64,000 nt of DNA from contig NZ_JASE01000005.1 of the NCBI RefSeq assembly GCF_000622325.1, positions 558,001 through 622,000 of the forward strand. The letters run 5' to 3'. A model generated the notes under the pieces. It saw only the letters and a program-made list of their open reading frames with translations. It searched no databases and was not told the DNA's origin. The stretch's first letter is position 1. Each line of letters begins with the position of its first letter. Source of the stretch: Sulfitobacter geojensis. Its GTDB lineage: Bacteria > Pseudomonadota > Alphaproteobacteria > Rhodobacterales > Rhodobacteraceae. This document shows positions 1 to 64,000 of this stretch, one piece after another. A program made the position numbers and the translations under genes.

Positions 1-100
1 GTTTCATAATTTCGGACATTTGCACTTTTCTGTAACGCTTTCAACAAATTTGATTGTCCCTCCTCTTGATCTGATTACGAAACAGCGCAACTGTGAAGAC

Positions 101-448
101 ATGACAATGCACCTTCCCCCGAATGCCACGCCGTTCGAACGCCCGCCCGAACAGGTGGCGTTTCACCGCACCGAACTGTCGGTGATCCTGTCACTTTATG
201 GTCGGATGGTCGCCGCGGGGGAGTGGCGCGATTACGGTATTTCCCACCAACGCGAGGTCGCGGTGTTTTCGGTTTTTCGCCGTACAGCGGAAGTGCCGTT
301 GTACCGGATCGAAAAGCGCCCCAAACTGCGCAACAAGCAAGGGGAGTATGCGGTGATCGGGGCCGGCGGTCAGGTGTTGAAGCGCGGCGGGGATTTGCGG
401 GCTGTGTTGCGGGTGTTGGAGCGTAAACTGATCCGTGCCGTGGATTAG
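101..448 (+). CDS. DUF2794 family protein
   Basis: A 115-residue protein resembling the alphaproteobacterial DUF2794 family of unknown function. It is soluble, has no signal peptide or membrane segment, and is mostly predicted beta strand with a basic C-terminus (ERKLIRAVD). The frame is open further upstream to position 20, but the ATG at 101 is preferred because the extra N-terminus is not family-like and the DNA there is AT-rich and promoter-like. A second ATG at 107 is also possible. It converges on the NlpC/P60 gene. Family assignment is from memory of the sequence pattern; no function is inferred. Confidence 0.75.
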   Translation: MTMHLPPNATPFERPPEQVAFHRTELSVILSLYGRMVAAGEWRDYGISHQREVAVFSVFRRTAEVPLYRIEKRPKLRNKQGEYAVIGAGGQVLKRGGDLRAVLRVLERKLIRAVD

Positions 449-490
449 CGCAGCGGCGCGTAAACGCCACAGACGGTGTCCGGCTGAAGG

Positions 491-521
491 TGCGGACAGT
501 ATATAAGGCCAAAAAGAGGGG
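491..521 (+). repeat. 31-bp dispersed repeat, copy 1
   Basis: This stretch is identical over 31 bases to the reverse complement of 55525-55555. The core reads TATATAAGGCC followed by an A-run and GAGGGG. It lies between two convergent genes, ending 11 bases from the stop codon of the NlpC/P60 gene. No other copy was noticed in the window. Function unknown. Confidence 0.9.
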
Positions 522-531
522 GAAGAGGCGG

Positions 532-1305
532 TTATAGCCGACGGTGTGCTTTAACCGGCCCGTCGCCTTGGGTTGCGATGCGGGCAATGGCGGTTGCGAT
601 GGGTTCGTAGACGCAGGCCATTGCGCTGGCGTTGGCGTGGATCAGGGTGTCACCGTCGGTAACCAGCGCCACGTGGCCTTTCCAGAACAGCAGATCATTG
701 CGCCGATAGGAGCCGTCGGCGCTTTTGCCGAGTGTCATCTGCATGTCGCTGTCGCCGGGGCAGGGGATGGCGCAGGATAATAGTGCGGCTTGGACTAGGC
801 CGGAGCAGTCGATGCCATCGCGGCTGTTGCCCCCCCAAAGATACGGTGTGCCGAGGTAAAGCGCCGCCACCTGAGCGGGGTCTGTTTGGTGCTGGTCCAT
901 TGGGGTGAGGTGCGCGGCAGGAATGAACCCTGCACTGGTTTTTGCGAACCTGCCGGATTGCGCGGTGACGGTGACACGGCTGGTGTGGTTAAGGCGCATC
1001 CGGTCGGGTGATTTGAAATCGGCGTCGCTGTAAAGATGGGTCGCGGGCGCGCTGACATAATGCGTCGGCGTGGTAAGGGTGCCGTGACTGTCAGAGGAGA
1101 TATAGCCGCAGTAGCCGTCTTTTTCCGCCTGAATATAGGACCATCCGGCAGCTGTATCGAGCAGGCGCAGGACATCGCCGAACAGCAATTGGCGGTCGCG
1201 CGGGCCGGAAGGGGCGCGGCACAGGTCCACGACGGGACGGGCGATTTGCGCCGGTGTGTCCTGCGTGACAGTCGCGGGGTCCGGTGTCAGGCGCGGATCG
1301 CTCAC
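532..1305 (-). CDS. NlpC/P60 (C40) cell-wall peptidase with SH3-like domains
   Basis: A 257-residue C40-family cysteine peptidase, expected to cut peptidoglycan stem peptides or muropeptides (gamma-D-glutamyl-diamino acid endopeptidase type). Residues about 30-135 look like bacterial SH3 domains. The catalytic domain follows, with Cys167 in DGIDCSGL, His211 in WKGHVAL and a third polar residue, His223. There is no obvious signal peptide, so it may act on recycled cytoplasmic muropeptides, as in related YkfC-like enzymes. It starts with GTG and overlaps the stop of the upstream aminopeptidase by four bases (GTGA). The pairing of an endopeptidase with an M17 aminopeptidase fits peptide recycling; that link is inferred. 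Confidence 0.88.
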   Translation of the reverse strand: MSDPRLTPDPATVTQDTPAQIARPVVDLCRAPSGPRDRQLLFGDVLRLLDTAAGWSYIQAEKDGYCGYISSDSHGTLTTPTHYVSAPATHLYSDADFKSPDRMRLNHTSRVTVTAQSGRFAKTSAGFIPAAHLTPMDQHQTDPAQVAALYLGTPYLWGGNSRDGIDCSGLVQAALLSCAIPCPGDSDMQMTLGKSADGSYRRNDLLFWKGHVALVTDGDTLIHANASAMACVYEPIATAIARIATQGDGPVKAHRRL

Positions 1306-2684
1306 AGTTTCAACAGCGCGGGAAGGGCATCAAAAAGCGCGCGAGTGGCTTGGCCGGTGCCGCCCTTGGGCCGCGCGGGCGCGTCGGCGGGTTGCCAGCC
1401 GTAGATGTCAAAATGCGCATAAGGGCTGTCGCTGACAAAGCGGCGCAGGAACAGGGCGGCGGTGATACAACCGGCAAAGCCGCCTTTTGGCGCATTGTCC
1501 AGATCGGCGATGCCCGGTTCGATCATCGCCTCGTAAGGAGTATGAAAGGGCATGCGCCAGACGGGATCGCATTCTTTGAGGGCGGCCGTTTCGAGGGCGC
1601 TGGCAAATGCGGAATCATCGCTGAAATAGGGGGCGAGGTCGGGGCCAACGGCGACACGGGCCGCGCCGGTAAGGGTTGCCATTGAGATGATTTGATCGGG
1701 CTGTTCCTCATCCGCGAGGGCAAGGGCGTCGGCCAGCACCAGACGCCCCTCGGCGTCGGTATTGTTGATTTCAACGGTAAGACCCTTGCGCGAGGTCAGG
1801 ATGTCGCCGGGGCGGAAGGCATTGCCTGCGACCGCGTTTTCCACCGCAGGGATGAGCACACGCAGTTGCACGGGTACGCCCATCGTCATGATCATCTGGG
1901 CAAGTCCCAGAACGGCGGCAGCACCGCCCATGTCCTTTTTCATCAGCCCCATGGAGGCCCCGGGTTTCAGGTTCAGCCCGCCGGTATCAAAACATACGCC
2001 TTTGCCGACAAGCGTGAGTTTGGGGCCGGTATCGCCCCAGCGCATGTCGATCAGGCGCGGGGCACGATCCGCAGCGCGCCCGACCGTGTGGATCAGCGGG
2101 AAATTCTGTGCGAGCAAATCATCGCCCGTGATGACGGTGATGACTGCGCCCTGCCGGTCGGCCAGATCCCGCGCAGCCTGTTCCAAATCGGGTGGCCCCA
2201 TATCGTTGGCGGGGGTGTTGATAAGATCGCGGGTCAGCGCCTCGCCATTGGCCTGCGCTTCGATGCGGGGGGCATTGATCCCTTCGGGGGCCACCAGCCG
2301 TGCCAGCAGCGGTGGTTGCTTGCGGTAGCGATCAAACCGGTAGCTGGCGAGGAGCCAGCCGAGTGCTTCGACCGCCAGCGTGCCCGGATCCAGATCGCTG
2401 GTGATGCGGTAGTCGCCTTTGGGCAATTTCGCCGCCGCCCCCGCGAGGTGAAACCGGCCGCGTCGGCGCGCCGCAGCGGTGCCATATCCGGCCACGGCCA
2501 TAAGCGGGAGGCCATCCTGCCCGGCGATGCTGGCGGTTTGACCCAGTGCACCGGTAAACCCTTGTGAAGCCAGCGCGTTTTGCGTGGCTTCGGGTTGTGT
2601 TCCCAGCCAGGCATCAAGCTGCTCTTCTGATAAGACATGCAAGGGGATGGTGGTGTCGCTGTAGGGGGCAAAGGAAAGGGGCAT
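1302..2684 (-). CDS. M17 leucyl aminopeptidase family protein
   Basis: A 460-residue cytosolic metallo-aminopeptidase of family M17 that removes N-terminal residues from peptides. The C-terminal catalytic half carries the signature NTDAEGR at residues 308-314 and the two-metal ligands in GKGVCFDTGGL (Lys228, Asp233) and MKKDMGG (Asp251). The N-terminal half is the variable regulatory domain. The frame is open to 2783, but the ATG at 2684 begins the family-like sequence (MPLSFAPYSD). It is translationally coupled to the downstream C40 peptidase. This looks like the shorter paralogue found in Rhodobacterales rather than canonical PepA, so no symbol is given. Confidence 0.92.
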   Translation of the reverse strand: MPLSFAPYSDTTIPLHVLSEEQLDAWLGTQPEATQNALASQGFTGALGQTASIAGQDGLPLMAVAGYGTAAARRRGRFHLAGAAAKLPKGDYRITSDLDPGTLAVEALGWLLASYRFDRYRKQPPLLARLVAPEGINAPRIEAQANGEALTRDLINTPANDMGPPDLEQAARDLADRQGAVITVITGDDLLAQNFPLIHTVGRAADRAPRLIDMRWGDTGPKLTLVGKGVCFDTGGLNLKPGASMGLMKKDMGGAAAVLGLAQMIMTMGVPVQLRVLIPAVENAVAGNAFRPGDILTSRKGLTVEINNTDAEGRLVLADALALADEEQPDQIISMATLTGAARVAVGPDLAPYFSDDSAFASALETAALKECDPVWRMPFHTPYEAMIEPGIADLDNAPKGGFAGCITAALFLRRFVSDSPYAHFDIYGWQPADAPARPKGGTGQATRALFDALPALLKL

Positions 2685-2755
2685 GGTGGACCTGTTTGTA
2701 ACATCGGGTTCGGTCAACCTACGCTTTTTGCGCGCCCCCGCAATGGGGCCTTGTT

Positions 2756-3133
2756 CTAGATTGTGATATCCTGAATGTCCCAAACAGCCGTAAGCGATCT
2801 GTCCCCGACCCGCATCAGGCGTGACAGGGTGGCGGCGATGGCTACACCGTTGCCTTGATCAATACAGGTGGTGACGTCGCAGGCCACATTGCTGAGGGCG
2901 CGCATGCCGATCTGGTCCGCAATGGCAATCAGCGACCGTGTGTTTTTACGCAATTCCTCCCAATGCGCCTCGCGAAACAGGCTTTCGCAATGAGACATGC
3001 GCAGCGCCAGTTCTTCGAGAGCGCGGCAGACCACATCCTCGGCACTGGCCGCACCTAGTTGAGAATAAAGCGCACCAAGTCGATCCTGATCGACGCTTAC
3101 GCTTTCCATCGGTTTAATTTGCAGAACCTGCAT
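2756..3133 (-). CDS. Hpt-like helical protein lacking the phospho-histidine
   Basis: A 125-residue, largely helical, soluble protein. The segment around residues 55-110 has the spacing of a histidine phosphotransfer domain (acidic helix, then a small-residue helix with IGMRALSNVA, then a second amphipathic helix). Where an Hpt domain has the HxLKG motif, this protein has NTRSLIAIADQIGM, so the phospho-accepting His is missing. It may be a dimeric scaffold or a partner of a response regulator; that is inference. It stands alone, with the aminopeptidase downstream and the carbonic anhydrase operon divergent upstream. Confidence 0.6.
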   Translation of the reverse strand: MQVLQIKPMESVSVDQDRLGALYSQLGAASAEDVVCRALEELALRMSHCESLFREAHWEELRKNTRSLIAIADQIGMRALSNVACDVTTCIDQGNGVAIAATLSRLMRVGDRSLTAVWDIQDITI

Positions 3134-3280
3134 GTTTATTCACCCTTACATCAGCCCCCACGGCTGTTGGTGTTCTGCACCCAAGTGATGATGAAATGGT
3201 TGAGGGCGGGATGCATTTTCTCTCGAAACTGTCGAAAAATTAGGATACCCCCGTCTGAACTTAAACAAGGATGACTCCCA

Positions 3281-3934
3281 ATGCTGGATCGAGTGAAACC
3301 GCTGCCAAGCTACCTGGTGCAACGCTATCACGGCTGGAAAGCGACCGGCTATGCCGACAATAAAGCGTGGTATCGACGGTTGGCCAGTGACGGGCAGCAC
3401 CCCCGCGCGATGGTGATTTCCTGCTGTGACAGCCGTGTGCATGTGACGTCGATTTTCGGCGCAGATCAGGGCGAATTTTTCATTCACCGCAATATTGCCA
3501 ATCTGGTGCCGCCCTATGAACCCGATGGTGACCATCACGGGACGTCAGCGGCTGTGGAATACGCGGTGCGGGTGCTTAAGGTCAGTAACCTGATGGTGCT
3601 GGGCCATTCCAATTGCGGTGGCATCAAGGGCTGTATCGACATGTGCAAAGGCCATGCGCCGGAACTGGAAGCAAAGGACAGTTTTGTCGGCCGCTGGATG
3701 GATATCCTGCGCCCGCGTTATGAGGCGGTTGCAGATGTTCAGGACCCCGAAGAACAGATGCGCGCGCTTGAAAAAGATGCGGTTGTGACGTCGTTGGAAA
3801 ACCTGATGACCTTCCCGTGGGTGGAGTCATTGGTGAACGAGGGCAAGCTGACATTGCATGGGTTGTGGACGGATATCGGTGAAGGCGGGCTGGAACATTA
3901 CAACCCCGAAACCGGAAAATTCCACACCGTTTAA
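3281..3934 (+). CDS. beta-carbonic anhydrase
   Basis: A 217-residue beta-class carbonic anhydrase that interconverts CO2 and bicarbonate. The zinc site is complete: Cys49, Asp50 and Arg52 in CCDSR, then His109 and Cys112 in GHSNCGG. The length is normal for the bacterial enzyme and there is no export signal. An AAGGA ribosome-binding site lies about nine bases before the ATG. It is the first gene of a three-gene operon with an SbtA-type bicarbonate permease 12 bases downstream and an SbtB-like regulator, so its substrate bicarbonate is probably supplied by, or retained with, that permease. Confidence 0.96.
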   Translation: MLDRVKPLPSYLVQRYHGWKATGYADNKAWYRRLASDGQHPRAMVISCCDSRVHVTSIFGADQGEFFIHRNIANLVPPYEPDGDHHGTSAAVEYAVRVLKVSNLMVLGHSNCGGIKGCIDMCKGHAPELEAKDSFVGRWMDILRPRYEAVADVQDPEEQMRALEKDAVVTSLENLMTFPWVESLVNEGKLTLHGLWTDIGEGGLEHYNPETGKFHTV

Positions 3935-3946
3935 GGGGAAGTTTCC

Positions 3947-4933
3947 ATGGAGCAATTGCTGTCTCTGGCGGCGGAGAACCTGATCTCGCCGATTATCCTG
4001 TGTTTTGTGCTGGGTGTTGCCGCGGCGCTGGCGCGCTCGGATCTTAGCATTCCCGAAGCCGTGGCCAAAGGGCTGTCGATCTATCTGCTGTTTGCTATCG
4101 GGTTCAAGGGCGGCGTCAGCGTCGCGGCGCATGGGATTGACGCCACCCTCGGGCTGGCGCTGTTGGCGGGGGTGGTTCTGTCTGCTGTGCTGCCGCTCAT
4201 CGCCTTTGCCCTGCTGCGGTTGATGACACAGATGAACCGGCTGGATGCGGCAGCGGTCGCGGCACATTACGGGTCCATTTCAATCGTGACTTTTGTGGCG
4301 GCCACATCGGTTCTGGAGAGCAGCGGCGTAGGATATGAGGGCTTTATGGTCGCGGTCGCAGCCGCGATGGAAGCCCCCGCAATTCTGTCCGCCCTCTGGC
4401 TGGTGGCCAAAGGCGGCAGTGCGGACGGCAACAAGGGCATGGACAGCGCCTTGCTGCGGGAAATCATGTTGAACGGGTCGATTGTGTTGTTGGTGGGGTC
4501 GTTTGTTATCGGCTGGGCCACGGGCGAAGACGGGCTTGCAGAAATATCCAGTTTCATCGTGTCACCGTTCAAGGGGGTCTTGTGCCTGTTCCTGTTGGAT
4601 ATGGGGCTGGTCGCGGGGCGCGGGCTGCGCGAGGGCAGCAAGATCTTGCGCCCGGCGGTGCTGGCCTTTGGTGTGCTGATGCCGCTGATCGGGTCGGCCA
4701 TCGGGCTTGGCTTTGCAATGGCGCTGGGCCTGTCGAGCGGGGGAATTGCGTTGATGATGGTGCTCTCGGCCTCGGCGTCTTACATTGCCGTGCCTGCCGC
4801 CATGCGTGTGGCATTGCCGGAAGCGAACCCATCGCTGTATCTGACACTGTCGCTGGGCGTAACATTCCCGTTTAACCTGACGCTTGGTATTCCGCTTTAT
4901 GTGGCAGTGTCCCAAGCCGTGACCGGAGGCTAA
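3947..4933 (+). CDS. sbtA: SbtA-type sodium-dependent bicarbonate permease
   Basis: A 328-residue inner-membrane transporter of the SbtA family (formerly DUF897) with about ten hydrophobic segments. Family-typical stretches include GFKGGVSVA (first half), HYGSISIVTF, and the C-terminal SYIAVPAAMR and LPEANPSLYL followed by GVTFPFNL. Cyanobacterial SbtA is a high-affinity Na+/HCO3- symporter; this protein is somewhat shorter, as non-cyanobacterial members are. It sits between a beta-carbonic anhydrase and a PII-like gene that starts three bases after its stop codon, the classic sbtA-sbtB pairing. Bicarbonate as substrate is inferred from family and context. Confidence 0.93.
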   Translation: MEQLLSLAAENLISPIILCFVLGVAAALARSDLSIPEAVAKGLSIYLLFAIGFKGGVSVAAHGIDATLGLALLAGVVLSAVLPLIAFALLRLMTQMNRLDAAAVAAHYGSISIVTFVAATSVLESSGVGYEGFMVAVAAAMEAPAILSALWLVAKGGSADGNKGMDSALLREIMLNGSIVLLVGSFVIGWATGEDGLAEISSFIVSPFKGVLCLFLLDMGLVAGRGLREGSKILRPAVLAFGVLMPLIGSAIGLGFAMALGLSSGGIALMMVLSASASYIAVPAAMRVALPEANPSLYLTLSLGVTFPFNLTLGIPLYVAVSQAVTGG

Positions 4934-4936
4934 CCG

Positions 4937-5248
4937 ATGCAAACCCATCGCGCGAAAAGGGTCGAAATTACGATCGAAGCTGTCATGCAATCGCGCCTGA
5001 CCGATGCGCTGACCAAGGCAGGTGTGACAGGCTATACCGTGCTGCCCGTTCTGGGGGGGGCCGGTAAATCAGGTGCATGGAGCAGGTCCGGTCAGGTCAG
5101 TCGCGCATCGGGCATGGTGCAGGTGGTGTGCATTATCAAACCGGAACGGCTGGATGATCTGCTGGACGGTGCTTTTGCCGTGGTGGAGCGCCATATTGGC
5201 GTCGTGTCGGTCAGTGATTGTGATGTGCTGCGGGCGGAACGGTTTTAA
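4937..5248 (+). CDS. sbtB: SbtB/PII-like regulator of the bicarbonate permease
   Basis: A 103-residue PII-superfamily protein. The ferredoxin-like fold is recognisable (VEITIEAVMQSRLTDAL, then VQVVCIIKPERLDDLLDGAF), with a glycine-rich T-loop segment GGAGKSGAWSRSG in the middle. In cyanobacteria SbtB is a trimer that binds adenylate nucleotides and controls SbtA. The C-terminus ends at AERF with no CGPxGC-type redox loop, unlike some cyanobacterial SbtB proteins. It begins three bases after sbtA, so the two are surely cotranscribed. It does not carry the uridylylation-site pattern of GlnB. Confidence 0.88.
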   Translation: MQTHRAKRVEITIEAVMQSRLTDALTKAGVTGYTVLPVLGGAGKSGAWSRSGQVSRASGMVQVVCIIKPERLDDLLDGAFAVVERHIGVVSVSDCDVLRAERF

Positions 5249-5283
5249 CGCGGCATTAACTGATTCGGTCTCAGTCTTCCGGT

Positions 5284-6075
5284 ATGAAGCTGGAAACCGT
5301 AACCTTGAAATTGCCGCCAAAGTTGCTGGATGATGCAGGCGTCGTTGCGTCGGGTCAGGATGTCACAATCGGGCATCTGGTGCGGCACCTGCTTGCGAAA
5401 GAAGTCGCGCGCCGCCTGCATCCAAAACCGTCCAATCGGGCGGAAGACGCGCTTGTCGCCGCTCTTCAAGCGCTCCTCGCCCGTGATTTTGCCGAAGCGA
5501 CGGGGTGGCGTGATCTGGCCGCGCGGTTGGCCCGCCACGGATACGAGTTGCGACCGGCAGGGGGCGGCATCGCGCTGTACAAGCGGTCCTGTGGCACCCG
5601 CGTTTGCAAAGGCTCCGAACTCGGGTTTGGCTATGGGATTTTGGTGCGCCGCTTTCGCGCGGCGATGCCCGGCCATCCGCACGGCACCTTGGGTCAGTGT
5701 TTTGATACCGGCCCTTTGGGCAAACCAGCACCGGAACCTTGCGGAACTGCGCCACCGAAACACCACTTGGCCCCCCTATTTGAAACGGCACCTGATTGGG
5801 CTGCCCTGACGGAGGGTTTGCGAAAACAGGGATATTATCTGCGCGCGCAGGGAACGGGGCTGGCGATATACGGCGAAAAAGACGGGCGGCATCTGTGCAA
5901 TACGGCCGCGGTCGGGTTCCGGTACCGCAAGCTGGTGAAACGGTTCGGGGCACCGATGCCCGGACATCCGCATGGCCAGCAATGGATAAAGGAGAATCCG
6001 GTCGTCCAGAATGACGATGCGCCGGAGTTCGAGGTGATTGATACCGAATGGCGGCCCTTGCCCACTGAAACGTAA
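5284..6075 (+). CDS. unknown protein with a duplicated 60-residue domain
   Basis: A 263-residue soluble protein that I do not recognise. Residues 1-45 (MKLETVTLKLPPKLL onward) look like a ribbon-helix-helix DNA-binding segment. Two copies of an approximately 60-residue unit follow, at about 75-134 and 172-231. Each begins W-x-x-L, contains GY-x-LR and a G-x-A-x-Y strand, and ends in MPGHPHG. The linker between them is proline-rich. It starts 35 bases after sbtB, with no strong ribosome-binding site. Its relation to the carbonate operon is uncertain. The repeat unit is reminiscent of accessory segments in plasmid relaxase-type proteins, but this is weak. Confidence 0.7.
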   Translation: MKLETVTLKLPPKLLDDAGVVASGQDVTIGHLVRHLLAKEVARRLHPKPSNRAEDALVAALQALLARDFAEATGWRDLAARLARHGYELRPAGGGIALYKRSCGTRVCKGSELGFGYGILVRRFRAAMPGHPHGTLGQCFDTGPLGKPAPEPCGTAPPKHHLAPLFETAPDWAALTEGLRKQGYYLRAQGTGLAIYGEKDGRHLCNTAAVGFRYRKLVKRFGAPMPGHPHGQQWIKENPVVQNDDAPEFEVIDTEWRPLPTET

Positions 6076-6100
6076 AACGCCCCCGCGTTGGGCAGGGGCG
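6074..6100 (-). terminator. intrinsic terminator of asd
   Basis: Read on the minus strand, CGCCCC and GGGGCG form a GC-rich stem (6078-6083 with 6095-6100) followed by a short T-run (complement of 6074-6077). It lies just past the asd stop codon. The T-run is short, so it may be weak. Confidence 0.55.
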
Positions 6101-6128
6101 ATTTGAAATTCAGGCGGGTGAAAGGGTG

Positions 6129-7151
6129 TTACCCTTTCTTAAGTACTTCACGACCCAGTAGTTCGGCAATCTGAACCGCGTTCAATGCCGCACCTTTGCG
6201 CAGGTTGTCCGATACGCACCACAGGTTCAGCCCGTTATCAATCGTGCTGTCCTGCCGGATGCGGCTGATGAAGGTGGCGAAGTCACCGACGCATTCCACC
6301 GGTGTGACGTATCCGCCGTCTTCACGCTTGTCGATCACCATGATGCCGGGCGCTTCGCGCAGAATATCGCGGGCTTCGTCTTCGTCCAGATGGTCCTCGA
6401 ATTCGATGTTGATCGCTTCGGAGTGACCAACGAACACGGGCACGCGCACACAGGTCGCAGTAACCTTGATGTTTTTGTCGACGATCTTTTTCGTCTCGGC
6501 GACCATTTTCCATTCTTCTTTGGTCGACCCATCTTCCATGAACACATCAATATGCGGGATCACGTTAAACGCGATCTGCTTGGTGAACTTGTTCGGGGGC
6601 ACATCGGACGTGGGATTATAGATCGACTTCGTCTGATCCCAAAGCTCGTCTGCACCTTCCTTGCCGGAACCGGACACGGATTGATAGGTGCTGACAACGA
6701 CGCGTTTGATCGTCGCGCGATCATGCAGCGGCTTGAGCGCGACAACCATCTGCGCGGTCGAACAGTTGGGATTCGCGATGATGTTTTTCTTGGCGTAATC
6801 ATGCACCGCTTGCGGGTTCACTTCGGGTACGATCAGCGGCACGTCGGAATCATAGCGATACAGCGACGAGTTATCGATCACCACACAGCCTGCCTTGGCG
6901 GCACCGGGGGCGTATTTCTGGGTCGCTTCAGAGCCCACAGCGAACAAGGCCATGTCCCATCCCGTGAAATCAAACGTATCAAGGTCTTTGCATTTCAACG
7001 TCTTGTCGCCAAAGCTTACTTCCGTCCCCAAGGAACGACGGCTGGCCAAGGCCACGATCTCGTCCACAGGGAACTGGCGTTCAGCCAGGATGTTCAGCAT
7101 TTCGCGGCCCACATTGCCAGTGGCGCCCACGACGGCGACGCGATAACCCAT
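6129..7151 (-). CDS. asd: aspartate-semialdehyde dehydrogenase
   Basis: A 340-residue enzyme that reduces aspartyl-4-phosphate to aspartate semialdehyde with NADPH, the branch-point step for lysine/diaminopimelate, threonine and methionine. The N-terminal nucleotide-binding motif is GATGNVG at 9-15, and the catalytic cysteine is Cys130 in ANPNCSTAQM. Length and motifs are normal. It is a single-gene unit with its own promoter region shared divergently with the DUF3095 gene and a hairpin terminator after its stop codon. Confidence 0.97.
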   Translation of the reverse strand: MGYRVAVVGATGNVGREMLNILAERQFPVDEIVALASRRSLGTEVSFGDKTLKCKDLDTFDFTGWDMALFAVGSEATQKYAPGAAKAGCVVIDNSSLYRYDSDVPLIVPEVNPQAVHDYAKKNIIANPNCSTAQMVVALKPLHDRATIKRVVVSTYQSVSGSGKEGADELWDQTKSIYNPTSDVPPNKFTKQIAFNVIPHIDVFMEDGSTKEEWKMVAETKKIVDKNIKVTATCVRVPVFVGHSEAINIEFEDHLDEDEARDILREAPGIMVIDKREDGGYVTPVECVGDFATFISRIRQDSTIDNGLNLWCVSDNLRKGAALNAVQIAELLGREVLKKG

Positions 7152-7287
7152 CTTATTTCTCCGTTATATAAGGGGTGGTGCGGCGCACATACACCGCTTG
7201 CCGATCCGTGGAAAGACCCCTGCGTTGCGGGCTGGCTTGTGATTGGCACCACGTGATAAGCAGGCACCAGTCAACAAGGCAGATCGC

Positions 7288-8436
7288 ATGACCCAAAGTG
7301 ACAGATTTTACGATCAATTGGCGCGTGTCAGGGAGTTTGACCAGCTGACGCAAACCGACAGGTTTACGCCGCTGCCGCAGGACTGGTTCGTGGGTGTTTC
7401 TGACATCGTCAATTCGACAGGTCTGGTGCAGGGGGGGCAGTACAAGACCGTCAATATGGTGGGTGCGGCGGTAATTTCCGCGATGATGAATGCCCTTGAC
7501 GGTGCCGCGTTTCCTTTTGTTTTCGGTGGAGACGGGGCAGGATTTGCGGTCCCGCCCCAGAGCGAAAGTGTTGCGCGCGATGCATTGGCGCGCGTGGCCA
7601 ACTGGGCGCAGGCAGAATTCGGCATCGAAATGCGGGTGGCTTTGGTGCCTGTCGCAGATGTACGCGCGGCGGCGCAGGATGTGCGGGTGGCGCGGTTTCA
7701 GGTGTCGGATGGTGTCGATTATGCGATGTTTGATGGCGGCGGCATGAATTGGGCCGAGGCGGAAATGAAGGCCGGCCATTACGCGATCCCCCCCGCAGCA
7801 CAGGGTGATTTGCCCGATTTGACGGGGCTTTCTTGTCGATGGTCAGCAATGCCGGCGCGCAATGGTACGATTCTGTCGATCCTCGTGGCCCCTGTTGCGG
7901 GCACTGACGACAGCGTGATCACCCGGGTTTATGACAAAATTGTCAGCCTTGCCAAAGGGTTGGATCGCGGCGGGCACCCTGCACCGGCCACTGGTCCGGG
8001 CACGGGATGGCCCCCGAAAGGGGCCACGCTTGAGGCGCATGCGACCCGTGGCGGTGGCGCAATCGGGAAGGCGCGGCGCAAGGTTCTGTTTGAATCCTTC
8101 GTGGCATGGCTGTTGATCCGCACAGGACTAAAAGTCGGCGGGTTTGATGCGCGACGGTATGCCCGCGTGGTCGGAGAGAACGCGGATTTTCGCAAACGTG
8201 ATGACGGGCTGAAGATGACGCTGGATTGTGATCCGGCCACGCAGGCGCAGATCGAGGAAGTGCTGAGCGCCGCCAAGGCAAAAGGCTATATCGACTATGG
8301 CACGGCGACGCAGGACGAGGCGATGATGACCTGTATCGTGCCGTCGATCATGACGGATGACCACGTGCACTTCATCGACGGGGGAGCGGGCGGCTATACG
8401 CTGGCCGCCGCGCGTATGAAGGGACAGTCAGTCTGA
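7288..8436 (+). CDS. DUF3095 family protein
   Basis: A 382-residue protein matching the DUF3095 family: PLPQDWFVGVSDIVNST, QGGQYKTVNMVGAAVI and FPFVFGGDGAGFAVP in the first 110 residues. The SDIVNST and GGDG elements look like a class III nucleotide-cyclase-type core, and family members are sometimes annotated as adenylate-cyclase-like, but activity is not established. The ATG at 7288 is chosen over an in-frame upstream start at 7243 because it begins the conserved sequence. The stop overlaps the convergent MFS gene's stop by nine bases. Confidence 0.85.
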   Translation: MTQSDRFYDQLARVREFDQLTQTDRFTPLPQDWFVGVSDIVNSTGLVQGGQYKTVNMVGAAVISAMMNALDGAAFPFVFGGDGAGFAVPPQSESVARDALARVANWAQAEFGIEMRVALVPVADVRAAAQDVRVARFQVSDGVDYAMFDGGGMNWAEAEMKAGHYAIPPAAQGDLPDLTGLSCRWSAMPARNGTILSILVAPVAGTDDSVITRVYDKIVSLAKGLDRGGHPAPATGPGTGWPPKGATLEAHATRGGGAIGKARRKVLFESFVAWLLIRTGLKVGGFDARRYARVVGENADFRKRDDGLKMTLDCDPATQAQIEEVLSAAKAKGYIDYGTATQDEAMMTCIVPSIMTDDHVHFIDGGAGGYTLAAARMKGQSV

Positions 8437-9603
8437 TTTGTCCTGACTGAACAGATAGGCGGCACATCCCAGCGTCAGGGCGATCAGGAACAGGGTGAAG
8501 ACGGCGGTATAGGGTGCTGCCGCTGTGTCGCCGGGCAGCGATGCGCGGTAGACGCGGCCTGACAAGAACTGCGCCACCCCGACGCCACCGATGCTGAACA
8601 GGTTCAGCAAGGTCACGCCCCGCCCGATCAGATGACTGGGCAGAAAGCTGCGGCCGTGGGCCATAAGCACCGGATAGGTGGCCCCGAAAAAGCCGATGGC
8701 GCACATCAGGAAAACACTGGCGGTGTAATTGCCCGACGGCGATACAACCAGCCCAGCACCTGCCGCCATGGTCAGCGCGGTACCGGCCGCGATCATCCAT
8801 TTACGCGACCTGCTGAGTTTGTCCGCAAAGCCGTACGCCAGTGCCCCCAGCACCATGGCGAGCCCCATAAGCAAACTGGCCTGCCCGATACTGGTCGTGT
8901 CTGTATTGAACACATCTGCGAGATAAGGCCCGATCCAAAGACCGCGCACCGCACCGGGAAAGGCATAGCTGACCCCGATTAACAGGCAAATCGGCCAAAG
9001 CGCACGGATGCGCAGCAGTTCGGACATTGATCCCTTGATGCCGTCGGTGACGCGCGGCGGATCCTTGACCCAAGCCAATGTGCCGAACGCGACCAAAGCT
9101 GACAATCCTGCCAAGCCCCAAAGGGCGCTGCGCCAACCCATGATTTCAGCCGCCAGTGCCATCGGATAGGCGGCGACCAGATTGCCCAGACTGCCCGCAC
9201 CGACCATGACGGAGGCGAGAATGGCAAAGGTCGCGGGAGGGTATTCGCGGGCGAAGATATAGTAGGAGGCCATCAGCACAGGTGCGCAGCCGACCCCGAT
9301 CAGGGCCATGGCGATGGTGATATGTATCGGTGCCGTCGCCAGTGCGAAAACTGCTGCGCCGCCCGCACCGCCGACCAGCAACAGCCAACCCGCGGTGCGA
9401 CGCGGGCCAATGCTGTCAAGCGCCGCTCCGATGGGGATCTGACAGGCGGCGAAGGTCAGGAACCATAGACCCGAAGCGAAAGCCAGATCGTCAGGCATGG
9501 CCCCCAGATCGCGCTCAAGGATTTCCGACAGTACTGCAAGGAAAGCACGAAAGAACTGGCTGAGCACATAGGCCAGCCCCAACAGAAAAATTCCAACACT
9601 CAT
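8428..9603 (-). CDS. MFS transporter
   Basis: A 391-residue major facilitator superfamily permease with about twelve hydrophobic segments starting at once (MSVGIFLLGLAYVLSQFFRA) and a characteristic basic loop after TM2-3 (IGPRRTAGW). The substrate cannot be read from sequence. The open frame extends upstream to 9702, but the ATG at 9603, one base after the aldolase stop codon, begins the membrane domain. The tight coupling suggests it imports the substrate of the aldolase pathway or exports a product. Confidence 0.9.
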   Translation of the reverse strand: MSVGIFLLGLAYVLSQFFRAFLAVLSEILERDLGAMPDDLAFASGLWFLTFAACQIPIGAALDSIGPRRTAGWLLLVGGAGGAAVFALATAPIHITIAMALIGVGCAPVLMASYYIFAREYPPATFAILASVMVGAGSLGNLVAAYPMALAAEIMGWRSALWGLAGLSALVAFGTLAWVKDPPRVTDGIKGSMSELLRIRALWPICLLIGVSYAFPGAVRGLWIGPYLADVFNTDTTSIGQASLLMGLAMVLGALAYGFADKLSRSRKWMIAAGTALTMAAGAGLVVSPSGNYTASVFLMCAIGFFGATYPVLMAHGRSFLPSHLIGRGVTLLNLFSIGGVGVAQFLSGRVYRASLPGDTAAAPYTAVFTLFLIALTLGCAAYLFSQDKSD

Positions 9604-9604
9604 G

Positions 9605-10378
9605 TTATCTGGGGTCTTTCCAACGGGCGCTAAGCGTTTGGGCGGCATGGCTGAGCAAAAGAACATCCGCCCCCACGGCCACAAATTGCGCACCGGCGGC
9701 AATGGCCGCTTCGGTCATCGGATCATGGGTCGAGAGGATGCCGGGTGCTTTGCCCGCGGCGCGGATACGGCTTAGCGCGTCCATGATTGCGGCCTGCACA
9801 TCGGGGTGAAGGCTGTCGCCCATATGCCCCATGTCGGCGGCCAGATCGGCCGGGCCGATGAACACACCGTCAATGCCGTCAACCGCAAGGATATCATCCA
9901 ACGAGGCCAGCCCTTTGCGGTTTTCGACCTGCACCAGTAGACAGATTTGCGCATCTGCCGTGGTACCGTAATCGGCGATCTGCGAGAACCGCGCAGCACG
10001 GCTGAGGGCGTAACCGACACCGCGATCCCCATGCGGCGGATAGGTCACGTCGCGCACCAACTGGCGGGCCTGATCCGCACTTTCGACCATTGGCACCAAC
10101 ACGGTTTGCGCACCGGCGTCCAGCATCTGTTTCAACATATAGGTTTCGCCAACCGGCACGCGCACAACCGGATGGCTGTCGGAGGCCGCTAAGACCTGCA
10201 ACTGTGCCAGAATGCTGCGCAAATCGTTCGGCCCGTGTTCGCCGTCAATCACCAACCAGTCGAAACCCGCTGTGCCCATCAGCTCGGTGCTGAGCGTATC
10301 GGCAAGGCCGACCCAGCAGCCGAAAACGGTTTCCCCTTCGGAAAGGGCCTTTTTAAAAGTGTTCACTGGGGCGGGCAT
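9605..10378 (-). CDS. HpcH/HpaI family class II aldolase
   Basis: A 257-residue metal-dependent aldolase of the HpaI/HpcH family, which splits 2-keto-3-deoxy acids such as 4-hydroxy-2-oxoheptanedioate into pyruvate and an aldehyde. Visible family elements are FDWLVIDGEHGPND, the VVRVP arginine segment, the metal-ligand VQVEN and GPADLAADMG. Length is normal. It is the upstream gene of a two-gene unit with the MFS transporter. The natural substrate is unknown; no aromatic meta-cleavage genes surround it, so a sugar-acid substrate is just as likely. Confidence 0.92.
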   Translation of the reverse strand: MPAPVNTFKKALSEGETVFGCWVGLADTLSTELMGTAGFDWLVIDGEHGPNDLRSILAQLQVLAASDSHPVVRVPVGETYMLKQMLDAGAQTVLVPMVESADQARQLVRDVTYPPHGDRGVGYALSRAARFSQIADYGTTADAQICLLVQVENRKGLASLDDILAVDGIDGVFIGPADLAADMGHMGDSLHPDVQAAIMDALSRIRAAGKAPGILSTHDPMTEAAIAAGAQFVAVGADVLLLSHAAQTLSARWKDPR

Positions 10379-10449
10379 GGGGGGATCCTTGGTCAGGGGT
10401 TTTCGCGCACCCTAGACCTGCGCGGGGCAGAATGACCAGAGGTGCCGCG

Positions 10450-11142
10450 TCAGATCACCTTGATCACGTCCTTGTCGATCGCCAACATATACCCGCGTCG
10501 GGCGATATTTTTGACCAGCAATTCGCTGACGATCTGGTTGCCTAACGTGTCGCGCAAGCGTTTGATCCGCGTCGCGCCTGCCGCTTCGTCACAATCAGCG
10601 GCAAGCCGGCCCGATATGACGCCTTCGATCTCGGACCCTGACATCACATCATTATCCATCCGCGCCTCCGCTAGAACGGACATGGTTTCCATCGCGGCAT
10701 CGGTCAGTTTGAAACCAAGGTTGTTCAGGTAAACGGTGTTTTCCTCGCGGCTGATCAACAGGGAATTCACCTGAATACCGGCGCGTTCGATCTGGGCCAT
10801 GCGGCGGTTGAACCCGATCAGCATGATTAGAAAGACCAATGCGGCGATCAGCATTGCAGCGGCAAATACCAAGAGCACAAAGATCACCATCCGGTAACTG
10901 GCCAGCGTGTCGGAAAATGCCGTGCCCGATTGCGCAAGGATCTCCAGCAGCTTGATCGTTGCCCCACTGGTCAGATCGTCGTTTTCGACAAAAATGCGTT
11001 CGACCTGTGCGTTGAACAGGTTTGCGTCAGGCAAGGTCCAGAAAAGCACAAGCGCCCCGACGACCAGCAAAGCGACAATCGCGGCAATGCCGATTCCGAC
11101 AAAACGGCGCACATCAGAAGCGGAGGTAGTTTTGTCCGGCAC
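10450..11142 (-). CDS. membrane-anchored winged-helix regulator
   Basis: A 230-residue protein with two transmembrane helices (about residues 12-34 and 80-110) that flank a short periplasmic segment. A cytoplasmic C-terminal domain of about 110 residues resembles an OmpR/PhoB-type winged helix: an N-terminal strand region, LTDAAMETMSVLAEA, then an IKRLRDTLGNQIVSELLV recognition-helix-like stretch and a RRGYMLAI hairpin. The start is GTG at 11142, which has AAAGGA six bases upstream; the longer frame would include unlike sequence. It overlaps the preceding secreted-protein gene by 29 bases, so the pair is cotranscribed. The topology is ToxR-like in idea but with the DNA-binding domain at the C-terminus. 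Confidence 0.7.
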   Translation of the reverse strand: MPDKTTSASDVRRFVGIGIAAIVALLVVGALVLFWTLPDANLFNAQVERIFVENDDLTSGATIKLLEILAQSGTAFSDTLASYRMVIFVLLVFAAAMLIAALVFLIMLIGFNRRMAQIERAGIQVNSLLISREENTVYLNNLGFKLTDAAMETMSVLAEARMDNDVMSGSEIEGVISGRLAADCDEAAGATRIKRLRDTLGNQIVSELLVKNIARRGYMLAIDKDVIKVI

Positions 11143-11404
11143 TGTCTTTCCTTTGGTCAAGTCCTTCGTCCCCGAAAGTGGAAACGACATGCAGCAACGT
11201 CCAGCCCTGTGCGGCAAGACGCGGGGCCAGTTCAGCGGCGGCTGATCTGGCATCACAGGCCCCGTTAATTTGCGCAACACCATAATGCAGGCGCAAGGGG
11301 TCGTCCTTTTTGGCTTTGTAATCGGCATAACACCCCGCCGCATGCGCGGGCAGGGCAAGGCCGATCAAAAGCCCGAAGGCGAGGGGAAGGTTTAGGTGTT
11401 TCAT
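11114..11404 (-). CDS. small secreted protein of unknown function
   Basis: A 96-residue protein with a clear Sec signal peptide (MKHLNLPLAFGLLIGLALPAHA) and a mature part of about 74 residues containing two cysteines (GCYADYK and NGACDARS) that could form a disulfide. I do not recognise the family. It overlaps the downstream membrane-bound winged-helix regulator gene by 29 bases, so the periplasmic product may be sensed by, or act on, that regulator; this is inference from gene order only. Confidence 0.7.
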   Translation of the reverse strand: MKHLNLPLAFGLLIGLALPAHAAGCYADYKAKKDDPLRLHYGVAQINGACDARSAAAELAPRLAAQGWTLLHVVSTFGDEGLDQRKDSAGQNYLRF

Positions 11405-11573
11405 GTCAACATCCTTGGGCTTTTGTACGGTGATATTCAATATCCAGCCGCTGTTGAGCCAGCTGTTATCTGATAGCGGGGCGCTGTTATTGCCTGTCTG
11501 ACTTGCCCCGGCCGAAAGTGATCCCATCAAAGCGCGGGCTGTCCTGCACCGCGCAACAGAGAGGATCACAGAT

Positions 11574-12101
11574 ATGTACCGCAAGTTTATCGCCACTGTT
11601 ACGGCTGCGTCGATTGCGCTGACAACCCTTGGTGCGCTTCCGGCTGTAGCCGGTGACCGCCAAACCGTGAATGCGGTTGCCGCGCTTTTGGGGTTGGCTG
11701 TTGTGGGCAAGATTATCCACGACAGAAATGACAAGAAAAAGCAGGCCAGCCATCACCAGCATAAACCGGTCCACCGCGCACCCGTCTATAAAAAGCCGGT
11801 CCATAAAAAACCGGTGCAGCGCCAGCCGGCCTACCAGCCGCCGCGCTATGACCAGCCAAAACCGCGCCCGCTGCCAGATCGTGTGAGCCGCAAGAACCTG
11901 CCACAGCAGTGTTTGCGTCAGGTCAAAACCCACCGGGGTCATGTGCGCATGTTCGCCAGCCGGTGCTTGCAGCGTAATTATCGCTTTGCCCACCGCCTGC
12001 CGAGCCAGTGCAATTATACCTTTAATACCGGGCGCGGTGAACGGCGCGGATATGAGGCGCGGTGTTTGCGCCAGCACGGATACCGTTTGGCGCGAGGATA
12101 A
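11574..12101 (+). CDS. secreted basic His/Lys/Pro-rich protein
   Basis: A 175-residue exported protein. Residues 1-26 are a signal peptide ending in AVAG, followed by a short hydrophobic segment (VAALLGLAVVGKII). Residues about 50-100 are a low-complexity linker of HK, PVHKKP and QPAYQPP-type repeats. The C-terminal part (about 105-175) has four cysteines (QCLRQV, RCLQRN, QCNYTF, RCLRQH) in a pattern like cysteine-rich secreted domains. The His-rich linker could bind metal. Family not recognised. An intrinsic terminator follows. Confidence 0.72.
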   Translation: MYRKFIATVTAASIALTTLGALPAVAGDRQTVNAVAALLGLAVVGKIIHDRNDKKKQASHHQHKPVHRAPVYKKPVHKKPVQRQPAYQPPRYDQPKPRPLPDRVSRKNLPQQCLRQVKTHRGHVRMFASRCLQRNYRFAHRLPSQCNYTFNTGRGERRGYEARCLRQHGYRLARG

Positions 12102-12146
12102 CATCGCGCCTTGATCCGGGTGGGTGTCCCTTTGCCCGGAAGACTG

Positions 12147-12176
12147 GGGAGGATGTTCGGGCATCCTCCCTTTTTT
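12147..12176 (+). terminator. intrinsic terminator after the His/Lys-rich protein gene
   Basis: A perfect nine-base-pair stem, GGGAGGATG (12147-12155) with CATCCTCCC (12162-12170), is closed by a six-base loop and followed by six T residues. It separates the secreted-protein gene from rnhB. Confidence 0.9.
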
Positions 12177-12214
12177 GTATTGAGCCTTTGACGGGTTTGA
12201 GGTCTTGAAGAACC

Positions 12215-12820
12215 ATGAAACCCGATTTTGAATTTGAGCGCGCCGCAATGGCGCAAGGTTACACCCGCATTGCCGGTGTGGATGAAGTGGGCCGTGGCCC
12301 TTTGGCGGGGCCGGTGACGGCGGCCGCGGTGATATTGGACCCCGCGCATATTCCCGAAGGTCTGAACGATTCAAAGAAGCTGACCAAAAAGGCCCGCGAA
12401 CGTCTTTATGACGAAATCATGGAAGTGGCCGAGGTTAGCATCGCCCATGCGACGGTCGAGGAAATTGACGGGATCAATATTCTGCGGGCCAGCCATCTGG
12501 CGATGATGCGCGCGCTTGAGGGGCTTAAAACGCCAGCGGACTATGTTCTGGTCGATGGCAACATGCTGCCCCGCGATCTGGTTCTGCCGGCGCAGACAAT
12601 CATCAAGGGCGACAGCCGTTCGCAAAGCATTTCGGCTGCCTCAATTATGGCTAAAATTTGTCGAGATTGTGTCATGTTGTCCCTTGCGCAACAGCACCCT
12701 GGTTATGGGTGGGAAACGAACATGGGATATGGATCAAAAAGACACATAGAGGCGCTTCAAGAACTTGGGGTAACCCCACACCATAGACGTTCGTTCAAAC
12801 CCATACACAAGATGTTGTAG
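12215..12820 (+). CDS. rnhB: ribonuclease HII
   Basis: A 201-residue RNase HII that removes ribonucleotides misincorporated in DNA and RNA from RNA/DNA hybrids. The active-site acidic residues are Asp23 and Glu24 in GVDEVGRGPLAGPV and Asp114 in VLVDGN. Length is normal. It is followed by ccrM, a neighbourhood seen in other alphaproteobacteria. The 117-base gap between them carries GANTC sites, so ccrM probably has its own promoter. Confidence 0.97.
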   Translation: MKPDFEFERAAMAQGYTRIAGVDEVGRGPLAGPVTAAAVILDPAHIPEGLNDSKKLTKKARERLYDEIMEVAEVSIAHATVEEIDGINILRASHLAMMRALEGLKTPADYVLVDGNMLPRDLVLPAQTIIKGDSRSQSISAASIMAKICRDCVMLSLAQQHPGYGWETNMGYGSKRHIEALQELGVTPHHRRSFKPIHKML

Positions 12821-12842
12821 CAACCAATTTTCTTAACCTTTT

Positions 12843-14038
<1,196 letters not shown>

Positions 14039-14040
14039 GA

Positions 14041-14234
14041 ATTGTCGTTTCCGGTAAGCGTTATGCAAAACCTGTCTTGTCGGCCTGTTTGGCCGCACGG
14101 GCCCGCCAAGGATGACTTGGTCATGGGAAAACCGGAAACACTTTAGAACACCGCCGGTGCCTGCGGCCTTCCTCATGAAGGTTGCCTAGAATGGCACTCA
14201 CCTTAGCCCCGCCCTTGTGGCGGGGCCTTTTTTT
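14041..14234 (+). ncRNA. candidate structured RNA with intrinsic terminator
   Basis: The gap after ccrM folds by eye into two domains. Domain 1 is closed by GTTTCCGGT (14047-14055) with ACCGGAAAC (14131-14139) and encloses hairpins CGGCC/GGCCG (14081-14095) and CCAAG/CTTGG (14106-14120). Domain 2 is closed by GGTGCC (14156-14161) with GGCACT (14193-14198) and encloses GGCCTTC/GAAGGTT (14165-14183). An intrinsic terminator follows. The RNA could be an independent transcript or a long 3' UTR of ccrM. Family not identified; it does not look like tmRNA, RNase P or SRP RNA, and a 6S-like RNA cannot be excluded. Confidence 0.5.
14206..14234 (+). terminator. strong intrinsic terminator
   Basis: GCCCCGCC (14206-14213) pairs with GGCGGGGC (14219-14226) across a five-base loop, followed by a C and seven T residues. 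It ends 196 bases after the ccrM stop codon and closes the candidate structured RNA. Confidence 0.92.
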
Positions 14235-14304
14235 GTTCTGACTGGGGAAAGGGCAGGTCGCGCGGGGGCCGTTCAGCACTGTTGTTGACCCCTAAAGTCC
14301 ACCT

Positions 14305-14727
14305 TTAATTCAGCAGTTTTTCCTTTTTCCCCTCCAGCACCGCATGAACATAACGGCCGTCGAATTCTGTTTTGCTCAACACATAAGCCACGCCGGCAGT
14401 GGATGCCTTTTCCCACATAAAGGGCGAAGGCCAGTCACTGACGATGATCACCGGAATCTCCGCAAAATTCGGGTCATGGGCCAGCTCCAGCGCAAAGTCG
14501 GCCCCCAACCCGTCAGGCAGGTTGTTGTCGAGCAGGATTAAAGACACCGGCCCTTTTTCCATCGCGCGCCGCGCTGATTTCAATGTTGCAGCCACCTCGA
14601 TATGGAACGGATGGCGTGACTTGTTCATAACCCGAGTAAGTTTTCGGCGGTCGAATTCGCTGTCTTCAATGATGAGACAGGTTTGGTGGAGTCGGTACTT
14701 TGAGAGCTGCGTAATGTTCGATTGCAT
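14305..14727 (-). CDS. single-domain response regulator
   Basis: A 140-residue receiver domain with no output domain. The acidic pocket is Glu21/Asp22, the phospho-acceptor is Asp67 in LILLDNNLPDG, and the conserved Lys is Lys119 in YVLSKT. Such stand-alone receivers signal by protein contact or relay phosphate. The ATG at 14727 is preferred to an upstream in-frame one at 14766. No kinase is adjacent; the upstream gene on the same strand is alkB, 63 bases away, which may be coincidence. Confidence 0.9.
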   Translation of the reverse strand: MQSNITQLSKYRLHQTCLIIEDSEFDRRKLTRVMNKSRHPFHIEVAATLKSARRAMEKGPVSLILLDNNLPDGLGADFALELAHDPNFAEIPVIIVSDWPSPFMWEKASTAGVAYVLSKTEFDGRYVHAVLEGKKEKLLN

Positions 14728-14790
14728 GACAGGACCCCTTTCAAGATGTTGAATAAGGGGTGCCACGGAAGCATTAAGATTAGATGAGCG

Positions 14791-15942
14791 TCAGCGCGGC
14801 ATCGGTGTCTGGCGCGCGTTGTATGCGCCCCAATCGGAAATCTCGGGGTAATACATACGGCGCCATTGGCGCACACGTGGGTTCATGATGCGCCGCCACA
14901 GCGGGGGGATCATCGCGGCCATCGTCATGACGGGATAGCCAAAGGGCAGTTGCGGCGCCTCATCCGCATCATAGTTTTGCAACACCGGAAAACGGCGGTC
15001 GGGTTTATAGTGGTGATCCGAATGGCGTTGCAGGTTGATCAACAGCCAGTTCGACGCCTTATGTGCGGCGTTCCACGAATGATGTGGTTTGACGTGTTCA
15101 TATTTACCCCCGCCTAGATGTTTGCGGGTCAGCCCGTAGTGTTCGATGTAGTTGACCAGCTCAAGCTGCCAGATCGCAACACCCGCCTGCAGCAGAAACA
15201 ACAACACGCCAGCCCAACCGCCAAGCAGCACCGCAAGGGCGAGAAAGCCGGTTTGCAGGCCCCAGTATTTCCAGAAAGGGTTGCCAAAATCGTGCCAGGG
15301 TAGGTGTTTGCGGGCCAGCATATCGGCCTCGGCCTTGAAGGCAGAATGAAACGACTGGCGCAGCACGCGGGGATAAAACCGGTGGAAACCTTCGTTATAG
15401 CGCGCCGTCACCGGATCGCGCGGTGTGGCGACATAGCGGTGATGCACCAGCAGATGTTCGGAGCGGAAGTGCGAATAAAGCACCATCGCCAGCAACACAT
15501 CTGCCAGAAAACGTTCAAGCCGGTTCTTCTGGTGCATCAATTCATGGCTATAGTTAATACCGATGGTACCTGTGATCACGCCCACACCAAAGAACAACGC
15601 AACCCGTTCGAACACCCCCAGATGATCGGCCTGCGGCACATACCAGATCAGGCCGAATACCGTGAGGAATTGAGCGGGCACCCAGATCAGTGTGATCAGT
15701 CGATACCAGTAAAGATCGTCGTCGGTTGCTTCAAGATCGGCGTTATCAAGGTTCAGCCCCAGCACCGCGTCCAATAGAGAAAACAGAAACCACGTGACCA
15801 ATGGCAGCAAGGCGATGGTCCAGCCGCCGAAAAATGCACAGAACCATGCCAGCGGGATCAACCCGAGCGACATCCAGAACGGCAAGGCCCGCGACAGGCG
15901 CCGCATTTCGTTGCGGGGAATGTCGGGGTATTGGTTTGTCAT
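14791..15942 (-). CDS. alkB: alkane 1-monooxygenase (AlkB family)
   Basis: A 383-residue integral-membrane di-iron hydroxylase that oxidises the terminal methyl of alkanes to primary alcohols. All histidine boxes are present: HELMH at 133-137, EHLLVHH at 162-168, NYIEHYG at 264-270 and LQRHSDHH at 304-311. About six hydrophobic segments occupy the rest of the first 260 residues. The ATG at 15942 is chosen; an upstream in-frame ATG at 15966 is less likely. No rubredoxin gene is adjacent, so electron donors must be encoded elsewhere. The upstream 76-base gap contains a small CTGCG/CGCAG dyad at 15973-15987. Confidence 0.96.
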   Translation of the reverse strand: MTNQYPDIPRNEMRRLSRALPFWMSLGLIPLAWFCAFFGGWTIALLPLVTWFLFSLLDAVLGLNLDNADLEATDDDLYWYRLITLIWVPAQFLTVFGLIWYVPQADHLGVFERVALFFGVGVITGTIGINYSHELMHQKNRLERFLADVLLAMVLYSHFRSEHLLVHHRYVATPRDPVTARYNEGFHRFYPRVLRQSFHSAFKAEADMLARKHLPWHDFGNPFWKYWGLQTGFLALAVLLGGWAGVLLFLLQAGVAIWQLELVNYIEHYGLTRKHLGGGKYEHVKPHHSWNAAHKASNWLLINLQRHSDHHYKPDRRFPVLQNYDADEAPQLPFGYPVMTMAAMIPPLWRRIMNPRVRQWRRMYYPEISDWGAYNARQTPMPR

Positions 15943-16018
15943 GGGCAATGACCTTTGAAGGCGCACGGTGACCTGCGTATACCGCAGATTGCTAGGGGTT
16001 CAAAGTGGCGACATTCGG

Positions 16019-17077
16019 TCAGCTCTGCGACAAATCGAACGCTTTTCGCATAACAGTCGGTAAGTCAGATGGACGGAACTGGTCGGGTGTGACAAAGTCA
16101 CCGGCGGTATCTTGTGGCACCATCGCGTGTTTTACTGTCAGGATCAGATGGAAATGCGTAAAGGTATGGCGCACCTCGCCCGCAAGGGTCTGCCAATCCG
16201 TATCAAGTGGTGGGGTGCCGTGCGGCAAGGGTTCGCTGGTGTCCACCCACGGCGAACCGGGCCAGCCTAGCATCCCGCCCAGCAGCCCTTTCTCGGGCCG
16301 TGTTTCCAATAACCACGCACCATCAGCGCGCTGGGCCAGATAAACGGTGCCGTGGCGCACTGGTTTGGGCTTCTTTGGCGTCTTTTTCGGCAGTTCGCCT
16401 TGGGTTCCTGCCGCCCGTGCGGCACAGGGATCGCGCCAAGGGCAAATGCCGCAGGCGGGTGATTTTGGCGAACAGATCGTCGCGCCCAGATCCATCACCG
16501 CTTGTGCATAATCGCCGGGCCTGTCGGACGGCGTTAGGGCATCCGCGCGCGCCATCAGTTCCGGTTTGGCTGCGGGCAAAGGGATGTGAATGTCGTAAAG
16601 ACGCGCCATCACCCGTTCGACATTGCCGTCCAGCACCGTATGGCGCAGATCAAAGGCAATCGACGATACTGCCGCCGCCGTATAGGGCCCGATGCCAGGC
16701 AGTTTCAGCAAGGCCGCGTGATCCGCAGGAAACACGCCATTGTGTTCGTCCACCACCGCGCGGGCACATTTCAGCAGGTTGCGCGCGCGCGCATAATAGC
16801 CAAGACCGGCCCATTCCCCCATCACATCCGCATCCTGCGCTGCCGCCAGATCCCGCACCGTGGGCCAGCGCGCGACAAACCGTTGGAAATAGTCGCGCAC
16901 GGTCACAACAGTGGTCTGTTGCAGCATGATTTCGCTCATCCAGATTCGGTAAGGATCGGGGGAAACCCCCGCCTTGCGCTGCCCCGGCCCCACGCGCCAT
17001 GGCATATCGCGGGCGTGCACGTCGTACCAATCAAGTAAAACACGGGGCAGGGCGTCGGTATCAGGCATATCACGCAA
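16019..17077 (-). CDS. mutY: A/G-specific adenine glycosylase
   Basis: A 352-residue base-excision-repair glycosylase that removes adenine mispaired with 8-oxoguanine. The catalytic Glu49 is in SEIMLQQT, the helix-hairpin-helix is LPGIGPYTAAAV (about 126-137), and the catalytic Asp150 is in VLDGNVERV. A 4Fe-4S cluster is ligated by Cys202, Cys209, Cys212 and Cys218 (C-x6-C-x2-C-x5-C). The C-terminal MutT-like domain that reads 8-oxoG follows. An alternative ATG lies nine bases downstream (17068). It is divergent from the DUF721 gene. Confidence 0.96.
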   Translation of the reverse strand: MRDMPDTDALPRVLLDWYDVHARDMPWRVGPGQRKAGVSPDPYRIWMSEIMLQQTTVVTVRDYFQRFVARWPTVRDLAAAQDADVMGEWAGLGYYARARNLLKCARAVVDEHNGVFPADHAALLKLPGIGPYTAAAVSSIAFDLRHTVLDGNVERVMARLYDIHIPLPAAKPELMARADALTPSDRPGDYAQAVMDLGATICSPKSPACGICPWRDPCAARAAGTQGELPKKTPKKPKPVRHGTVYLAQRADGAWLLETRPEKGLLGGMLGWPGSPWVDTSEPLPHGTPPLDTDWQTLAGEVRHTFTHFHLILTVKHAMVPQDTAGDFVTPDQFRPSDLPTVMRKAFDLSQS

Positions 17078-17162
17078 TATTTATGGCTTCCGTCGCTTGC
17101 ATTGGTTGGTGCTGGAGGGCTGAGAGACTATTGTATAGATAGCACCCAAAGGGAACATTACC

Positions 17163-17669
17163 ATGCCGCCACGGCGCACGAGTACAAAAGGGTTCAAACG
17201 CACCGACAGCTTGCTGTCGGGACAGATCCGGCGTGCGTCCGAAACGCGTGGTTTTGCGCAGTCCCGGCTGTTGACCCAATGGAATGAAATCGCAGGACAG
17301 GATATTGCCGCCATCGCCCGACCGGTCGAGATCGGGTACAGCCGTGGCGGCATGGGCGCGACGCTGACCTTGCTGACCAACGGGGCAAATGCGCCGATGC
17401 TCGAGATGCAAAAGGAACAGCTGCGCGCCAAGGTAAACGCGGTTTACGGCTATAACGCCATTGCCCGCGTGCGCATTACCCAAACGGCAGCAACCGGTTT
17501 TGCCGACGGCAAGGTCGCATTTGACCACAAGAAACCGGAGGCGAAACCTGCGGCTGATCCGGCCTTGCGTCAATTGGCAGCAGCGGCGGCACAACCGGTT
17601 TCGGATGATGGGTTGCGCGATGCTCTTGCACGTCTGGGCGAGAACATATTGAACAAGACAAACCGCTGA
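17163..17669 (+). CDS. DUF721 (DciA-like) protein
   Basis: A 168-residue protein of the DUF721 family, which includes the DciA replicative-helicase loader/operator. The folded part is residues about 10-110 (LLSGQIRRASETRGFAQSRL, LLTQWNEIAGQDIA, then a KH-like strand pattern ending LRAKVNAVYGYNAI). The tail is disordered, rich in Ala and Pro, with a final helix. A role in loading DnaB is inferred from the family, not seen here. It is 30 bases upstream of a DsbA-type gene and divergent from mutY. Confidence 0.83.
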   Translation: MPPRRTSTKGFKRTDSLLSGQIRRASETRGFAQSRLLTQWNEIAGQDIAAIARPVEIGYSRGGMGATLTLLTNGANAPMLEMQKEQLRAKVNAVYGYNAIARVRITQTAATGFADGKVAFDHKKPEAKPAADPALRQLAAAAAQPVSDDGLRDALARLGENILNKTNR

Positions 17670-17699
17670 AAAAGCAGCGAAGGCCAATAAAGGAACGAC

Positions 17700-18383
17700 A
17701 TGATGCAACGCAGAAATATGATACTTGGTGGTTTTGCCCTGCTTGGCCTTGGGGGCTGGGCGCTGACCAGCAACATGGGCGGGCGTAATGCGACTGATTT
17801 GACCAATCTGCCCGGTGCCGCCAATGCGCAGACCTCGTCGGGTGATTTTGACACCTCCGGCATCAGCGACATGGTGCTTGGCAATCCGGATGCCGAAGTG
17901 ACAGTTGTTGAATATGCCTCTTTCACCTGTCCCCATTGTGCGGCGTTCCACAGTGGCCCTTTCAAACAGCTCAAGGCTGATTTTATCGACACGGGAAAGA
18001 TCAAATTCATCTACCGCGAAGTGTATTTCGACCGTCCGGGGCTGTGGGCGTCGATGATCGCGCGCTGCGGCGGTCAGGAGAAATTCTTTGGCATCACCGA
18101 CTTGATCTATAAGGGCCAGTCCAACTGGGCCCGCGCTGGTGAACCGGCGGCGATTGTGAATGAGTTGCGCAAGATTGCGCGTTTGGCCGGCATGGACAAC
18201 GAAACGATCGAAGCCTGCCTGCAAGACGCCGACAAAGCACAGACACTGGTCGCATGGTTCGAGGAAAACAAGAACCGCGATGACATCACATCAACGCCCA
18301 GCTTTCTGATCAATGGCACCAAGCAGTCGAACATGGCCTACGGCGACATGAAAGCCCTGATCGAAGCAGAACTGGAAAGCTGA
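17700..18383 (+). CDS. exported DsbA-family thiol-disulfide protein
   Basis: A 227-residue thioredoxin-fold protein with the redox motif CPHC at 77-80 in ASFTCPHCAAF. The N-terminus (MMQRRNMILGGFALLGLGG) is a twin-Arg/hydrophobic export signal or anchor, so it acts in the periplasm. It belongs to the DsbA/BdbD-like group (Thioredoxin_4), with a cis-Pro region near TSTPSFLING. Its stop codon overlaps the next start by one base (TGATG), coupling it to a CoA-transferase gene. A second ATG directly follows the first. Confidence 0.92.
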   Translation: MMQRRNMILGGFALLGLGGWALTSNMGGRNATDLTNLPGAANAQTSSGDFDTSGISDMVLGNPDAEVTVVEYASFTCPHCAAFHSGPFKQLKADFIDTGKIKFIYREVYFDRPGLWASMIARCGGQEKFFGITDLIYKGQSNWARAGEPAAIVNELRKIARLAGMDNETIEACLQDADKAQTLVAWFEENKNRDDITSTPSFLINGTKQSNMAYGDMKALIEAELES

Positions 18384-19507
18384 TGAGCACGATGAACGCG
18401 GGCCCGCTTGCTGGTTTAAAAGTCGTCGAGATGGCGCGTGTTCTGGCCGGCCCATGGGCGGGGCAAACCCTGTCCGATCTCGGCTGTGAGGTCATCAAAG
18501 TAGAAAGCCCCGCTGGCGATGATACACGCCAGTGGGGACCGCCCTTTGTCACACGGGACGAGGATGTTTCGGCGTCCTATTTCCACTCGACAAACCGCGG
18601 CAAAGCCAGCGTAACTATTGATTTTCGCACCGACGAAGGACAAGCGCAGCTGAAGGACCTGCTGCGCGATGCGGACATCGTGATCGAGAATTTCAAAACC
18701 GGTGGTCTCGCCAAATACGGGTTGGATTACGACAGCCTGCGCGAAGAATTCCCCAAGCTCATCTATTGTTCCATCACGGGGTTTGGCCACACCGGGCCCT
18801 ATGCCCACCGCGCGGGGTATGATTTCATCATTCAGGGCATGTCGGGTCTGATGTCGATTACCGGTGAACCCGATCGCCAACCGCAGAAATCCGGTATGGC
18901 AATCACGGATGTCTTTACCGGCATCTATGCGACCACTGCGATTCTGGCGGCTGTGCACCAGCGCAATCAAACGGGGCGCGGGCAGCATATCGACATGGCG
19001 CTGCTGGATTGCGCGGTGGCGATTATGGGCAATCAGGCAATGAATTACCTGACCACCGGCGTCGCGCCGACCCGCATGGGCAACGCGCATCCCAACCTCA
19101 CACCTTACGAAGTGTTCGAGACATCGGACGGGCATATCATCATCGCCACCGGAAATGACGGACAGTATCAGCGGCTATGTCGTTTGCTGGGGCTGGATGA
19201 CATGGCAACGGCCCCCGAATACGCCAAAAACGCGGATCGCGTGGCGAACAGACCGGAAATGAACCGTCGGATTGAGGGGGCAACATCACAGCGTACCCGC
19301 GACGATCTGCTGGCGGCCTGCGAGGCGCATAACGTGCCTGCGGGGCCGATCAACAACCTTGATGATGTGATGGCCGATCCGCAAGTGGTGGCACGCGGCA
19401 TGCAGATTGAACTGGACGGCGTACCGGGTTTGCGCTCGCCGTTCCGTTTTTCCGATGCGGAACTGGCGCTGCACCGCCCCGCCCCGAAACTGGGCGAGGA
19501 CAACTGA
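18383..19507 (+). CDS. family III CoA-transferase (CaiB/BaiF)
   Basis: A 374-residue CoA-transferase of the CaiB/BaiF (formyl-CoA transferase) family. Family-typical stretches are GLKVVEMARVLAGPWAGQTL, LGCEVIKVE, and the acyl-carrying aspartate Asp176 in AITDVFTGIYA. Such enzymes swap CoA between carboxylic acids through a mixed-anhydride/thioester relay; the acid here is unknown. The gene overlaps the DsbA stop by one base. ATG at 18383 or, nine bases later, a second ATG could be the start. Confidence 0.93.
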   Translation: MSTMNAGPLAGLKVVEMARVLAGPWAGQTLSDLGCEVIKVESPAGDDTRQWGPPFVTRDEDVSASYFHSTNRGKASVTIDFRTDEGQAQLKDLLRDADIVIENFKTGGLAKYGLDYDSLREEFPKLIYCSITGFGHTGPYAHRAGYDFIIQGMSGLMSITGEPDRQPQKSGMAITDVFTGIYATTAILAAVHQRNQTGRGQHIDMALLDCAVAIMGNQAMNYLTTGVAPTRMGNAHPNLTPYEVFETSDGHIIIATGNDGQYQRLCRLLGLDDMATAPEYAKNADRVANRPEMNRRIEGATSQRTRDDLLAACEAHNVPAGPINNLDDVMADPQVVARGMQIELDGVPGLRSPFRFSDAELALHRPAPKLGEDN

Positions 19508-19540
19508 GGCAAGGGGGCGTTTTCTTTGAAAGTTTCCGGG

Positions 19541-20533
19541 CTACGCCGGTTTGGGTAGCCCTGCCAAAGCATCAAAGAGCGCGTTGCTGTCGGCCAGTTC
19601 AAGACGCACCGGCAAGGTGATGACCTTGCTGCGGAAACTGGCCGGCAGGCGCACGGCATCTTTTTCGGTCGTGACAAGCTGCGCACCGCGAGCGGCGGCA
19701 TCGGCTTCCAGACGTGTCATGAGCGCGGTGGTCAGCGGCTGGTGATCATCCAACCCCTCGGCATGCACAATCTTTGCGCCCAATTCGCGCAGGGTCCCAA
19801 AAAATTTTTCGGGGTGGCCGATGCCCGCAAAGGCCAACACGGTGCTGTCTGTCCAGTCCATACCGGTTTGCAGCGGTACCAATTTGGCCTGCACATGCGG
19901 CAATCCCTCGGGTAGATCTGTGTCAGCGAATGCATTTTGCGCGCCCTCATCACCGATGGACAGCACAATGTCGGCGCGGGCCAATCCCACGCTGGCCGGT
20001 TCGCGTAGCGGGCCCGCGGGCAGGCACAATCCGTTGCCGAACCCTTTGGCCGCATCAACCACAACCACCGAAATATCATAGGCCAACGCGGGGTTCTGAA
20101 ACCCGTCATCCAATACGATCACGCTGGCACCGGCCGCCTGCGCTGCTTTGGCCCCTGCTGCGCGGTCCTTGGCGACCCAGACTTCGGCAAAGGCAGCAAG
20201 TAGCAGCGGTTCATCGCCCACATCGGCGGCCTTGTGGCGTGCCGGATCGACCCGCACGGGTCCTTCCAAGGTGCCGCCATAACCCCGCGACACGATATGC
20301 GGTTCGTGAAACAGCCCGCGCAGATGGTCGACCACGGCCATGACCGTCGGGGTCTTGCCCGTGCCCCCCGCATTGATGTTGCCGATGCAGATTACCGGTA
20401 CCGACATCCGCTGGGGTGCGCCCCGCGCCAGTCGCCGCGCGGTAGCATGTGCATATAGGGCACCCAACGGGCGCAACAGCGCCGCGCGCCAATCCGGTTC
20501 GGGCAGGTGCCAAAAGGCGGGGGGGCGGATCAT
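19541..20533 (-). CDS. lpxK: tetraacyldisaccharide 4'-kinase
   Basis: A 330-residue inner-membrane-associated kinase that adds the 4'-phosphate to the lipid A disaccharide. The P-loop is [12 protein letters not shown] at 51-62, preceded by an N-terminal membrane-associated helix. Later family elements include [10 protein letters not shown] and [10 protein letters not shown]. The frame is open to 20620, but the ATG at 20533 overlaps the KdtA-like stop by four bases and starts the conserved sequence. It is the last gene of the minus-strand lipid A operon. Confidence 0.95.
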
Positions 20534-21768
20534 GTGCGGCTCAACTCCTTGTCCAGTGTGTCTTGCACAAGGTCGATGATGCGGTCCGTCAGCTCCGCCC
20601 CTTGGCTGATCACATCCCAACCGGCATGCGCCATCGCGGCCGCCTGATCCGGTGCGATCAGCCGTGACACGGCGGTGCCCAAGGCATTCACGTCATTGAC
20701 GATACGTGCCGCGCCCGCAGCCGCGAGGCGGGAATAGGAAGGCATGAACTGGCGCAAGCGCGGGCCATACAGGATCGCGGAACCCAACGACGCCGCCTCG
20801 AGCGGATCGCAGCTGTGGTTTCCCTGCACCAAAGTGCCGCCCAGAAAGGACACAGGTGCCAACCGAAAGAACAGCCCGCGCTCACCGGCGTCTGCCGAAA
20901 CCAGCAATTGTGTGGTGTCATCCGGGAACTGGCCGTCGTCCCATTGCGCCGTCGTGATGTTGCGGCTGGCCGCTTGGTGCAGGACCGTGGCGGCCTTGGC
21001 CGGGTCTTCGGGTTGCAGGATCAACAACAAGCGGTGCGAAAGCCGCAGCGCCTGTTTATGTGCCCCCAGCACGATCCCGATTTCCTTGTCCGAAACGCCG
21101 GCTGCAAACCACGCAGGACGCCCACCCATGGCCGCAGACAGATCGGTCAGGTCACTTTCCACGCAAGGCAAAACTTGCCCACCGGCAAGGAGCGGTCCAA
21201 TCTGGCCAAGCTTTTTGGCAGGGACATCCAGATTATTTAACCGTTTGTGATCAACCGCAGAGCGCGCAAAGACGGCGGCAAATTTCGACAGTACCCGTCG
21301 CGTCAATGCGGGTAACCACCGATCCCGACGGGCATCAAAGCCGCGCGTGTCTGCGTCGATCAAGAACAGGGGGACGTTGCGCTCGGCCGCGTCAAGTACA
21401 AGGTTCGGCCGCAAACCGCCCCAGACCCAGATGCAACTGTCCGGCCGCCAATGGTCCAGAAAGGCGCGGACGGCGTCGGGGTGTTCACCGGGGGCTGCGA
21501 TCTGGATCAAGGTGTTGTCGGGGCGGACGGGTGCGGGGCGCTGCACAGTTTCCAGTTCCGGCAGCGTAATCAGAACATGCAGGCCCGCGCGGGCGTTGAT
21601 CAGGCGCAGGGCAAAATCCTGCACCGCAAGCAGATTGTTCGGCTCGCCCGCATGTATCCACACCAGTTCGCCCTCGGGCCGCAGGCGCGGGGGGGCGACT
21701 TTGGGCGGTTCGGGCGCGCGCCGTGACAACGCACGGTACGCCGTCAGCCCCAGTGACGACCGCGCCAT
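20530..21768 (-). CDS. divergent KdtA/WaaA-like glycosyltransferase
   Basis: A 412-residue GT-B-fold protein of the Kdo-transferase type, placed directly before lpxK. The C-terminal half is family-like ([21 protein letters not shown], then a long helix with [16 protein letters not shown]). In the N-terminal half, however, the usual HSVSVGE segment reads HAGEPNN at 39-45 and the usual METELWPN reads WVWGGLRPN near 114-122, so both conserved acidic residues seem to be replaced. It may act with another Kdo transferase or add a different sugar. The ATG at 21768 is chosen; 21945 would add unlike sequence. Confidence 0.8.
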
Positions 21769-21775
21769 AATAAGG

Positions 21776-22018
21776 TTAGCCCAGTTCTTCGGTCGAAGAC
21801 GCGGCGGCTTCTTCGTCGCGAAGGCGGTGCAGGTGCGCGATGAAATAACGCATATGTGCGTTGTCCACCGTCCGCTGCGCTTCGTTCTTCCAGGCATCAA
21901 AGGCGCTGGCGTAATTGGGGAAAATGCCGACAACATGGATGTCATCGACGTTCTTGAATGTGTTTTCGCTGGGGTTTACCAGTTCACCGCCAAAGACGAG
22001 GTGCAAGCGTTGGGTCAT
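21776..22018 (-). CDS. DUF4170 small protein
   Basis: An 80-residue soluble protein matching the alphaproteobacterial DUF4170 family (MTQRLHLVFGGELVNP, FPNYASAFDAWKNEAQRTVD, MRYFIAHLHRL). It has no signal or membrane segment and an acidic C-terminal tail. Function unknown. It lies eight bases upstream of the KdtA-like gene inside the lipid A operon, and gene order like this is common in Rhodobacterales, so a supporting role in envelope assembly is plausible but unproven. Confidence 0.85.
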   Translation of the reverse strand: MTQRLHLVFGGELVNPSENTFKNVDDIHVVGIFPNYASAFDAWKNEAQRTVDNAHMRYFIAHLHRLRDEEAAASSTEELG

Positions 22019-22075
22019 GTCAGAATCCTTGTTGATACGGGCAGGCGCTATAGTTGCGTACCCAGATGAATGTTG

Positions 22076-22852
22076 TCACGCAAGTGCGTCGATCAGGGCT
22101 GCGCACGCCGGCGTGCCCCCGGCCACCACGCCATTCAGGCGCGGATCGGCGTTGTTGAATTGCAATGCGGCACCTGTCCGGTCAAGCGCCACGCCCCCCG
22201 CTTCGCCGATGATCAGCGCGCCTGCAGCGATGTCCCATTCCCAGCTTTGGCGCAGGGTGATCATGGCTTCGAACCGGCCTTCCCCGACCAGCGCAAGGCG
22301 ATAGGCCAACGAGGGACGGAAGCTGTGTTTGAAGTCGGGGCGGTTGTTGGTTTTCCAGTGTTCTCCCAGCAAGGCTGGCTTGGCGACAAGCACGGTAGAT
22401 TGACCAAGGGCGGTCTGCGCGGAGGCCGCAATCGGCAGCCCGTTGCAGGTCGCCCCCTGACCTTTGGCCGCTGCATAAAGCTTGTTCCTTAGCGGCAGGT
22501 AAACAACCGCTGCTGTGATCACCCCGTGTTCGGCAACGGCGATGGAATGCGCCCATGTGTTGGAGCCTTCGACAAAACTGCGGGTGCCGTCGATTGGGTC
22601 AACGATGAACACGCGGTCCTGCGACAAACGGTCGGTGTTGTCTTCGGTTTCCTCCGACAGCCAGCCATAATCTGGCCGCGCCAGACGCAGGGTCGACAGC
22701 AGTTGCGCGTTAACGGCGAGATCGGCTTCGGTTACCGGGCCTGCGCCATCCGCCTTGTCCCAGCGTTGTGCTGTCGGACCGGTAAAGCTGGTCGCCACAC
22801 GTCCCGCCATGCGGGCGGCGTCGATCAAAAGGGGCAGATCATGCGCCGGCAA
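22076..22852 (-). CDS. inositol-monophosphatase family protein, CysQ-like
   Basis: A 258-residue Mg2+-dependent phosphatase of the IMPase/3'(2'),5'-bisphosphate nucleotidase fold. The metal-binding motifs are present: Glu67-Glu68 in LSEETED, Asp85 and Asp88 in VDPIDGTRSF, and a WDIAAG segment near residue 206. The CysQ group hydrolyses PAP to AMP; substrate choice cannot be fixed from these motifs. The gene overlaps the upstream pmbA stop by 14 bases, so translation is coupled. Confidence 0.87.
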   Translation of the reverse strand: MPAHDLPLLIDAARMAGRVATSFTGPTAQRWDKADGAGPVTEADLAVNAQLLSTLRLARPDYGWLSEETEDNTDRLSQDRVFIVDPIDGTRSFVEGSNTWAHSIAVAEHGVITAAVVYLPLRNKLYAAAKGQGATCNGLPIAASAQTALGQSTVLVAKPALLGEHWKTNNRPDFKHSFRPSLAYRLALVGEGRFEAMITLRQSWEWDIAAGALIIGEAGGVALDRTGAALQFNNADPRLNGVVAGGTPACAALIDALA

Positions 22853-24185
22853 GTGTCATTCCTTCGACCAGTAGCGATGGCACAACCCGACTGAGGTGCG
22901 TGCGTGCGTCATTGGCCGGGATCATCACACGCAACATGTCGCGCAGATTGCCGGCGATGGTGCATTCGTTAATCGTATGGGTGATTTCGCCATTTTCGAC
23001 CCAGAAACCTGCCGCACCGCGCGAATAATCGCCCGTATTGGGATTGATGGTCGATCCGATCATCGACGTGACCAGCAGGCCGGTGCCCATGTCGCGGATC
23101 AGTTCTGCGCGGGTCTGTTCGCCCTGCGTCAGCGCCACGTTCCAATTTGTCGGGCCGGGACCGGAGGAGGTGCTGCGCGCGGCGTTTGCTGTCGGGTCCA
23201 TCCCCAGCTTGCGCGCATTGGCCAGATCCAGCGTCCAGCCTTGCAAAATGCCATTTTCTACAATCAACCGTTTGCGTGTCGCTAGTCCTTCGGCATCAAA
23301 GGGGCGCGACCCGCTGGTGCGCGGGCGATGGGGGTCTTCAATGAGCGACAGGTGGTCGGGCAACACGGCTTGCCCCATAGCGTCCCGCAGGAAGGACGCG
23401 CCACGGGCCACTGCGCCACCACTGACCGCAGATAGCAGATGACCGATCAGACTGGAGGAAATGCGTTCGTCAAACAACACCGGATAGGCCCCGGTTGGGG
23501 GCTTGCGCGCGTCCAGTCGTTCTACCGCGCGGTTGCCGGCGGATTGCCCGATGTCTTCGGCGCTGCGCATGTCGCTTTGGAAAATACGCCCGTCACCGTC
23601 ATAATCGCGTTCCATCCCCGTGCCGGTGCCCGCGATGGCAACGCAGGACAACCCGCGGTCGGTGCGGGAATACCCGCCTTCGAAACCGTTGGTCATGGCG
23701 GTGAATACCTCTTGCGCCCCGTAACCGGCGCTGGCCGATTGCACCTGCGTCACGCCCTTGATGGCAAGGGCCGCAGCTTCGGCACGCGCTGCGTCTTCTT
23801 GCAGCATTTCCGGCGAGGGTTCGGGCGTGGGGTCGTAAAGTTCAAGCGCGTCAATGTCCCACGACTGAGCAAGTTGATCAGGCGCAGCAAGGCCGGCGTA
23901 AGGGTCTTCGGGGGCTTCACGCGCCATGGCAACGGCCCGCACGGCCATTTCATCGATCGTGCGCGCGGAGATGTCAGAGGCCGACACAACGGCGGCCCGC
24001 TGGCCAACAAAGACCCGCAAACCAATGTCGATCCCTTCCGAACGTTCGGCCTGTTCCAAGGCACCACCGCGCACGTCGACAGAAAGCGATGTCGCCTGAA
24101 CAGCCTTTGCCTCGGCGCTGTCGGCACCGGCTTTGGTGGCGGCCTGCAAAAGCGATTTGGTCAGCGTATCCAAGGGCTGTGACAT
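22839..24185 (-). CDS. pmbA: TldD/PmbA family metalloprotease-type protein
   Basis: A 448-residue PmbA (TldE) protein. In enterobacteria TldD and PmbA form a heterodimeric protease needed for microcin B17 maturation and CcdA degradation. Typical stretches are the N-terminal VDVRGGALEQAERSEGIDIG and the C-terminal SSGPGPTNW and GDYSRGAAGFWVENGE. PmbA subunits lack the HExxxH metal site of TldD, and none is seen here. Head gene of the operon leading to lpxK. No tldD is in the window. Confidence 0.93.
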   Translation of the reverse strand: MSQPLDTLTKSLLQAATKAGADSAEAKAVQATSLSVDVRGGALEQAERSEGIDIGLRVFVGQRAAVVSASDISARTIDEMAVRAVAMAREAPEDPYAGLAAPDQLAQSWDIDALELYDPTPEPSPEMLQEDAARAEAAALAIKGVTQVQSASAGYGAQEVFTAMTNGFEGGYSRTDRGLSCVAIAGTGTGMERDYDGDGRIFQSDMRSAEDIGQSAGNRAVERLDARKPPTGAYPVLFDERISSSLIGHLLSAVSGGAVARGASFLRDAMGQAVLPDHLSLIEDPHRPRTSGSRPFDAEGLATRKRLIVENGILQGWTLDLANARKLGMDPTANAARSTSSGPGPTNWNVALTQGEQTRAELIRDMGTGLLVTSMIGSTINPNTGDYSRGAAGFWVENGEITHTINECTIAGNLRDMLRVMIPANDARTHLSRVVPSLLVEGMTLAGA

Positions 24186-24255
24186 AAACGAAAGCTCCGG
24201 TTCGGGTTGGGTAAGGAGGTAACCTGCGTCCCCTCAAAGGACAAGGGAAGCATGT

Positions 24256-24284
24256 ATAAAGGGCGCAGCATATGCCGCGCCCTT
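24256..24284 (-). terminator. likely terminator of the DUF2125 gene
   Basis: Read on the minus strand, GGGCGC and GCGCCC (24277-24282 with 24261-24266) form a stem followed by TTTATA. It lies 36 bases past the DUF2125 stop codon and before pmbA, so it would isolate the lipid A operon from upstream transcription. Confidence 0.6.
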
Positions 24285-24319
24285 AGATCTAATGCGAAGT
24301 TTTACGGCATTTGCGCCGC

Positions 24320-25852
24320 TTAGCGCAGGCGCTGGCCGTTTGCCATGATTTGTCCTTCGGGGGTGAATTCGATCTTGGATTTCAGCGTATCGGGCGCGTC
24401 ACCGGGCACGGCGAACAAGCCCATCATCATACGCGCACCCATCGCTTGATCCTGCGGCAGCAGGCCCATCGCAACCAGTTTGTCCAGCAAGGCATTGCCG
24501 CCCGCGAGCGCGATGTTCACATCCCCCACAGGATTGCCGACACCGGGCACCATGCCACCTGCGGCACCATCAAAGGTGATGTCGCCCGTGCCTTCCAGCT
24601 TGGCACCAACGGCATCGACCAGCAATTTCGCAAGGTTAAGCTGTTTTACCTCGCCGGGCGATCCTGTGAGCTGGGCCGCGGCGTCAGGGTTCATCCAGTC
24701 GACCAGCAATTTCACCTTGCCCGTCAAATCCAGTACAACAGTTGCCGGATCGCGCGGCAATGTGGCCGCAGGGTCAAACATACCCCAGATGATATCCGAC
24801 ATGGTGAAATCGCCGAGTGTCAGCCCCAAGGAGAAATCCTGCGGATCGTCCGATTTGCTGACGGGCGTGGCAAGGTTGAAGCCGGTTTCGGCCATTTTGA
24901 TTTCGAAGGGGAAAGGCATCATTTCCATCGTGACGGCCACGGCAAGGTCGCGTTGAGCCACGTCATAGGCCAGCCCGTCCGCGCCCATCTTGAACGCGAA
25001 ATCGCCGCCCGCTGACGAGGTGTTCATCACATAATTGCCATTCTCGGGGTCCTTGATGTCAAATTCGGAACGGCCCGATGAGTATCCCAAGTTGCCCGTC
25101 ACATCGAAACCACCGGCCATCATCGCGGCCATGTCGGCACCCTGTGCGATCTCAAGCGGGATTTCACCCTGCCCGGCAAAGGTTATGCCGCCCATTGTGC
25201 CTTTGATTGCGCCTTGCGCGTTCTCTTTCTCGGAATCTTTAACAAACACGTCAAAGCTGAGGTCGTCGATACTGCCGCTTTGGTCATAGCCGCGCATGTC
25301 ACCGATCGTCATGCTTGTTGTGCTGCTGAGATTCGTGCCGGCAAAGTTGATCCGTGCGTCCTGAGCGGTCAGTTCCTTGTCGCCCACCATCATGCGGGTC
25401 ATGTCCATCGCGAAGCTTTGCGCGGTATAAAGATAGGTCATCGCGTCGGGAGTGCCGCTGGCCTTGATGGCATGGCCGGTCTGGGAGAAGTTCATCGTCA
25501 TGGTAAAGGGCGCGCCGCCCGCTGCGCTGTCGGTGCCGGACATGGTGAACGGCACGCTATCGGGCAGGACAATCGCGACGGTGCCATCGCGGTTCTGGTT
25601 GAAATCTATCGTTCCCAGCGCCATCGACAGCGCCCCGTCGGTATCGGGCAGCGCGAAACTGAACGTGATGTCGCTGACCGTCAGGTCGTCGCCCTTCGCC
25701 GTTTCGGTCGCGGCGATTTCATACCCCATACCTTCCATATAGGACCGCCAGTCGCCCCAGACGTCCTGCGGTGTCAGATCAGCCCAAGCGGCTTGTGTAA
25801 CAAGGGAAAACGGCAAGGCCAGGCCAAATGCAATCGGCGTGAAACGGGACAT
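24320..25852 (-). CDS. DUF2125 exported protein
   Basis: A 510-residue exported protein with a signal peptide (MSRFTPIAFGLALPF through QAAWA). The mature part is mainly beta strand, of the alternating type seen in DUF2125 proteins of Rhodobacterales, with repeated Asp/Gly turns and lipid-facing strand patterns. The overall look resembles AsmA/YdgA-like periplasmic proteins linked to envelope lipid handling, but a function is not established. It is monocistronic, with a terminator-like hairpin after its stop codon and the lipid A operon next downstream. Confidence 0.8.
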   Translation of the reverse strand: MSRFTPIAFGLALPFSLVTQAAWADLTPQDVWGDWRSYMEGMGYEIAATETAKGDDLTVSDITFSFALPDTDGALSMALGTIDFNQNRDGTVAIVLPDSVPFTMSGTDSAAGGAPFTMTMNFSQTGHAIKASGTPDAMTYLYTAQSFAMDMTRMMVGDKELTAQDARINFAGTNLSSTTSMTIGDMRGYDQSGSIDDLSFDVFVKDSEKENAQGAIKGTMGGITFAGQGEIPLEIAQGADMAAMMAGGFDVTGNLGYSSGRSEFDIKDPENGNYVMNTSSAGGDFAFKMGADGLAYDVAQRDLAVAVTMEMMPFPFEIKMAETGFNLATPVSKSDDPQDFSLGLTLGDFTMSDIIWGMFDPAATLPRDPATVVLDLTGKVKLLVDWMNPDAAAQLTGSPGEVKQLNLAKLLVDAVGAKLEGTGDITFDGAAGGMVPGVGNPVGDVNIALAGGNALLDKLVAMGLLPQDQAMGARMMMGLFAVPGDAPDTLKSKIEFTPEGQIMANGQRLR

Positions 25853-26010
25853 GGGAAATTCCTTTTAGGCAAAGTTTGCGCAAAGTCTGTCATAGGCCGG
25901 ACAAGGTCAAGCCGTCTGGTCGGGGGTGGACCAATCATCGGCGGAAGATTACCACATGCGGCAAGGGAAATGCAAAAAACCACGAAAAGCCACAGAGGGA
26001 ATGCCGCACC

Positions 26011-26760
26011 ATGGAGATGCAAAACAAGACTGTGATGATTACCGGCGCAAGCCGTGGGATCGGGGCCGAAGCCGCACGGATTTTCGCCAAAGCGGGTGCG
26101 AATGTGGCCTTGCTGGCACGGTCAGAGGCGGCGTTAAACGAACTGGTCGCAGAAATTGGCGAGGCGGCCATCGCGATCCCTTGCGACGTTGCGAGCTATG
26201 CCGACATGGCCGCCGCCGTCGAAGCAACGGTGCAGCGCTTTGGCGGTCTGGACGTGCTGATCAACAACGCGGGGGTGATCGAACCGGTTTCGCATCTGTC
26301 CGAGGCTGACCCTGACGCATGGGGGCAGGTGATCGACATCAATCTTAAGGGTGTGTTCAACGGAATGCGTGCCGCACTGCCGGTGATGAAGGGCAAGGGC
26401 GGTGGTTCGATCCTGACCATTTCATCCGGTGCTGCGCATGGCGCTGTCGAGGCGTGGAGCCATTATTGCGCCTCCAAGGCGGCGGTGCATATGCTGACAA
26501 AATGTGTCCATCTGGAAGAAGCTGCGCATGGCATCCGCGCGATTGGCCTGTCGCCCGGAACGGTTGCCACGCAGATGCAGCGCGAGATCAAGGCGTCGGG
26601 CATCAATCCGGTCAGCAAACTGGCGTGGGAAGATCATATTCCTGCGGACTGGCCCGCCAAATGCCTGTTGTGGATGTGTAGCGCCGAGGCGGATGAATAC
26701 GCGGGCGAGGAAATATCGCTGCGCGATGAAGGCATCCGCCGCGCGGTTGGTTTGTCATGA
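26011..26760 (+). CDS. short-chain dehydrogenase/reductase
   Basis: A 249-residue classical SDR oxidoreductase. The NAD(P) motif is TGASRGIG at 11-18, NNAG at 85-88, and the catalytic Ser/Tyr/Lys are Ser138-139, Tyr152 and Lys156 (YCASK). Substrate unknown. The ATG at 26011 begins the conserved sequence; the open frame extends to 25876. The stop overlaps the next start (ATGA), coupling it to an enoyl-CoA hydratase-like gene, so a hydroxyacyl-type substrate is plausible. Confidence 0.92.
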   Translation: MEMQNKTVMITGASRGIGAEAARIFAKAGANVALLARSEAALNELVAEIGEAAIAIPCDVASYADMAAAVEATVQRFGGLDVLINNAGVIEPVSHLSEADPDAWGQVIDINLKGVFNGMRAALPVMKGKGGGSILTISSGAAHGAVEAWSHYCASKAAVHMLTKCVHLEEAAHGIRAIGLSPGTVATQMQREIKASGINPVSKLAWEDHIPADWPAKCLLWMCSAEADEYAGEEISLRDEGIRRAVGLS

Positions 26761-27368
26761 TCGAGCTGCAAAAAGACGCGGAAATCTGGACGGTCACGAT
26801 CAACCGGCCGGACAAGGCCAATTCGCTGACCCATGCCATGTTGACCGAACTGGCCGAGATCATGGAAAGCGCCAGCACCGCCCGCGCCGTGATTTTGACA
26901 GGTCAGGGCAAGGTGTTCAGCGCGGGCGCGGATCTGGAGGAAGCGGTTGCAGGGCTGGCGACATCGGATGTCTGGGAACGCCTGTCGGGGGCTATTGCCG
27001 CCTTGCCGGGGCTCAGCATTGCCGCACTGAACGGCACGCTTGCGGGCGGCGCGATGGGCATGGTGCTGGCCTGTGATCTGCGTATTGCGGTGCCAACGGC
27101 CAAGTTTTTCTATCCGGTGATGAAGCTGGGCTTCCTACCGCAACCTTCTGATCCCAAACGCATGGCTGCGTTGATCGGCCCGTCGCGGACCAAACTGATC
27201 CTGATGGGCGGGCAAAAGATCGACGCGACCGAAGCGCTTGCCTTTGGTCTGATCGACCGGATCGTTGAGGGCAGCGAGATGCTGGATCACGCAGGCGATC
27301 TTTGCGCCCTGACCGTGGCAGCCAAACCGGACATTGCCGCAGAAATCAAACGGATGTGCAGCCTTTAG
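26757..27368 (+). CDS. short enoyl-CoA hydratase/isomerase family protein
   Basis: A 203-residue crotonase-fold protein. The CoA/oxyanion elements are VFSAGADL (about 54-61) and GTLAGGAMGMVLACDLRIA (about 94-112). At 203 residues it is some 50-60 shorter than typical hydratases, losing the C-terminal helices that normally complete trimer contacts. A truncated but working isomerase-like enzyme is possible. It overlaps the SDR stop by four bases. It ends tail-to-tail, overlapping the stop of a 24-residue lipoprotein gene on the other strand. Confidence 0.88.
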   Translation: MIELQKDAEIWTVTINRPDKANSLTHAMLTELAEIMESASTARAVILTGQGKVFSAGADLEEAVAGLATSDVWERLSGAIAALPGLSIAALNGTLAGGAMGMVLACDLRIAVPTAKFFYPVMKLGFLPQPSDPKRMAALIGPSRTKLILMGGQKIDATEALAFGLIDRIVEGSEMLDHAGDLCALTVAAKPDIAAEIKRMCSL

Positions 27369-27439
27369 ATCAGCGGCACAAAAGGCACGTCGCAGGCGGC
27401 AAGGGTCAGCAGGGCGGAAAGTGTCAGAAAGATACGCAT
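27365..27439 (-). CDS. 24-residue lipoprotein
   Basis: A very short reading frame encoding a signal peptide with a lipobox (LTLAAC) at residues 12-17, then only VPFVPLI-type residues after Cys16-Asp17. A GAGG ribosome-binding site sits about seven bases before the ATG. After cleavage only about nine residues would remain on the lipidated cysteine, as in entericidin-like or other tiny lipoproteins. I recall similar tiny lipoproteins ending in PFVPL in Rhodobacterales, but cannot verify conservation here. Confidence 0.6.
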   Translation of the reverse strand: MRIFLTLSALLTLAACDVPFVPLI

Positions 27440-27628
27440 GAGGTGCCTCGTTTTGTTTTCGGGCACCGTCTGTGTTGGGGCCGGTCCTGTCAAGACAAGG
27501 GGGGGCTGTGCCGCGATAAAGCTTGCGGACGCTAAGGCAAATCGGCCTGATTTCCGCAAAAAACTTGAACCTTGCCCCCAACGCGGGCAAGAGCAGGGCG
27601 CGACTGGCCCGTAAAACAAGGCGATACC

Positions 27629-28960
27629 ATGCAGTTTGATCTCTCTTCCCAACCGGAAATTGTGCAACAGGCCTACGGGTACGCCCTACAGGGTTGGGAA
27701 TTGGCGATGAGTTGGCTGTTAAGCCCCGCCGCTTGGTCGCAATTCGCGCTTCTCGTTCTGGCGTGGTTCCTTGCGGGGGTGATCGCGCGCCGGTTGCGGC
27801 CCGCTTTGGCGCAACTGATCGATCCCAAGGAAAAAGAGAACATCTTTTCCACCCCGCGTCGGTTCGTCCTGCCCTATCTGGCGCTGATTTCGCCGCTGCT
27901 CGCTTATGCGCTGACGGGCATCGGCGAAGGCATCGTGCGATCGCTGTTTGATTCCGGTGCGGTGATTGCCTTTGGCAAACGTCTGTTCCTGTTTCTTGCG
28001 GCCCGCGCGCTGGTGCGCGACATCATCAAGGATTCGTTCCTTAATTTGCTGGGCCGCTATATCCTTTTGCCGATCATGGCGATCTATGCGCTTGGGTTGC
28101 TGGATGTCGCCAGTACCGCGCTGACCGATACGGTTGTCGGCGTTGGTAACATCCGCTTTTCGCTGATGACGCTGGTGCGTGGATTGATCGCGGGTTCGTT
28201 GCTGTTCTGGCTGGGGCAGTGGTCGAATACACAAACAACCGCGCTGATCACCAAAAACGAGGAAATGCGCCCGTCGATCCGCCAGTTGCTGATCAAGACC
28301 GCCGAATTCTCGATCTTTGCAATCGCGTTCCTGTTGCTGATGAACATCATGGGCATCAACCTCAGCGCTTTGGCCGTTTTAGGGGGGGCGATTGGTGTTG
28401 GTCTTGGTTTCGGCCTGCAAAAGATCGCATCGAACTTTATCTCCGGTGTGATCCTGCTGGTCGAAGGGCAGGCAACGGTTGGCGATTACGTGGAACTGGA
28501 CGGGGGCGAGCAGGGCAAGATCGTCAAGATGATGGCCCGCGCCGCTATTCTGGAAACCTTCGACGGGCGCTGGATTGTTGTGCCGAACGAGGATTTCATC
28601 ACGACACGGGTGGTCAATTATTCCGACAGCGGCTCTGCCAACCGGTATGAAGCGCCGTTTTCCGTCAGCTATGATACGGACATCAACCTTGTCCCGCCTC
28701 TGATCGAAGCGGCCGTGGCAAAGCACCCCGAAGTGCTGGATCTGCCTTATCCCCCAGACTGCGAACTGCGCGGGTTTGGCGACAACGGCATTGATTTTGC
28801 TGTGGAGTTCTGGGTCAACGGGTTGGATGACGGGCCGAATAAATACACCTCTGACGTATTGTTCCTGATCTGGAACGCGCTGAAAGACGCAGGCATCGAA
28901 ATTCCCTATCCGCAACGTGTGGTCGAGATTAAGGGCGGATTGCCGAAGGTGGATGCATGA
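27629..28960 (+). CDS. MscS-family mechanosensitive channel
   Basis: A 443-residue small-conductance mechanosensitive channel. Several extra N-terminal transmembrane helices precede the MscS core. The pore-lining TM3 is GGAIGVGLGFGLQKIASNF with the following ISGVILL, and the beta domain begins VGDYVELDG. It releases osmolytes on hypo-osmotic shock. The ATG at 27629 is used; the frame is open to 27572. The stop overlaps the downstream flavoprotein start (ATGA). Confidence 0.95.
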   Translation: MQFDLSSQPEIVQQAYGYALQGWELAMSWLLSPAAWSQFALLVLAWFLAGVIARRLRPALAQLIDPKEKENIFSTPRRFVLPYLALISPLLAYALTGIGEGIVRSLFDSGAVIAFGKRLFLFLAARALVRDIIKDSFLNLLGRYILLPIMAIYALGLLDVASTALTDTVVGVGNIRFSLMTLVRGLIAGSLLFWLGQWSNTQTTALITKNEEMRPSIRQLLIKTAEFSIFAIAFLLLMNIMGINLSALAVLGGAIGVGLGFGLQKIASNFISGVILLVEGQATVGDYVELDGGEQGKIVKMMARAAILETFDGRWIVVPNEDFITTRVVNYSDSGSANRYEAPFSVSYDTDINLVPPLIEAAVAKHPEVLDLPYPPDCELRGFGDNGIDFAVEFWVNGLDDGPNKYTSDVLFLIWNALKDAGIEIPYPQRVVEIKGGLPKVDA

Positions 28961-30141
28961 AACATGCTGTGGTGATTGGTGCCGGCCCTGCGGGGTTAAT
29001 GGCTGCTGAAGTCATGGCACAGGCGGGCATGCGCGTGACGATTTGCGAGGGAAAACCGTCGGTCGGGCGCAAGTTCCTGATGGCGGGGAAGTCGGGATTG
29101 AACCTGACCAAGGACGAGCCTTTCGTGCCCTTTATGGAGTCCTTTGCCGAGGCCCGCAGCCCGCTGACACCAATGATCGAAAGCTTTAACGCCGAAGCAG
29201 TGCAAGACTGGGCGCGCGGTTTGCAGCAAGAGGTTTTCACCGGTTCGACGGGTCGGGTGTTTCCCAAGGCGATGAAGGCCTCGCCGTTGCTGCGCGCATG
29301 GATGGGGCGGCTGGGTGATCTGGGCGTCAACGTCAATACGCGCTGGTTGTGGCAGGGATGGAACGGTACGGCGCTGGCGTATGAAACACCGGCAGGGGAG
29401 CAGACATTGACGCCGGACGTGACCGTTCTGGCGATGGGCGGTGCCAGCTGGTCGCGGTTGGGTGCAACCGGTAAATGGGCCGATGTGCTGGCACAAAAAG
29501 GTGTGGCGCTTGCCCCCTTTGCCGGCTCTAACGCGGGCGTTCAGGTGCCGTGGTCGGATCACATGACGAAACATCTGGGCACACCGTTGAAAGGTGTCGC
29601 TTGGCAGGCCGGTCCCTATCATTCACGTGGCGAGGCGACGTTGTCCGCGCAGGGGCTTGAGGGTGGCGGTATCTATTCCGTGTCGCGCGGCGTGCGCGAA
29701 GGGCATGACCTGTTTCTTGACCTGCTGCCCGATATGACCGTGCCGGAAGTCACCACCAAATTGCAGGCACCACGGGGCAAGGCCAGCTTGTCCAACCACC
29801 TTCGCAAAACTTTGCGGCTGACGCCTGCGCAGATTGCGTTGGTGCAGGAAATGGCGCGCCCCTTGCCGGACCGGTTGCGGGCAACGGCGCGGCTGTTAAA
29901 GGCGCTGCCGATCAAAAACGCAGGCCTGCGCCCGATGGATGAGGCAATTTCGACCGCCGGTGGCATCAAATTTGCAGCGATGGATGCGGGGCTGATGTTG
30001 CGCGATCTCCCCGGCGTTTTTGCCGCCGGTGAAATGCTGGATTGGGAAGCGCCGACCGGCGGCTACCTGATTTCAGCCTGTCTTGCGACTGGGCGTTGGG
30101 CAGGGCAACACGCGGTTGAATGGGCCGCGTCGGCGGAGTAA
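28957..30141 (+). CDS. HI0933/BaiN-type flavoprotein (TIGR03862-like)
   Basis: A 394-residue FAD-dependent oxidoreductase of the HI0933/BaiN group. The dinucleotide motif is GAGPAG at 8-13, followed by VGRKFLMAGKSGLNLT, and the C-terminal GVFAAGEMLDWEAPTGGYL segment is typical. The physiological substrate of this family is not known, and the TIGR03862 subgroup is inferred from overall resemblance. It overlaps the mscS stop by four bases. Confidence 0.9.
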   Translation: MKHAVVIGAGPAGLMAAEVMAQAGMRVTICEGKPSVGRKFLMAGKSGLNLTKDEPFVPFMESFAEARSPLTPMIESFNAEAVQDWARGLQQEVFTGSTGRVFPKAMKASPLLRAWMGRLGDLGVNVNTRWLWQGWNGTALAYETPAGEQTLTPDVTVLAMGGASWSRLGATGKWADVLAQKGVALAPFAGSNAGVQVPWSDHMTKHLGTPLKGVAWQAGPYHSRGEATLSAQGLEGGGIYSVSRGVREGHDLFLDLLPDMTVPEVTTKLQAPRGKASLSNHLRKTLRLTPAQIALVQEMARPLPDRLRATARLLKALPIKNAGLRPMDEAISTAGGIKFAAMDAGLMLRDLPGVFAAGEMLDWEAPTGGYLISACLATGRWAGQHAVEWAASAE

Positions 30142-30151
30142 CCGCCGCGCC

Positions 30152-30745
30152 TTACGCGGGCTGCTTGGCCTGTGCGGCCTTGAACGCATCGCGGTGGCGC
30201 ATGGCGGCGGCCCATTGGCCCAGCTCGTCGTTAACCCGCGGAAACCCCGCGCCAATTGACCAGTTGATGCAATGCACCGCCAGAATGTCAGCGTGGGTCA
30301 TCTGGTCGCCCAACAGGAACGGCCCCTGCAAACGCCGTGCCAGCAGGTCAGCCGCGCGGGTGAATTCGGCCTTCAGGCTGTCTTTGACCTCTGGCACGCG
30401 CTGCTCTTCGGGAAAGACAAAGCTGTGTTTCGCCGCTGCCCAAAGAATCGCGTCAAATTCATCGATCAACCAAAAAGTCATCGCGTCCTGACGCGCGCGG
30501 GCGATGGTACCGGCGGGGGCGGTCAGCTTGCCGTGTTTGTCCCCCAGATAAGTCATGATCGCAACGCTGTCGGTCAGCACCTCGTCGCCGTCCAGCAACG
30601 CAGGGATTTTACCCGTGGGATTATATTCTTTCGCCTCGGGGGACCGTGGGCCTGCATCAATCTGGGTATAGCTTTCGCCCAGTTCCTCAAGCATCCAAAT
30701 AACGCGAAAAGCGCGGGATTTCGTGGCACCAACAACAGTATACAT
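30152..30745 (-). CDS. glutathione S-transferase family protein
   Basis: A 197-residue GST: an N-terminal thioredoxin-like domain (MYTVVGATKSRAFRVIWMLEE, PTGKIPALLDGDEVLTDSVAI with the cis-Pro and DS glutathione contact) and a C-terminal helical domain with FLLGDQMTHADI. Substrate unknown. An in-frame ATG at 30760 exists, but 30745 begins the conserved fold. It is 11 bases downstream of the holA stop. Confidence 0.92.
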   Translation of the reverse strand: MYTVVGATKSRAFRVIWMLEELGESYTQIDAGPRSPEAKEYNPTGKIPALLDGDEVLTDSVAIMTYLGDKHGKLTAPAGTIARARQDAMTFWLIDEFDAILWAAAKHSFVFPEEQRVPEVKDSLKAEFTRAADLLARRLQGPFLLGDQMTHADILAVHCINWSIGAGFPRVNDELGQWAAAMRHRDAFKAAQAKQPA

Positions 30746-30756
30746 GGGATTTCCTT

Positions 30757-31761
30757 TCAACGGTTTTTCTGGGCACCCAGCATGGCAAGGCGGATAAAGG
30801 CACGTTCGACCAGCGCGATGGCAGGCGCGTTCTGCCCCGCAGAGCGCAGCGTAAGATCGGTATCGGTCAGCACGCTTAGGGCGGTTTCCAGTTTGGCCGC
30901 GCCCCAGCTGTTGGATTGGCGCGTGACGCGGTCACGGTCGCGTACACCGTAAACCGGCGCACCGGGGTTGGCCGCGATCCGGTAGAGCGTGCGGAAGTGG
31001 CGGGTTGCCATGATGGTCAGGGTGACGGCGGTGACCCCCTGGGCTTGCAGTTTGCTCATCACCGGTCCGATATCGCGCGCGCGCGCTTCGGCAACCACAT
31101 GCAGGATGTCATCTACATCCGCCTCGGTCGAGGTGGGGGCGCAAGCGGCAATGTCATCCGCGCCAAGCGGGCTGGAGTCGTTAAGCTTGTACAGCGACAG
31201 CTTTTCCAGCGTCTGGCGAAAATCGCCCGGATCAATGGCGCGGGCCAGATCGACCAAACTTGCCATGGCGTCATTGTCAGGCGTCAATTTGGCATCCGCC
31301 AACATCCGTTCGATCTCGCCTCGGTCGGGCGGGTTGTCGTAGATCGCGGCGGCATAGGCGTTTGGATGGGCCTCGAACGCCTTGCGCACCTTCGACGTTT
31401 TCTTGAGGTCGCCGCCGGTCACAACAATCTGGGCATCGCCCTGCTGCCAGTCTTTCAACGTGTCGAGCAAGATTTTGGCGATATTATCGTTGGCGTCTTC
31501 GACAAAAGCCGCGCGCGGACCGGGGAAAAACCCGATGGCTTTGATCGCGTCCAGCAGCATTGCAGGTTCGCGGCGCAGCTCGGCGGCAGGGATGCGGGTC
31601 AGGCGCATTTCTTCTTCGGCTTGTGGACCCAGCAGCGCCTTGAGGAATTCCTGCCGTTTCAAGGCCACGCGCATGGCGTCACTGCCAAAGATCAACAGGC
31701 CGGTCTTGTCCCTGTCCGGCTTTTTGAAATAGGCGTTTGCGTCGCGCGGGCTGAGTTTCAT
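30757..31761 (-). CDS. holA: DNA polymerase III subunit delta
   Basis: A 334-residue clamp-loader delta subunit, which opens the beta sliding clamp. The family is recognised by the N-terminal [16 protein letters not shown] and GLLIFGSDAMRVALKR, the middle FRQTLEKLSLY helix and the C-terminal ALVERAFIRLA. Delta has an AAA+ fold without a working P-loop, and none is seen. It overlaps lptE by four bases (ATGA). leuS-lptE-holA order is common in proteobacteria. Confidence 0.94.
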   Translation of the reverse strand: MKLSPRDANAYFKKPDRDKTGLLIFGSDAMRVALKRQEFLKALLGPQAEEEMRLTRIPAAELRREPAMLLDAIKAIGFFPGPRAAFVEDANDNIAKILLDTLKDWQQGDAQIVVTGGDLKKTSKVRKAFEAHPNAYAAAIYDNPPDRGEIERMLADAKLTPDNDAMASLVDLARAIDPGDFRQTLEKLSLYKLNDSSPLGADDIAACAPTSTEADVDDILHVVAEARARDIGPVMSKLQAQGVTAVTLTIMATRHFRTLYRIAANPGAPVYGVRDRDRVTRQSNSWGAAKLETALSVLTDTDLTLRSAGQNAPAIALVERAFIRLAMLGAQKNR

Positions 31762-32240
31762 GCGGGAATATCGGCCGCATAGAGGCGACTGACGATCTGG
31801 TCGGCCATGATATTCATCAACCGCTCTTGTGCGGCCTGTTCGCCCGCCAAGGTTTCAACCGTGGTGCCGGTCGCGGAATACCCGACAAAGTTCTCAACCT
31901 TGCCCGAGGTCAGGATTTGACCGTTCGCCAGACTGCGCAGGCTGTATTGCACGCTGGCAATCCGGTTGAACCGGCCTGTGTCGCCTTCGCGGTCAATGGC
32001 CAGCTGCGCTTCTGAGGTATTGATGACCATCGAAAGGGCAAAGGCGGGATCGGTGCTGCGGCCCAGCCGCGTTTCCAACCCGCGCACCAGAAGATAACTG
32101 TCCTGACTGCCGGGGGGGTCGACAGCGACGCGGTTTTGCAGGGCGGTGCCTGAACCGCCGGGGCCGTAGACAGGTTCGAACCCGCAGGCCGCAAGGGCCA
32201 GCGGGGCAAGGAGCATAAAGCGGCGGTTAAGCGACAACAT
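31758..32240 (-). CDS. lptE: LPS-assembly lipoprotein LptE
   Basis: A 160-residue outer-membrane lipoprotein that plugs the LptD barrel and helps insert LPS. The signal peptide ends in the lipobox LAAC (Cys19) followed by GFEPVYG, which is the usual LptE N-terminus in alphaproteobacteria. The start overlaps the leuS stop by 14 bases and its stop overlaps holA, an arrangement that strongly supports the call despite low sequence conservation. Confidence 0.92.
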
Positions 32241-34788
32241 TCACAATCCGTCCGGGCACGACGATCACCTTTTTGGGTGTCGCACCATCAAGGGTTCGGA
32301 TCACAGCTTCATGGGCGAGGGCGATTTTTTCAACCTCTTCTTTTGACATATCCGCCGGTACGCTGATTTCCGCACGGCGCTTGCCGTTGATCTGGATCGG
32401 CAGCGTGACGGTATCATCCACCAGCATTTTCTCGTCGGCTTGCGGCCATGGCGCGGTAACAATCAGGCCCTCGCCGCCTTGATGCGCCCAGATATCTTCG
32501 GCCAGATGCGGCGTCATCGGCGACATCAGCTGTGCCAGTGTCATAATCGCCTCGCGCTGTGCGCTGTGGCCGGCCTTGGATTTCTGCAAAGTGGCGGTGA
32601 AGGCGTAGAGCTTGGCGATGGCAGCGTTAAAGCCAAAGGATTCCACACCCATTGTTACATCGTGGATTGTTTTATGCATGGCGCGCAGCAGCTCTTCGTC
32701 ACCCTCTCCTTTGGAATCGGGGCTCATCGCACCGATACGGTCGCAGATGTTCCACACGCGGTTCAGGTGTTTGAACGCGGCTTCGGCACCCGAGGCGGTC
32801 CATTCGACGTCCCGTTCGGGGGGCGAATCGGACAGCACGAACCAACGCGCGGTATCCGCGCCATAGTTCGAGATGATGCTCAGCGGGTCGACGACGTTGT
32901 TTTTGGATTTCGACATTTTGGCAGAGGGGATGATTTCCACCTCGCTGTCGGTTTCCTTGAGAAACGCCTTACCGTCGCGCAGATCAACGGCTTCGGGGTA
33001 ATGATACGTCGGGCGTCCGTCCGGATTGGGCGTTTGATAAATCGCGTGGGTCACCATCCCTTGGGTGAACAATGCGTCAAACGGTTCAATCGCTGATTCC
33101 GGCAAATGTCCGGTGATCTGCATCGCGCGGGCGAAGAAGCGTGAATACAGCAGGTGCAGAATCGCATGCTCGATGCCGCCGATGTACTGATCGACGTTCA
33201 TCCAGTATTTCGCGTCTTCCATATTGGTTGGCGTTTCCGCGTCCGGCGCGGTGAAACGGGCGAAATACCATGACGAATCGACAAAGGTATCCATCGTGTC
33301 GGTTTCGCGGTTGGCCGGCTTGCCGCAGGACGGGCAGGCGCAGTCGCGCCATGTGGGGTGTCGGTCAAGCGGGTTGCCGGGGGTGTCAAAGTTCACGTCA
33401 TAGGGCAGCTCGATCGGCAGGTTTTCTTTCTTTTCGGGCACGACGCCGCAGGCATCGCAATGCACAACAGGGATCGGGCAGCCCCAATAGCGTTGGCGCG
33501 AAAGCCCCCAATCACGCAGGCGGAATTTGGTCACGCCTTGGCCAACGCCATTTTCCTCGCAGAACGCGATTGCCGCATCGATGGCTTCGTTTCCGGTTTG
33601 CCATTGCGCGCCCGCGAAACCGCGGTTGTAGAATACCTTGTCGGTTTTGGCGGGCACGTATGCCTCGGCCAGTGTCTCGTCGCTTTCTTCGCTGGGCAGA
33701 TAGGTCGAGATGATCGGCAGCCCGTATTTTGTTGCGAATTCAAAGTCGCGCGGGTCATGCGCAGGGCAGCCGAAAATCGCGCCGGTGCCGTAATCCATAA
33801 GGATGAAGTTGGCGATGTACACGGGCAATTCATGTGCGGTATCAAAGGGATGGCGCACGGTGATGCCGGTGTCGAAGCCCAGCTTTTCTGCTGTTTCGAT
33901 GGCTTCTTCCGTGGTGCCGCCCTTGCGACACTCGGCGCAGAAGGCGGCAAGGTCGGGGTTCTCTTTTTCAAGCAGTTTGGCCAGCGGATGATCCGGCGAG
34001 ATGCCGACAAAGGACGCTCCGAGCAAGGTGTCGGGTCGGGTTGTGTAAACCTCGATCCGGTCATATCCTTCGGGTGCGTCAACGGTTGAGAAGGCAAATT
34101 GCAACCCGCGTGATTTGCCGATCCAGTTTGCCTGCATCAGCTTGACCTTGGCGGGCCAGTTATCCAGCGAATCGAGTGCATCAAGCAGTTCTTCGGAATG
34201 TTCGGAGATTTTAAAGAACCACTGCGTCAGCTCGCGCCGTTCGACCAAAGCGCCCGAACGCCAGCCGCGCCCCGCCTCGACCTGTTCGTTTGCCAGCACG
34301 GTCATATCCACCGGATCCCAGTTCACGATGGCGTTCTTGCGATACACCAGACCTTCGGCAAGGAAATCAATGAACAAGGCCTGCTGCTGTCCGTAATATT
34401 CAGGATCACAGGTGGCAAATTCGCGGGTCCAGTCGATGGAAAGACCCAGCGGTTTCATCTGTTTTTTCATCTCGGCGATATTGCCGTAGGTCCAATCCTT
34501 GGGGTGACCGCCAATCGCCATCGCAGCATTTTCTGCAGGCATCCCAAAAGCGTCCCAGCCCATCGGGTGCAGTACGTTGTGACCTGTTGCGATCTTGTAG
34601 CGCGCGATCACATCACCCATCGTATAGTTGCGCACATGGCCCATGTGGATGCGGCCCGACGGATAGGGGAACATCTCCAGCACATAGTACTTGGGCTTGT
34701 CGGCTGTGCGCACCGCCTTGAAGATTGCATCGTTTTCCCAGGCTTGCTGCCAGCGGGCTTCGATCTCGGCAGGGGTGTATTGGGACAT
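32227..34788 (-). CDS. leuS: leucyl-tRNA synthetase
   Basis: An 853-residue class I aminoacyl-tRNA synthetase that charges tRNA-Leu. The HIGH-type motif is [15 protein letters not shown] near residues 42-56, and the KMSKS loop is [10 protein letters not shown] in the C-terminal third. The CP1 editing domain lies between ([15 protein letters not shown]). A zinc-like CPSCGKP segment is present. Length is normal. It heads the leuS-lptE-holA run. Confidence 0.98.
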
Positions 34789-34831
34789 TGTTTGGACCTT
34801 TACGAAGGGGGCTTGCGACCCTGTAGAATGG

Positions 34832-34866
34832 AAAACGCCGGGCTGTGTATCGACAGGGCCCGGCGT
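34832..34866 (-). terminator. intrinsic terminator after the DUF3576 gene
   Basis: On the minus strand, ACGCCGGGC (complement of 34858-34866) pairs with GCCCGGCGT (complement of 34835-34843), a nine-base-pair stem followed by TTTCC. It lies between the DUF3576 stop codon and leuS, so leuS likely has separate initiation. Confidence 0.75.
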
Positions 34867-34890
34867 GAAATAGCGTGAATGGGTATGGGC

Positions 34891-35391
34891 TCAGAACTTG
34901 TTATCTGCGATGCGCAGTTCGCGCGCGCGGCTTAGGATGGCGTCTTCGACAGCGCGTGCGGTTGCCTTGCTGACGGCGCGGCCGCCACGGGTTTGCAATG
35001 CGACATTCAGGGAACGGGCATCAAGTGCCGGATCATCAACCAGCACAGTTGCGCGGTAGGCTTTGCCGCCGCCGGGGGGCGTACCATAGCCGGTGACGAT
35101 GACGCCGGTGAAAGGGTCAACAGATTGAACAGGCAGGAAGGACAACACTTCCAAAGAAGCAGACCAGAGGTATTTGTTGACGGCGATCGTATTGTCGCCC
35201 GTCTTGCTGTTGAAGATCGACCAGATGGTATTGCTGGTGTCGGTTTCGATGTTGCCCGGGATATTCGGGTTATTCGCACTTGCCGATGGCTGTTGGCTGC
35301 CGCCCCCCAACGAGCGCAGGGCACCACAGCCACCAAGCGACGCCGCGAGGACAGTAATAAGGGCGATTCTGCATATGGTGGTACGGGCCAT
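34891..35391 (-). CDS. DUF3576 lipoprotein
   Basis: A 166-residue lipoprotein of the DUF3576 family. The signal peptide ends in a LGGC lipobox at Cys22. The body is family-like: NTIWSIFNSKTGDNTIAVNKYLW, EVLSFLPVQSVDPFTGVIVT, then a helix ending in ILSRAREL. Function unknown; it is often encoded upstream of leuS in alphaproteobacteria. The frame is open to 35682, but the ATG at 35391 begins the signal peptide. Confidence 0.88.
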   Translation of the reverse strand: MARTTICRIALITVLAASLGGCGALRSLGGGSQQPSASANNPNIPGNIETDTSNTIWSIFNSKTGDNTIAVNKYLWSASLEVLSFLPVQSVDPFTGVIVTGYGTPPGGGKAYRATVLVDDPALDARSLNVALQTRGGRAVSKATARAVEDAILSRARELRIADNKF

Positions 35392-35680
35392 GCCAGCGAT
35401 CCTTTGCCTGTTTTGCAATGGTCTATCCAAGCTCTGCCGCGTGAGCAAGGCATATGTATGTGGGCGATTCCCTATGTAAACCGCAGTCTTGGGCCGATGC
35501 GGGGCGTCAGATGCGGGGGGCAGGTGGCAAAACTGTGGCAAAGCTGCACCATTGATCAGGGCAATGCCCCGAAGCGTTTCAGGCTTCTTGCCAATCAAGG
35601 GCCATCGGGGGCAAACACCCTGCATACCCTTTCCGGATTCCCCGGCTTGGGCATGTGAATTATAAACCGAGGGTAAACTC
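35392..35680 (+). promoter_or_regulatory. intergenic leader region of the porin gene
   Basis: A 289-base gap between the divergent DUF3576 and porin genes. It must hold the promoters of both and probably a long porin 5' UTR; GAGGG lies about six bases before the porin ATG. No convincing -35/-10 pair or protein site could be singled out by eye. Confidence 0.4.
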
Positions 35681-36568
35681 ATGAAAAAAGTTCTCTTCGC
35701 TACAACAGCTCTGGTTGCGACCGCCGGCGTTGCAGCAGCAGACGTTACTTTCGGCGGCTACGGTCGCTTTGGTATCATCTATAACGACACAGCCGCTGGC
35801 GACTCCACAGACGTGACTTCACGTTTCCGCCTGCAGATCGACGCAACAGCAGAATCTGACGCAGGCGTCACATTCGGTGCACGTGCTCGCATCCAGCAGA
35901 ACAACACAGACAACGCTGGCTCCCCTGCCGGTACAGGCATCAACGGCGTTCGTTTCTTCGCACGTTCCGGTGGTCTTGAAGTCGGTGTTGGTAACATCTT
36001 CGGCGCTCTGGAATTCATGCCTGGCATGTACCCAATCGACCTGGGTCTGACCGGTTTGGGCTATGACTACACAGCCTACAACTTCCGCGGCGACGCGTAC
36101 TCTTCCGGTGGTAGCGGCGCAGCTGGTTCCAACGGTGTTGAAGTAATGTACTCCGCAGGCGACCTGTCCGTACACGTTTCTGCTTCTGACACATCCGACC
36201 GTATCGCAGCACACGTTGCGTACACGTTCTCCGGTTGGACAGTTGCTTTGGGTGCACAGGACTCCGACAACGCAGCGGACACTGAGTTCGCAGCATCTGT
36301 TGGCGGCAACATCGGCCCAGCAAACGTTACACTGGCATACGCAGACAACGGCACAGATGGCGATCACATCGTTCTGGCCGGTCGTTTTGACGTAGGCGCA
36401 GCAACAAACGTTGAAGTTTACGTTGCTGACGCGGACTACGGTTCCGACACAGGCTACGGTGTTGACTTCAACCACGACCTGGGCGGCGGTACATCCCTGC
36501 GCGGTGGTGTTGCGAAGCGTTTGAACGGCGACACACGCGCCGATCTGGGTGTTCGCTTCAACTTCTAA
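35681..36568 (+). CDS. general porin (Rhodobacter type)
   Basis: A 295-residue outer-membrane porin with a signal peptide (MKKVLFATTALVATAGVAAA) and a mature 16-strand-type beta barrel ending in the typical aromatic C-terminus (LGVRFNF). The protein is acidic and lacks cysteine, as expected. Codon choice is unlike its neighbours: Thr is nearly always ACA, Ala often GCA, and Arg mostly CGT, the pattern of a very highly expressed gene. A terminator follows the stop codon. Confidence 0.95.
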   Translation: MKKVLFATTALVATAGVAAADVTFGGYGRFGIIYNDTAAGDSTDVTSRFRLQIDATAESDAGVTFGARARIQQNNTDNAGSPAGTGINGVRFFARSGGLEVGVGNIFGALEFMPGMYPIDLGLTGLGYDYTAYNFRGDAYSSGGSGAAGSNGVEVMYSAGDLSVHVSASDTSDRIAAHVAYTFSGWTVALGAQDSDNAADTEFAASVGGNIGPANVTLAYADNGTDGDHIVLAGRFDVGAATNVEVYVADADYGSDTGYGVDFNHDLGGGTSLRGGVAKRLNGDTRADLGVRFNF

Positions 36569-36591
36569 GTTGAACAACAACCAAACGATTT

Positions 36592-36623
36592 GGGGTGGGC
36601 CTTTGGCCTGCCCCTTTTCTTTT
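36592..36623 (+). terminator. intrinsic terminator of the porin gene
   Basis: GGGGTGGGCC (36592-36601) pairs with GGCCTGCCCC (36605-36614) with two central mismatches and a three-base loop, followed by TTTTCTTTT. Confidence 0.8.
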
Positions 36624-36670
36624 GCGCCATGCTGATGGTATTCCCCGCTTAACCACAGGGGACAACACGC

Positions 36671-37324
36671 ATGAGCCTGCACGACATTCAAAACAGCATT
36701 ACATCCGCCGAAGCTGCCGCAGGCCGTCCTGCCGGTTCGGTGTCTTTGATCGCCGTCAGCAAAGTCCAGCCGAATGCGCGGGTAGAGGCGGTGTTGACCG
36801 AGGGCCACCGGTGTTTCGGCGAAAACAAGGTGCAGGAAGCTGCGGGTAAATGGCCCGATTTCCGCGAACGGTTTGGCAAGGTTGATCTACATCTGATCGG
36901 ACCGTTGCAAACGAACAAGGCGCGGCAGGCCATCGAACTGTTTGACGCCATCCATTCTGTTGATCGTCCGAAACTGGCCAAAACACTTGCCCGCCTTGCG
37001 CAGGAAGTGGGCCGCTGCCCTGAACTGTTTGTGCAGGTGAATACGGGTGAGGAAGACCAAAAAGCGGGGATCATGCCCGCCGATGCAGATTCGTTTATTG
37101 CCGAATGTCTTGCGATGGACCTGCCCGTCAAAGGGCTGATGTGCATTCCACCCGTCAACGAAGAACCGAGCCTGCATTTCGCGTTGTTGGCCAAGATCGC
37201 GGCCCGCAACGGTGTAGCGGGCCTGTCGATGGGAATGAGCAGTGACTTTGAACGCGCGATTGCCCTTGGTGCGACGCATGTGCGCGTGGGCTCCGCGATT
37301 TTTGGCGAGCGTGTGGCGGGGTGA
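36671..37324 (+). CDS. YggS/PLPBP pyridoxal-phosphate homeostasis protein
   Basis: A 217-residue PLP-binding protein of the YggS (PLPHP) family, a single alanine-racemase-like barrel that buffers PLP. The PLP lysine is Lys31 in LIAVSKVQPN; HLIGPLQTNK and GLSMGMSSDFERAI are also family signatures. It acts in the cytosol. It stands alone between the porin terminator and a convergent L,D-transpeptidase gene. Confidence 0.95.
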   Translation: MSLHDIQNSITSAEAAAGRPAGSVSLIAVSKVQPNARVEAVLTEGHRCFGENKVQEAAGKWPDFRERFGKVDLHLIGPLQTNKARQAIELFDAIHSVDRPKLAKTLARLAQEVGRCPELFVQVNTGEEDQKAGIMPADADSFIAECLAMDLPVKGLMCIPPVNEEPSLHFALLAKIAARNGVAGLSMGMSSDFERAIALGATHVRVGSAIFGERVAG

Positions 37325-37332
37325 ACCCCGCC

Positions 37333-37839
37333 CTACGGGATGACCAGCCGTGTATTTCGGGTAATTCTGCGGGCAATGGCGTGCAGATTGGTCCGGCTGA
37401 GAGCGATACACCCTTCGGTGGGATAACCCGCACGCCGCCACTGGTGGATGAAAATAGCCGAACCGCGCCCCGCAACCGCATCGGGCCAGTTCCAATCGGT
37501 GAGCAGGACAAGATCATACAAGGGATCAGCGCGGCGTAGGGCCTCGTGGCTGTGCGGATAGGGCGCACGCACCAACGTGTTATAGGCGCGCTCCGTTGGG
37601 TCATCAGACCACAAATCACCCGGACCAATGGGCACAGCCCAGTCGACAGGTTGGGTGATCCTGTCGGGACGAAACAGCATGCCCACAATACGGTGAGTGC
37701 CCCGCGGTGTGGCCCCGTCCCCCTCGCGTTTTGTACTGCTTACGCCGCCCTTGCCGATGGTGCAGGGATAGGTTTGCCCGCCAAAACGCAAACCCGTCGG
37801 GGTCAGTACCATATCGTGCAGACCCGCCATTCGCGTCAC
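37333..37839 (-). CDS. L,D-transpeptidase (YkuD) family protein
   Basis: A 168-residue YkuD-fold domain. The catalytic region has His132 in [18 protein letters not shown] and the nucleophile Cys144. L,D-transpeptidases form 3-3 crosslinks or attach proteins to peptidoglycan. No signal peptide is seen, which is unusual for an enzyme acting in the periplasm; it may use a non-classical route or an unrecognised start. It overlaps the ribA stop by four bases (ATGA). Confidence 0.88.
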
Positions 37840-38924
37840 AAAAGATGCCCCGATTTGGCCGCCTTGGTCGCCAGATACGCGGTGTTAAAAGCGTTTTCGC
37901 CGACACGCAGCGGCACGCGTTCGGCCACTTTGATGCCGCTCGCCTCCATCATTTCGACCTTGCGCGGATTGTTCGTCAGCAAGCGCACCGATGAAAAACC
38001 CATGGACGCCAGAATATCAGAGCCCAGCCGGAAATCGCGTTCGTCATCCTCAAAGCCCAACCGGTGGTTGGCCTCCACGGTATCAAATCCTTGATCTTGC
38101 AGCGAATAGGCCCGCATTTTATTGGCCAGACCAATGCCGCGCCCTTCCTGATTGAGGTAGAGTAAAACCCCTTGGCCTTCTGCCCCCATCTGGGCCAGCG
38201 CGCCGCGCAACTGCGGACCGCAATCGCATTTCAGACTGCCCAGAACATCACCGGTAAAACAGGCGGAGTGCAATCGCGCGAGCACCGGTTTGCTGCGGTC
38301 GGGGCGACCGACCTCGATGGCGTAATGTTCTTCGCCGCCGTCTTCGGGGCGGTAAATGTGCAACCGGCCTGCTTCGGATGCTTCAATCGGCAGGCGGGCG
38401 TGAACAACCGGATGCAACGGACTGCGCGTCGACAGCGCGGCAGAGGCGCTTTCCAGATTGATCCGTGTCAGCCCGTGCTCTGCGGCAAATTTGAAGCTGT
38501 CGGCGATCTCAAGCACCAGAACGGCCGGCAGCAAACGTGCGGTTTTGGCCAGGCTCAGCGCGGTGCGATGCAAGACAGCATCGCCCTCGCGGTCGCAGGA
38601 AAACGGCCCCTTCATCGGGGTGCGCAAATCATCCGCAGGATCGGCGATACTGTGTATCCATGCCAAATTCGCATCCGCCGGCAGGACGAGCCGCGCAAGA
38701 TCACCGTCATAAACCCGCGCCTTCAACGTTTCTGCCCGCCGTGCGGTGATGGTCAGAACCGGCTGCCCGTCCAAGGCCTGAATATCCGCCAGACGCTCTG
38801 CCGATAACGTCTCTGCAGCGATCACAACGGCAGAGGTTGGGCCGGTCATCACCACCGGCACGCCCATGCGCAAATCGGCGCGGGCGCGGGCAAGTTGTTC
38901 TGTTATATCGGGCGCAAGGCTCAT
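37836..38924 (-). CDS. ribA: GTP cyclohydrolase II
   Basis: A 362-residue protein that opens GTP to the pyrimidine precursor of riboflavin. The zinc ligands are Cys222, Cys233 and Cys235 in [15 protein letters not shown]; the GTP-binding [11 protein letters not shown] segment follows. The N-terminal approximately 165 residues look like a degenerate DHBP-synthase-like domain without the usual acidic motif, as in other alphaproteobacterial RibA proteins. It is translationally coupled to the L,D-transpeptidase gene. Confidence 0.93.
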
Positions 38925-39091
38925 GACGGTGTTACAACTTTACGAACTGTTTGCAGGATATCTATGTCAGTGCGGCGGGAAATGAAACATTTCAACCTGT
39001 TTCGTACACGCGCCTGTGAAACCGCGGCGTCAAACCTTGTCCAATGGCGCTTGCGGATACATCTCTATTAGAACGGACAAGGAGACGACCG

Positions 39092-39778
39092 ATGGCACAG
39101 CTCAAGAAAATCCTGCTGGTGGATGATGACGAGGACCTGCGCGAAGCGCTCAGCGAGCAGCTGATCATGACAGAGGACTTCGATGTTTTCGAGGCAGGCA
39201 ACGGGAGCGATGCCATGGCCCGCGCTAAAGAAGCGCTTTACGATCTGGTCATTCTGGACGTGGGGCTGCCCGACACCGATGGCCGCGAATTGTGCCGTTT
39301 GATGCGCAAACAGGGGGTGAAAAGCCCGATCATGATGCTGACCGGTCATGATGGCGACGCCGATACCATTCTGGGTCTTGATGCGGGCGCGAATGATTAT
39401 GTCTCCAAACCGTTCAAGTTTCCCGTTTTATTGGCACGCATCCGTGCACAACTGCGCCAGCATGAACAATCCGAAGATGCGATTTTCCAGCTGGGGCCCT
39501 ATACGTTCAAACCGTCGATGAAGATGTTGATCACCGAAGACGATAAAAAGGTCCGCCTGACCGAGAAAGAAACCAATATCCTGAAGTTTCTCTATCGTTC
39601 GACCGACGGTGTGGTGCCACGTGATGTGCTGCTGCACGAGGTCTGGGGATATAATGCCGGTGTCACGACACATACGTTGGAAACCCATATCTATCGTCTG
39701 CGCCAAAAGATCGAGCCTGATCCCTCTAATGCCCGTCTGCTGGTCACCGAATCGGGTGGCTACAGATTAATGACCTAA
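39092..39778 (+). CDS. cenR: OmpR-family response regulator, CenR-like
   Basis: A 228-residue regulator: receiver domain with Asp11/Asp12, phospho-acceptor Asp56 (LVILDVGLPD) and Lys106 (VSKPFKF), then an OmpR-type winged helix from about 130 (VRLTEKETNIL, TTHTLETHIYRLRQKIEPDPSNA). This closely resembles alphaproteobacterial CenR, which controls envelope functions and is essential in several species. No partner kinase is adjacent. Start at 39092 is preferred to 39044; GGAG precedes it. Symbol given on strong overall resemblance, not proof. Confidence 0.82.
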   Translation: MAQLKKILLVDDDEDLREALSEQLIMTEDFDVFEAGNGSDAMARAKEALYDLVILDVGLPDTDGRELCRLMRKQGVKSPIMMLTGHDGDADTILGLDAGANDYVSKPFKFPVLLARIRAQLRQHEQSEDAIFQLGPYTFKPSMKMLITEDDKKVRLTEKETNILKFLYRSTDGVVPRDVLLHEVWGYNAGVTTHTLETHIYRLRQKIEPDPSNARLLVTESGGYRLMT

Positions 39779-39899
39779 GTCGGGAACCAATTTCCCGATC
39801 GACGGTTGGTCAGACGGAGCGCTTTTTTCATGAGTTTCCGCTCCGTACTGATCCCGAAGTTTGTGTCCGGGCAATGACACATCCCTGCCTGTTAAACTT

Positions 39900-39930
39900 G
39901 GCCGGACCTCAGTGTCCGGCCATTTTTTTT
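39900..39930 (+). terminator. intrinsic terminator downstream of cenR
   Basis: GGCCGGAC (39900-39907) pairs with GTCCGGCC (39914-39921) across a six-base loop, followed by A and eight T residues. It lies 121 bases after the cenR stop codon; the gap also holds a small CGGGAA/TTCCCG hairpin right after the gene. Confidence 0.93.
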
Positions 39931-40049
39931 GATGACGCGGGCCGGTTCTGACCCTTCCGGTTTGCTGACCAAAAAACGATGCCTTTCTTCGTGGCGGCGG
40001 GCGTTGGCACAAGGTAAAGTCGACCCAAATCAATTTGCCGGAGATACGC

Positions 40050-40838
40050 ATGCCTTTCACGCTTGCCACATGGAACATCAATTCAGTCCGCCTGCGCGAG
40101 CCGCTGGTTTTGCGGATGCTGGCCGAACACGGGCCGGATGTTCTGTGCCTGCAAGAATGCAAAAGTCCCGTCGACAAGATCCCCCTCGAAGGGTTCAAGG
40201 CTGCCGGTTACGCGCATATGGTTGCACGGGGGCAAAAGGGCTATAACGGCGTTGCGATCCTGTCAAAATTGCCGCTGCAGGATGTGGGCGACAAGGATTT
40301 TGCACAGCTCGGTCACGCCCGCCACGTTGCCGCGCAGCTGGAAAACGGCACGACGATCCACAACTTTTATGTGCCAGCAGGCGGCGACAAACCCGACCGC
40401 GCCATCAACGAAAAATTCGGTCAGAAAATGGATTACCTTGCCGAGATGCGCGACTGGTTCCACGCAGAAGCACCTGAAAAATCAATCCTTGTGGGGGATT
40501 TGAACATCGCCCCGCGTGAAGATGACGTTTGGGACCACAAAAAGTTGTTGAAAGTTGTCAGCCACACGCCTGTCGAGGTCGAAGCCCTTGGTGCAACCCA
40601 GGACGCGGGCAAGTGGGTCGATGTGACCCGTCAGGACATTCCCGAAGGCAAATTATATTCATGGTGGTCCTACCGCGCGCGCGATTGGGACACCGCGGAC
40701 AAAGGCCGCCGGCTTGATCATATCTGGGCTACACCCGACATTTCAAATGCTGCGCATTCGAGCCACATCGGCCGTGCGGTGCGCGGTTGGGAGCAACCCA
40801 GTGATCACGCGCCGGTCTTTGCCACGTTTGATCTTTGA
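40050..40838 (+). CDS. xthA: exodeoxyribonuclease III
   Basis: A 262-residue AP endonuclease/3' exonuclease of the Xth family used in base-excision repair. Typical elements are LATWNINSVR (Asn metal ligand), LCLQECK (Glu), GDLNIAP (Asp/Asn) and the C-terminal SDHAPV. Start is ATG at 40050 with GGAG six bases upstream; an upstream TTG at 40035 is less likely. It is probably monocistronic. Confidence 0.96.
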   Translation: MPFTLATWNINSVRLREPLVLRMLAEHGPDVLCLQECKSPVDKIPLEGFKAAGYAHMVARGQKGYNGVAILSKLPLQDVGDKDFAQLGHARHVAAQLENGTTIHNFYVPAGGDKPDRAINEKFGQKMDYLAEMRDWFHAEAPEKSILVGDLNIAPREDDVWDHKKLLKVVSHTPVEVEALGATQDAGKWVDVTRQDIPEGKLYSWWSYRARDWDTADKGRRLDHIWATPDISNAAHSSHIGRAVRGWEQPSDHAPVFATFDL

Positions 40839-40904
40839 TTGGCCTTTGATTCCGGCGGCAAAGCGCCCATATACCCTCAAACGCGACCAAGCGAGGAATA
40901 AGAC

Positions 40905-41816
40905 ATGGAACTGAACCTAACCGGTGTGACGGACGACGACCTGATCAAGGACAGCGACGAAGCCAGCTTTATGGCCGATGTGGTGGATGCCTCGCAGCAT
41001 ACGCCGATCATCGTTGATTTCTGGGCACCATGGTGTGGCCCATGCAGAACCCTTGGTCCGCAGTTGGAAGAGGCGGTGAAAGCTGCCAAAGGCGCGGTCA
41101 AGATGGTCAAGGTCAATGCCGACGAGGCGCAGATGATCATGGGTCAGCTGCAAATCCAGTCGTTGCCGACTGTTTACGCCTTTTACAAAGGTCAGCCGGT
41201 TGACGGGTTTCAAGGTGCGGTACCAGCGTCCGAGATCAAGGATTTCATCGACCGTGTGATCAAAGCGTCCGGCGGCGAAGCGCCAGACGACGGGCTGAAT
41301 GCGGCGGTTGACGCAGCAGAGGAAATGCTGGGCGAAGGCGCGTTCGAGGATGCGGTACAGACCTTTGCGGCGGTGTTGGGCGAAGACCCCAACAATGCGA
41401 AAGCTTACGGCGGACAGGTGCGTGCGCTGATCGCGATGGGCGAACTGGATCAGGCAGAGGCCCTGTTGAACGGTGCCCCGATCGAGATTTCGAAAGCCCC
41501 CGAACTGGAAGCGGCCCACGCACAACTTCTGTTGGCCCGCCAAGCAGCGGATGCGGGGCCTGTGGCCGAGTTGACTGCGGCGGTAGAGGCGGCACCGGAT
41601 GATCTGCAAGCGCGGTTTGATCTGGCACAGGCGCTTTATGCCAATGGCGATGCGCAGGGCGCGGTGGATCACCTGTTGGAACTGTTCAAGCAGGATCGCG
41701 AGTGGAACGAGGGCGCTGCCAAAGCCCAGCTGTTCACAGTCTTCGACGCCCTCAAGCCTGAGGATCCGATTGTTTTGAACGGCAGGCGCAAGCTTAGCTC
41801 ATTGATATTTGCCTGA
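40905..41816 (+). CDS. CnoX/YbbN-like thioredoxin-TPR protein
   Basis: A 303-residue protein with an N-terminal thioredoxin domain (active site WCGPC, Cys44 and Cys47) and a C-terminal region of about 180 residues rich in helical TPR-like repeats (GLNAAVDAAEEMLGEGAFED, AKAYGGQVRALIAMGELDQAE). E. coli CnoX (YbbN) is a chaperedoxin with a degenerate active site; here both cysteines are present. Likely a cytosolic redox holdase. It precedes a LON-domain gene by 27 bases. Confidence 0.92.
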   Translation: MELNLTGVTDDDLIKDSDEASFMADVVDASQHTPIIVDFWAPWCGPCRTLGPQLEEAVKAAKGAVKMVKVNADEAQMIMGQLQIQSLPTVYAFYKGQPVDGFQGAVPASEIKDFIDRVIKASGGEAPDDGLNAAVDAAEEMLGEGAFEDAVQTFAAVLGEDPNNAKAYGGQVRALIAMGELDQAEALLNGAPIEISKAPELEAAHAQLLLARQAADAGPVAELTAAVEAAPDDLQARFDLAQALYANGDAQGAVDHLLELFKQDREWNEGAAKAQLFTVFDALKPEDPIVLNGRRKLSSLIFA

Positions 41817-41843
41817 TGGGCACCCCGCGCTAGGTCCCTTGAT

Positions 41844-42488
41844 ATGAACAAGAACACAGACCTGCCAGACACAATTTCGATCTTCCCGTTGGGCGGCGCA
41901 CTGCTGCTGCCCCGCGCGCGATTGCCGTTGCACATCTTTGAACCACGGTATTTGCAGATGGTCGAAGACGCCTTGAAAACCGATGAACGGCTGATTGGAA
42001 TGATCCAGCCCAACGAGGTGTCCGGGCGCGACGGCACCGGATTGCAGACCATCGGTTGTGCCGGTCGCATCACCCAGTTTTCCGAAACGGAGGACGGGCG
42101 ATATATGATCACGCTGGGCGGTATGTCGCGGTTTCGTGTCGTGAACGAAGTCGAGGGGTTCAGCCCCTACCGCAAATGCGATGTCAGTTGGGACGGGTTC
42201 GAACGCGACTTGGGACGGGATGAGGAAGACGCCGGATTTAACCGCGAGAACTTTCTTGATCTGCTGGGCCGCTACTTTGATGCGCAGGGGCTGTCGGCTG
42301 ATTGGGACACCATGAAAGAAGCCGAGGACGAATTGTTGATCAATTCCCTGTCGATGATGCTGGAACTGGATCCCGAAGATAAACAGGCCCTGCTTGAGGC
42401 CCCCTCTCTTGTGACCCGCCGCGAAACATTGGTGACGCTGATTGAATACGCGCTGCGGGGCGGTTTGGACGAAGGAGTGATGCAATGA
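41844..42488 (+). CDS. LON N-terminal-like substrate-binding protein
   Basis: A 214-residue protein made only of the LON substrate-binding domain ([29 protein letters not shown], with the later GCAGRITQF). No ATPase or protease domain is present, as in other stand-alone LON-like proteins. Function unknown; folding or quality control is possible given the neighbouring thioredoxin. It overlaps the next start by four bases (ATGA). Confidence 0.92.
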
Positions 42489-42670
42489 GCGACACAAGTG
42501 TGAAATTTGACCGTCGTATGCTGGAAGCGCTGATTTGCCCGCGCAGCCAGACCACGCTGAGCTATGATGCTGAACGGCAGGAGCTGATCTCCAAAACCGC
42601 CGGTCTTGCCTATCCCATCCGTAACGGCATCCCCGTGATGCTGGTCGACGAAGCGCGGGTGCTGGATTAA
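42485..42670 (+). CDS. Trm112 family small protein
   Basis: A 61-residue Trm112/YcaR-like protein: [14 protein letters not shown], then a short beta region ending [13 protein letters not shown]. Eukaryotic Trm112 activates methyltransferases; bacterial members are often uncharacterised. Only one of the zinc cysteines of canonical proteins is present. It is translationally coupled to the LON-like gene and ends four bases into the convergent UbiH stop. Confidence 0.93.
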
Positions 42671-43893
42671 AGCGGTTTACCCTGCATCAGCCGTGGCAAA
42701 TCGCCGGTCAGCCCTGCCGCCTCGCGGATAAAACCACGCCGCAAACCGGGCAGGGCGGTGACGGCGGCCATCCCGATATCACGTGCCATACGGATCAGCG
42801 GGTTATCGTTGGAAAACAGCCGGTTAAAGCTGTCCGTGGCCAGTGCCAAGGTGGTGTTGTCAAACCGGCGCCATTCCTGATAGCGCGCCAATGCCGCGTC
42901 CGACCCTACATCTTCGCCCCGCCTTGCGGCATCTGCGATGACTTCTGCGAGGGCCGCAATGTCGCGCAACCCCGCGTTCAATCCCTGCCCTGCGATAGGG
43001 TGCACACCATGCGCCGCGTCCCCCACCAACGCCACACGTGGCGCAACCATGTCATGGGCCAAAGACAGGCCTAAAGGGTAGGTATAGCGTTTGCCCGCCA
43101 GTTTGAAATCGCCCAGAAAACTGCCGAACCGAGGGCGCAGAACGTCAAGATAGGCGTCGTCGGAGAGGGCATGGATGGCCTTGGCCGCCGCGTCGGTTTC
43201 ACTCCATACGATAGAGGACCGGTTGCCGGTCAGCGGAAGAATTGCCAGCGGTCCGGGGGGCATAAAGAACTGATGCGCGACGCCGTGATGCGGCAAGCTG
43301 TGTTCGATCGCACAGACCAGCGCCGTCTGCCCGTAGGCCCAACCAATCCGCTTGATCCCGGCGCGTTCCCCTGTGCCGGTGTTGCGCCCGTCCGCGCCAA
43401 CAGCAAGCCGCGCCTGCAATGTTTCGCCGGACCCAAGCGTCAGGGTGACGCCATTCATGCGGGCCTCTTGTGCCACAACGGTTTCACCGTCCAGCACAGT
43501 GATCGCGTCGGTTCCCGAAACAGCCGCCTGTAGCGCCTGACGCAGATACCGGTCCTCGACCATAAACCCCATGGGGCCTTCTTCGATCTCCGCGTGGTCG
43601 AAATGCATGAACATCGGGGATGGCCCGTCGCCTGCACGCCCGTCTGTAACCTTGATCTCCAACATCGGCTGGGCGTTTTCGGCCACGCCGTCCCAAACGC
43701 CAACCGCATCCAGCAGCCGGGTGGATGTCAGGGCCAAAGCATAAGAGCGCCCGTCAAATTCGGGATCCTCGCGCAGTGCGGCCAGTTGCGCATCAATCAG
43801 GGTGACCCGTTGACCCGCCTGCGCCAGAGCAAGTGCAAGCGTTGTGCCATTCAGCCCGCCGCCGATGATCGCGATATCTGTGTCAAATTCCAT
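42667..43893 (-). CDS. UbiH/COQ6-type FAD monooxygenase
   Basis: A 408-residue aromatic-ring hydroxylase of the UbiH/UbiF/UbiL family, which adds hydroxyl groups in ubiquinone synthesis. FAD motifs are [17 protein letters not shown] near the N-terminus and [22 protein letters not shown] (the GD motif). Which ring carbon it hydroxylates cannot be told. The ATG at 43893 starts the FAD domain; the open frame runs to 44001. Divergent from the amidase gene. Confidence 0.93.
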
Positions 43894-43982
43894 ACCCTTC
43901 AATATGGTGAGCCGCCGGGGATTGTCCATGTGCGCAAGCGTCGCTAGTTTCGCCGGGAACATGAGGCAAAAGGGGACGCGCC

Positions 43983-45311
43983 ATGCAAGACTGGCTGACA
44001 ATGACCGCAGCGGATTTGGGGCGCGGGATTGGCGCGGGCGAAATTGATCCGGTTACCCTGACACAAACCTATCTGGACGCGATTGACGCACATCCCCTGC
44101 GCGACCGCATCTATGCGCGGGTGACCGCAGAACGCGCGCTGGCCGAAGCAACGGCCGCGGCGAACCGTGCGGTTTCCGGCAACCGGTTGTCGCCTTTGGA
44201 CGGTGTGCCGATTTCGTGGAAGGACCTGTTCGATACGGCGGGCACAGGCACCGAAGCCGGATCGAAGCTGCTGGAAGGGCGCGTGCCGGACCGCGACGCG
44301 GTTGTCTTGGCAAATGCAACGGCGGCCGGTCTGGTCTGTCTGGGCAAAACCCACATGAGCGAACTGGCGTTTTCAGGGCTGGGCCATAACCCCAGCACAG
44401 CAACCCCGCCCTGCGTCAATGACGCGGATGCGGTGTCCGGCGGGTCATCGTCGGGGGCTGCGGCATCGGTTGCGTTTAATCTGGCCGCCGCGGCCATCGG
44501 ATCGGATACCGGCGGGTCGGTGCGCATTCCGGCCGCGTGGAATGATCTGGTCGGGCTGAAAACCACTTCTGGGCGGTTGATGCTGGAAGGGGTTGTGCCG
44601 CTGGCCATGAAATTCGACACGATTGGCCCGCTGTGCAGGTCTGTTGAGGATGCGGGGCTGTTGCTTGCCGCGCTTGAGGGCGGCGCAGCACCGGATCTGC
44701 GTCAGGCAGGGTTGGAAGGACGGCGGTTTGCCATTCTAAACAACGTCGCCATGGAAGATCTGCGCGACGCCCCGCGCGCGGCTTTTGAAACCGCCATTGG
44801 CAAGCTGCGCGAGGCGGGCGCGATCATCGAAGAGATCGAAGTGCCAGAGGTCGGCGAAGCAATGGACCTTGCCGGATGCCTATTCACAACAGAGGCTTAC
44901 GGGCTGTGGCGCGAGGTGATCGAGGCGAACCCTGATGCCATGTATCACGAAATTCTCGCACGTTTCCGTCTTGGAATGGGGCATTCGGGCGCAGATTACG
45001 TCGCCGCCTGCGCCAAGCTTGATGCGCTGCGGGCGGGATATGATGCGGCTGTGGCCGGATATGACGCGGTTTTGATGCCAACGGCACCGATCCTGCCGCC
45101 GAATTTGACGAGGCTCGAAGAGGACCATGCGTATTATCTGGCAGAAAACCTGTTGGCGTTGCGCAACACGCGTATCGGCAATCTTTTGGGGCTTAGCGCC
45201 TTAACCCTGCCCACAGACACGCCCTCTTGTGGTCTGATGCTGTGTTGCCCACCAGATATGGAAGAACTGCTGCTTAGGTTCGGGGCCGCTGCCGAAGAGG
45301 CGCTGCGCTGA
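43983..45311 (+). CDS. amidase signature family enzyme
   Basis: A 442-residue amidase. The Ser-cisSer-Lys triad is visible as Lys80 (PISWKDLF), Ser155 in VSGGSSSGAA and Ser179 in GSDTGGSVRIPA. GatA-like but without the tRNA-dependent context of gatCAB, so it probably hydrolyses a small amide; substrate unknown. It is followed 118 bases later by an aminotransferase gene on the same strand. Confidence 0.92.
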   Translation: MQDWLTMTAADLGRGIGAGEIDPVTLTQTYLDAIDAHPLRDRIYARVTAERALAEATAAANRAVSGNRLSPLDGVPISWKDLFDTAGTGTEAGSKLLEGRVPDRDAVVLANATAAGLVCLGKTHMSELAFSGLGHNPSTATPPCVNDADAVSGGSSSGAAASVAFNLAAAAIGSDTGGSVRIPAAWNDLVGLKTTSGRLMLEGVVPLAMKFDTIGPLCRSVEDAGLLLAALEGGAAPDLRQAGLEGRRFAILNNVAMEDLRDAPRAAFETAIGKLREAGAIIEEIEVPEVGEAMDLAGCLFTTEAYGLWREVIEANPDAMYHEILARFRLGMGHSGADYVAACAKLDALRAGYDAAVAGYDAVLMPTAPILPPNLTRLEEDHAYYLAENLLALRNTRIGNLLGLSALTLPTDTPSCGLMLCCPPDMEELLLRFGAAAEEALR

Positions 45312-45429
45312 CTTTGGCCTAAATGCCACAAACCCCTGTTAGCGTTCCGGTTTTTCTGGACGCCACGCGGGGGCTTGGGTACTTTGACGGTAACGGGGCG
45401 ATAATGATCCCGAACCGAGGCAGTTGTAG

Positions 45430-46614
45430 ATGTTTTACCCCGAGCGGTTTTCGAACCTTCCGGCTCATGCTTGGCCACGCCTGCGCGCCCTTTTGGATGC
45501 GCATGAGGGTGGCGGGCCGCTGATCCAGATGACCATAGGCGAGCCGAAACATGCGTTTCCGGCTTGGGTCACTGACGTGATCACGAAAAACGCTGCCGGT
45601 TTTAACAGCTATCCGCCCAACGACGGTTCGCCCGAACTTAAAAGCGCCATCGCGGCATGGATAAAGCGGCGGTACGGCGTTGCGATGGACGCCGAAACCG
45701 AGGTGATGGCGCTGAACGGGACGCGCGAAGGGCTGTATAACGCAGTTATCGCGCTGTGTCCCGAAACCAAAAACGGTGAGAAGCCGGCGATCCTGATGCC
45801 GAACCCGTTTTATCAGGTCTATATGATTGCTGCGATTTCCGGCGCATGTGACCCGATCATGGTGAACGCGACCAGCGAAACCGGACATCTGCCGGATTTT
45901 CACAGCCTTCCCGAGGAGACACTGAAGCGCACCACTGCCGCCTATATCTGTTCCCCGGCCAACCCGCAGGGCGCTGTGGCGGACCGCGCCTATTGGACGG
46001 CGTTGATCAAACTGGCCGAAAAATACGACTTCAGGATTTTCGCGGACGAGTGTTATTCAGAGATTTATCGCGATACACCGCCCGTTGGCGCCTTGCAGGT
46101 CGCCAATGAACTTGGCACCGATCGCAACCGTGTCGTGATCTTCCATTCGCTGAGCAAGCGTTCAAACCTGCCGGGCTTGCGTGCGGGTTTTGTGGCCACC
46201 GGCGCGGATGCGATGCGCGAGATCAAACAGTTGCGCAACTATGCCGGCGCACCTTTGCCATTGCCCATGCAACAGGCCGCCGCGGCCGTTTGGGATGACG
46301 AGGCGCATGTGATCGAAAGCCGCGCACTGTACCAAGAGAAATTCGAAATTGCGGACCGCATCTTTGGCAACGTGGCCGGATATGTCAGCCCAGAGGCCGG
46401 ATTTTTCCTGTGGTTGCCGGTCGAGAATGACGAAGAGGCAGCGTTGAAGCTGTGGCGTGAAACCGGTGTTAAGGTTTTGCCGGGGGGCTATCTGGCCCAA
46501 ACTGTGGATGGGGAAAACCCCGGTAACAAGTATATACGGGTGGCCCTCGTGGCCCCCAAGGACGAGACAGAGCGCGGGCTGCAATTGATCCGCGACTGCC
46601 TTTATGCCGATTAA
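45430..46614 (+). CDS. class I/II aminotransferase, DapC-like
   Basis: A 394-residue PLP-dependent aminotransferase. The PLP lysine is Lys243 in [32 protein letters not shown] and the C-terminal arginine segment NKYIRVALV complete the fold. The [20 protein letters not shown]-terminus and [10 protein letters not shown] motif resemble succinyl-diaminopimelate aminotransferase DapC of alphaproteobacteria. Substrate assignment is inferred. It overlaps an upstream possible start of ftsK. Confidence 0.88.
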
Positions 46615-46630
46615 GAACAAGGGACGAAGC

Positions 46631-49558
46631 ATGGCTTATCAGACACGCGGACGCGATCCATTGCTGGACAGCAACATGGCAGAAGCCATCGAAAAACGTG
46701 GCAAGGAATTGCTGGGGCTGGTCCTGACGTTGTTCGGTGTGATGGCCGCAATGATGATTTTCAGCTATACGCCGGATGATCCCAACTGGATGGTCTCCAC
46801 CGATGCGCCTGTCCAGAACTGGATGGGCCGGATGGGCGCGTCAATTGCTGCGCCGCTGTTCATGATTGTCGGCTGGGGTGCATGGGGCGTGGCGATTGTG
46901 CTGCTGTTCTGGGGCGCGCGGTTTGCGTTGCACTGGGGACAGGACCGTGCCGTGGGCCGGTTGATCTTTGCGCCGATTGCTGTGGCCTTGGGCGCGATTT
47001 ATGCCGCGACGTTGGCACCGGGTGCCGAGTGGCTGCAAACCCATAGCTTTGGGTTGGGTGGCTTGTTCGGCGATACGGTCATGGGCGCGATCCTGACGAT
47101 CTTGCCCATCGGATCGTCATTTACAGTCAAACTGATGTCCCTGCTGATGGGCGTTGCGATCCTGGCGCTTGGTGCGTTTGTCCTGGGGTTCACCAAGGTT
47201 GAATTGCAACGTCTGGCGCGGTTCCTTCTGGTCGGTGTGATCATGGCCTATGCGATGTTCATGAACCTGATCGGACGCGGGGCAAGTGGTGCCGTCCATG
47301 CAGCACAGACCTTGCAGGCCCGTCAGGCCGAACGCCGCGAACAGCGCCGGGTTGAAGCCGAGGAGCTTGCCGAATGGCAGGCCAACCAACCCGCATTCAA
47401 TGCACCACCCGCACCCGAAGTATACCCCGAACCGATGTATGCGGAAGAAGCACCGGAGCCGAAAACGGGCTTGTTGGCGCGCATGCCTGCGCTCATCAAA
47501 CGGCCCGAACCCATGCCGGAGCAGGAACTGGTCGAAAGCTATAGTGACGCCGTGGTTGATGAAGGGCCGGGCGAAGAGCGGATCAAGTCCAAGATCGCCG
47601 ATGTGATCAAGAACCGCGTGCGCACGGCGACGGCTGTGCATACGCCTGTTACGGCACCGCTGACCAAAGGACGCGGGCGTGGTCCTGATGCCTTGTTGCT
47701 AGACACAACGCCGCGCAGCCAACTGCCGCCGGAACCGCCGTTGACCGCACCGGCCAGCCGCGTTGAACCCCGTCTGTCGATTAACACCGTCGCCCCGTCG
47801 GCGCCGATCCCCGTGGCCCCGACGCCTGCGGCCGCCGCGATGCCAGCCGCCGCGCCGGAAATCGACGTGGCAGATCCCGTGGTAGAACCTTTGCCGCTTC
47901 AGGAAGCCGCCGCGCCTGTCGTGCCGCCCATTCCGGTCCCCGAACCGCGCAAGGTTGTGCAGCAACCCGTGCGTAAACCGACCCCACCGTCAAAACAGGC
48001 CATTGCCGAAGCGCAACCGGCGCTGAGCTTTGAAGACACCCACCCCGGTTTCGAACTGCCGCCCTTGAACCTGTTGGAAAACCCCGAAGACGTGCAACGT
48101 CTGCACCTTTCCGACGAGGCGCTTGAGGAAAATGCGCGGATGCTGGAAAGCGTGCTTGATGATTACGGCGTGAAGGGCGAGATCGTCGCCGTCCGTCCCG
48201 GCCCCGTTGTCACGATGTACGAACTTGAGCCTGCCCCGGGTCTTAAGGCCAGCCGCGTGATTGGCCTTGCTGACGATATCGCGCGTTCAATGGCGGCGCT
48301 CTCTGCGCGTGTGTCCACTGTGCCGGGCCGCTCCGTTATCGGTATCGAACTGCCGAACGAGAACCGCGAAAAAGTTGTCCTGCGCGAAATCCTGTCAGCC
48401 CGCGATTTCGGCGACAGCAACATGCGCCTGCCGCTTGCCTTGGGCAAGGACATTGGCGGTGATCCCGTTGTCGCGAACCTTGCCAAGATGCCTCACCTCT
48501 TGATTGCGGGTACCACTGGCTCCGGTAAATCTGTGGCGATCAACACGATGATCCTGTCGCTGCTCTACAAGCTGACGCCGGAAGAATGCCGCCTGATCAT
48601 GATTGACCCCAAGATGCTGGAACTGTCTGTTTATGACGGCATTCCGCACCTGCTGTCCCCCGTTGTGACCGACCCGAAAAAGGCGGTTGTCGCGCTCAAG
48701 TGGACCGTGGGCGAAATGGAAGAACGCTATCGCAAGATGTCGAAGATGGGCGTGCGCAACATCGAAGGCTACAACGGCCGCGTGCGCGATGCGCTGGCCA
48801 AAGGTGAGATGTTCAGCCGCACGGTTCAAACCGGTTTTGACGATGACACTGGCGAGCCTATTTTCGAGACAGAAGAGAACACACCAGAGGCGCTGCCCTA
48901 TATCGTCGTGATCGTTGACGAAATGGCGGACCTGATGATGGTTGCGGGCAAAGAGATCGAAGCTTGCATCCAGCGTCTGGCACAGATGGCGCGTGCGTCA
49001 GGCATCCACCTGATCATGGCGACACAGCGTCCCTCCGTGGACGTTATCACCGGCACGATCAAAGCGAACTTCCCCACGCGTATCTCGTTTCAGGTAACGT
49101 CGAAAATCGACAGCCGCACGATCCTGGGCGAGATGGGGGCCGAACAGCTGCTGGGCATGGGTGACATGCTGTATATGGCGGGCGGTGCCAAGATTACCCG
49201 CTGCCACGGTCCGTTCGTCAGCGACGAAGAGGTCGAGGAAATCGTGAACCACCTCAAGCAATTCGGCGAACCGGATTACGTCGGTGGTGTTGTCGACGGG
49301 CCAAGTGATGACAACGAGGCCAGCATTGATGCGGTGCTTGGTCTGGGCGGCAATACCGATGGCGAAGATGCGCTGTATGACACTGCCGTTGCGATTGTGA
49401 TCAAGGATCGCAAATGTTCGACGTCCTATATCCAGCGCAAACTGGCGATTGGATATAACAAAGCCGCACGACTGGTGGAGCAGATGGAGGAGCAGGGTCT
49501 TGTTTCTCCGGCCAATCATGTGGGCAAACGCGAAATACTTGTGCCGGAACAGGGCTAA
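46631..49558 (+). CDS. ftsK: DNA translocase FtsK
   Basis: A 975-residue division-site DNA translocase that clears the chromosome terminus and aids XerCD. Four transmembrane helices lie in the first 230 residues, then a proline/alanine-rich linker to about 470, then the RecA-like motor with Walker A GTTGSGKS near 627-634 and Walker [10 protein letters not shown]. The C-terminal gamma winged helix ([24 protein letters not shown]) reads polarity signals. Start at 46631 is preferred; the upstream ATG at 46604 overlaps the aminotransferase gene. Confidence 0.97.
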
Positions 49559-49594
49559 GGCTTACCTCCTTCCGACCTGTTGATGCACACAATC

Positions 49595-49625
49595 ACCGCC
49601 GGGCACATCCCCCGGCGGTTTTTTT
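49595..49625 (+). terminator. intrinsic terminator of ftsK
   Basis: ACCGCCGGG (49595-49603) pairs with CCCGGCGGT (49611-49619), a nine-base-pair stem with a seven-base loop, followed by T residues to 49625. Confidence 0.93.
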
Positions 49626-49869
49626 GTGGGCTGTTGAGGAAGGTCCGTATTTGCAAAAGTCTGGACCGATACGCGTCAGATCGGGTAGCATCCCCGCATG
49701 GGCTCCTATTTCGCGGGCCATAAAACTAATTCTTGAACGCTATTTTAGCACAATTTCATTTGCCGGACGGTCGGGCTTTTCTGCGAATACTCTGCGGTGG
49801 ACTGTTTTTACGTCCCCGAACTTGCAGTTCAATCACGGCCCTGACGGCAGCCTGAAAAGGAAAACACGC
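49626..49869 (+). other. AT-richer intergenic region
   Basis: About 244 bases between the ftsK terminator and the next start. Its middle part (about 49723-49760) is clearly AT-richer than the surroundings and includes TTGAAC at 49733, a possible -35, but no confident -10. The frame stays open here in phase with the downstream gene, but the sequence is not protein-like. No RNA gene was recognised. Confidence 0.4.
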
Positions 49870-50490
49870 ATGGCCGAAGATAATGACCCGACCAAGAAAT
49901 TTCTGGACGCGACAGAGAAATATCAAGAGCGATTGCACAAGCTTTGGAAAGTCGTTTTCAAAAAAGTCTCGGCGCATCTTAAAAACATGGTCAGTTTTAC
50001 GCGGCTTGTTGCGAATGTCGCAAAAGAGATTGCAGCGATCATCGGTAAATCGGTTGTCGATAGGGTAATCAACGCCGCTCAAACGGTAGAGGGTTTGATC
50101 ACAAACATCCCCGTGTTGTTAAGAACCGCATTGCTTTTGGGCCGCCGTATCATCGCCAAGATCAAAAAGGCCGCTGATCCGAACGAGGTTATCCCGACGC
50201 TGAAAAAACTGTTCACGCGCTACGTCCGTATGATCAAACAAGTCTTTGCTTTCATCACAAACCTGATCCAGCAGCTTGATATCCTTGGCACGGTCTTTGG
50301 CGTGATCGGCACGTTCCAAAGCGTGCTGCGGGCGCTTTTCTCGTGGATCACCGATGTTACCGGTGCGAAAGACGGGGCGGTCAAGGCGCAGCGAATGCTC
50401 AGGAAAGTTTGGAAAGAGATGAAAAGAGAGGTCAAAGAAGCGGAGTTGCTGCGTAAACAGGTGATGAAGCTGAAAGCCAAGCCCACATAA
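49870..50490 (+). CDS. unknown basic helical protein
   Basis: A 206-residue protein I do not recognise. It is strongly basic, entirely helical by eye, with two or more moderately hydrophobic amphipathic stretches (TNIPVLLRTALLLGRRII, AFITNLIQQLDILGTVFGVIG) and a lysine/arginine-rich C-terminal helix (MLRKVWKEMKREVKEAELLRK). It could bind membranes or nucleic acid peripherally. AAAGGAAA precedes the ATG. Codons and flanks are AT-richer than the neighbouring ftsK and lolA, suggesting later insertion. Conservation cannot be judged here. Confidence 0.6.
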   Translation: MAEDNDPTKKFLDATEKYQERLHKLWKVVFKKVSAHLKNMVSFTRLVANVAKEIAAIIGKSVVDRVINAAQTVEGLITNIPVLLRTALLLGRRIIAKIKKAADPNEVIPTLKKLFTRYVRMIKQVFAFITNLIQQLDILGTVFGVIGTFQSVLRALFSWITDVTGAKDGAVKAQRMLRKVWKEMKREVKEAELLRKQVMKLKAKPT

Positions 50491-50595
50491 ATAAAGGAAA
50501 AATCGCCGGCCGTTAGCAATAAACCGCCGCGTGATATCGCATATCACCGCCCAACGCCCTATGTCTTATCCAACACAGGCAAACAGGTAACCATT

Positions 50596-51201
50596 ATGCG
50601 TATTCTTTCCACCGCCGTTCTTTCTCTTGGGTTGGCGCTTGCTCTTCCGTTGGCAGCTGCGGCACAAAAACTGCCGTTAAATGACATCTCGGCGTATTTG
50701 AACAAGCTTCAGACAGCCAAGGGCGAATTCACCCAGATCAATGATGACGGTTCGATCAGCACTGGCACGATCTATATCAAACGACCCGGCAAGGTGCGTT
50801 TCGAATACAACCCGCCCGAAACTGCGCTGGTGATTGCGGGCAGCAACACGGTTGTGATCTTTGACAAGAAATCGAACCAGCCCGCCGAAAGCTACCCGTT
50901 GGCGCGCACCCCTTTGTCGATCATTCTGGCGCGCAATGTGGATTTAGGTAAGGCCAATATGGTTACCGGACACAGCTTTGACGGCACCGCAACAGTGGTC
51001 AAAGCCCAAGACCCCGAAAACCCGCAGTACGGCAATATCCAGCTGAAATTCACCGGCAATCCGGTTGAATTGCGTCAGTGGGTGATCAATGACGGGAACG
51101 GGTCGCAGACCACCGTCGTCCTCGGTGATCTGCAAAAGGGCGGTAGCCTGCCCAACAGCCTGTTCAACGTCGGCAGCCCCGGCAGTACCGGCAACCGTTA
51201 A
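50596..51201 (+). CDS. lolA: outer-membrane lipoprotein carrier LolA
   Basis: A 201-residue periplasmic chaperone that carries lipoproteins from LolCDE to the outer membrane. Signal peptide residues 1-22 (ALPLAAAAQ cleavage region), then the LolA core: LNKLQTAKGEFTQI, GTIYIKRPGKVRFEYNPPE and the C-terminal INDGNGSQTTVVL. Adjacent to ftsK in many alphaproteobacteria, here separated by one inserted gene. Its stop overlaps the convergent transglycosylase gene by four bases. Confidence 0.94.
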   Translation: MRILSTAVLSLGLALALPLAAAAQKLPLNDISAYLNKLQTAKGEFTQINDDGSISTGTIYIKRPGKVRFEYNPPETALVIAGSNTVVIFDKKSNQPAESYPLARTPLSIILARNVDLGKANMVTGHSFDGTATVVKAQDPENPQYGNIQLKFTGNPVELRQWVINDGNGSQTTVVLGDLQKGGSLPNSLFNVGSPGSTGNR

Positions 51202-51782
51202 CGCAGGCGGCACGCCGACAGTTGCGCGCGATACATTTGCGAGCGGGCATCCACCTTGCCCGCAACGCCGACAAGCCATGACTTGCGATTGTAGGTCTGT
51301 TTGCGAAAACCGGTGTGGCCCTCGTGGTAGGCTAGGTACTGGTTGCGCGCATCCGACAGTGACACGCCGTTGCGATCACGGGTCTGGTTCATATACCAGC
51401 CCATAAAATCGGTGGCGTCATTGATCCGGTTCCGCTTGGCCGAGCGGCGGTTTTGATCCGCTCGATACTCGTCCCACGTGGCGTCCAAAGCTTGCGAATA
51501 GCCGTAGGCGCTGGATTGGCGGCCCATCGGTATCACCCCCGCAACATAGCGAAACGGCGTACGTGCATCGGCGATGAATTTGCTTTCCTGATGAATCGTG
51601 GCCATCATGACGTGCATGGGAACACCCCACTTACGTTCCACTTTGCGGAATGCTTTCAGGTATTGCGGGCGCTCTCTGAGGAGGTTGCAGGCATTGTCCA
51701 GATCACGCGGCGCAGACGACTGTCCACCGCCGCAGGATCCAACCAGCAACACAAGTATCAGGGCGCGAAGGGTTCTGCTCAT
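51198..51782 (-). CDS. lipoprotein with SLT-type lytic transglycosylase fold
   Basis: A 194-residue lipoprotein (lipobox VGSC, Cys17) with a lysozyme-like domain. The catalytic-type glutamate is Glu66 in TIHQESKF, followed by GYSQALDATW and a YLAYHEGHTGF segment typical of SLT-domain proteins. Expected to cleave peptidoglycan from the periplasmic face of a membrane. It stands alone and converges with lolA. Confidence 0.87.
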   Translation of the reverse strand: MSRTLRALILVLLVGSCGGGQSSAPRDLDNACNLLRERPQYLKAFRKVERKWGVPMHVMMATIHQESKFIADARTPFRYVAGVIPMGRQSSAYGYSQALDATWDEYRADQNRRSAKRNRINDATDFMGWYMNQTRDRNGVSLSDARNQYLAYHEGHTGFRKQTYNRKSWLVGVAGKVDARSQMYRAQLSACRLR

Positions 51783-51856
51783 GTGCCTCTCGCTTTTCGT
51801 TTATTTTATTTTGACAGCAGTTTAGCCGATTTTTCGTCGGCGTCACATCACATTTT

Positions 51857-52738
51857 TCACAACAAAACAGCCAAAAGCAGCGGCAATGCGCCGATAGACA
51901 TCAATGTCGACACCACAACAAGCCCTGCAACGGAATCTGCATCCGCCCCGTATTTCGCCGCCAGCATGTAGGATGTGACCGCAACCGGTGTGGCGACTTG
52001 CAGGACTAGGATGCCAAATGCGGTCTTGTCCAAGCCAAAGAGGCCGGCAGCAAGCCATGCTCCCCCGACGCAAATGACCAGCTTTAGGGCTGACAGGACA
52101 ATGGCCCGCCCGATCCCGCTGGGCGACAGCCGCGCCATGGCAACCCCGAGTGTGATCAACATCAGCGGAATCGCCATCTGCCCGATCAACCCCATGGTGT
52201 TGTCAACAAAGGTGGGCAGTTCCCAGCCCTGCCATAAAAACAGCGCCCCGCCGACCGTTGCCCAGACCAGTGGCTCCTTTAGAACCTTGCCGAAAGATCC
52301 GGCACCGGCGACCAGCCAGATGCCAAAAGTAAACGACAGGATTGCCATGACGGCGAACACAACAACGGCATATTCCAGCCCGACTTCGCCAAAGGCAAAC
52401 AAGGCCAGCGGCAGGCCAATGTTGCCGGTATTGCCGAATATAAGCGGCGCGGAAAACGTGCGTTGGTTCAACCGCAACGCCCAAATCAGGGCCAGCACAA
52501 CAGCCGAAACCGCCACGTAAGCGACAAGGCTGGCCAATGTCAGCGTGGTCAACGCAGCCGGATCAAGTGTGGTATTTACCAGTGCAGTGAAGATCAGGCA
52601 GGGCACGGCCAATGTCATCGCCAGTCGGGTGACAAATTCAAGTCGGTACTCAAAGCCTAGCTTGACCCAGGCAAACCCGATACCGGCCAAAAGAAAGACA
52701 GGTGCCACAATTTCCAGCACGGTGAAAATGAGGGTCAA
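51857..52738 (-). CDS. AEC family transporter
   Basis: A 293-residue membrane protein of the auxin-efflux-carrier family, with about ten hydrophobic helices in two halves (LEIVAPVFLLAGIGFAWVKLG at the start; NTGNIGLPLALFAFGE in the middle). Substrate unknown. The start is taken as TTG at 52738: the upstream frame to 52819 is not family-like, and GGA lies about nine bases before this TTG. A CTG one codon upstream is the alternative. Confidence 0.82.
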   Translation of the reverse strand: MTLIFTVLEIVAPVFLLAGIGFAWVKLGFEYRLEFVTRLAMTLAVPCLIFTALVNTTLDPAALTTLTLASLVAYVAVSAVVLALIWALRLNQRTFSAPLIFGNTGNIGLPLALFAFGEVGLEYAVVVFAVMAILSFTFGIWLVAGAGSFGKVLKEPLVWATVGGALFLWQGWELPTFVDNTMGLIGQMAIPLMLITLGVAMARLSPSGIGRAIVLSALKLVICVGGAWLAAGLFGLDKTAFGILVLQVATPVAVTSYMLAAKYGADADSVAGLVVVSTLMSIGALPLLLAVLL

Positions 52739-52822
52739 CAGACTGTTTCCTTTAAATTGTGTGACGTGATTGGACAAAAGCCCCTTGAACCCGTTACTAA
52801 CGAACGGTAGGGGCTGCAAGTT

Positions 52823-53149
52823 ATGCTACGCACACGCGCAAAATATCATCTGGGCCAAGTTGTCCGGCACAAGAAACACCCCTTTCGCGGGGTGATTTTT
52901 GACGTGGACCCTGAATTTGCCAATACTGACGAATGGTACGAGGCGATCCCAGAGGAAAGCCGTCCGGTCAAGGACCAGCCGTATTATCATCTGCTGGCTG
53001 AAAATGACCAAAGCTACTATGTGGCGTATGTGTCAGAACAAAATCTGGTCGCAGATTATTCCGGTGAACCTGTAGAACACCCTGATATCCCTGACCTTTT
53101 TGGCCCGTTTACCGATGGTGCCTATCCGCTGCATTTCCAACTGAACTGA
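52823..53149 (+). CDS. hspQ: HspQ heat-shock protein (hemimethylated-DNA-binding family)
   Basis: A 108-residue protein of the HspQ/YccV family: KYHLGQVVRHKKHPFRGVIFDVDPEF, then QPYYHLLAENDQSYYVAYVSEQNL. In E. coli HspQ is both a DnaA-related factor and an adaptor for Lon-type proteolysis. No signal peptide. It is divergent from the AEC gene, and nothing recognisable follows for 300 bases. Confidence 0.95.
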   Translation: MLRTRAKYHLGQVVRHKKHPFRGVIFDVDPEFANTDEWYEAIPEESRPVKDQPYYHLLAENDQSYYVAYVSEQNLVADYSGEPVEHPDIPDLFGPFTDGAYPLHFQLN

Positions 53150-53450
53150 CGTTCTTGCGCGCTAGAATTGGCGCGCGCTATTCGTCCGTTTGATGGCGTG
53201 AAATGTCTGGGGAATAGTGCCTCGGCACCGCGCACTGGGTGGGGGCTATTAAGCGTGATGCCGAGGGAAGCCATATGCAGCTACAAGCTCATCTATGCCC
53301 TTCGACGATGGCCGCTTTGTGATCGGATCACGGCGATTTCGGGATATTTCAGGGCGGTAATGCGGCGCCGCCCATTATCGTCAAAATGTTTCTTTCCTGG
53401 GGGAAAAGCCCCGCATTCCCTGTTGTTGCGACAGGCGTGAGCCTACCGCA
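53150..53450. other. intergenic region with no recognised gene
   Basis: About 300 bases between hspQ and the end of the RsbW-like gene. A GCGCGC/GCGCGC dyad (53157-53162 with 53171-53176) follows hspQ without a T-run, and a GGGG/CCCC hairpin occurs near 53400. A 90-codon open frame here has no protein-like features. No tRNA or known RNA was found. Confidence 0.5.
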
Positions 53451-53942
53451 TCATTGCGGAAAGCCGACAGCAATCCGAAGGCTTAGCCGGTTCTGTCCGT
53501 CACTGCGTGTATATCTGACATCTCTCGACAGATCCTTAATCAGAAACCAGCCAAACCCTCCCTCGGGTAGATCGGCAATGTTACAATCAACGCGTTCACG
53601 GTGCCCCTTAGGAAGCCTGTCATCCTTCATGGCCCGTCCCCGATCTGACAGCCGAACATGCAGCCCGTCGGCGCAATGCCGCAGCTGCAGATGTATCGGG
53701 CCGTCGGCATCAGGTGCTGGATATGCGTGTTCGACAATGTTGTTCAACGCTTCGGCGAGCACCAGTTCGACCGTGCTGGTTTCTTCCACATCAAGCGACA
53801 GAGGCGCCAACTGGTCGAACACCCCCTGCAAGGCGGCGCGCACGGCGCGGGGGCCGCTGGTGACCTTTACTTCAAAAGGGGGCAACAGGTCGGCAGGCTT
53901 GATCTTTTGAGTACTTCGACTCGTTTCATTCACAATGCGCAC
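53451..53942 (-). CDS. RsbW-type anti-sigma/ATP-binding protein
   Basis: A 163-residue GHKL ATPase-fold protein of the RsbW/SpoIIAB type. The N-box is LAEALNNIVEHAY and the ATP-lid region includes LSDRGRAM and EGGFGWFLIKDL. Such proteins bind a sigma factor or a STAS partner and may phosphorylate it. Start is taken as GTG at 53942: GAGG lies nine bases upstream, whereas the longer frame begins with TTG inside that ribosome-binding site. It overlaps the STAS gene by 17 bases, so the two are coupled. Confidence 0.88.
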   Translation of the reverse strand: MRIVNETSRSTQKIKPADLLPPFEVKVTSGPRAVRAALQGVFDQLAPLSLDVEETSTVELVLAEALNNIVEHAYPAPDADGPIHLQLRHCADGLHVRLSDRGRAMKDDRLPKGHRERVDCNIADLPEGGFGWFLIKDLSRDVRYTRSDGQNRLSLRIAVGFPQ

Positions 53943-54264
53943 GCAAAGCTTCCTCAAGTGTGAGGTGTATTTCGAAAACCGAATCCATCCGTGTCAGGCG
54001 GAAAACCTTTTCAACCGGGGGCGTTAAGCCCGCCAGAACAAGTCGGCGTTCGGGGGCAAGATGTTTCATCGTTGCGACGATCGCGCCCAAACCACTGGAA
54101 TCGATAAACCGAACTTGGGTAAGGTCCAGCACGACCTCTGCAGGCGCGGCCTGAGTTCCCAGGCGCACCGCCTCTTTGAAATCCAGCGCGACGGCTGCAT
54201 CAATCCGGTCTTCACCGATGCTGACAATACAAACACCGGCTTCTGTTTTGATCTGTAGTTCCAT
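53926..54264 (-). CDS. STAS-domain anti-sigma-factor antagonist
   Basis: A 112-residue single STAS domain. The phosphorylatable serine is Ser56 or Ser57 in VRFIDSSGLGAIVA, with the preceding VVLDLTQ strand, as in SpoIIAA/RsbV. It would release a sigma factor by binding the overlapping RsbW-type kinase when unphosphorylated. No sigma factor gene is in the window, so the target is elsewhere or the pair acts on another output. Confidence 0.92.
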   Translation of the reverse strand: MELQIKTEAGVCIVSIGEDRIDAAVALDFKEAVRLGTQAAPAEVVLDLTQVRFIDSSGLGAIVATMKHLAPERRLVLAGLTPPVEKVFRLTRMDSVFEIHLTLEEALRAHCE

Positions 54265-54352
54265 AAAAAAATGCCCCATACCTGACCGACAGAAAAATAC
54301 TTAGGCTCAATTTCTTACCAACTGATGAGCAACTGCACCAAAGGAGACGGAA

Positions 54353-55525
54353 ATGAAGAACGTTGTTATTGCCGGAGCGGCCCGCACGCCGATGGGCGGC
54401 TTTCAAGGTGCCTTTGACGGTCTTAGCGCCTCTGCGCTTGGGGGGCATGCGATCAAGGCTGCACTGGACAACGCCAAAACTGCCACGGTGCAAGAAGTAT
54501 TGATGGGGTGTGTTCTGCCTGCCGGACAGGGTCAGGCACCGGCACGTCAGGCGGGTTTCGCTGCAGGTCTGGGCGAAGAGGTGCCCGCCACAACGCTGAA
54601 CAAAATGTGCGGATCGGGCATGAAAGCGGCGATGATCGGTTTTGACCAGATTGCATTGGGCCATACAGATGTGATGGTCGCGGGCGGCATGGAAAGCATG
54701 ACCAGCGCACCATATGTCCTGCCGAAAATGCGCGGCGGCGCACGTCTGGGCCACGCTGCAGTGGTCGATCACATGTTTCTTGACGGCTTGGAAGATGCTT
54801 ATGACAAGGGCCGCCTGATGGGCACTTTTGCCGAAGATTGCGCCGAAACCTTCCAGTTTACACGCGAAAAGCAGGATGAATATGCGCTGGCTTCTCTGTC
54901 GCGCGCGCTAGAGGCGCAATCAAACGGTGCGTTTGCCGATGAAATCGCCAGCGTCGAAATGAAAACGCGCAAGGGCAATGTGACGGTAAACACAGACGAA
55001 CAGCCCGCCAATGCCCGTCCCGACAAAATCCCGCAGCTGAAACCGGCGTTTCGCGAAGGGGGCACAGTAACGGCAGCCAATTCTTCCTCCATCTCGGACG
55101 GTGCCGCCGCCCTTGTGCTTGCCTCTGAGGATGCCGCAAACGCGCAAGGCATGAACATCCGTGCGCGTATCCTTGGACATGCCAGCCACGCGCAGGCACC
55201 GGGTCTTTTTACCACCGCACCCGTGCCTGCCGCGCAAAAGCTGCTGGAACAAATCGGTTGGAGCAAAGACGACGTCGACCTGTGGGAAGTGAACGAAGCC
55301 TTTGCGGTTGTCCCCATGGCTTTCATGCATGAGATGGGTCTTGATCACGCCATCGTAAACGTCAACGGCGGGGCTTGTGCCCTGGGCCATCCCATCGGTG
55401 CATCCGGTGCCCGTATCATGGTGACCTTGCTTAACGCGCTGGAGAAACGCGGTCTGAAACGTGGCATTGCGGCCATCTGCATCGGCGGCGGCGAAGGCAC
55501 AGCCATTGCGATTGAACGCGTCTAG
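54353..55525 (+). CDS. acetyl-CoA acetyltransferase (thiolase)
   Basis: A 390-residue biosynthetic-type thiolase that condenses or cleaves acyl-CoA. The nucleophile is Cys86 in NKMCGSGMKA; the His and second Cys are in GGACALGHPIGASG and CIGGGEGTAIAI. Length is typical of PhaA-like acetoacetyl-CoA thiolases. No PHB genes are adjacent. It is preceded by a good AAAGGAGA ribosome-binding site. The 31-bp repeat begins at its stop codon. Confidence 0.95.
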   Translation: MKNVVIAGAARTPMGGFQGAFDGLSASALGGHAIKAALDNAKTATVQEVLMGCVLPAGQGQAPARQAGFAAGLGEEVPATTLNKMCGSGMKAAMIGFDQIALGHTDVMVAGGMESMTSAPYVLPKMRGGARLGHAAVVDHMFLDGLEDAYDKGRLMGTFAEDCAETFQFTREKQDEYALASLSRALEAQSNGAFADEIASVEMKTRKGNVTVNTDEQPANARPDKIPQLKPAFREGGTVTAANSSSISDGAAALVLASEDAANAQGMNIRARILGHASHAQAPGLFTTAPVPAAQKLLEQIGWSKDDVDLWEVNEAFAVVPMAFMHEMGLDHAIVNVNGGACALGHPIGASGARIMVTLLNALEKRGLKRGIAAICIGGGEGTAIAIERV

Positions 55526-55555
55526 CCCCTCTTTTTGGCCTTATATACTGTCCGC
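55525..55555 (-). repeat. 31-bp dispersed repeat, copy 2
   Basis: Exact reverse complement of 491-521. It begins at the thiolase stop codon and lies upstream of msrC, where its TATACT (55544-55549) could serve as a -10-like element on the plus strand. In both copies the plus-sense CCCCTCTTTTTGGCC end follows a coding region. Confidence 0.9.
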
Positions 55556-55578
55556 AACCAGCCCCAGGGAGCCGTCCT

Positions 55579-56037
55579 ATGAAAGTGGATTACGATACCC
55601 TTGCCAAGTCCATCGCGTCGCTGACCGAGGGTGAAACAGACGCTGTGGCCCTCATGGCGACTGTCGCTTGTGAGGTGCACCATGCCGACGACCGGTTCGA
55701 CTGGACGGGGTTTTACCGCGTTGTCGCACCGGAACTGCTCAAGATCGGGCCTTACCAAGGGGGCCACGGCTGTCTGGTGATCCCGTTCGCGCGCGGCGTC
55801 TGTGGCGCGGCGGCGCGCACGGGCGAGGTCCAGCTGGTTGCGGATGTCGATGCCTTTCCCGGACATATCGCCTGCGCATCGTCCACACGCTCGGAACTGG
55901 TGCTGCCGGTTTTCGACGGGGCGGGCAGCCTGATCGGGGTGTTCGACATCGACAGCAACCAACCGGATGCCTTTGACACCTTGGACGCGACGGCGTTGAC
56001 GGAAATATTGCAGCGCGTCTTCGCTCAAGCAAAATAG
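55579..56037 (+). CDS. msrC: free methionine-(R)-sulfoxide reductase
   Basis: A 152-residue GAF-domain protein of the fRMsr type, reducing free Met-R-SO with thioredoxin. Three cysteines, Cys65 (GGHGCLVIPF), Cys75 (RGVCGAA) and Cys99 (HIACAS), have the same 10 and 24 residue spacing as the redox cysteines of E. coli fRMsr, which supports function and not just fold. The stop codon is the first base of the regulatory palindrome before the XRE gene. Confidence 0.93.
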   Translation: MKVDYDTLAKSIASLTEGETDAVALMATVACEVHHADDRFDWTGFYRVVAPELLKIGPYQGGHGCLVIPFARGVCGAAARTGEVQLVADVDAFPGHIACASSTRSELVLPVFDGAGSLIGVFDIDSNQPDAFDTLDATALTEILQRVFAQAK

Positions 56038-56116
56038 CGATTCCGTGAAATAATTCTGGATTTTTTCACGAACCTGTTGTTACGTGAAAAGCAGAGGCAT
56101 TTTTTCACGGAATCGC
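56037..56116. promoter_or_regulatory. nested palindromic operator before the XRE-cupin gene
   Basis: The whole gap is one 80-base palindrome. Perfect 14-base arms at 56037-56050 and 56103-56116 enclose a second inverted pair (56063-56070 with 56083-56090). Four half-sites result: CGTGAAA at 56044 and 56083, TTTCACG at 56064 and 56103, about 19-20 bases apart, making two tandem copies of CGTGAAA-N13-TTTCACG. The last half-site adjoins the ribosome-binding site. The regulator it precedes is the obvious candidate binder. Confidence 0.82.
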
Positions 56117-56117
56117 A

Positions 56118-56690
56118 ATGCACCATAGTTTGCCAGACACGCCAAAAACGCTTGGTGCCGACCTTAGAGCGCTGCGCAAGTCGCGCGGCCTGACGCTCGC
56201 GGATCTGGCGGAAACGCTGGGCCGGTCGGTGGGCTGGCTCAGTCAGGTCGAACGCGATATTTCCGATCCTTCGATCACGGATCTGCGGGACATTGCGGCC
56301 AAGCTGGATGTTTCGGTATCCATGCTGTTTCGCCACACTGCCGCACCGGCGCATGAGGCGGGATTTGTCGTGCGCAAAGGGTCCCGCCGGACCATCGGAT
56401 CTCAGGTCGCAGGATTGGTCGAGGAACTTTTGTCCCCCGACCTGACCGATGATTTTGAAATGGTGCACTCCACTTTTGCTCCGCACAGCCGCATCAAAGA
56501 ACCGGTGACACGCCCCACACAAGAGGTCGGTTATGTGCTGTCAGGCCAGTTGGAGGTCGAGATTGCGGGTGTGACCCACTTGATCAACCCCGGTGACAGT
56601 TTCCGCATCCGCGGCGAGGCGTTTCGCTGGGCCAACCCCTTTGGTGCACCTGCGGTGGCCATCTGGGTCATCGCGCCGCCAGTGTATTGA
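56118..56690 (+). CDS. XRE-family regulator with cupin sensor domain
   Basis: A 190-residue regulator: helix-turn-helix at about 12-65 (LGADLRALRKSRGLTLADLAETLGRSVGWLSQVERDISD) and a cupin domain at about 110-185 (VGYVLSGQLEVEIAG, NPGDSFRIRG) that likely binds a small ligand. Members of this architecture often control catabolic operons and themselves. It is the first gene after the palindromic operator and 33 bases upstream of the GFA gene, so it probably regulates the whole N-demethylation cluster. Ligand unknown. Confidence 0.93.
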   Translation: MHHSLPDTPKTLGADLRALRKSRGLTLADLAETLGRSVGWLSQVERDISDPSITDLRDIAAKLDVSVSMLFRHTAAPAHEAGFVVRKGSRRTIGSQVAGLVEELLSPDLTDDFEMVHSTFAPHSRIKEPVTRPTQEVGYVLSGQLEVEIAGVTHLINPGDSFRIRGEAFRWANPFGAPAVAIWVIAPPVY

Positions 56691-56723
56691 ATGAACCATG
56701 CAACCCGCCAGAAAGGATCACAA

Positions 56724-57107
56724 ATGATCAAAGGAAGTTGCCTTTGTGGCGGTGTGACCTTCGAACTTGTTGGACCGTTGCGCAATTCCGTCGCTTGCCA
56801 CTGTATTCAGTGCCGCAAAACCAGCGGGCACTACGTATCGGCCACCCAAGTTTCCGCCGAACGGTTACGCATCATCAAGGACGACACCCTGCAGTGGTAC
56901 CAGTCCAGCCCCGAAGCTGCGCGCGGGTTCTGCAACATCTGCGGCTCTTCCCTGTTCTGGCGGCATGACGGGGACAACGGCGCGACTTCGGTCATGTCCG
57001 GCACCCTTGACGCGCCCACGGGCATCGCAACCGAAAAGCATATCTTCGTCGCTGACAAGCGCGACTATTACACCATCGCTGACGGCCTGCCGCAGCAAGA
57101 CCAATAA
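56724..57107 (+). CDS. GFA-family (glutathione-dependent formaldehyde-activating-like) protein
   Basis: A 127-residue zinc protein of the GFA (CENP-V/GFA) family. The cysteine pattern is complete: Cys6 and Cys8 (SCLCGG), Cys25, Cys27 and Cys30 (ACHCIQCRK), Cys70 and Cys73 (FCNICGSS). Gfa was described as a glutathione/formaldehyde adduct enzyme; many homologues have other roles. Start at 56724 has AAAGGA before it; an in-frame ATG at 56691 overlaps the regulator stop. Its place before two demethylating flavoproteins fits formaldehyde handling. Confidence 0.92.
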   Translation: MIKGSCLCGGVTFELVGPLRNSVACHCIQCRKTSGHYVSATQVSAERLRIIKDDTLQWYQSSPEAARGFCNICGSSLFWRHDGDNGATSVMSGTLDAPTGIATEKHIFVADKRDYYTIADGLPQQDQ

Positions 57108-57120
57108 CGGAGCATTCACA

Positions 57121-59568
57121 ATGGCAGATTTCCCAACAACGGCCCGTGTGGTCATCATCGGCGGCGGCGTCGTCGGCACATCAACGCTTTACCACCTCGC
57201 CAAAGCGGGCTGGAAAGACTGCGTTCTGGTCGAGAAAAACGAACTGACGGCGGGCTCCACGTGGCACGCGGCGGGTAACGTTCCAAACTTTGCAGGTTCA
57301 TGGGCGGTGATGAACATGCAGCGCTACTCGGCGGCCATGTACCGGACGCTGGGCGAAGACGTTGACTATCCGATGAACTACCACGTGACAGGTGCGATCC
57401 GTCTGGCCCATACCAAAGAGCGGATGCAGGAATTCGAAAAGGTCGCCTCGATGGGGCGCTATCAGGGTTTGCAAATGGACATCTGCACGCCGGCCGAACT
57501 TAAAGAGCACAACCCGTTTATGGAAACACATTCCCTTGCAGGCGGTCTTTGGGACCCGCTTGATGGTGATATCGATCCGGCACAGCTGACCCAAGCGTTG
57601 GCAAAAGGCGCGCGCGAAGCGGGCGGGCGGATTGAACGGTTCTGCCCTGTGACAGGTGTAGACCGCGATGGCGACGAGTGGATCGTTAAAACCGAAAAAG
57701 GCGAGATCCGCTGCGAATTCGTGGTCAACTGTGCGGGTTATTATGCCCAGCGGGTGGGCGAAATGTTCAAACCCTTTGGCGGGCGTACCGTGCCAATGGT
57801 GACCATGTCGCACCAGTACTTCCTGACAGAGCCAATCGCCGAGCTTGAGGCATGGACCAAGGAAAAAGGGCATAAAATGCCGATGATCCGCGACGTGGAT
57901 GTCAGCTATTACTTGCGTCAGGATAAATACGGCCTGAACCTCGGCCCCTATGAGCGCAACTGTCAGGCAGCCTGGGTCAAACCAGACGATCCGATGCCTG
58001 AAGATTTCAGTTTCCAGCTTTATCCCGACGATCTGGAACGCCTCGAATTCTATATCGAGGACGCGATGGAACGTGTGCCGGCGCTTGGCACAGCGGGTGT
58101 CGGCCGAAATATCAACGGCCCCATTCCATACGCCCCCGACGGCCTGCCGATGATCGGCCCGATGCCGGGTGTGAAGAACGCGTTCGAAGGTCATTCGTTT
58201 ACCTTCGGCATCGCGCAGGGCGGCGGGGCTGGCAAAGTCCTGTCGGAATGGATCATGCACGGTGAAACCGAACTGGACATGTGGGCCGTCGATCCGCGCC
58301 GCTACACCGATTACACCGACCACGATCACTGCCTTGCCAAGGCGCTGGAAACCTACGGACACGAATACGCCATGCACTTCCCGCACCACGCATGGCCTGC
58401 CGGACGCGACAAGAAACTGTCGCCCGTGCATGACAAGATCATCGCGGCAGGCGGGCAGATGGGGGCCTACAACGGCTGGGAACGCGCCAACTGGTTTGCG
58501 AAAGACGGCGATGACACCTCCGAAGAGGCGACCCAGACATGGGACCGTAACGGCCCTTGGTCGATCCGCGTAAAGGAAGAAGTCGAGGCCGTGCGCGATG
58601 GCGTCGGTGTGCTGGATCTGCCCGGTTTCTCACGCTTTAATCTGTCCGGTGAGGGGGCGGCCGAATGGCTTCGCGGGCGCATTTCCGGCGCCTTGCCCAA
58701 AGTCGGACGCATGAACCTTGCCTATTTCCCCGACAGCCGCGGTCGTATCCTGACGGAGATGTCGGTGATGCGCCACGGGGAGGATAGCTTTACCCTAATC
58801 ACCGCCGCGCTTGCGCAATGGCACGACTTCGAACTGCTTAAGAAAAATCTCCCCAACGGGCTTAGCCTGACCGATCATACGACCGAATACTCGACATTGA
58901 TTGTCACGGGTCCCAAATCACGCGAGCTGTTCGAAGCGCTGGATACCCAAGCAGATCTGGGTGCTTCCTGGCTTTCAACCCAGCCTGCAAAAGTTGCCGG
59001 TACGGACTGCGCCTTGGCGCGGGTTTCTTTTGCCGGTGAACTGGGATGGGAAATCCATGCCGCGAACGCGGAAATTCCTGCGCTTTACGACGCAGTGACG
59101 GGTGCGGGCGCAAAACCCTTCGGGATGTTTGCCCTGAATTCCATGCGCATCGAAAAGGGCTATCGCGCGTGGAAGGGCGATCTGTCCACCGACTATTCCC
59201 TGATCGAGGCAGGGTTGGACAGGTTTATCAAGTTCGACAAGCAGCAGGATTTTCCGGGCAAGGCTGCGTTGCAGGCGGAAAAGCAGGCCGGCAGCAAGAA
59301 ACGTTTCGTCACGATGACAGTTGATGCGGGCGATCAGGACGCGCCCTATATGTCGACCGTGTGGCACCAAGGCGAGGTCGTGGGCGAAACCACCAGCGGG
59401 GATTGGGGCTACCGCATCAATAAATCCGTGGCGCTCGGCACCATTCGTGCCGATCTGGCGGTGGCCGGTACCGAAGTTGAGATCAACATCTTCGGCAAGA
59501 TGTGCAAAGCGACCGTGCAGCCCGACCAACCCCTTTGGGACCCTGAAAACGAAAGGATCCGTGCATGA
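57121..59568 (+). CDS. DMGDH/SARDH-like flavoprotein with GcvT domain, copy 1
   Basis: An 815-residue flavoprotein resembling dimethylglycine and sarcosine dehydrogenases. N-terminal FAD motif VIIGGGVVG (11-19), His49 in GSTWHAAG (the position of covalent FAD attachment in mammalian DMGDH), then the DAO-type domain to about 430. The C-terminal half is a GcvT/aminomethyltransferase-like folate domain (ALNSMRIEKGYRAW, ENERI end). Expected to oxidise an N-methyl group and pass it to tetrahydrofolate. The frame is open upstream to 56767 inside the GFA gene, but the ATG at 57121 with CGGAG is the start. It overlaps the next gene by ATGA. Confidence 0.93.
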   Translation: MADFPTTARVVIIGGGVVGTSTLYHLAKAGWKDCVLVEKNELTAGSTWHAAGNVPNFAGSWAVMNMQRYSAAMYRTLGEDVDYPMNYHVTGAIRLAHTKERMQEFEKVASMGRYQGLQMDICTPAELKEHNPFMETHSLAGGLWDPLDGDIDPAQLTQALAKGAREAGGRIERFCPVTGVDRDGDEWIVKTEKGEIRCEFVVNCAGYYAQRVGEMFKPFGGRTVPMVTMSHQYFLTEPIAELEAWTKEKGHKMPMIRDVDVSYYLRQDKYGLNLGPYERNCQAAWVKPDDPMPEDFSFQLYPDDLERLEFYIEDAMERVPALGTAGVGRNINGPIPYAPDGLPMIGPMPGVKNAFEGHSFTFGIAQGGGAGKVLSEWIMHGETELDMWAVDPRRYTDYTDHDHCLAKALETYGHEYAMHFPHHAWPAGRDKKLSPVHDKIIAAGGQMGAYNGWERANWFAKDGDDTSEEATQTWDRNGPWSIRVKEEVEAVRDGVGVLDLPGFSRFNLSGEGAAEWLRGRISGALPKVGRMNLAYFPDSRGRILTEMSVMRHGEDSFTLITAALAQWHDFELLKKNLPNGLSLTDHTTEYSTLIVTGPKSRELFEALDTQADLGASWLSTQPAKVAGTDCALARVSFAGELGWEIHAANAEIPALYDAVTGAGAKPFGMFALNSMRIEKGYRAWKGDLSTDYSLIEAGLDRFIKFDKQQDFPGKAALQAEKQAGSKKRFVTMTVDAGDQDAPYMSTVWHQGEVVGETTSGDWGYRINKSVALGTIRADLAVAGTEVEINIFGKMCKATVQPDQPLWDPENERIRA

Positions 59569-60446
59569 GCGATATCACCCTGCTGGATGGCGGCATGGGG
59601 CAGGAATTGATCCACCGCGCCGGCGACCGGCCCACGCCTCTTTGGTCTACCCAAGTGATGCTGGAACACCCTGGGCTGGTCAGCGAAGTCCACCGTGATT
59701 TCACGCAAGCCGGGGCAACCATTGCCACGACGAACACCTATGCCATCCATCGCGACCGGTTGGTTGACACCGATGTGGCGGATCGCTTTGCCGACCTGCT
59801 GACAATGGCCATCGCCGAGGCGCGCACCAGTGGCTCGGCGCGTATTGCGGGGGCCATCGGCCCCATCGCCGCCTCTTATCGCCCTGACCTGCATCCCGAC
59901 GCGGACACCGGTGCGCCGATTTACGCAGAGATTGCACAGATGATTGCGCCCGCCTGCGACATGTTGCTGTGCGAAACCGTGGTGTCGGTCACCCATGCCG
60001 AAAGCGTGCTGCGCGGGGCTGCTGCGGGCGACAAACCGGTCTGGCTGGCCGTCAGTGTGGATGACCGTGACGGCACCAAACTGCGTTCGGGCGAACCTTT
60101 GTCGGCCATTCTGCCCTATGCCCAAGCTGGTGCCGCCGCGGTGCTGGTCAACTGTTCCGCCCCGGAGGCGATCCTGCCCGCGCTTGATATTCTGGCGCAA
60201 GCGGGCATTCCGTACGGTGCTTATGCCAACGGGTTTGAACAGATCACTGAGGGTTTTCTGGAAGCCAAGCCAACGGTTGATGCATTGACCCTGCGCAATG
60301 ATTTCACCCCCGATGCTTATGCCGATCACGCGATGGCCTGGGTTGACCAGGGGGCCACAATCATTGGCGGCTGTTGCGAAGTATCCCCCGCGCATATCGC
60401 CGAAATCGCCCGCCGGCTAAAAGCCGCAGGGCACACCATTGTCTAG
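59565..60446 (+). CDS. homocysteine S-methyltransferase family, BHMT-like
   Basis: A 293-residue zinc-dependent methyltransferase of the betaine-homocysteine/homocysteine S-methyltransferase fold. The zinc cysteines are Cys197 (LVNCSAPEA), Cys270 and Cys271 (GGCCEV), matching the three of BHMT. LLDGGMGQELI is the family N-terminus. Possible methyl donors include glycine betaine, DMSP or S-methylmethionine; betaine fits the flanking dimethylglycine-type dehydrogenases. The product would be methionine plus dimethylglycine. Overlaps the upstream gene by four bases. Confidence 0.9.
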   Translation: MSDITLLDGGMGQELIHRAGDRPTPLWSTQVMLEHPGLVSEVHRDFTQAGATIATTNTYAIHRDRLVDTDVADRFADLLTMAIAEARTSGSARIAGAIGPIAASYRPDLHPDADTGAPIYAEIAQMIAPACDMLLCETVVSVTHAESVLRGAAAGDKPVWLAVSVDDRDGTKLRSGEPLSAILPYAQAGAAAVLVNCSAPEAILPALDILAQAGIPYGAYANGFEQITEGFLEAKPTVDALTLRNDFTPDAYADHAMAWVDQGATIIGGCCEVSPAHIAEIARRLKAAGHTIV

Positions 60447-60469
60447 AACTCCCGCCCCGCGACACCATT

Positions 60470-60515
60470 TTTGCGCACCTGAGGGTGGATATCATTTTGC
60501 GCACCACCGGTGCGA
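60470..60515 (+). repeat. direct repeats and dyad before the second flavoprotein gene
   Basis: TTTTGCGCACC occurs twice, at 60470-60480 and 60496-60506, 26 bases apart in the gap after the BHMT-like gene. The second copy runs into a CGCACC/GGTGCG dyad ending at 60515. This could be a regulator site or a short RNA stem; no T-run follows. It suggests partly separate control of the downstream pair. Confidence 0.5.
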
Positions 60516-60534
60516 CGTCTAAAGGATCAGCTAA

Positions 60535-62979
60535 ATGTCTAACGTTCCGTCCCATGCCCGCGTTGTCATCATCGGTGGTGGCGTCATCGGGTGTTCTGTT
60601 GCCTATCACCTGACAAAACTGGGGTGGAAAGATGTGGTTCTGCTGGAACGCAAACAGCTGACCTCGGGCACGACGTGGCATGCGGCGGGGTTGATTGCCC
60701 AGCTGCGCGCGACCGCGAATATGACCAAGCTGGCGAAATATTCACAGGAGCTTTACGGCAATCTGGAGGATGAAACAGGTGTCGCCACCGGCTTCAAACG
60801 CTGTGGTTCGATCACCGTTGCGCTGACGGACGAGCGGCGCGAAGAAATCTACCGTCAGGCGGGCATGGCCCGTGCTTTCGGTGTGGATGTAGAAGAGATC
60901 AGCCCGAAAGAAGTGCTTGAGAAATACGAGCATCTGAATATCGAAGGGGTGACCGGCGCGGTATACCTCGACAAGGACGGGCAGGGCGATCCTGCGAACA
61001 TCGCACTGGCCTTGGCCAAGGGTGCGCGTCAACGCGGGGCGCAGGTGATCGAGCGGACCAAAGCCACCGGCGTGACCCGTGAGGGGCGGCGCATCACCGG
61101 TGTTGACTGGGAGCAGGGGAGCGAAACCGGCCACATCACTTGCGATCATGTGGTGAACTGCGGTGGCATGTGGGGGCATGAGGTCGGGCGGATGCTGAAC
61201 ACCAACGTCCCCCTGCAAGCCTGCGAGCATTTCTATATCGTGACCGAAGCGATCGCAGGGTTGAAACAACTGCCCGTCCTGCGCGTGCCCGACGAATGCG
61301 CCTATTACAAAGAAGACGCCGGCAAAATGCTGCTTGGCGCGTTCGAACCGCTGGCAAAGCCATGGGCGCTTGACGGTATCCCCGCCGATTTCGAGTTTGA
61401 CCAACTGCCCGAAGATTTCGACCACTTCGAACCCATTCTCGAAGCGGCAGTAGAACGTTTGCCGATGCTGGCCGACGCGGGCATTCATACCTTCTTTAAC
61501 GGTCCTGAATCCTTTACCCCCGATGATGCCTACCACCTTGGCCTTGCACCAGAGATGGACAATGTCTGGGTCGCCGCCGGTTTCAACTCTATCGGTATCC
61601 AGTCGGCGGGCGGGGCGGGCATGGCGCTGGCGCAGTGGATGGAAGATGGCGCGAAACCTTTTGATCTGGGTGATGTGGACATCAATCGCATGCAGCCGTT
61701 TCAGGGCAATAAAACCTATCTTGCCGAGCGGTCCAAAGAAACGCTGGGCCTGCTGTATGCCGATCATTTCCCCTATCGCCAAAAGGCGACGGCGCGGGGT
61801 ATCCGGCGCACGCCGTTTCATCACCACCTGCTTGAGCGGGGTGCGGTGATGGGCGAACTTGCCGGTTGGGAACGCGCCAACTGGTTCGCCCGCGACGGGC
61901 AAAACGCGGCTTATGAATACAGCTGGCAACGGCAGAATTTCTTTGACAACATCCGCGATGAACATATGGCCGTGCGCGAAAATGTCGGCATGTACGACAT
62001 GACGTCTTTCGGCAAGATCCGTGTCGAAGGACCGGACGCCGAGGCCTTCCTGAACTATGTCGGCGGTGGCGATTATTCGGTGCCGAACGGCAAGATCGTT
62101 TATACCCAGTTCCTGAATGAAAGGGGCGGGATCGAGGCGGACGTGACGGTGACCCGCCTGACCGATACCGCCTATCTGGTCGTGACCCCTGCCGCCACGC
62201 GACTGGCGGACCAGACATGGATGATGCGCAACAAAGGCGATTTTAATGTGGTGATCACCGACGTGACCGCTGGCGAAGGGGTGCTGGCGATCATGGGCCC
62301 ACGGTCGCGCGAATTGCTTAACCTCGTTTCTCCCAATGATTTCTCGAATGCGACCAACCCCTTTGGCACGGCGCAAGAGATCGAAATCGGTATGGCTGTC
62401 GCCCGCGCACATCGCGTGACCTATGTGGGCGAACTGGGGTGGGAAATCTATGTCCCGTCAGACATGTGCGGCCACGTCTTCGAAACGCTGGCAGAGGCGG
62501 GCGCGGATATGAACCTCAAGCTGTGTGGCATGCATATGATGGACACCTGCCGCATCGAAAAAGGGTTCCGCCATTTCGGCCATGACATCACTGCCGAGGA
62601 TCATGTGATGGAAGCGGGCCTTGGCTTTGCCGTGAAAAAGGACAAGCCCGACTTTATTGGGCGCGCCGCCGTGCTGGATAAGCAGGAACAGGGCCTGAAC
62701 GCGCGTATGCTCCAGTTCAAACTGACCGATCCCGAACCGCTGCTGTATCACAACGAACCGATCGTACGGAACGGCGAGATCGTCGGCTACCTGTCCTCCG
62801 GTGCTTATGGTCATGCATTGGGCGGGGCGATGGGGCTGGGTTATGTGCCGTGCAAAGGCGAAAGCGCGGCAGATGTATTGGCATCATCCTTTGAAATCGA
62901 CGTGGCCGGCGTGCGCGTCAAAGCCGAAGCATCGCTGAAACCGATGTACGACGCAAAATCCGAACGGGTGAAAGTGTAA
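60535..62979 (+). CDS. DMGDH/SARDH-like flavoprotein with GcvT domain, copy 2
   Basis: An 814-residue paralogue of the copy-1 protein with the same layout: VIIGGGVIG FAD motif (11-19), His49 in GTTWHAAGL, DAO-type domain, then a GcvT-like domain (MMDTCRIEKGFRHFGHDI) ending in a conserved basic tail. The N-terminal AGLIAQLRATANM stretch is closer to typical bacterial dimethylglycine dehydrogenases than copy 1 is. Two paralogues suit two successive demethylations, such as dimethylglycine to sarcosine to glycine; which does which is unknown. AAAGGA precedes the ATG. Confidence 0.93.
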   Translation: MSNVPSHARVVIIGGGVIGCSVAYHLTKLGWKDVVLLERKQLTSGTTWHAAGLIAQLRATANMTKLAKYSQELYGNLEDETGVATGFKRCGSITVALTDERREEIYRQAGMARAFGVDVEEISPKEVLEKYEHLNIEGVTGAVYLDKDGQGDPANIALALAKGARQRGAQVIERTKATGVTREGRRITGVDWEQGSETGHITCDHVVNCGGMWGHEVGRMLNTNVPLQACEHFYIVTEAIAGLKQLPVLRVPDECAYYKEDAGKMLLGAFEPLAKPWALDGIPADFEFDQLPEDFDHFEPILEAAVERLPMLADAGIHTFFNGPESFTPDDAYHLGLAPEMDNVWVAAGFNSIGIQSAGGAGMALAQWMEDGAKPFDLGDVDINRMQPFQGNKTYLAERSKETLGLLYADHFPYRQKATARGIRRTPFHHHLLERGAVMGELAGWERANWFARDGQNAAYEYSWQRQNFFDNIRDEHMAVRENVGMYDMTSFGKIRVEGPDAEAFLNYVGGGDYSVPNGKIVYTQFLNERGGIEADVTVTRLTDTAYLVVTPAATRLADQTWMMRNKGDFNVVITDVTAGEGVLAIMGPRSRELLNLVSPNDFSNATNPFGTAQEIEIGMAVARAHRVTYVGELGWEIYVPSDMCGHVFETLAEAGADMNLKLCGMHMMDTCRIEKGFRHFGHDITAEDHVMEAGLGFAVKKDKPDFIGRAAVLDKQEQGLNARMLQFKLTDPEPLLYHNEPIVRNGEIVGYLSSGAYGHALGGAMGLGYVPCKGESAADVLASSFEIDVAGVRVKAEASLKPMYDAKSERVKV

Positions 62980-63047
62980 CAGGTACAATCTAACCCTTTC
63001 GGGGGCCGCCGCTTTGCCCTACCTCCTTGGGCAAACGGAGACCCCCG

Positions 63048-63974
63048 ATGCGCAACCCTGACAGTCTGCCCCCCAAGGCCAACGAAGACACGCCGCAAGG
63101 GCTGGCCTTTGCGCTGACGGCCTATGTGATGTGGGGGTTTCTGCCGCTCTATATGAAGCTGCTGTCGCATATTTCGCCCGCCGAAGTGGTCACACATCGC
63201 ATCCTGTGGTCCTTGCCCATCGCTGCCGTTGTGCTGATCATCCTGCGCCGAACCGACGCCCTGCGTGAGGCGCTGCGCAGCCCGCGTATGCTGGCCATGG
63301 GCTGTGTCACCGCCGCGCTGATTTCGATCAACTGGGGCATCTATGTCTATGCAATCGCGACCGGCAACGCGCTGGCGGCTTCTTTGGGATATTACATCAA
63401 CCCCTTGTTCAGCGTCTTTCTGGCGGCTGTGTTCCTGGGCGAACGCCCCAACCGCGCCCAGATGGTCGCCATTGCACTCGCTGCCCTTGCGGTTCTCGTG
63501 ATTGCCGTGGAAGCGGGGCAGGTGCCATGGGTCGCTTTGGCGCTCACCCTGTCTTGGGGGTTCTATGCGCTTGCCAAAAAAAGCCTGCCCATCGGACCCA
63601 ATCAGGGCTTTCTGCTTGAGGTGCTGATCCTGCTGATCCCCGCATTGGGCTATTTTGCCTACCTCACTTCCACCGGCCAATCCCACTTTTCCCTCGACTT
63701 TGACCGCGACAGTTGGCTGCTGATTGGTTGTGGTCTTGTTACCGCCGTGCCGTTGATGATCTATGCCAACGGCGCGAAACTGCTGCGGCTGTCGACCATT
63801 GGCGTGCTGCAATACATCGCCCCGACCATGATTTTTCTGGTGGCTGTATTTGTGTTCGACGAACCGTTTGGCAGGGCGCGCATGATTGCGTTCCCGATGA
63901 TCTGGCTTGCGCTGATCATCTATACCACCTCGATGCTGCGCCAGATGCGACAGGCGCGTGCAGACGTGGGTTGA
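63048..63974 (+). CDS. rarD: RarD-type EamA family transporter
   Basis: A 308-residue inner-membrane transporter of the drug/metabolite superfamily, RarD type, with ten hydrophobic helices (GLAFALTAYVMWGFLPLYMKLL, INWGIYVYAIATGNALAASLGYYINPL). Substrate not known; RarD proteins are described as chloramphenicol-sensitivity permeases in enterobacteria. The ATG at 63048 has GGAG upstream. Sixty-eight bases after the second flavoprotein, so it may export or import a substrate of the cluster, or be unrelated. Confidence 0.92.
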   Translation: MRNPDSLPPKANEDTPQGLAFALTAYVMWGFLPLYMKLLSHISPAEVVTHRILWSLPIAAVVLIILRRTDALREALRSPRMLAMGCVTAALISINWGIYVYAIATGNALAASLGYYINPLFSVFLAAVFLGERPNRAQMVAIALAALAVLVIAVEAGQVPWVALALTLSWGFYALAKKSLPIGPNQGFLLEVLILLIPALGYFAYLTSTGQSHFSLDFDRDSWLLIGCGLVTAVPLMIYANGAKLLRLSTIGVLQYIAPTMIFLVAVFVFDEPFGRARMIAFPMIWLALIIYTTSMLRQMRQARADVG

Positions 63975-64000
63975 AAACCTGCCGCGCATCTGTGACGACA

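Follow-up and report, generated by a model that had tools for sequence, protein, structure and literature searches.

Among marine osmolytes glycine betaine is a major one, and the question of how bacteria draw energy and ammonium from it is under active study. A cluster of six genes in Sulfitobacter geojensis, within the 64,000-nucleotide stretch of contig NZ_JASE01000005.1 analysed here (positions 558,001 to 622,000; the window), poses that question in a particular form: does it take glycine betaine to glycine by itself, as the original prediction had it, or does it serve a narrower part of the pathway? The six genes are present and intact at window positions 56118-63974, all on the + strand. 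They encode a regulator with XRE-type HTH and cupin domains (56118..56690, 190 residues; Pfam HTH_31 and Cupin_2 above cut-off); a GFA/CENP-V domain protein (56724..57107, 127 residues; PF04828 at 79.2 bits against a cut-off of 24.3); an FAD (DAO) plus GcvT enzyme of the dimethylglycine dehydrogenase type (dehydrogenase A, 57121..59568, 815 residues); a putative zinc homocysteine S-methyltransferase of family PF02574 (59565..60446, 293 residues); a second FAD (DAO) plus GcvT enzyme, of the dimethylglycine/sarcosine dehydrogenase type (dehydrogenase B, 60535..62979, 814 residues); and a RarD-type EamA permease (about 63048..63974, 308 residues). The predicted inventory, with a regulator, a GFA gene, two dehydrogenases around a methyltransferase and a permease on one strand, is confirmed by domains above their Pfam cut-offs. 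The single direction also stands, and the overlaps said to accompany it reduce to one, of 4 bp, between dehydrogenase A and the methyltransferase; with these start codons the other genes are separated by gaps of 13-88 bp.

Both dehydrogenases are single chains in which the DAO, FAO_M, GCV_T and GCV_T_C domains all score above their Pfam cut-offs. Their best solved relatives are dimethylglycine dehydrogenases, matched over nearly the full length (571 bits for A and 439 bits for B), and their identities to the rat enzyme, DMGDH, are 36.6% and 30.7%, respectively. All 32 aligned sequences keep an FAD-linking histidine, a second active-site histidine, a tyrosine and, at the folate site, an acidic residue that is Glu in A and Asp in B, and we assume that these act in A and B as the histidine carrying covalent FAD, the catalytic His and Tyr, and the acidic folate residue. 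These residues, together with the match to published Ruegeria pomeroyi genes described below, bear out the prediction of two folate-linked enzymes of the dimethylglycine/sarcosine dehydrogenase type beside a regulator. A and B are 31% identical to each other and belong to separate deep clades; their near-equal lengths therefore do not stem from a recent duplication, an explanation that we rejected. The genome holds at least six further A/B-like paralogues, one of which, at 37.9% identity, is slightly closer to rat DMGDH than A is, so that similarity alone does not fix the substrates of A and B. We infer that these would be dimethylglycine and sarcosine. Elsewhere in the genome another two paralogues form a pair around an ABC transporter of the glycine betaine type, and two loci that resemble sarcosine oxidase operons could carry out the sarcosine step. 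A dimethylglycine dehydrogenase, MED193_19144, that is induced on phosphatidylcholine (PMC10132767, in extract) could correspond to any of the paralogues.

To see how widespread the cluster is, we searched 295 genomes of the taxonomic family to which the window's genome belongs (the family; nearly one genome per genus). A methyltransferase homolog (E ≤ 1e-40) was found in 155 genomes and dehydrogenase A (E ≤ 1e-280, three candidates scored per genome) in 178, with one match each; 129 genomes have both, 26 the methyltransferase without A, and 49 A without the methyltransferase. Sixty of the 155 methyltransferase neighbourhoods, picked across the identity range and favouring long contigs, were read. 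Forty hold the regulator, A, the methyltransferase and B, three hold some of regulator, A and B, and 17 hold none of these. The B match in one of the three partial loci is 23% identical and is probably another protein. Eighty named loci were also compared, these being the best 80 of at least 581 confirmed relatives in public genomes, chosen for similarity to the window and hence biased in their proportions: 61 contain all four genes, five a part of them and 14 none. One strand carries regulator, A, methyltransferase and B in this order in all 40 complete sampled loci, and again in all 61 complete loci among the best 80 of at least 581, so that chance does not account for the order. The cluster is thus a known, widespread roseobacter locus with an ordinary layout, where the original prediction had seen an unusual one.

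Two of the six genes belong to it less firmly. Over sampled and named loci, B has a median identity of 79-82% to the window copy, A one of 71-72% and the regulator one of 68-69%, as against 49% for the GFA hits; by this difference the GFA gene behaves as one that is loosely attached. It lies between the regulator and A in 26 of the 40 complete sampled loci and in 46 of the 61 complete named loci (best 80 of at least 581). Its labelling as a formaldehyde-type protein finds no support in TIGR02820, the Gfa equivalog model, which gave no match to the cluster protein at E 0.001 (nor did any NCBIfam model) and none in this genome, and which scores above cut-off in 23 of the 295 family genomes. Proteins in the GFA places next to A in some relatives reach about 25 bits on this model, against a cut-off of 234.55. 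A formaldehyde step by a Gfa enzyme was rejected for want of a TIGR02820 match; true Gfa itself does not catalyse the formation of hydroxymethylglutathione under standard conditions (PMC4682968, in extract). The RarD-type permease scores 205.6 bits on TIGR00688, above the cut-off of 130.15, and 212 bits on PRK15430, below the cut-off of 540. It lies inside the locus in 16 of the 40 complete sampled loci and in 38 of the 61 complete named ones (best 80 of at least 581), a frequent neighbour and not a core member. Both proteins would be loosely attached to the operon.

The regulator is a distant relative of PuuR (49.5 bits on the PuuR model; cut-off 211). Between its gene and the GAF-domain gene before it sit two exact copies of the palindrome CGTGAAA-N13-TTTCACG, at 56044..56070 and 56083..56109, the second ending 8 bp before the regulator start codon. 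Their starts are 39 bp apart, the double palindrome spans 66 bp, and a search of the 4.23 Mb genome with spacers of 6-16 gave no exact copy besides these two. A wider regulon was rejected, since the exact pair alone stands out in the genome: no further exact site was found, and matches with up to two mismatches numbered 17, against 17 for a reversed control. The surroundings of the operator showed no sigma-70-like promoter, and the counts from promoter and terminator scans fell below the shuffle means.

The exact 27-bp pattern recurs in 73 of the 295 family genomes, and the reversed pattern in none of the 295. Seventy of these 73 genomes carry A at cut-off; in the other three the regulator stands beside the site, and A runs off a contig in G098, is divided between two contigs in G133, and in G287 is broken into two pieces that lie in different frames. 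For 67 of the 73 the site could be located next to the regulator or ahead of A: in 55 genomes with both positions listed it lies 590-3390 bp upstream of A and in A's direction, and in 12 more, whose loci were read, it lies just upstream of the regulator. One of the remaining six has the site 3.6 kb before the methyltransferase (G212) and five have no placement. Because only 70 of the 178 genomes with A have the exact site, most of them must have a degenerate site, another site or none.

A closer view came from 103 regions upstream of the regulator (41 from the set of 60 loci, 61 from the named loci, themselves the best 80 of at least 581, and the window), which are related sequences and not independent trials. 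The site is exact in 51 of them, present with at most one mismatch in 87 and with at most two in 98; the other 16 lack it at one mismatch. Twenty rounds of dinucleotide shuffling gave no site at up to one mismatch and at most one region in 103 at two. The sites with up to one mismatch have a spacer of 13, other spacers from 8 to 18 giving one locus or none at one mismatch, and a second site lies 38-40 bp away in 49 of the 103 regions at two mismatches and never in the shuffles. In loci with a regulator upstream piece no exact site was found outside it, and among 140 loci (60 sampled and 80 named, the best of at least 581) none of the 38 without such a piece has an exact site. Most simply read, the XRE-cupin protein would bind the palindromes and control this operon only. 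No description of the XRE-cupin regulator or of its operator was found in the open-licence literature; what is new here is a private, well-conserved double-palindrome operator tied to the cluster, and it offers a compact, testable marker for the regulated dimethylglycine/sarcosine branch.

A private operator would also suit an operon for some other N-methylated compound, such as an N-methyl amino acid or another betaine, with the substrates of A and B shifted accordingly and the methyltransferase taking its methyl group from that compound. The many A/B paralogues suggest a family spread over several substrates, and the pair around the glycine-betaine-type ABC transporter could then be the glycine betaine branch; set against these points, the R. 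pomeroyi genes are published as dimethylglycine and sarcosine enzymes (PMC4744692, in extract), and GbdR-like regulators occupy the same slot in some loci. We regard a substrate of this kind as unlikely.

If the cluster were to start from glycine betaine, the methyltransferase would have to be a betaine-homocysteine enzyme. The original prediction called it BHMT-like, so that the operon alone would take glycine betaine to glycine, with methyl groups passing to homocysteine, folate and formaldehyde. The gene order and the 4-bp overlap fit such a three-step pathway, the methyltransferase and A occur together in 129 genomes as against 26 and 49 with one of them, and earlier papers drew betaine demethylation by BHMT (PMC4744692, PMC7574528, both in extract). 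The protein itself resembles MmuM more than BHMT. The MmuM model PRK09485 is the best of five (126.9 bits), yet remains below its curated cut-off of 215, and is followed by bifunctional homocysteine methyltransferase (104 bits, cut-off 453) and the BHMT model PRK07534 (60.6 bits, cut-off 338); the R. pomeroyi ortholog ranks the models alike. PRK07534 gives 563 bits to the MtgE-type protein of this genome, which makes it a weak test of true BHMT.

The donor site was compared in an alignment of 22 members of the methyltransferase family with human BHMT, MmuM, Thermotoga methionine synthase and the MtgE of this genome. Residues D26, E159, C217, C299 and C300 of human BHMT, presumably those that hold homocysteine and zinc, are kept in 22 of 22 members. 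Trp44 is kept in the family as well, and Tyr77 is replaced by Ala, Ser, Asn or Thr and Tyr160 by Thr in every one of the 22; we take Trp44 and Tyr160 to be betaine-contact positions in the human enzyme. The Tyr77 and Tyr160 columns hold Gln and Thr in MmuM, and Gly and Thr in both Thermotoga methionine synthase and MtgE. Tyr77 of BHMT hydrogen-bonds betaine (PMC3871600, in extract). A tree sets the family beside MmuM, the nearest branch of those compared, in a distant alignment and without branch support values. The protein probably works as a homocysteine methyltransferase that takes its methyl group from another donor than betaine; by analogy, S-methylmethionine is the likeliest candidate.

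Nineteen genomes have the exact operator and lack the methyltransferase at cut-off, and the operator stretches of 18 of them were examined. None of the 18 contains a methyltransferase match (E ≤ 1e-6), and 14 keep the regulator, A and B together, which makes the methyltransferase an optional member. Two others end at a contig edge in or just past A, where absence says little; one has no B within 16 kb, and one has the regulator and B, with A absent there. In some of the methyltransferase-free loci other genes occupy the interval between A and B: one for an alcohol dehydrogenase in L212 and L217, one for an aminotransferase in L208, and in L209 and L217 one for an AraC regulator with GbdR as best model, under its cut-off. 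Among the 17 sampled methyltransferase loci without the regulator or dehydrogenases, 13 keep the GAF-domain neighbour and seven a GFA gene. No annotated dehydrogenase of the A/B kind was found in the stretches around plasmid relatives of the methyltransferase (Limimaricola, Dinoroseobacter, Palleronia), and the link between methyltransferase and dehydrogenases is therefore frequent and not obligatory. The 4-bp overlap with A, and the presence of A in 129 of the 155 methyltransferase genomes, point towards a shared pathway and count against the reading favoured below.

The glycine betaine step itself appears to be covered without the methyltransferase of the cluster, by homology for this genome and by mutants for R. 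pomeroyi. In that species, loss of mtgC abolishes both growth on glycine betaine and its consumption, also when methionine is added, and an mtgD mutant likewise fails to grow on glycine betaine and is not rescued by methionine (PMC12478193, in extract), although the species has the cluster, as read in strain SZCCDBG043 (L177). SPO1884 (MtgE), of family PF02574, is described as part of a split methionine synthase, in which it forms the homocysteine module (PMC12478193, 2025), and a split methionine synthase is also reported for Phaeobacter by Price et al. 2018 (PMC5764234; both in extract). The S. geojensis genome encodes three PF06253 (MtgB-type) proteins and a corrinoid protein that scores best on the MtgC model, at 185 bits and below the cut-off of 370. 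Of its two pterin-binding proteins one could be MtgD. About 2.5 kb from the MtgC-like protein is the MtgE-type protein, whose 563 bits on PRK07534 exceed the cut-off of 338; PF02574 is found at two places in the genome, here and in the cluster. GbcA was rejected as the first step, the sole PF00848 protein found scoring 104 of 670 bits on GbcA. Given the mutant phenotype and the MtgB-, MtgC- and MtgE-type genes elsewhere in the genome, the idea of a cluster self-contained from glycine betaine is not supported. On model scores, donor-site residues and published mutants, BHMT identity was rejected. An operon that converts glycine betaine to glycine unaided, against which the 14 of 18 loci that dispense with the methyltransferase also count, is very improbable.

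The reading that we favour, and hold with reasonable confidence, is a dedicated, self-regulated operon that would take dimethylglycine and sarcosine to glycine and that carries an optional homocysteine methyltransferase. Glycine betaine would lose its first methyl group elsewhere in the genome, through the corrinoid MtgB/MtgC/MtgD route published for R. pomeroyi. Dehydrogenases A and B would then oxidise dimethylglycine by way of sarcosine to glycine, with 5,10-methylene-THF formed at each step as the one-carbon unit passes to tetrahydrofolate. The XRE-cupin regulator, predicted to sit on the two palindromes before its own gene, would switch on this one operon, probably as a single transcript, in response to an inducer at the cupin domain that may be dimethylglycine or sarcosine, possibly betaine. 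The zinc methyltransferase, where present, would make methionine from a sulfonium donor such as S-methylmethionine and not from betaine. Position next to dimethylglycine dehydrogenases is, then, no ground for annotating a PF02574 gene as BHMT. A bolder version would see in the XRE-cupin protein a dimethylglycine/sarcosine sensor not described before, with a one-operon regulon via the double palindrome, and in the methyltransferase a new type of homocysteine methyltransferase with a donor tied to the pathway. As a whole it strikes us as doubtful; if true, it would link the breakdown of N-osmolytes and methionine supply a second time, independently of MtgE.

Several known systems resemble parts of this locus. 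SPO3396-SPO3400 of R. pomeroyi DSS-3 represents the same genes in the same order, as read in strain SZCCDBG043, where the GFA gene and regulator stand directly before A and are followed, after A, by an alcohol dehydrogenase, the methyltransferase, an AraC-type regulator and B. Relative to the window R. pomeroyi has two genes extra, the alcohol dehydrogenase and the AraC/GbdR-like regulator; the AraC proteins of this locus and two others have GbdR, the choline metabolism regulator, as best model (119-140 of 480 bits). SPO3400 is reported as a dimethylglycine dehydrogenase and SPO3396 as a sarcosine dehydrogenase (Lidbury et al. 2015, PMC4744692), and SPO3398 is tabulated as a homocysteine S-methyltransferase and SPO3402 as a LysE transporter (PMC4809877; both in extract). 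From gene order, read in SZCCDBG043 and not in DSS-3, and one name, A would correspond to SPO3400 and B to SPO3396, and the spacing fits. The LysE tag of SPO3402 does not fit the SZCCDBG043 locus; LysE genes lie between the regulator and the GFA gene in two other loci (L206, L211), and DSS-3 may carry one in that position. In what the available part of PMC4744692 says of SPO3396-SPO3400, an operator is not mentioned.

With mammalian dimethylglycine dehydrogenase (4p9s, 5l46) and Arthrobacter dimethylglycine oxidase (1pj5), A and B have in common the domain order, the FAD histidine and the folate domain, at the identities to the rat enzyme given above. The dgc and sox genes of Pseudomonas serve dimethylglycine and sarcosine catabolism under the control of GbdR. 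Catabolism of these compounds would be regulated in the window likewise, and the window differs in having an XRE-cupin in place of an AraC protein and enzymes fused to GcvT. MmuM, the homocysteine S-methyltransferase of E. coli (5dml), shares with the cluster methyltransferase the zinc cysteines, the homocysteine residues, and Thr and Tyr at two donor-site columns, and is the nearest branch of those compared; the comparison differs in that the cluster protein falls under the curated MmuM cut-off (127 of 215 bits). Finally, the MtgBCD/E system (PMC12478193, PMC5764234, in extract) belongs to the same pathway one step upstream, with parts that homology places elsewhere in this genome; it is corrinoid-dependent and consists of other genes, outside the cluster.

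Two genes upstream of the operon recur in related loci. A GAF-domain gene (55579-56037) is a frequent upstream neighbour, found in 43 of the 60 methyltransferase neighbourhoods sampled from the family, as is a thiolase gene (54353-55525) in half of them (30/60). Both also occur in loci that lack the dehydrogenases. The GAF-domain protein resembles free methionine-R-sulfoxide reductase, and a methionine-repair tie between this neighbourhood and the methyltransferase is possible.

In two relatives a LysE-type exporter gene is located between the regulator and the GFA gene (8615-9232 of locus L206 and 10529-11149 of locus L211). Together with the permease RarD, these exporters hint at export beside the operon. 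Dehydrogenase A is broken in another family genome, G287 (locus L230), where its two fragments are read in different frames and a central portion is missing; this genome retains the operator, regulator, methyltransferase and dehydrogenase B.

The NCBIfam model PRK07534 bears the name betaine--homocysteine S-methyltransferase, yet it matches the MtgE-type split methionine synthase subunit of S. geojensis (6302-7312 of locus L015) at 563 bits, and annotations based on it may therefore mislead.

Further A/B-like paralogues are encoded elsewhere in the S. geojensis genome. One pair (822 and 810 residues) flanks an ABC transporter of the glycine-betaine type along with two choline-kinase-like genes at C5:3481000-3500000 (L014), possibly a separate choline/betaine-related locus. 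Two more (805 and 832 residues) adjoin each other on opposite strands at C5:2112000-2124000 (L017). Two other loci, L020 and L021, resemble heterotetrameric sarcosine oxidase operons, as judged from sequence starts, lengths and GcvT matches; sarcosine oxidation may therefore be redundant in this genome. Among the S. geojensis paralogues compared, the nearest to rat dimethylglycine dehydrogenase is the 805-residue L017 protein, with 37.9% identity.
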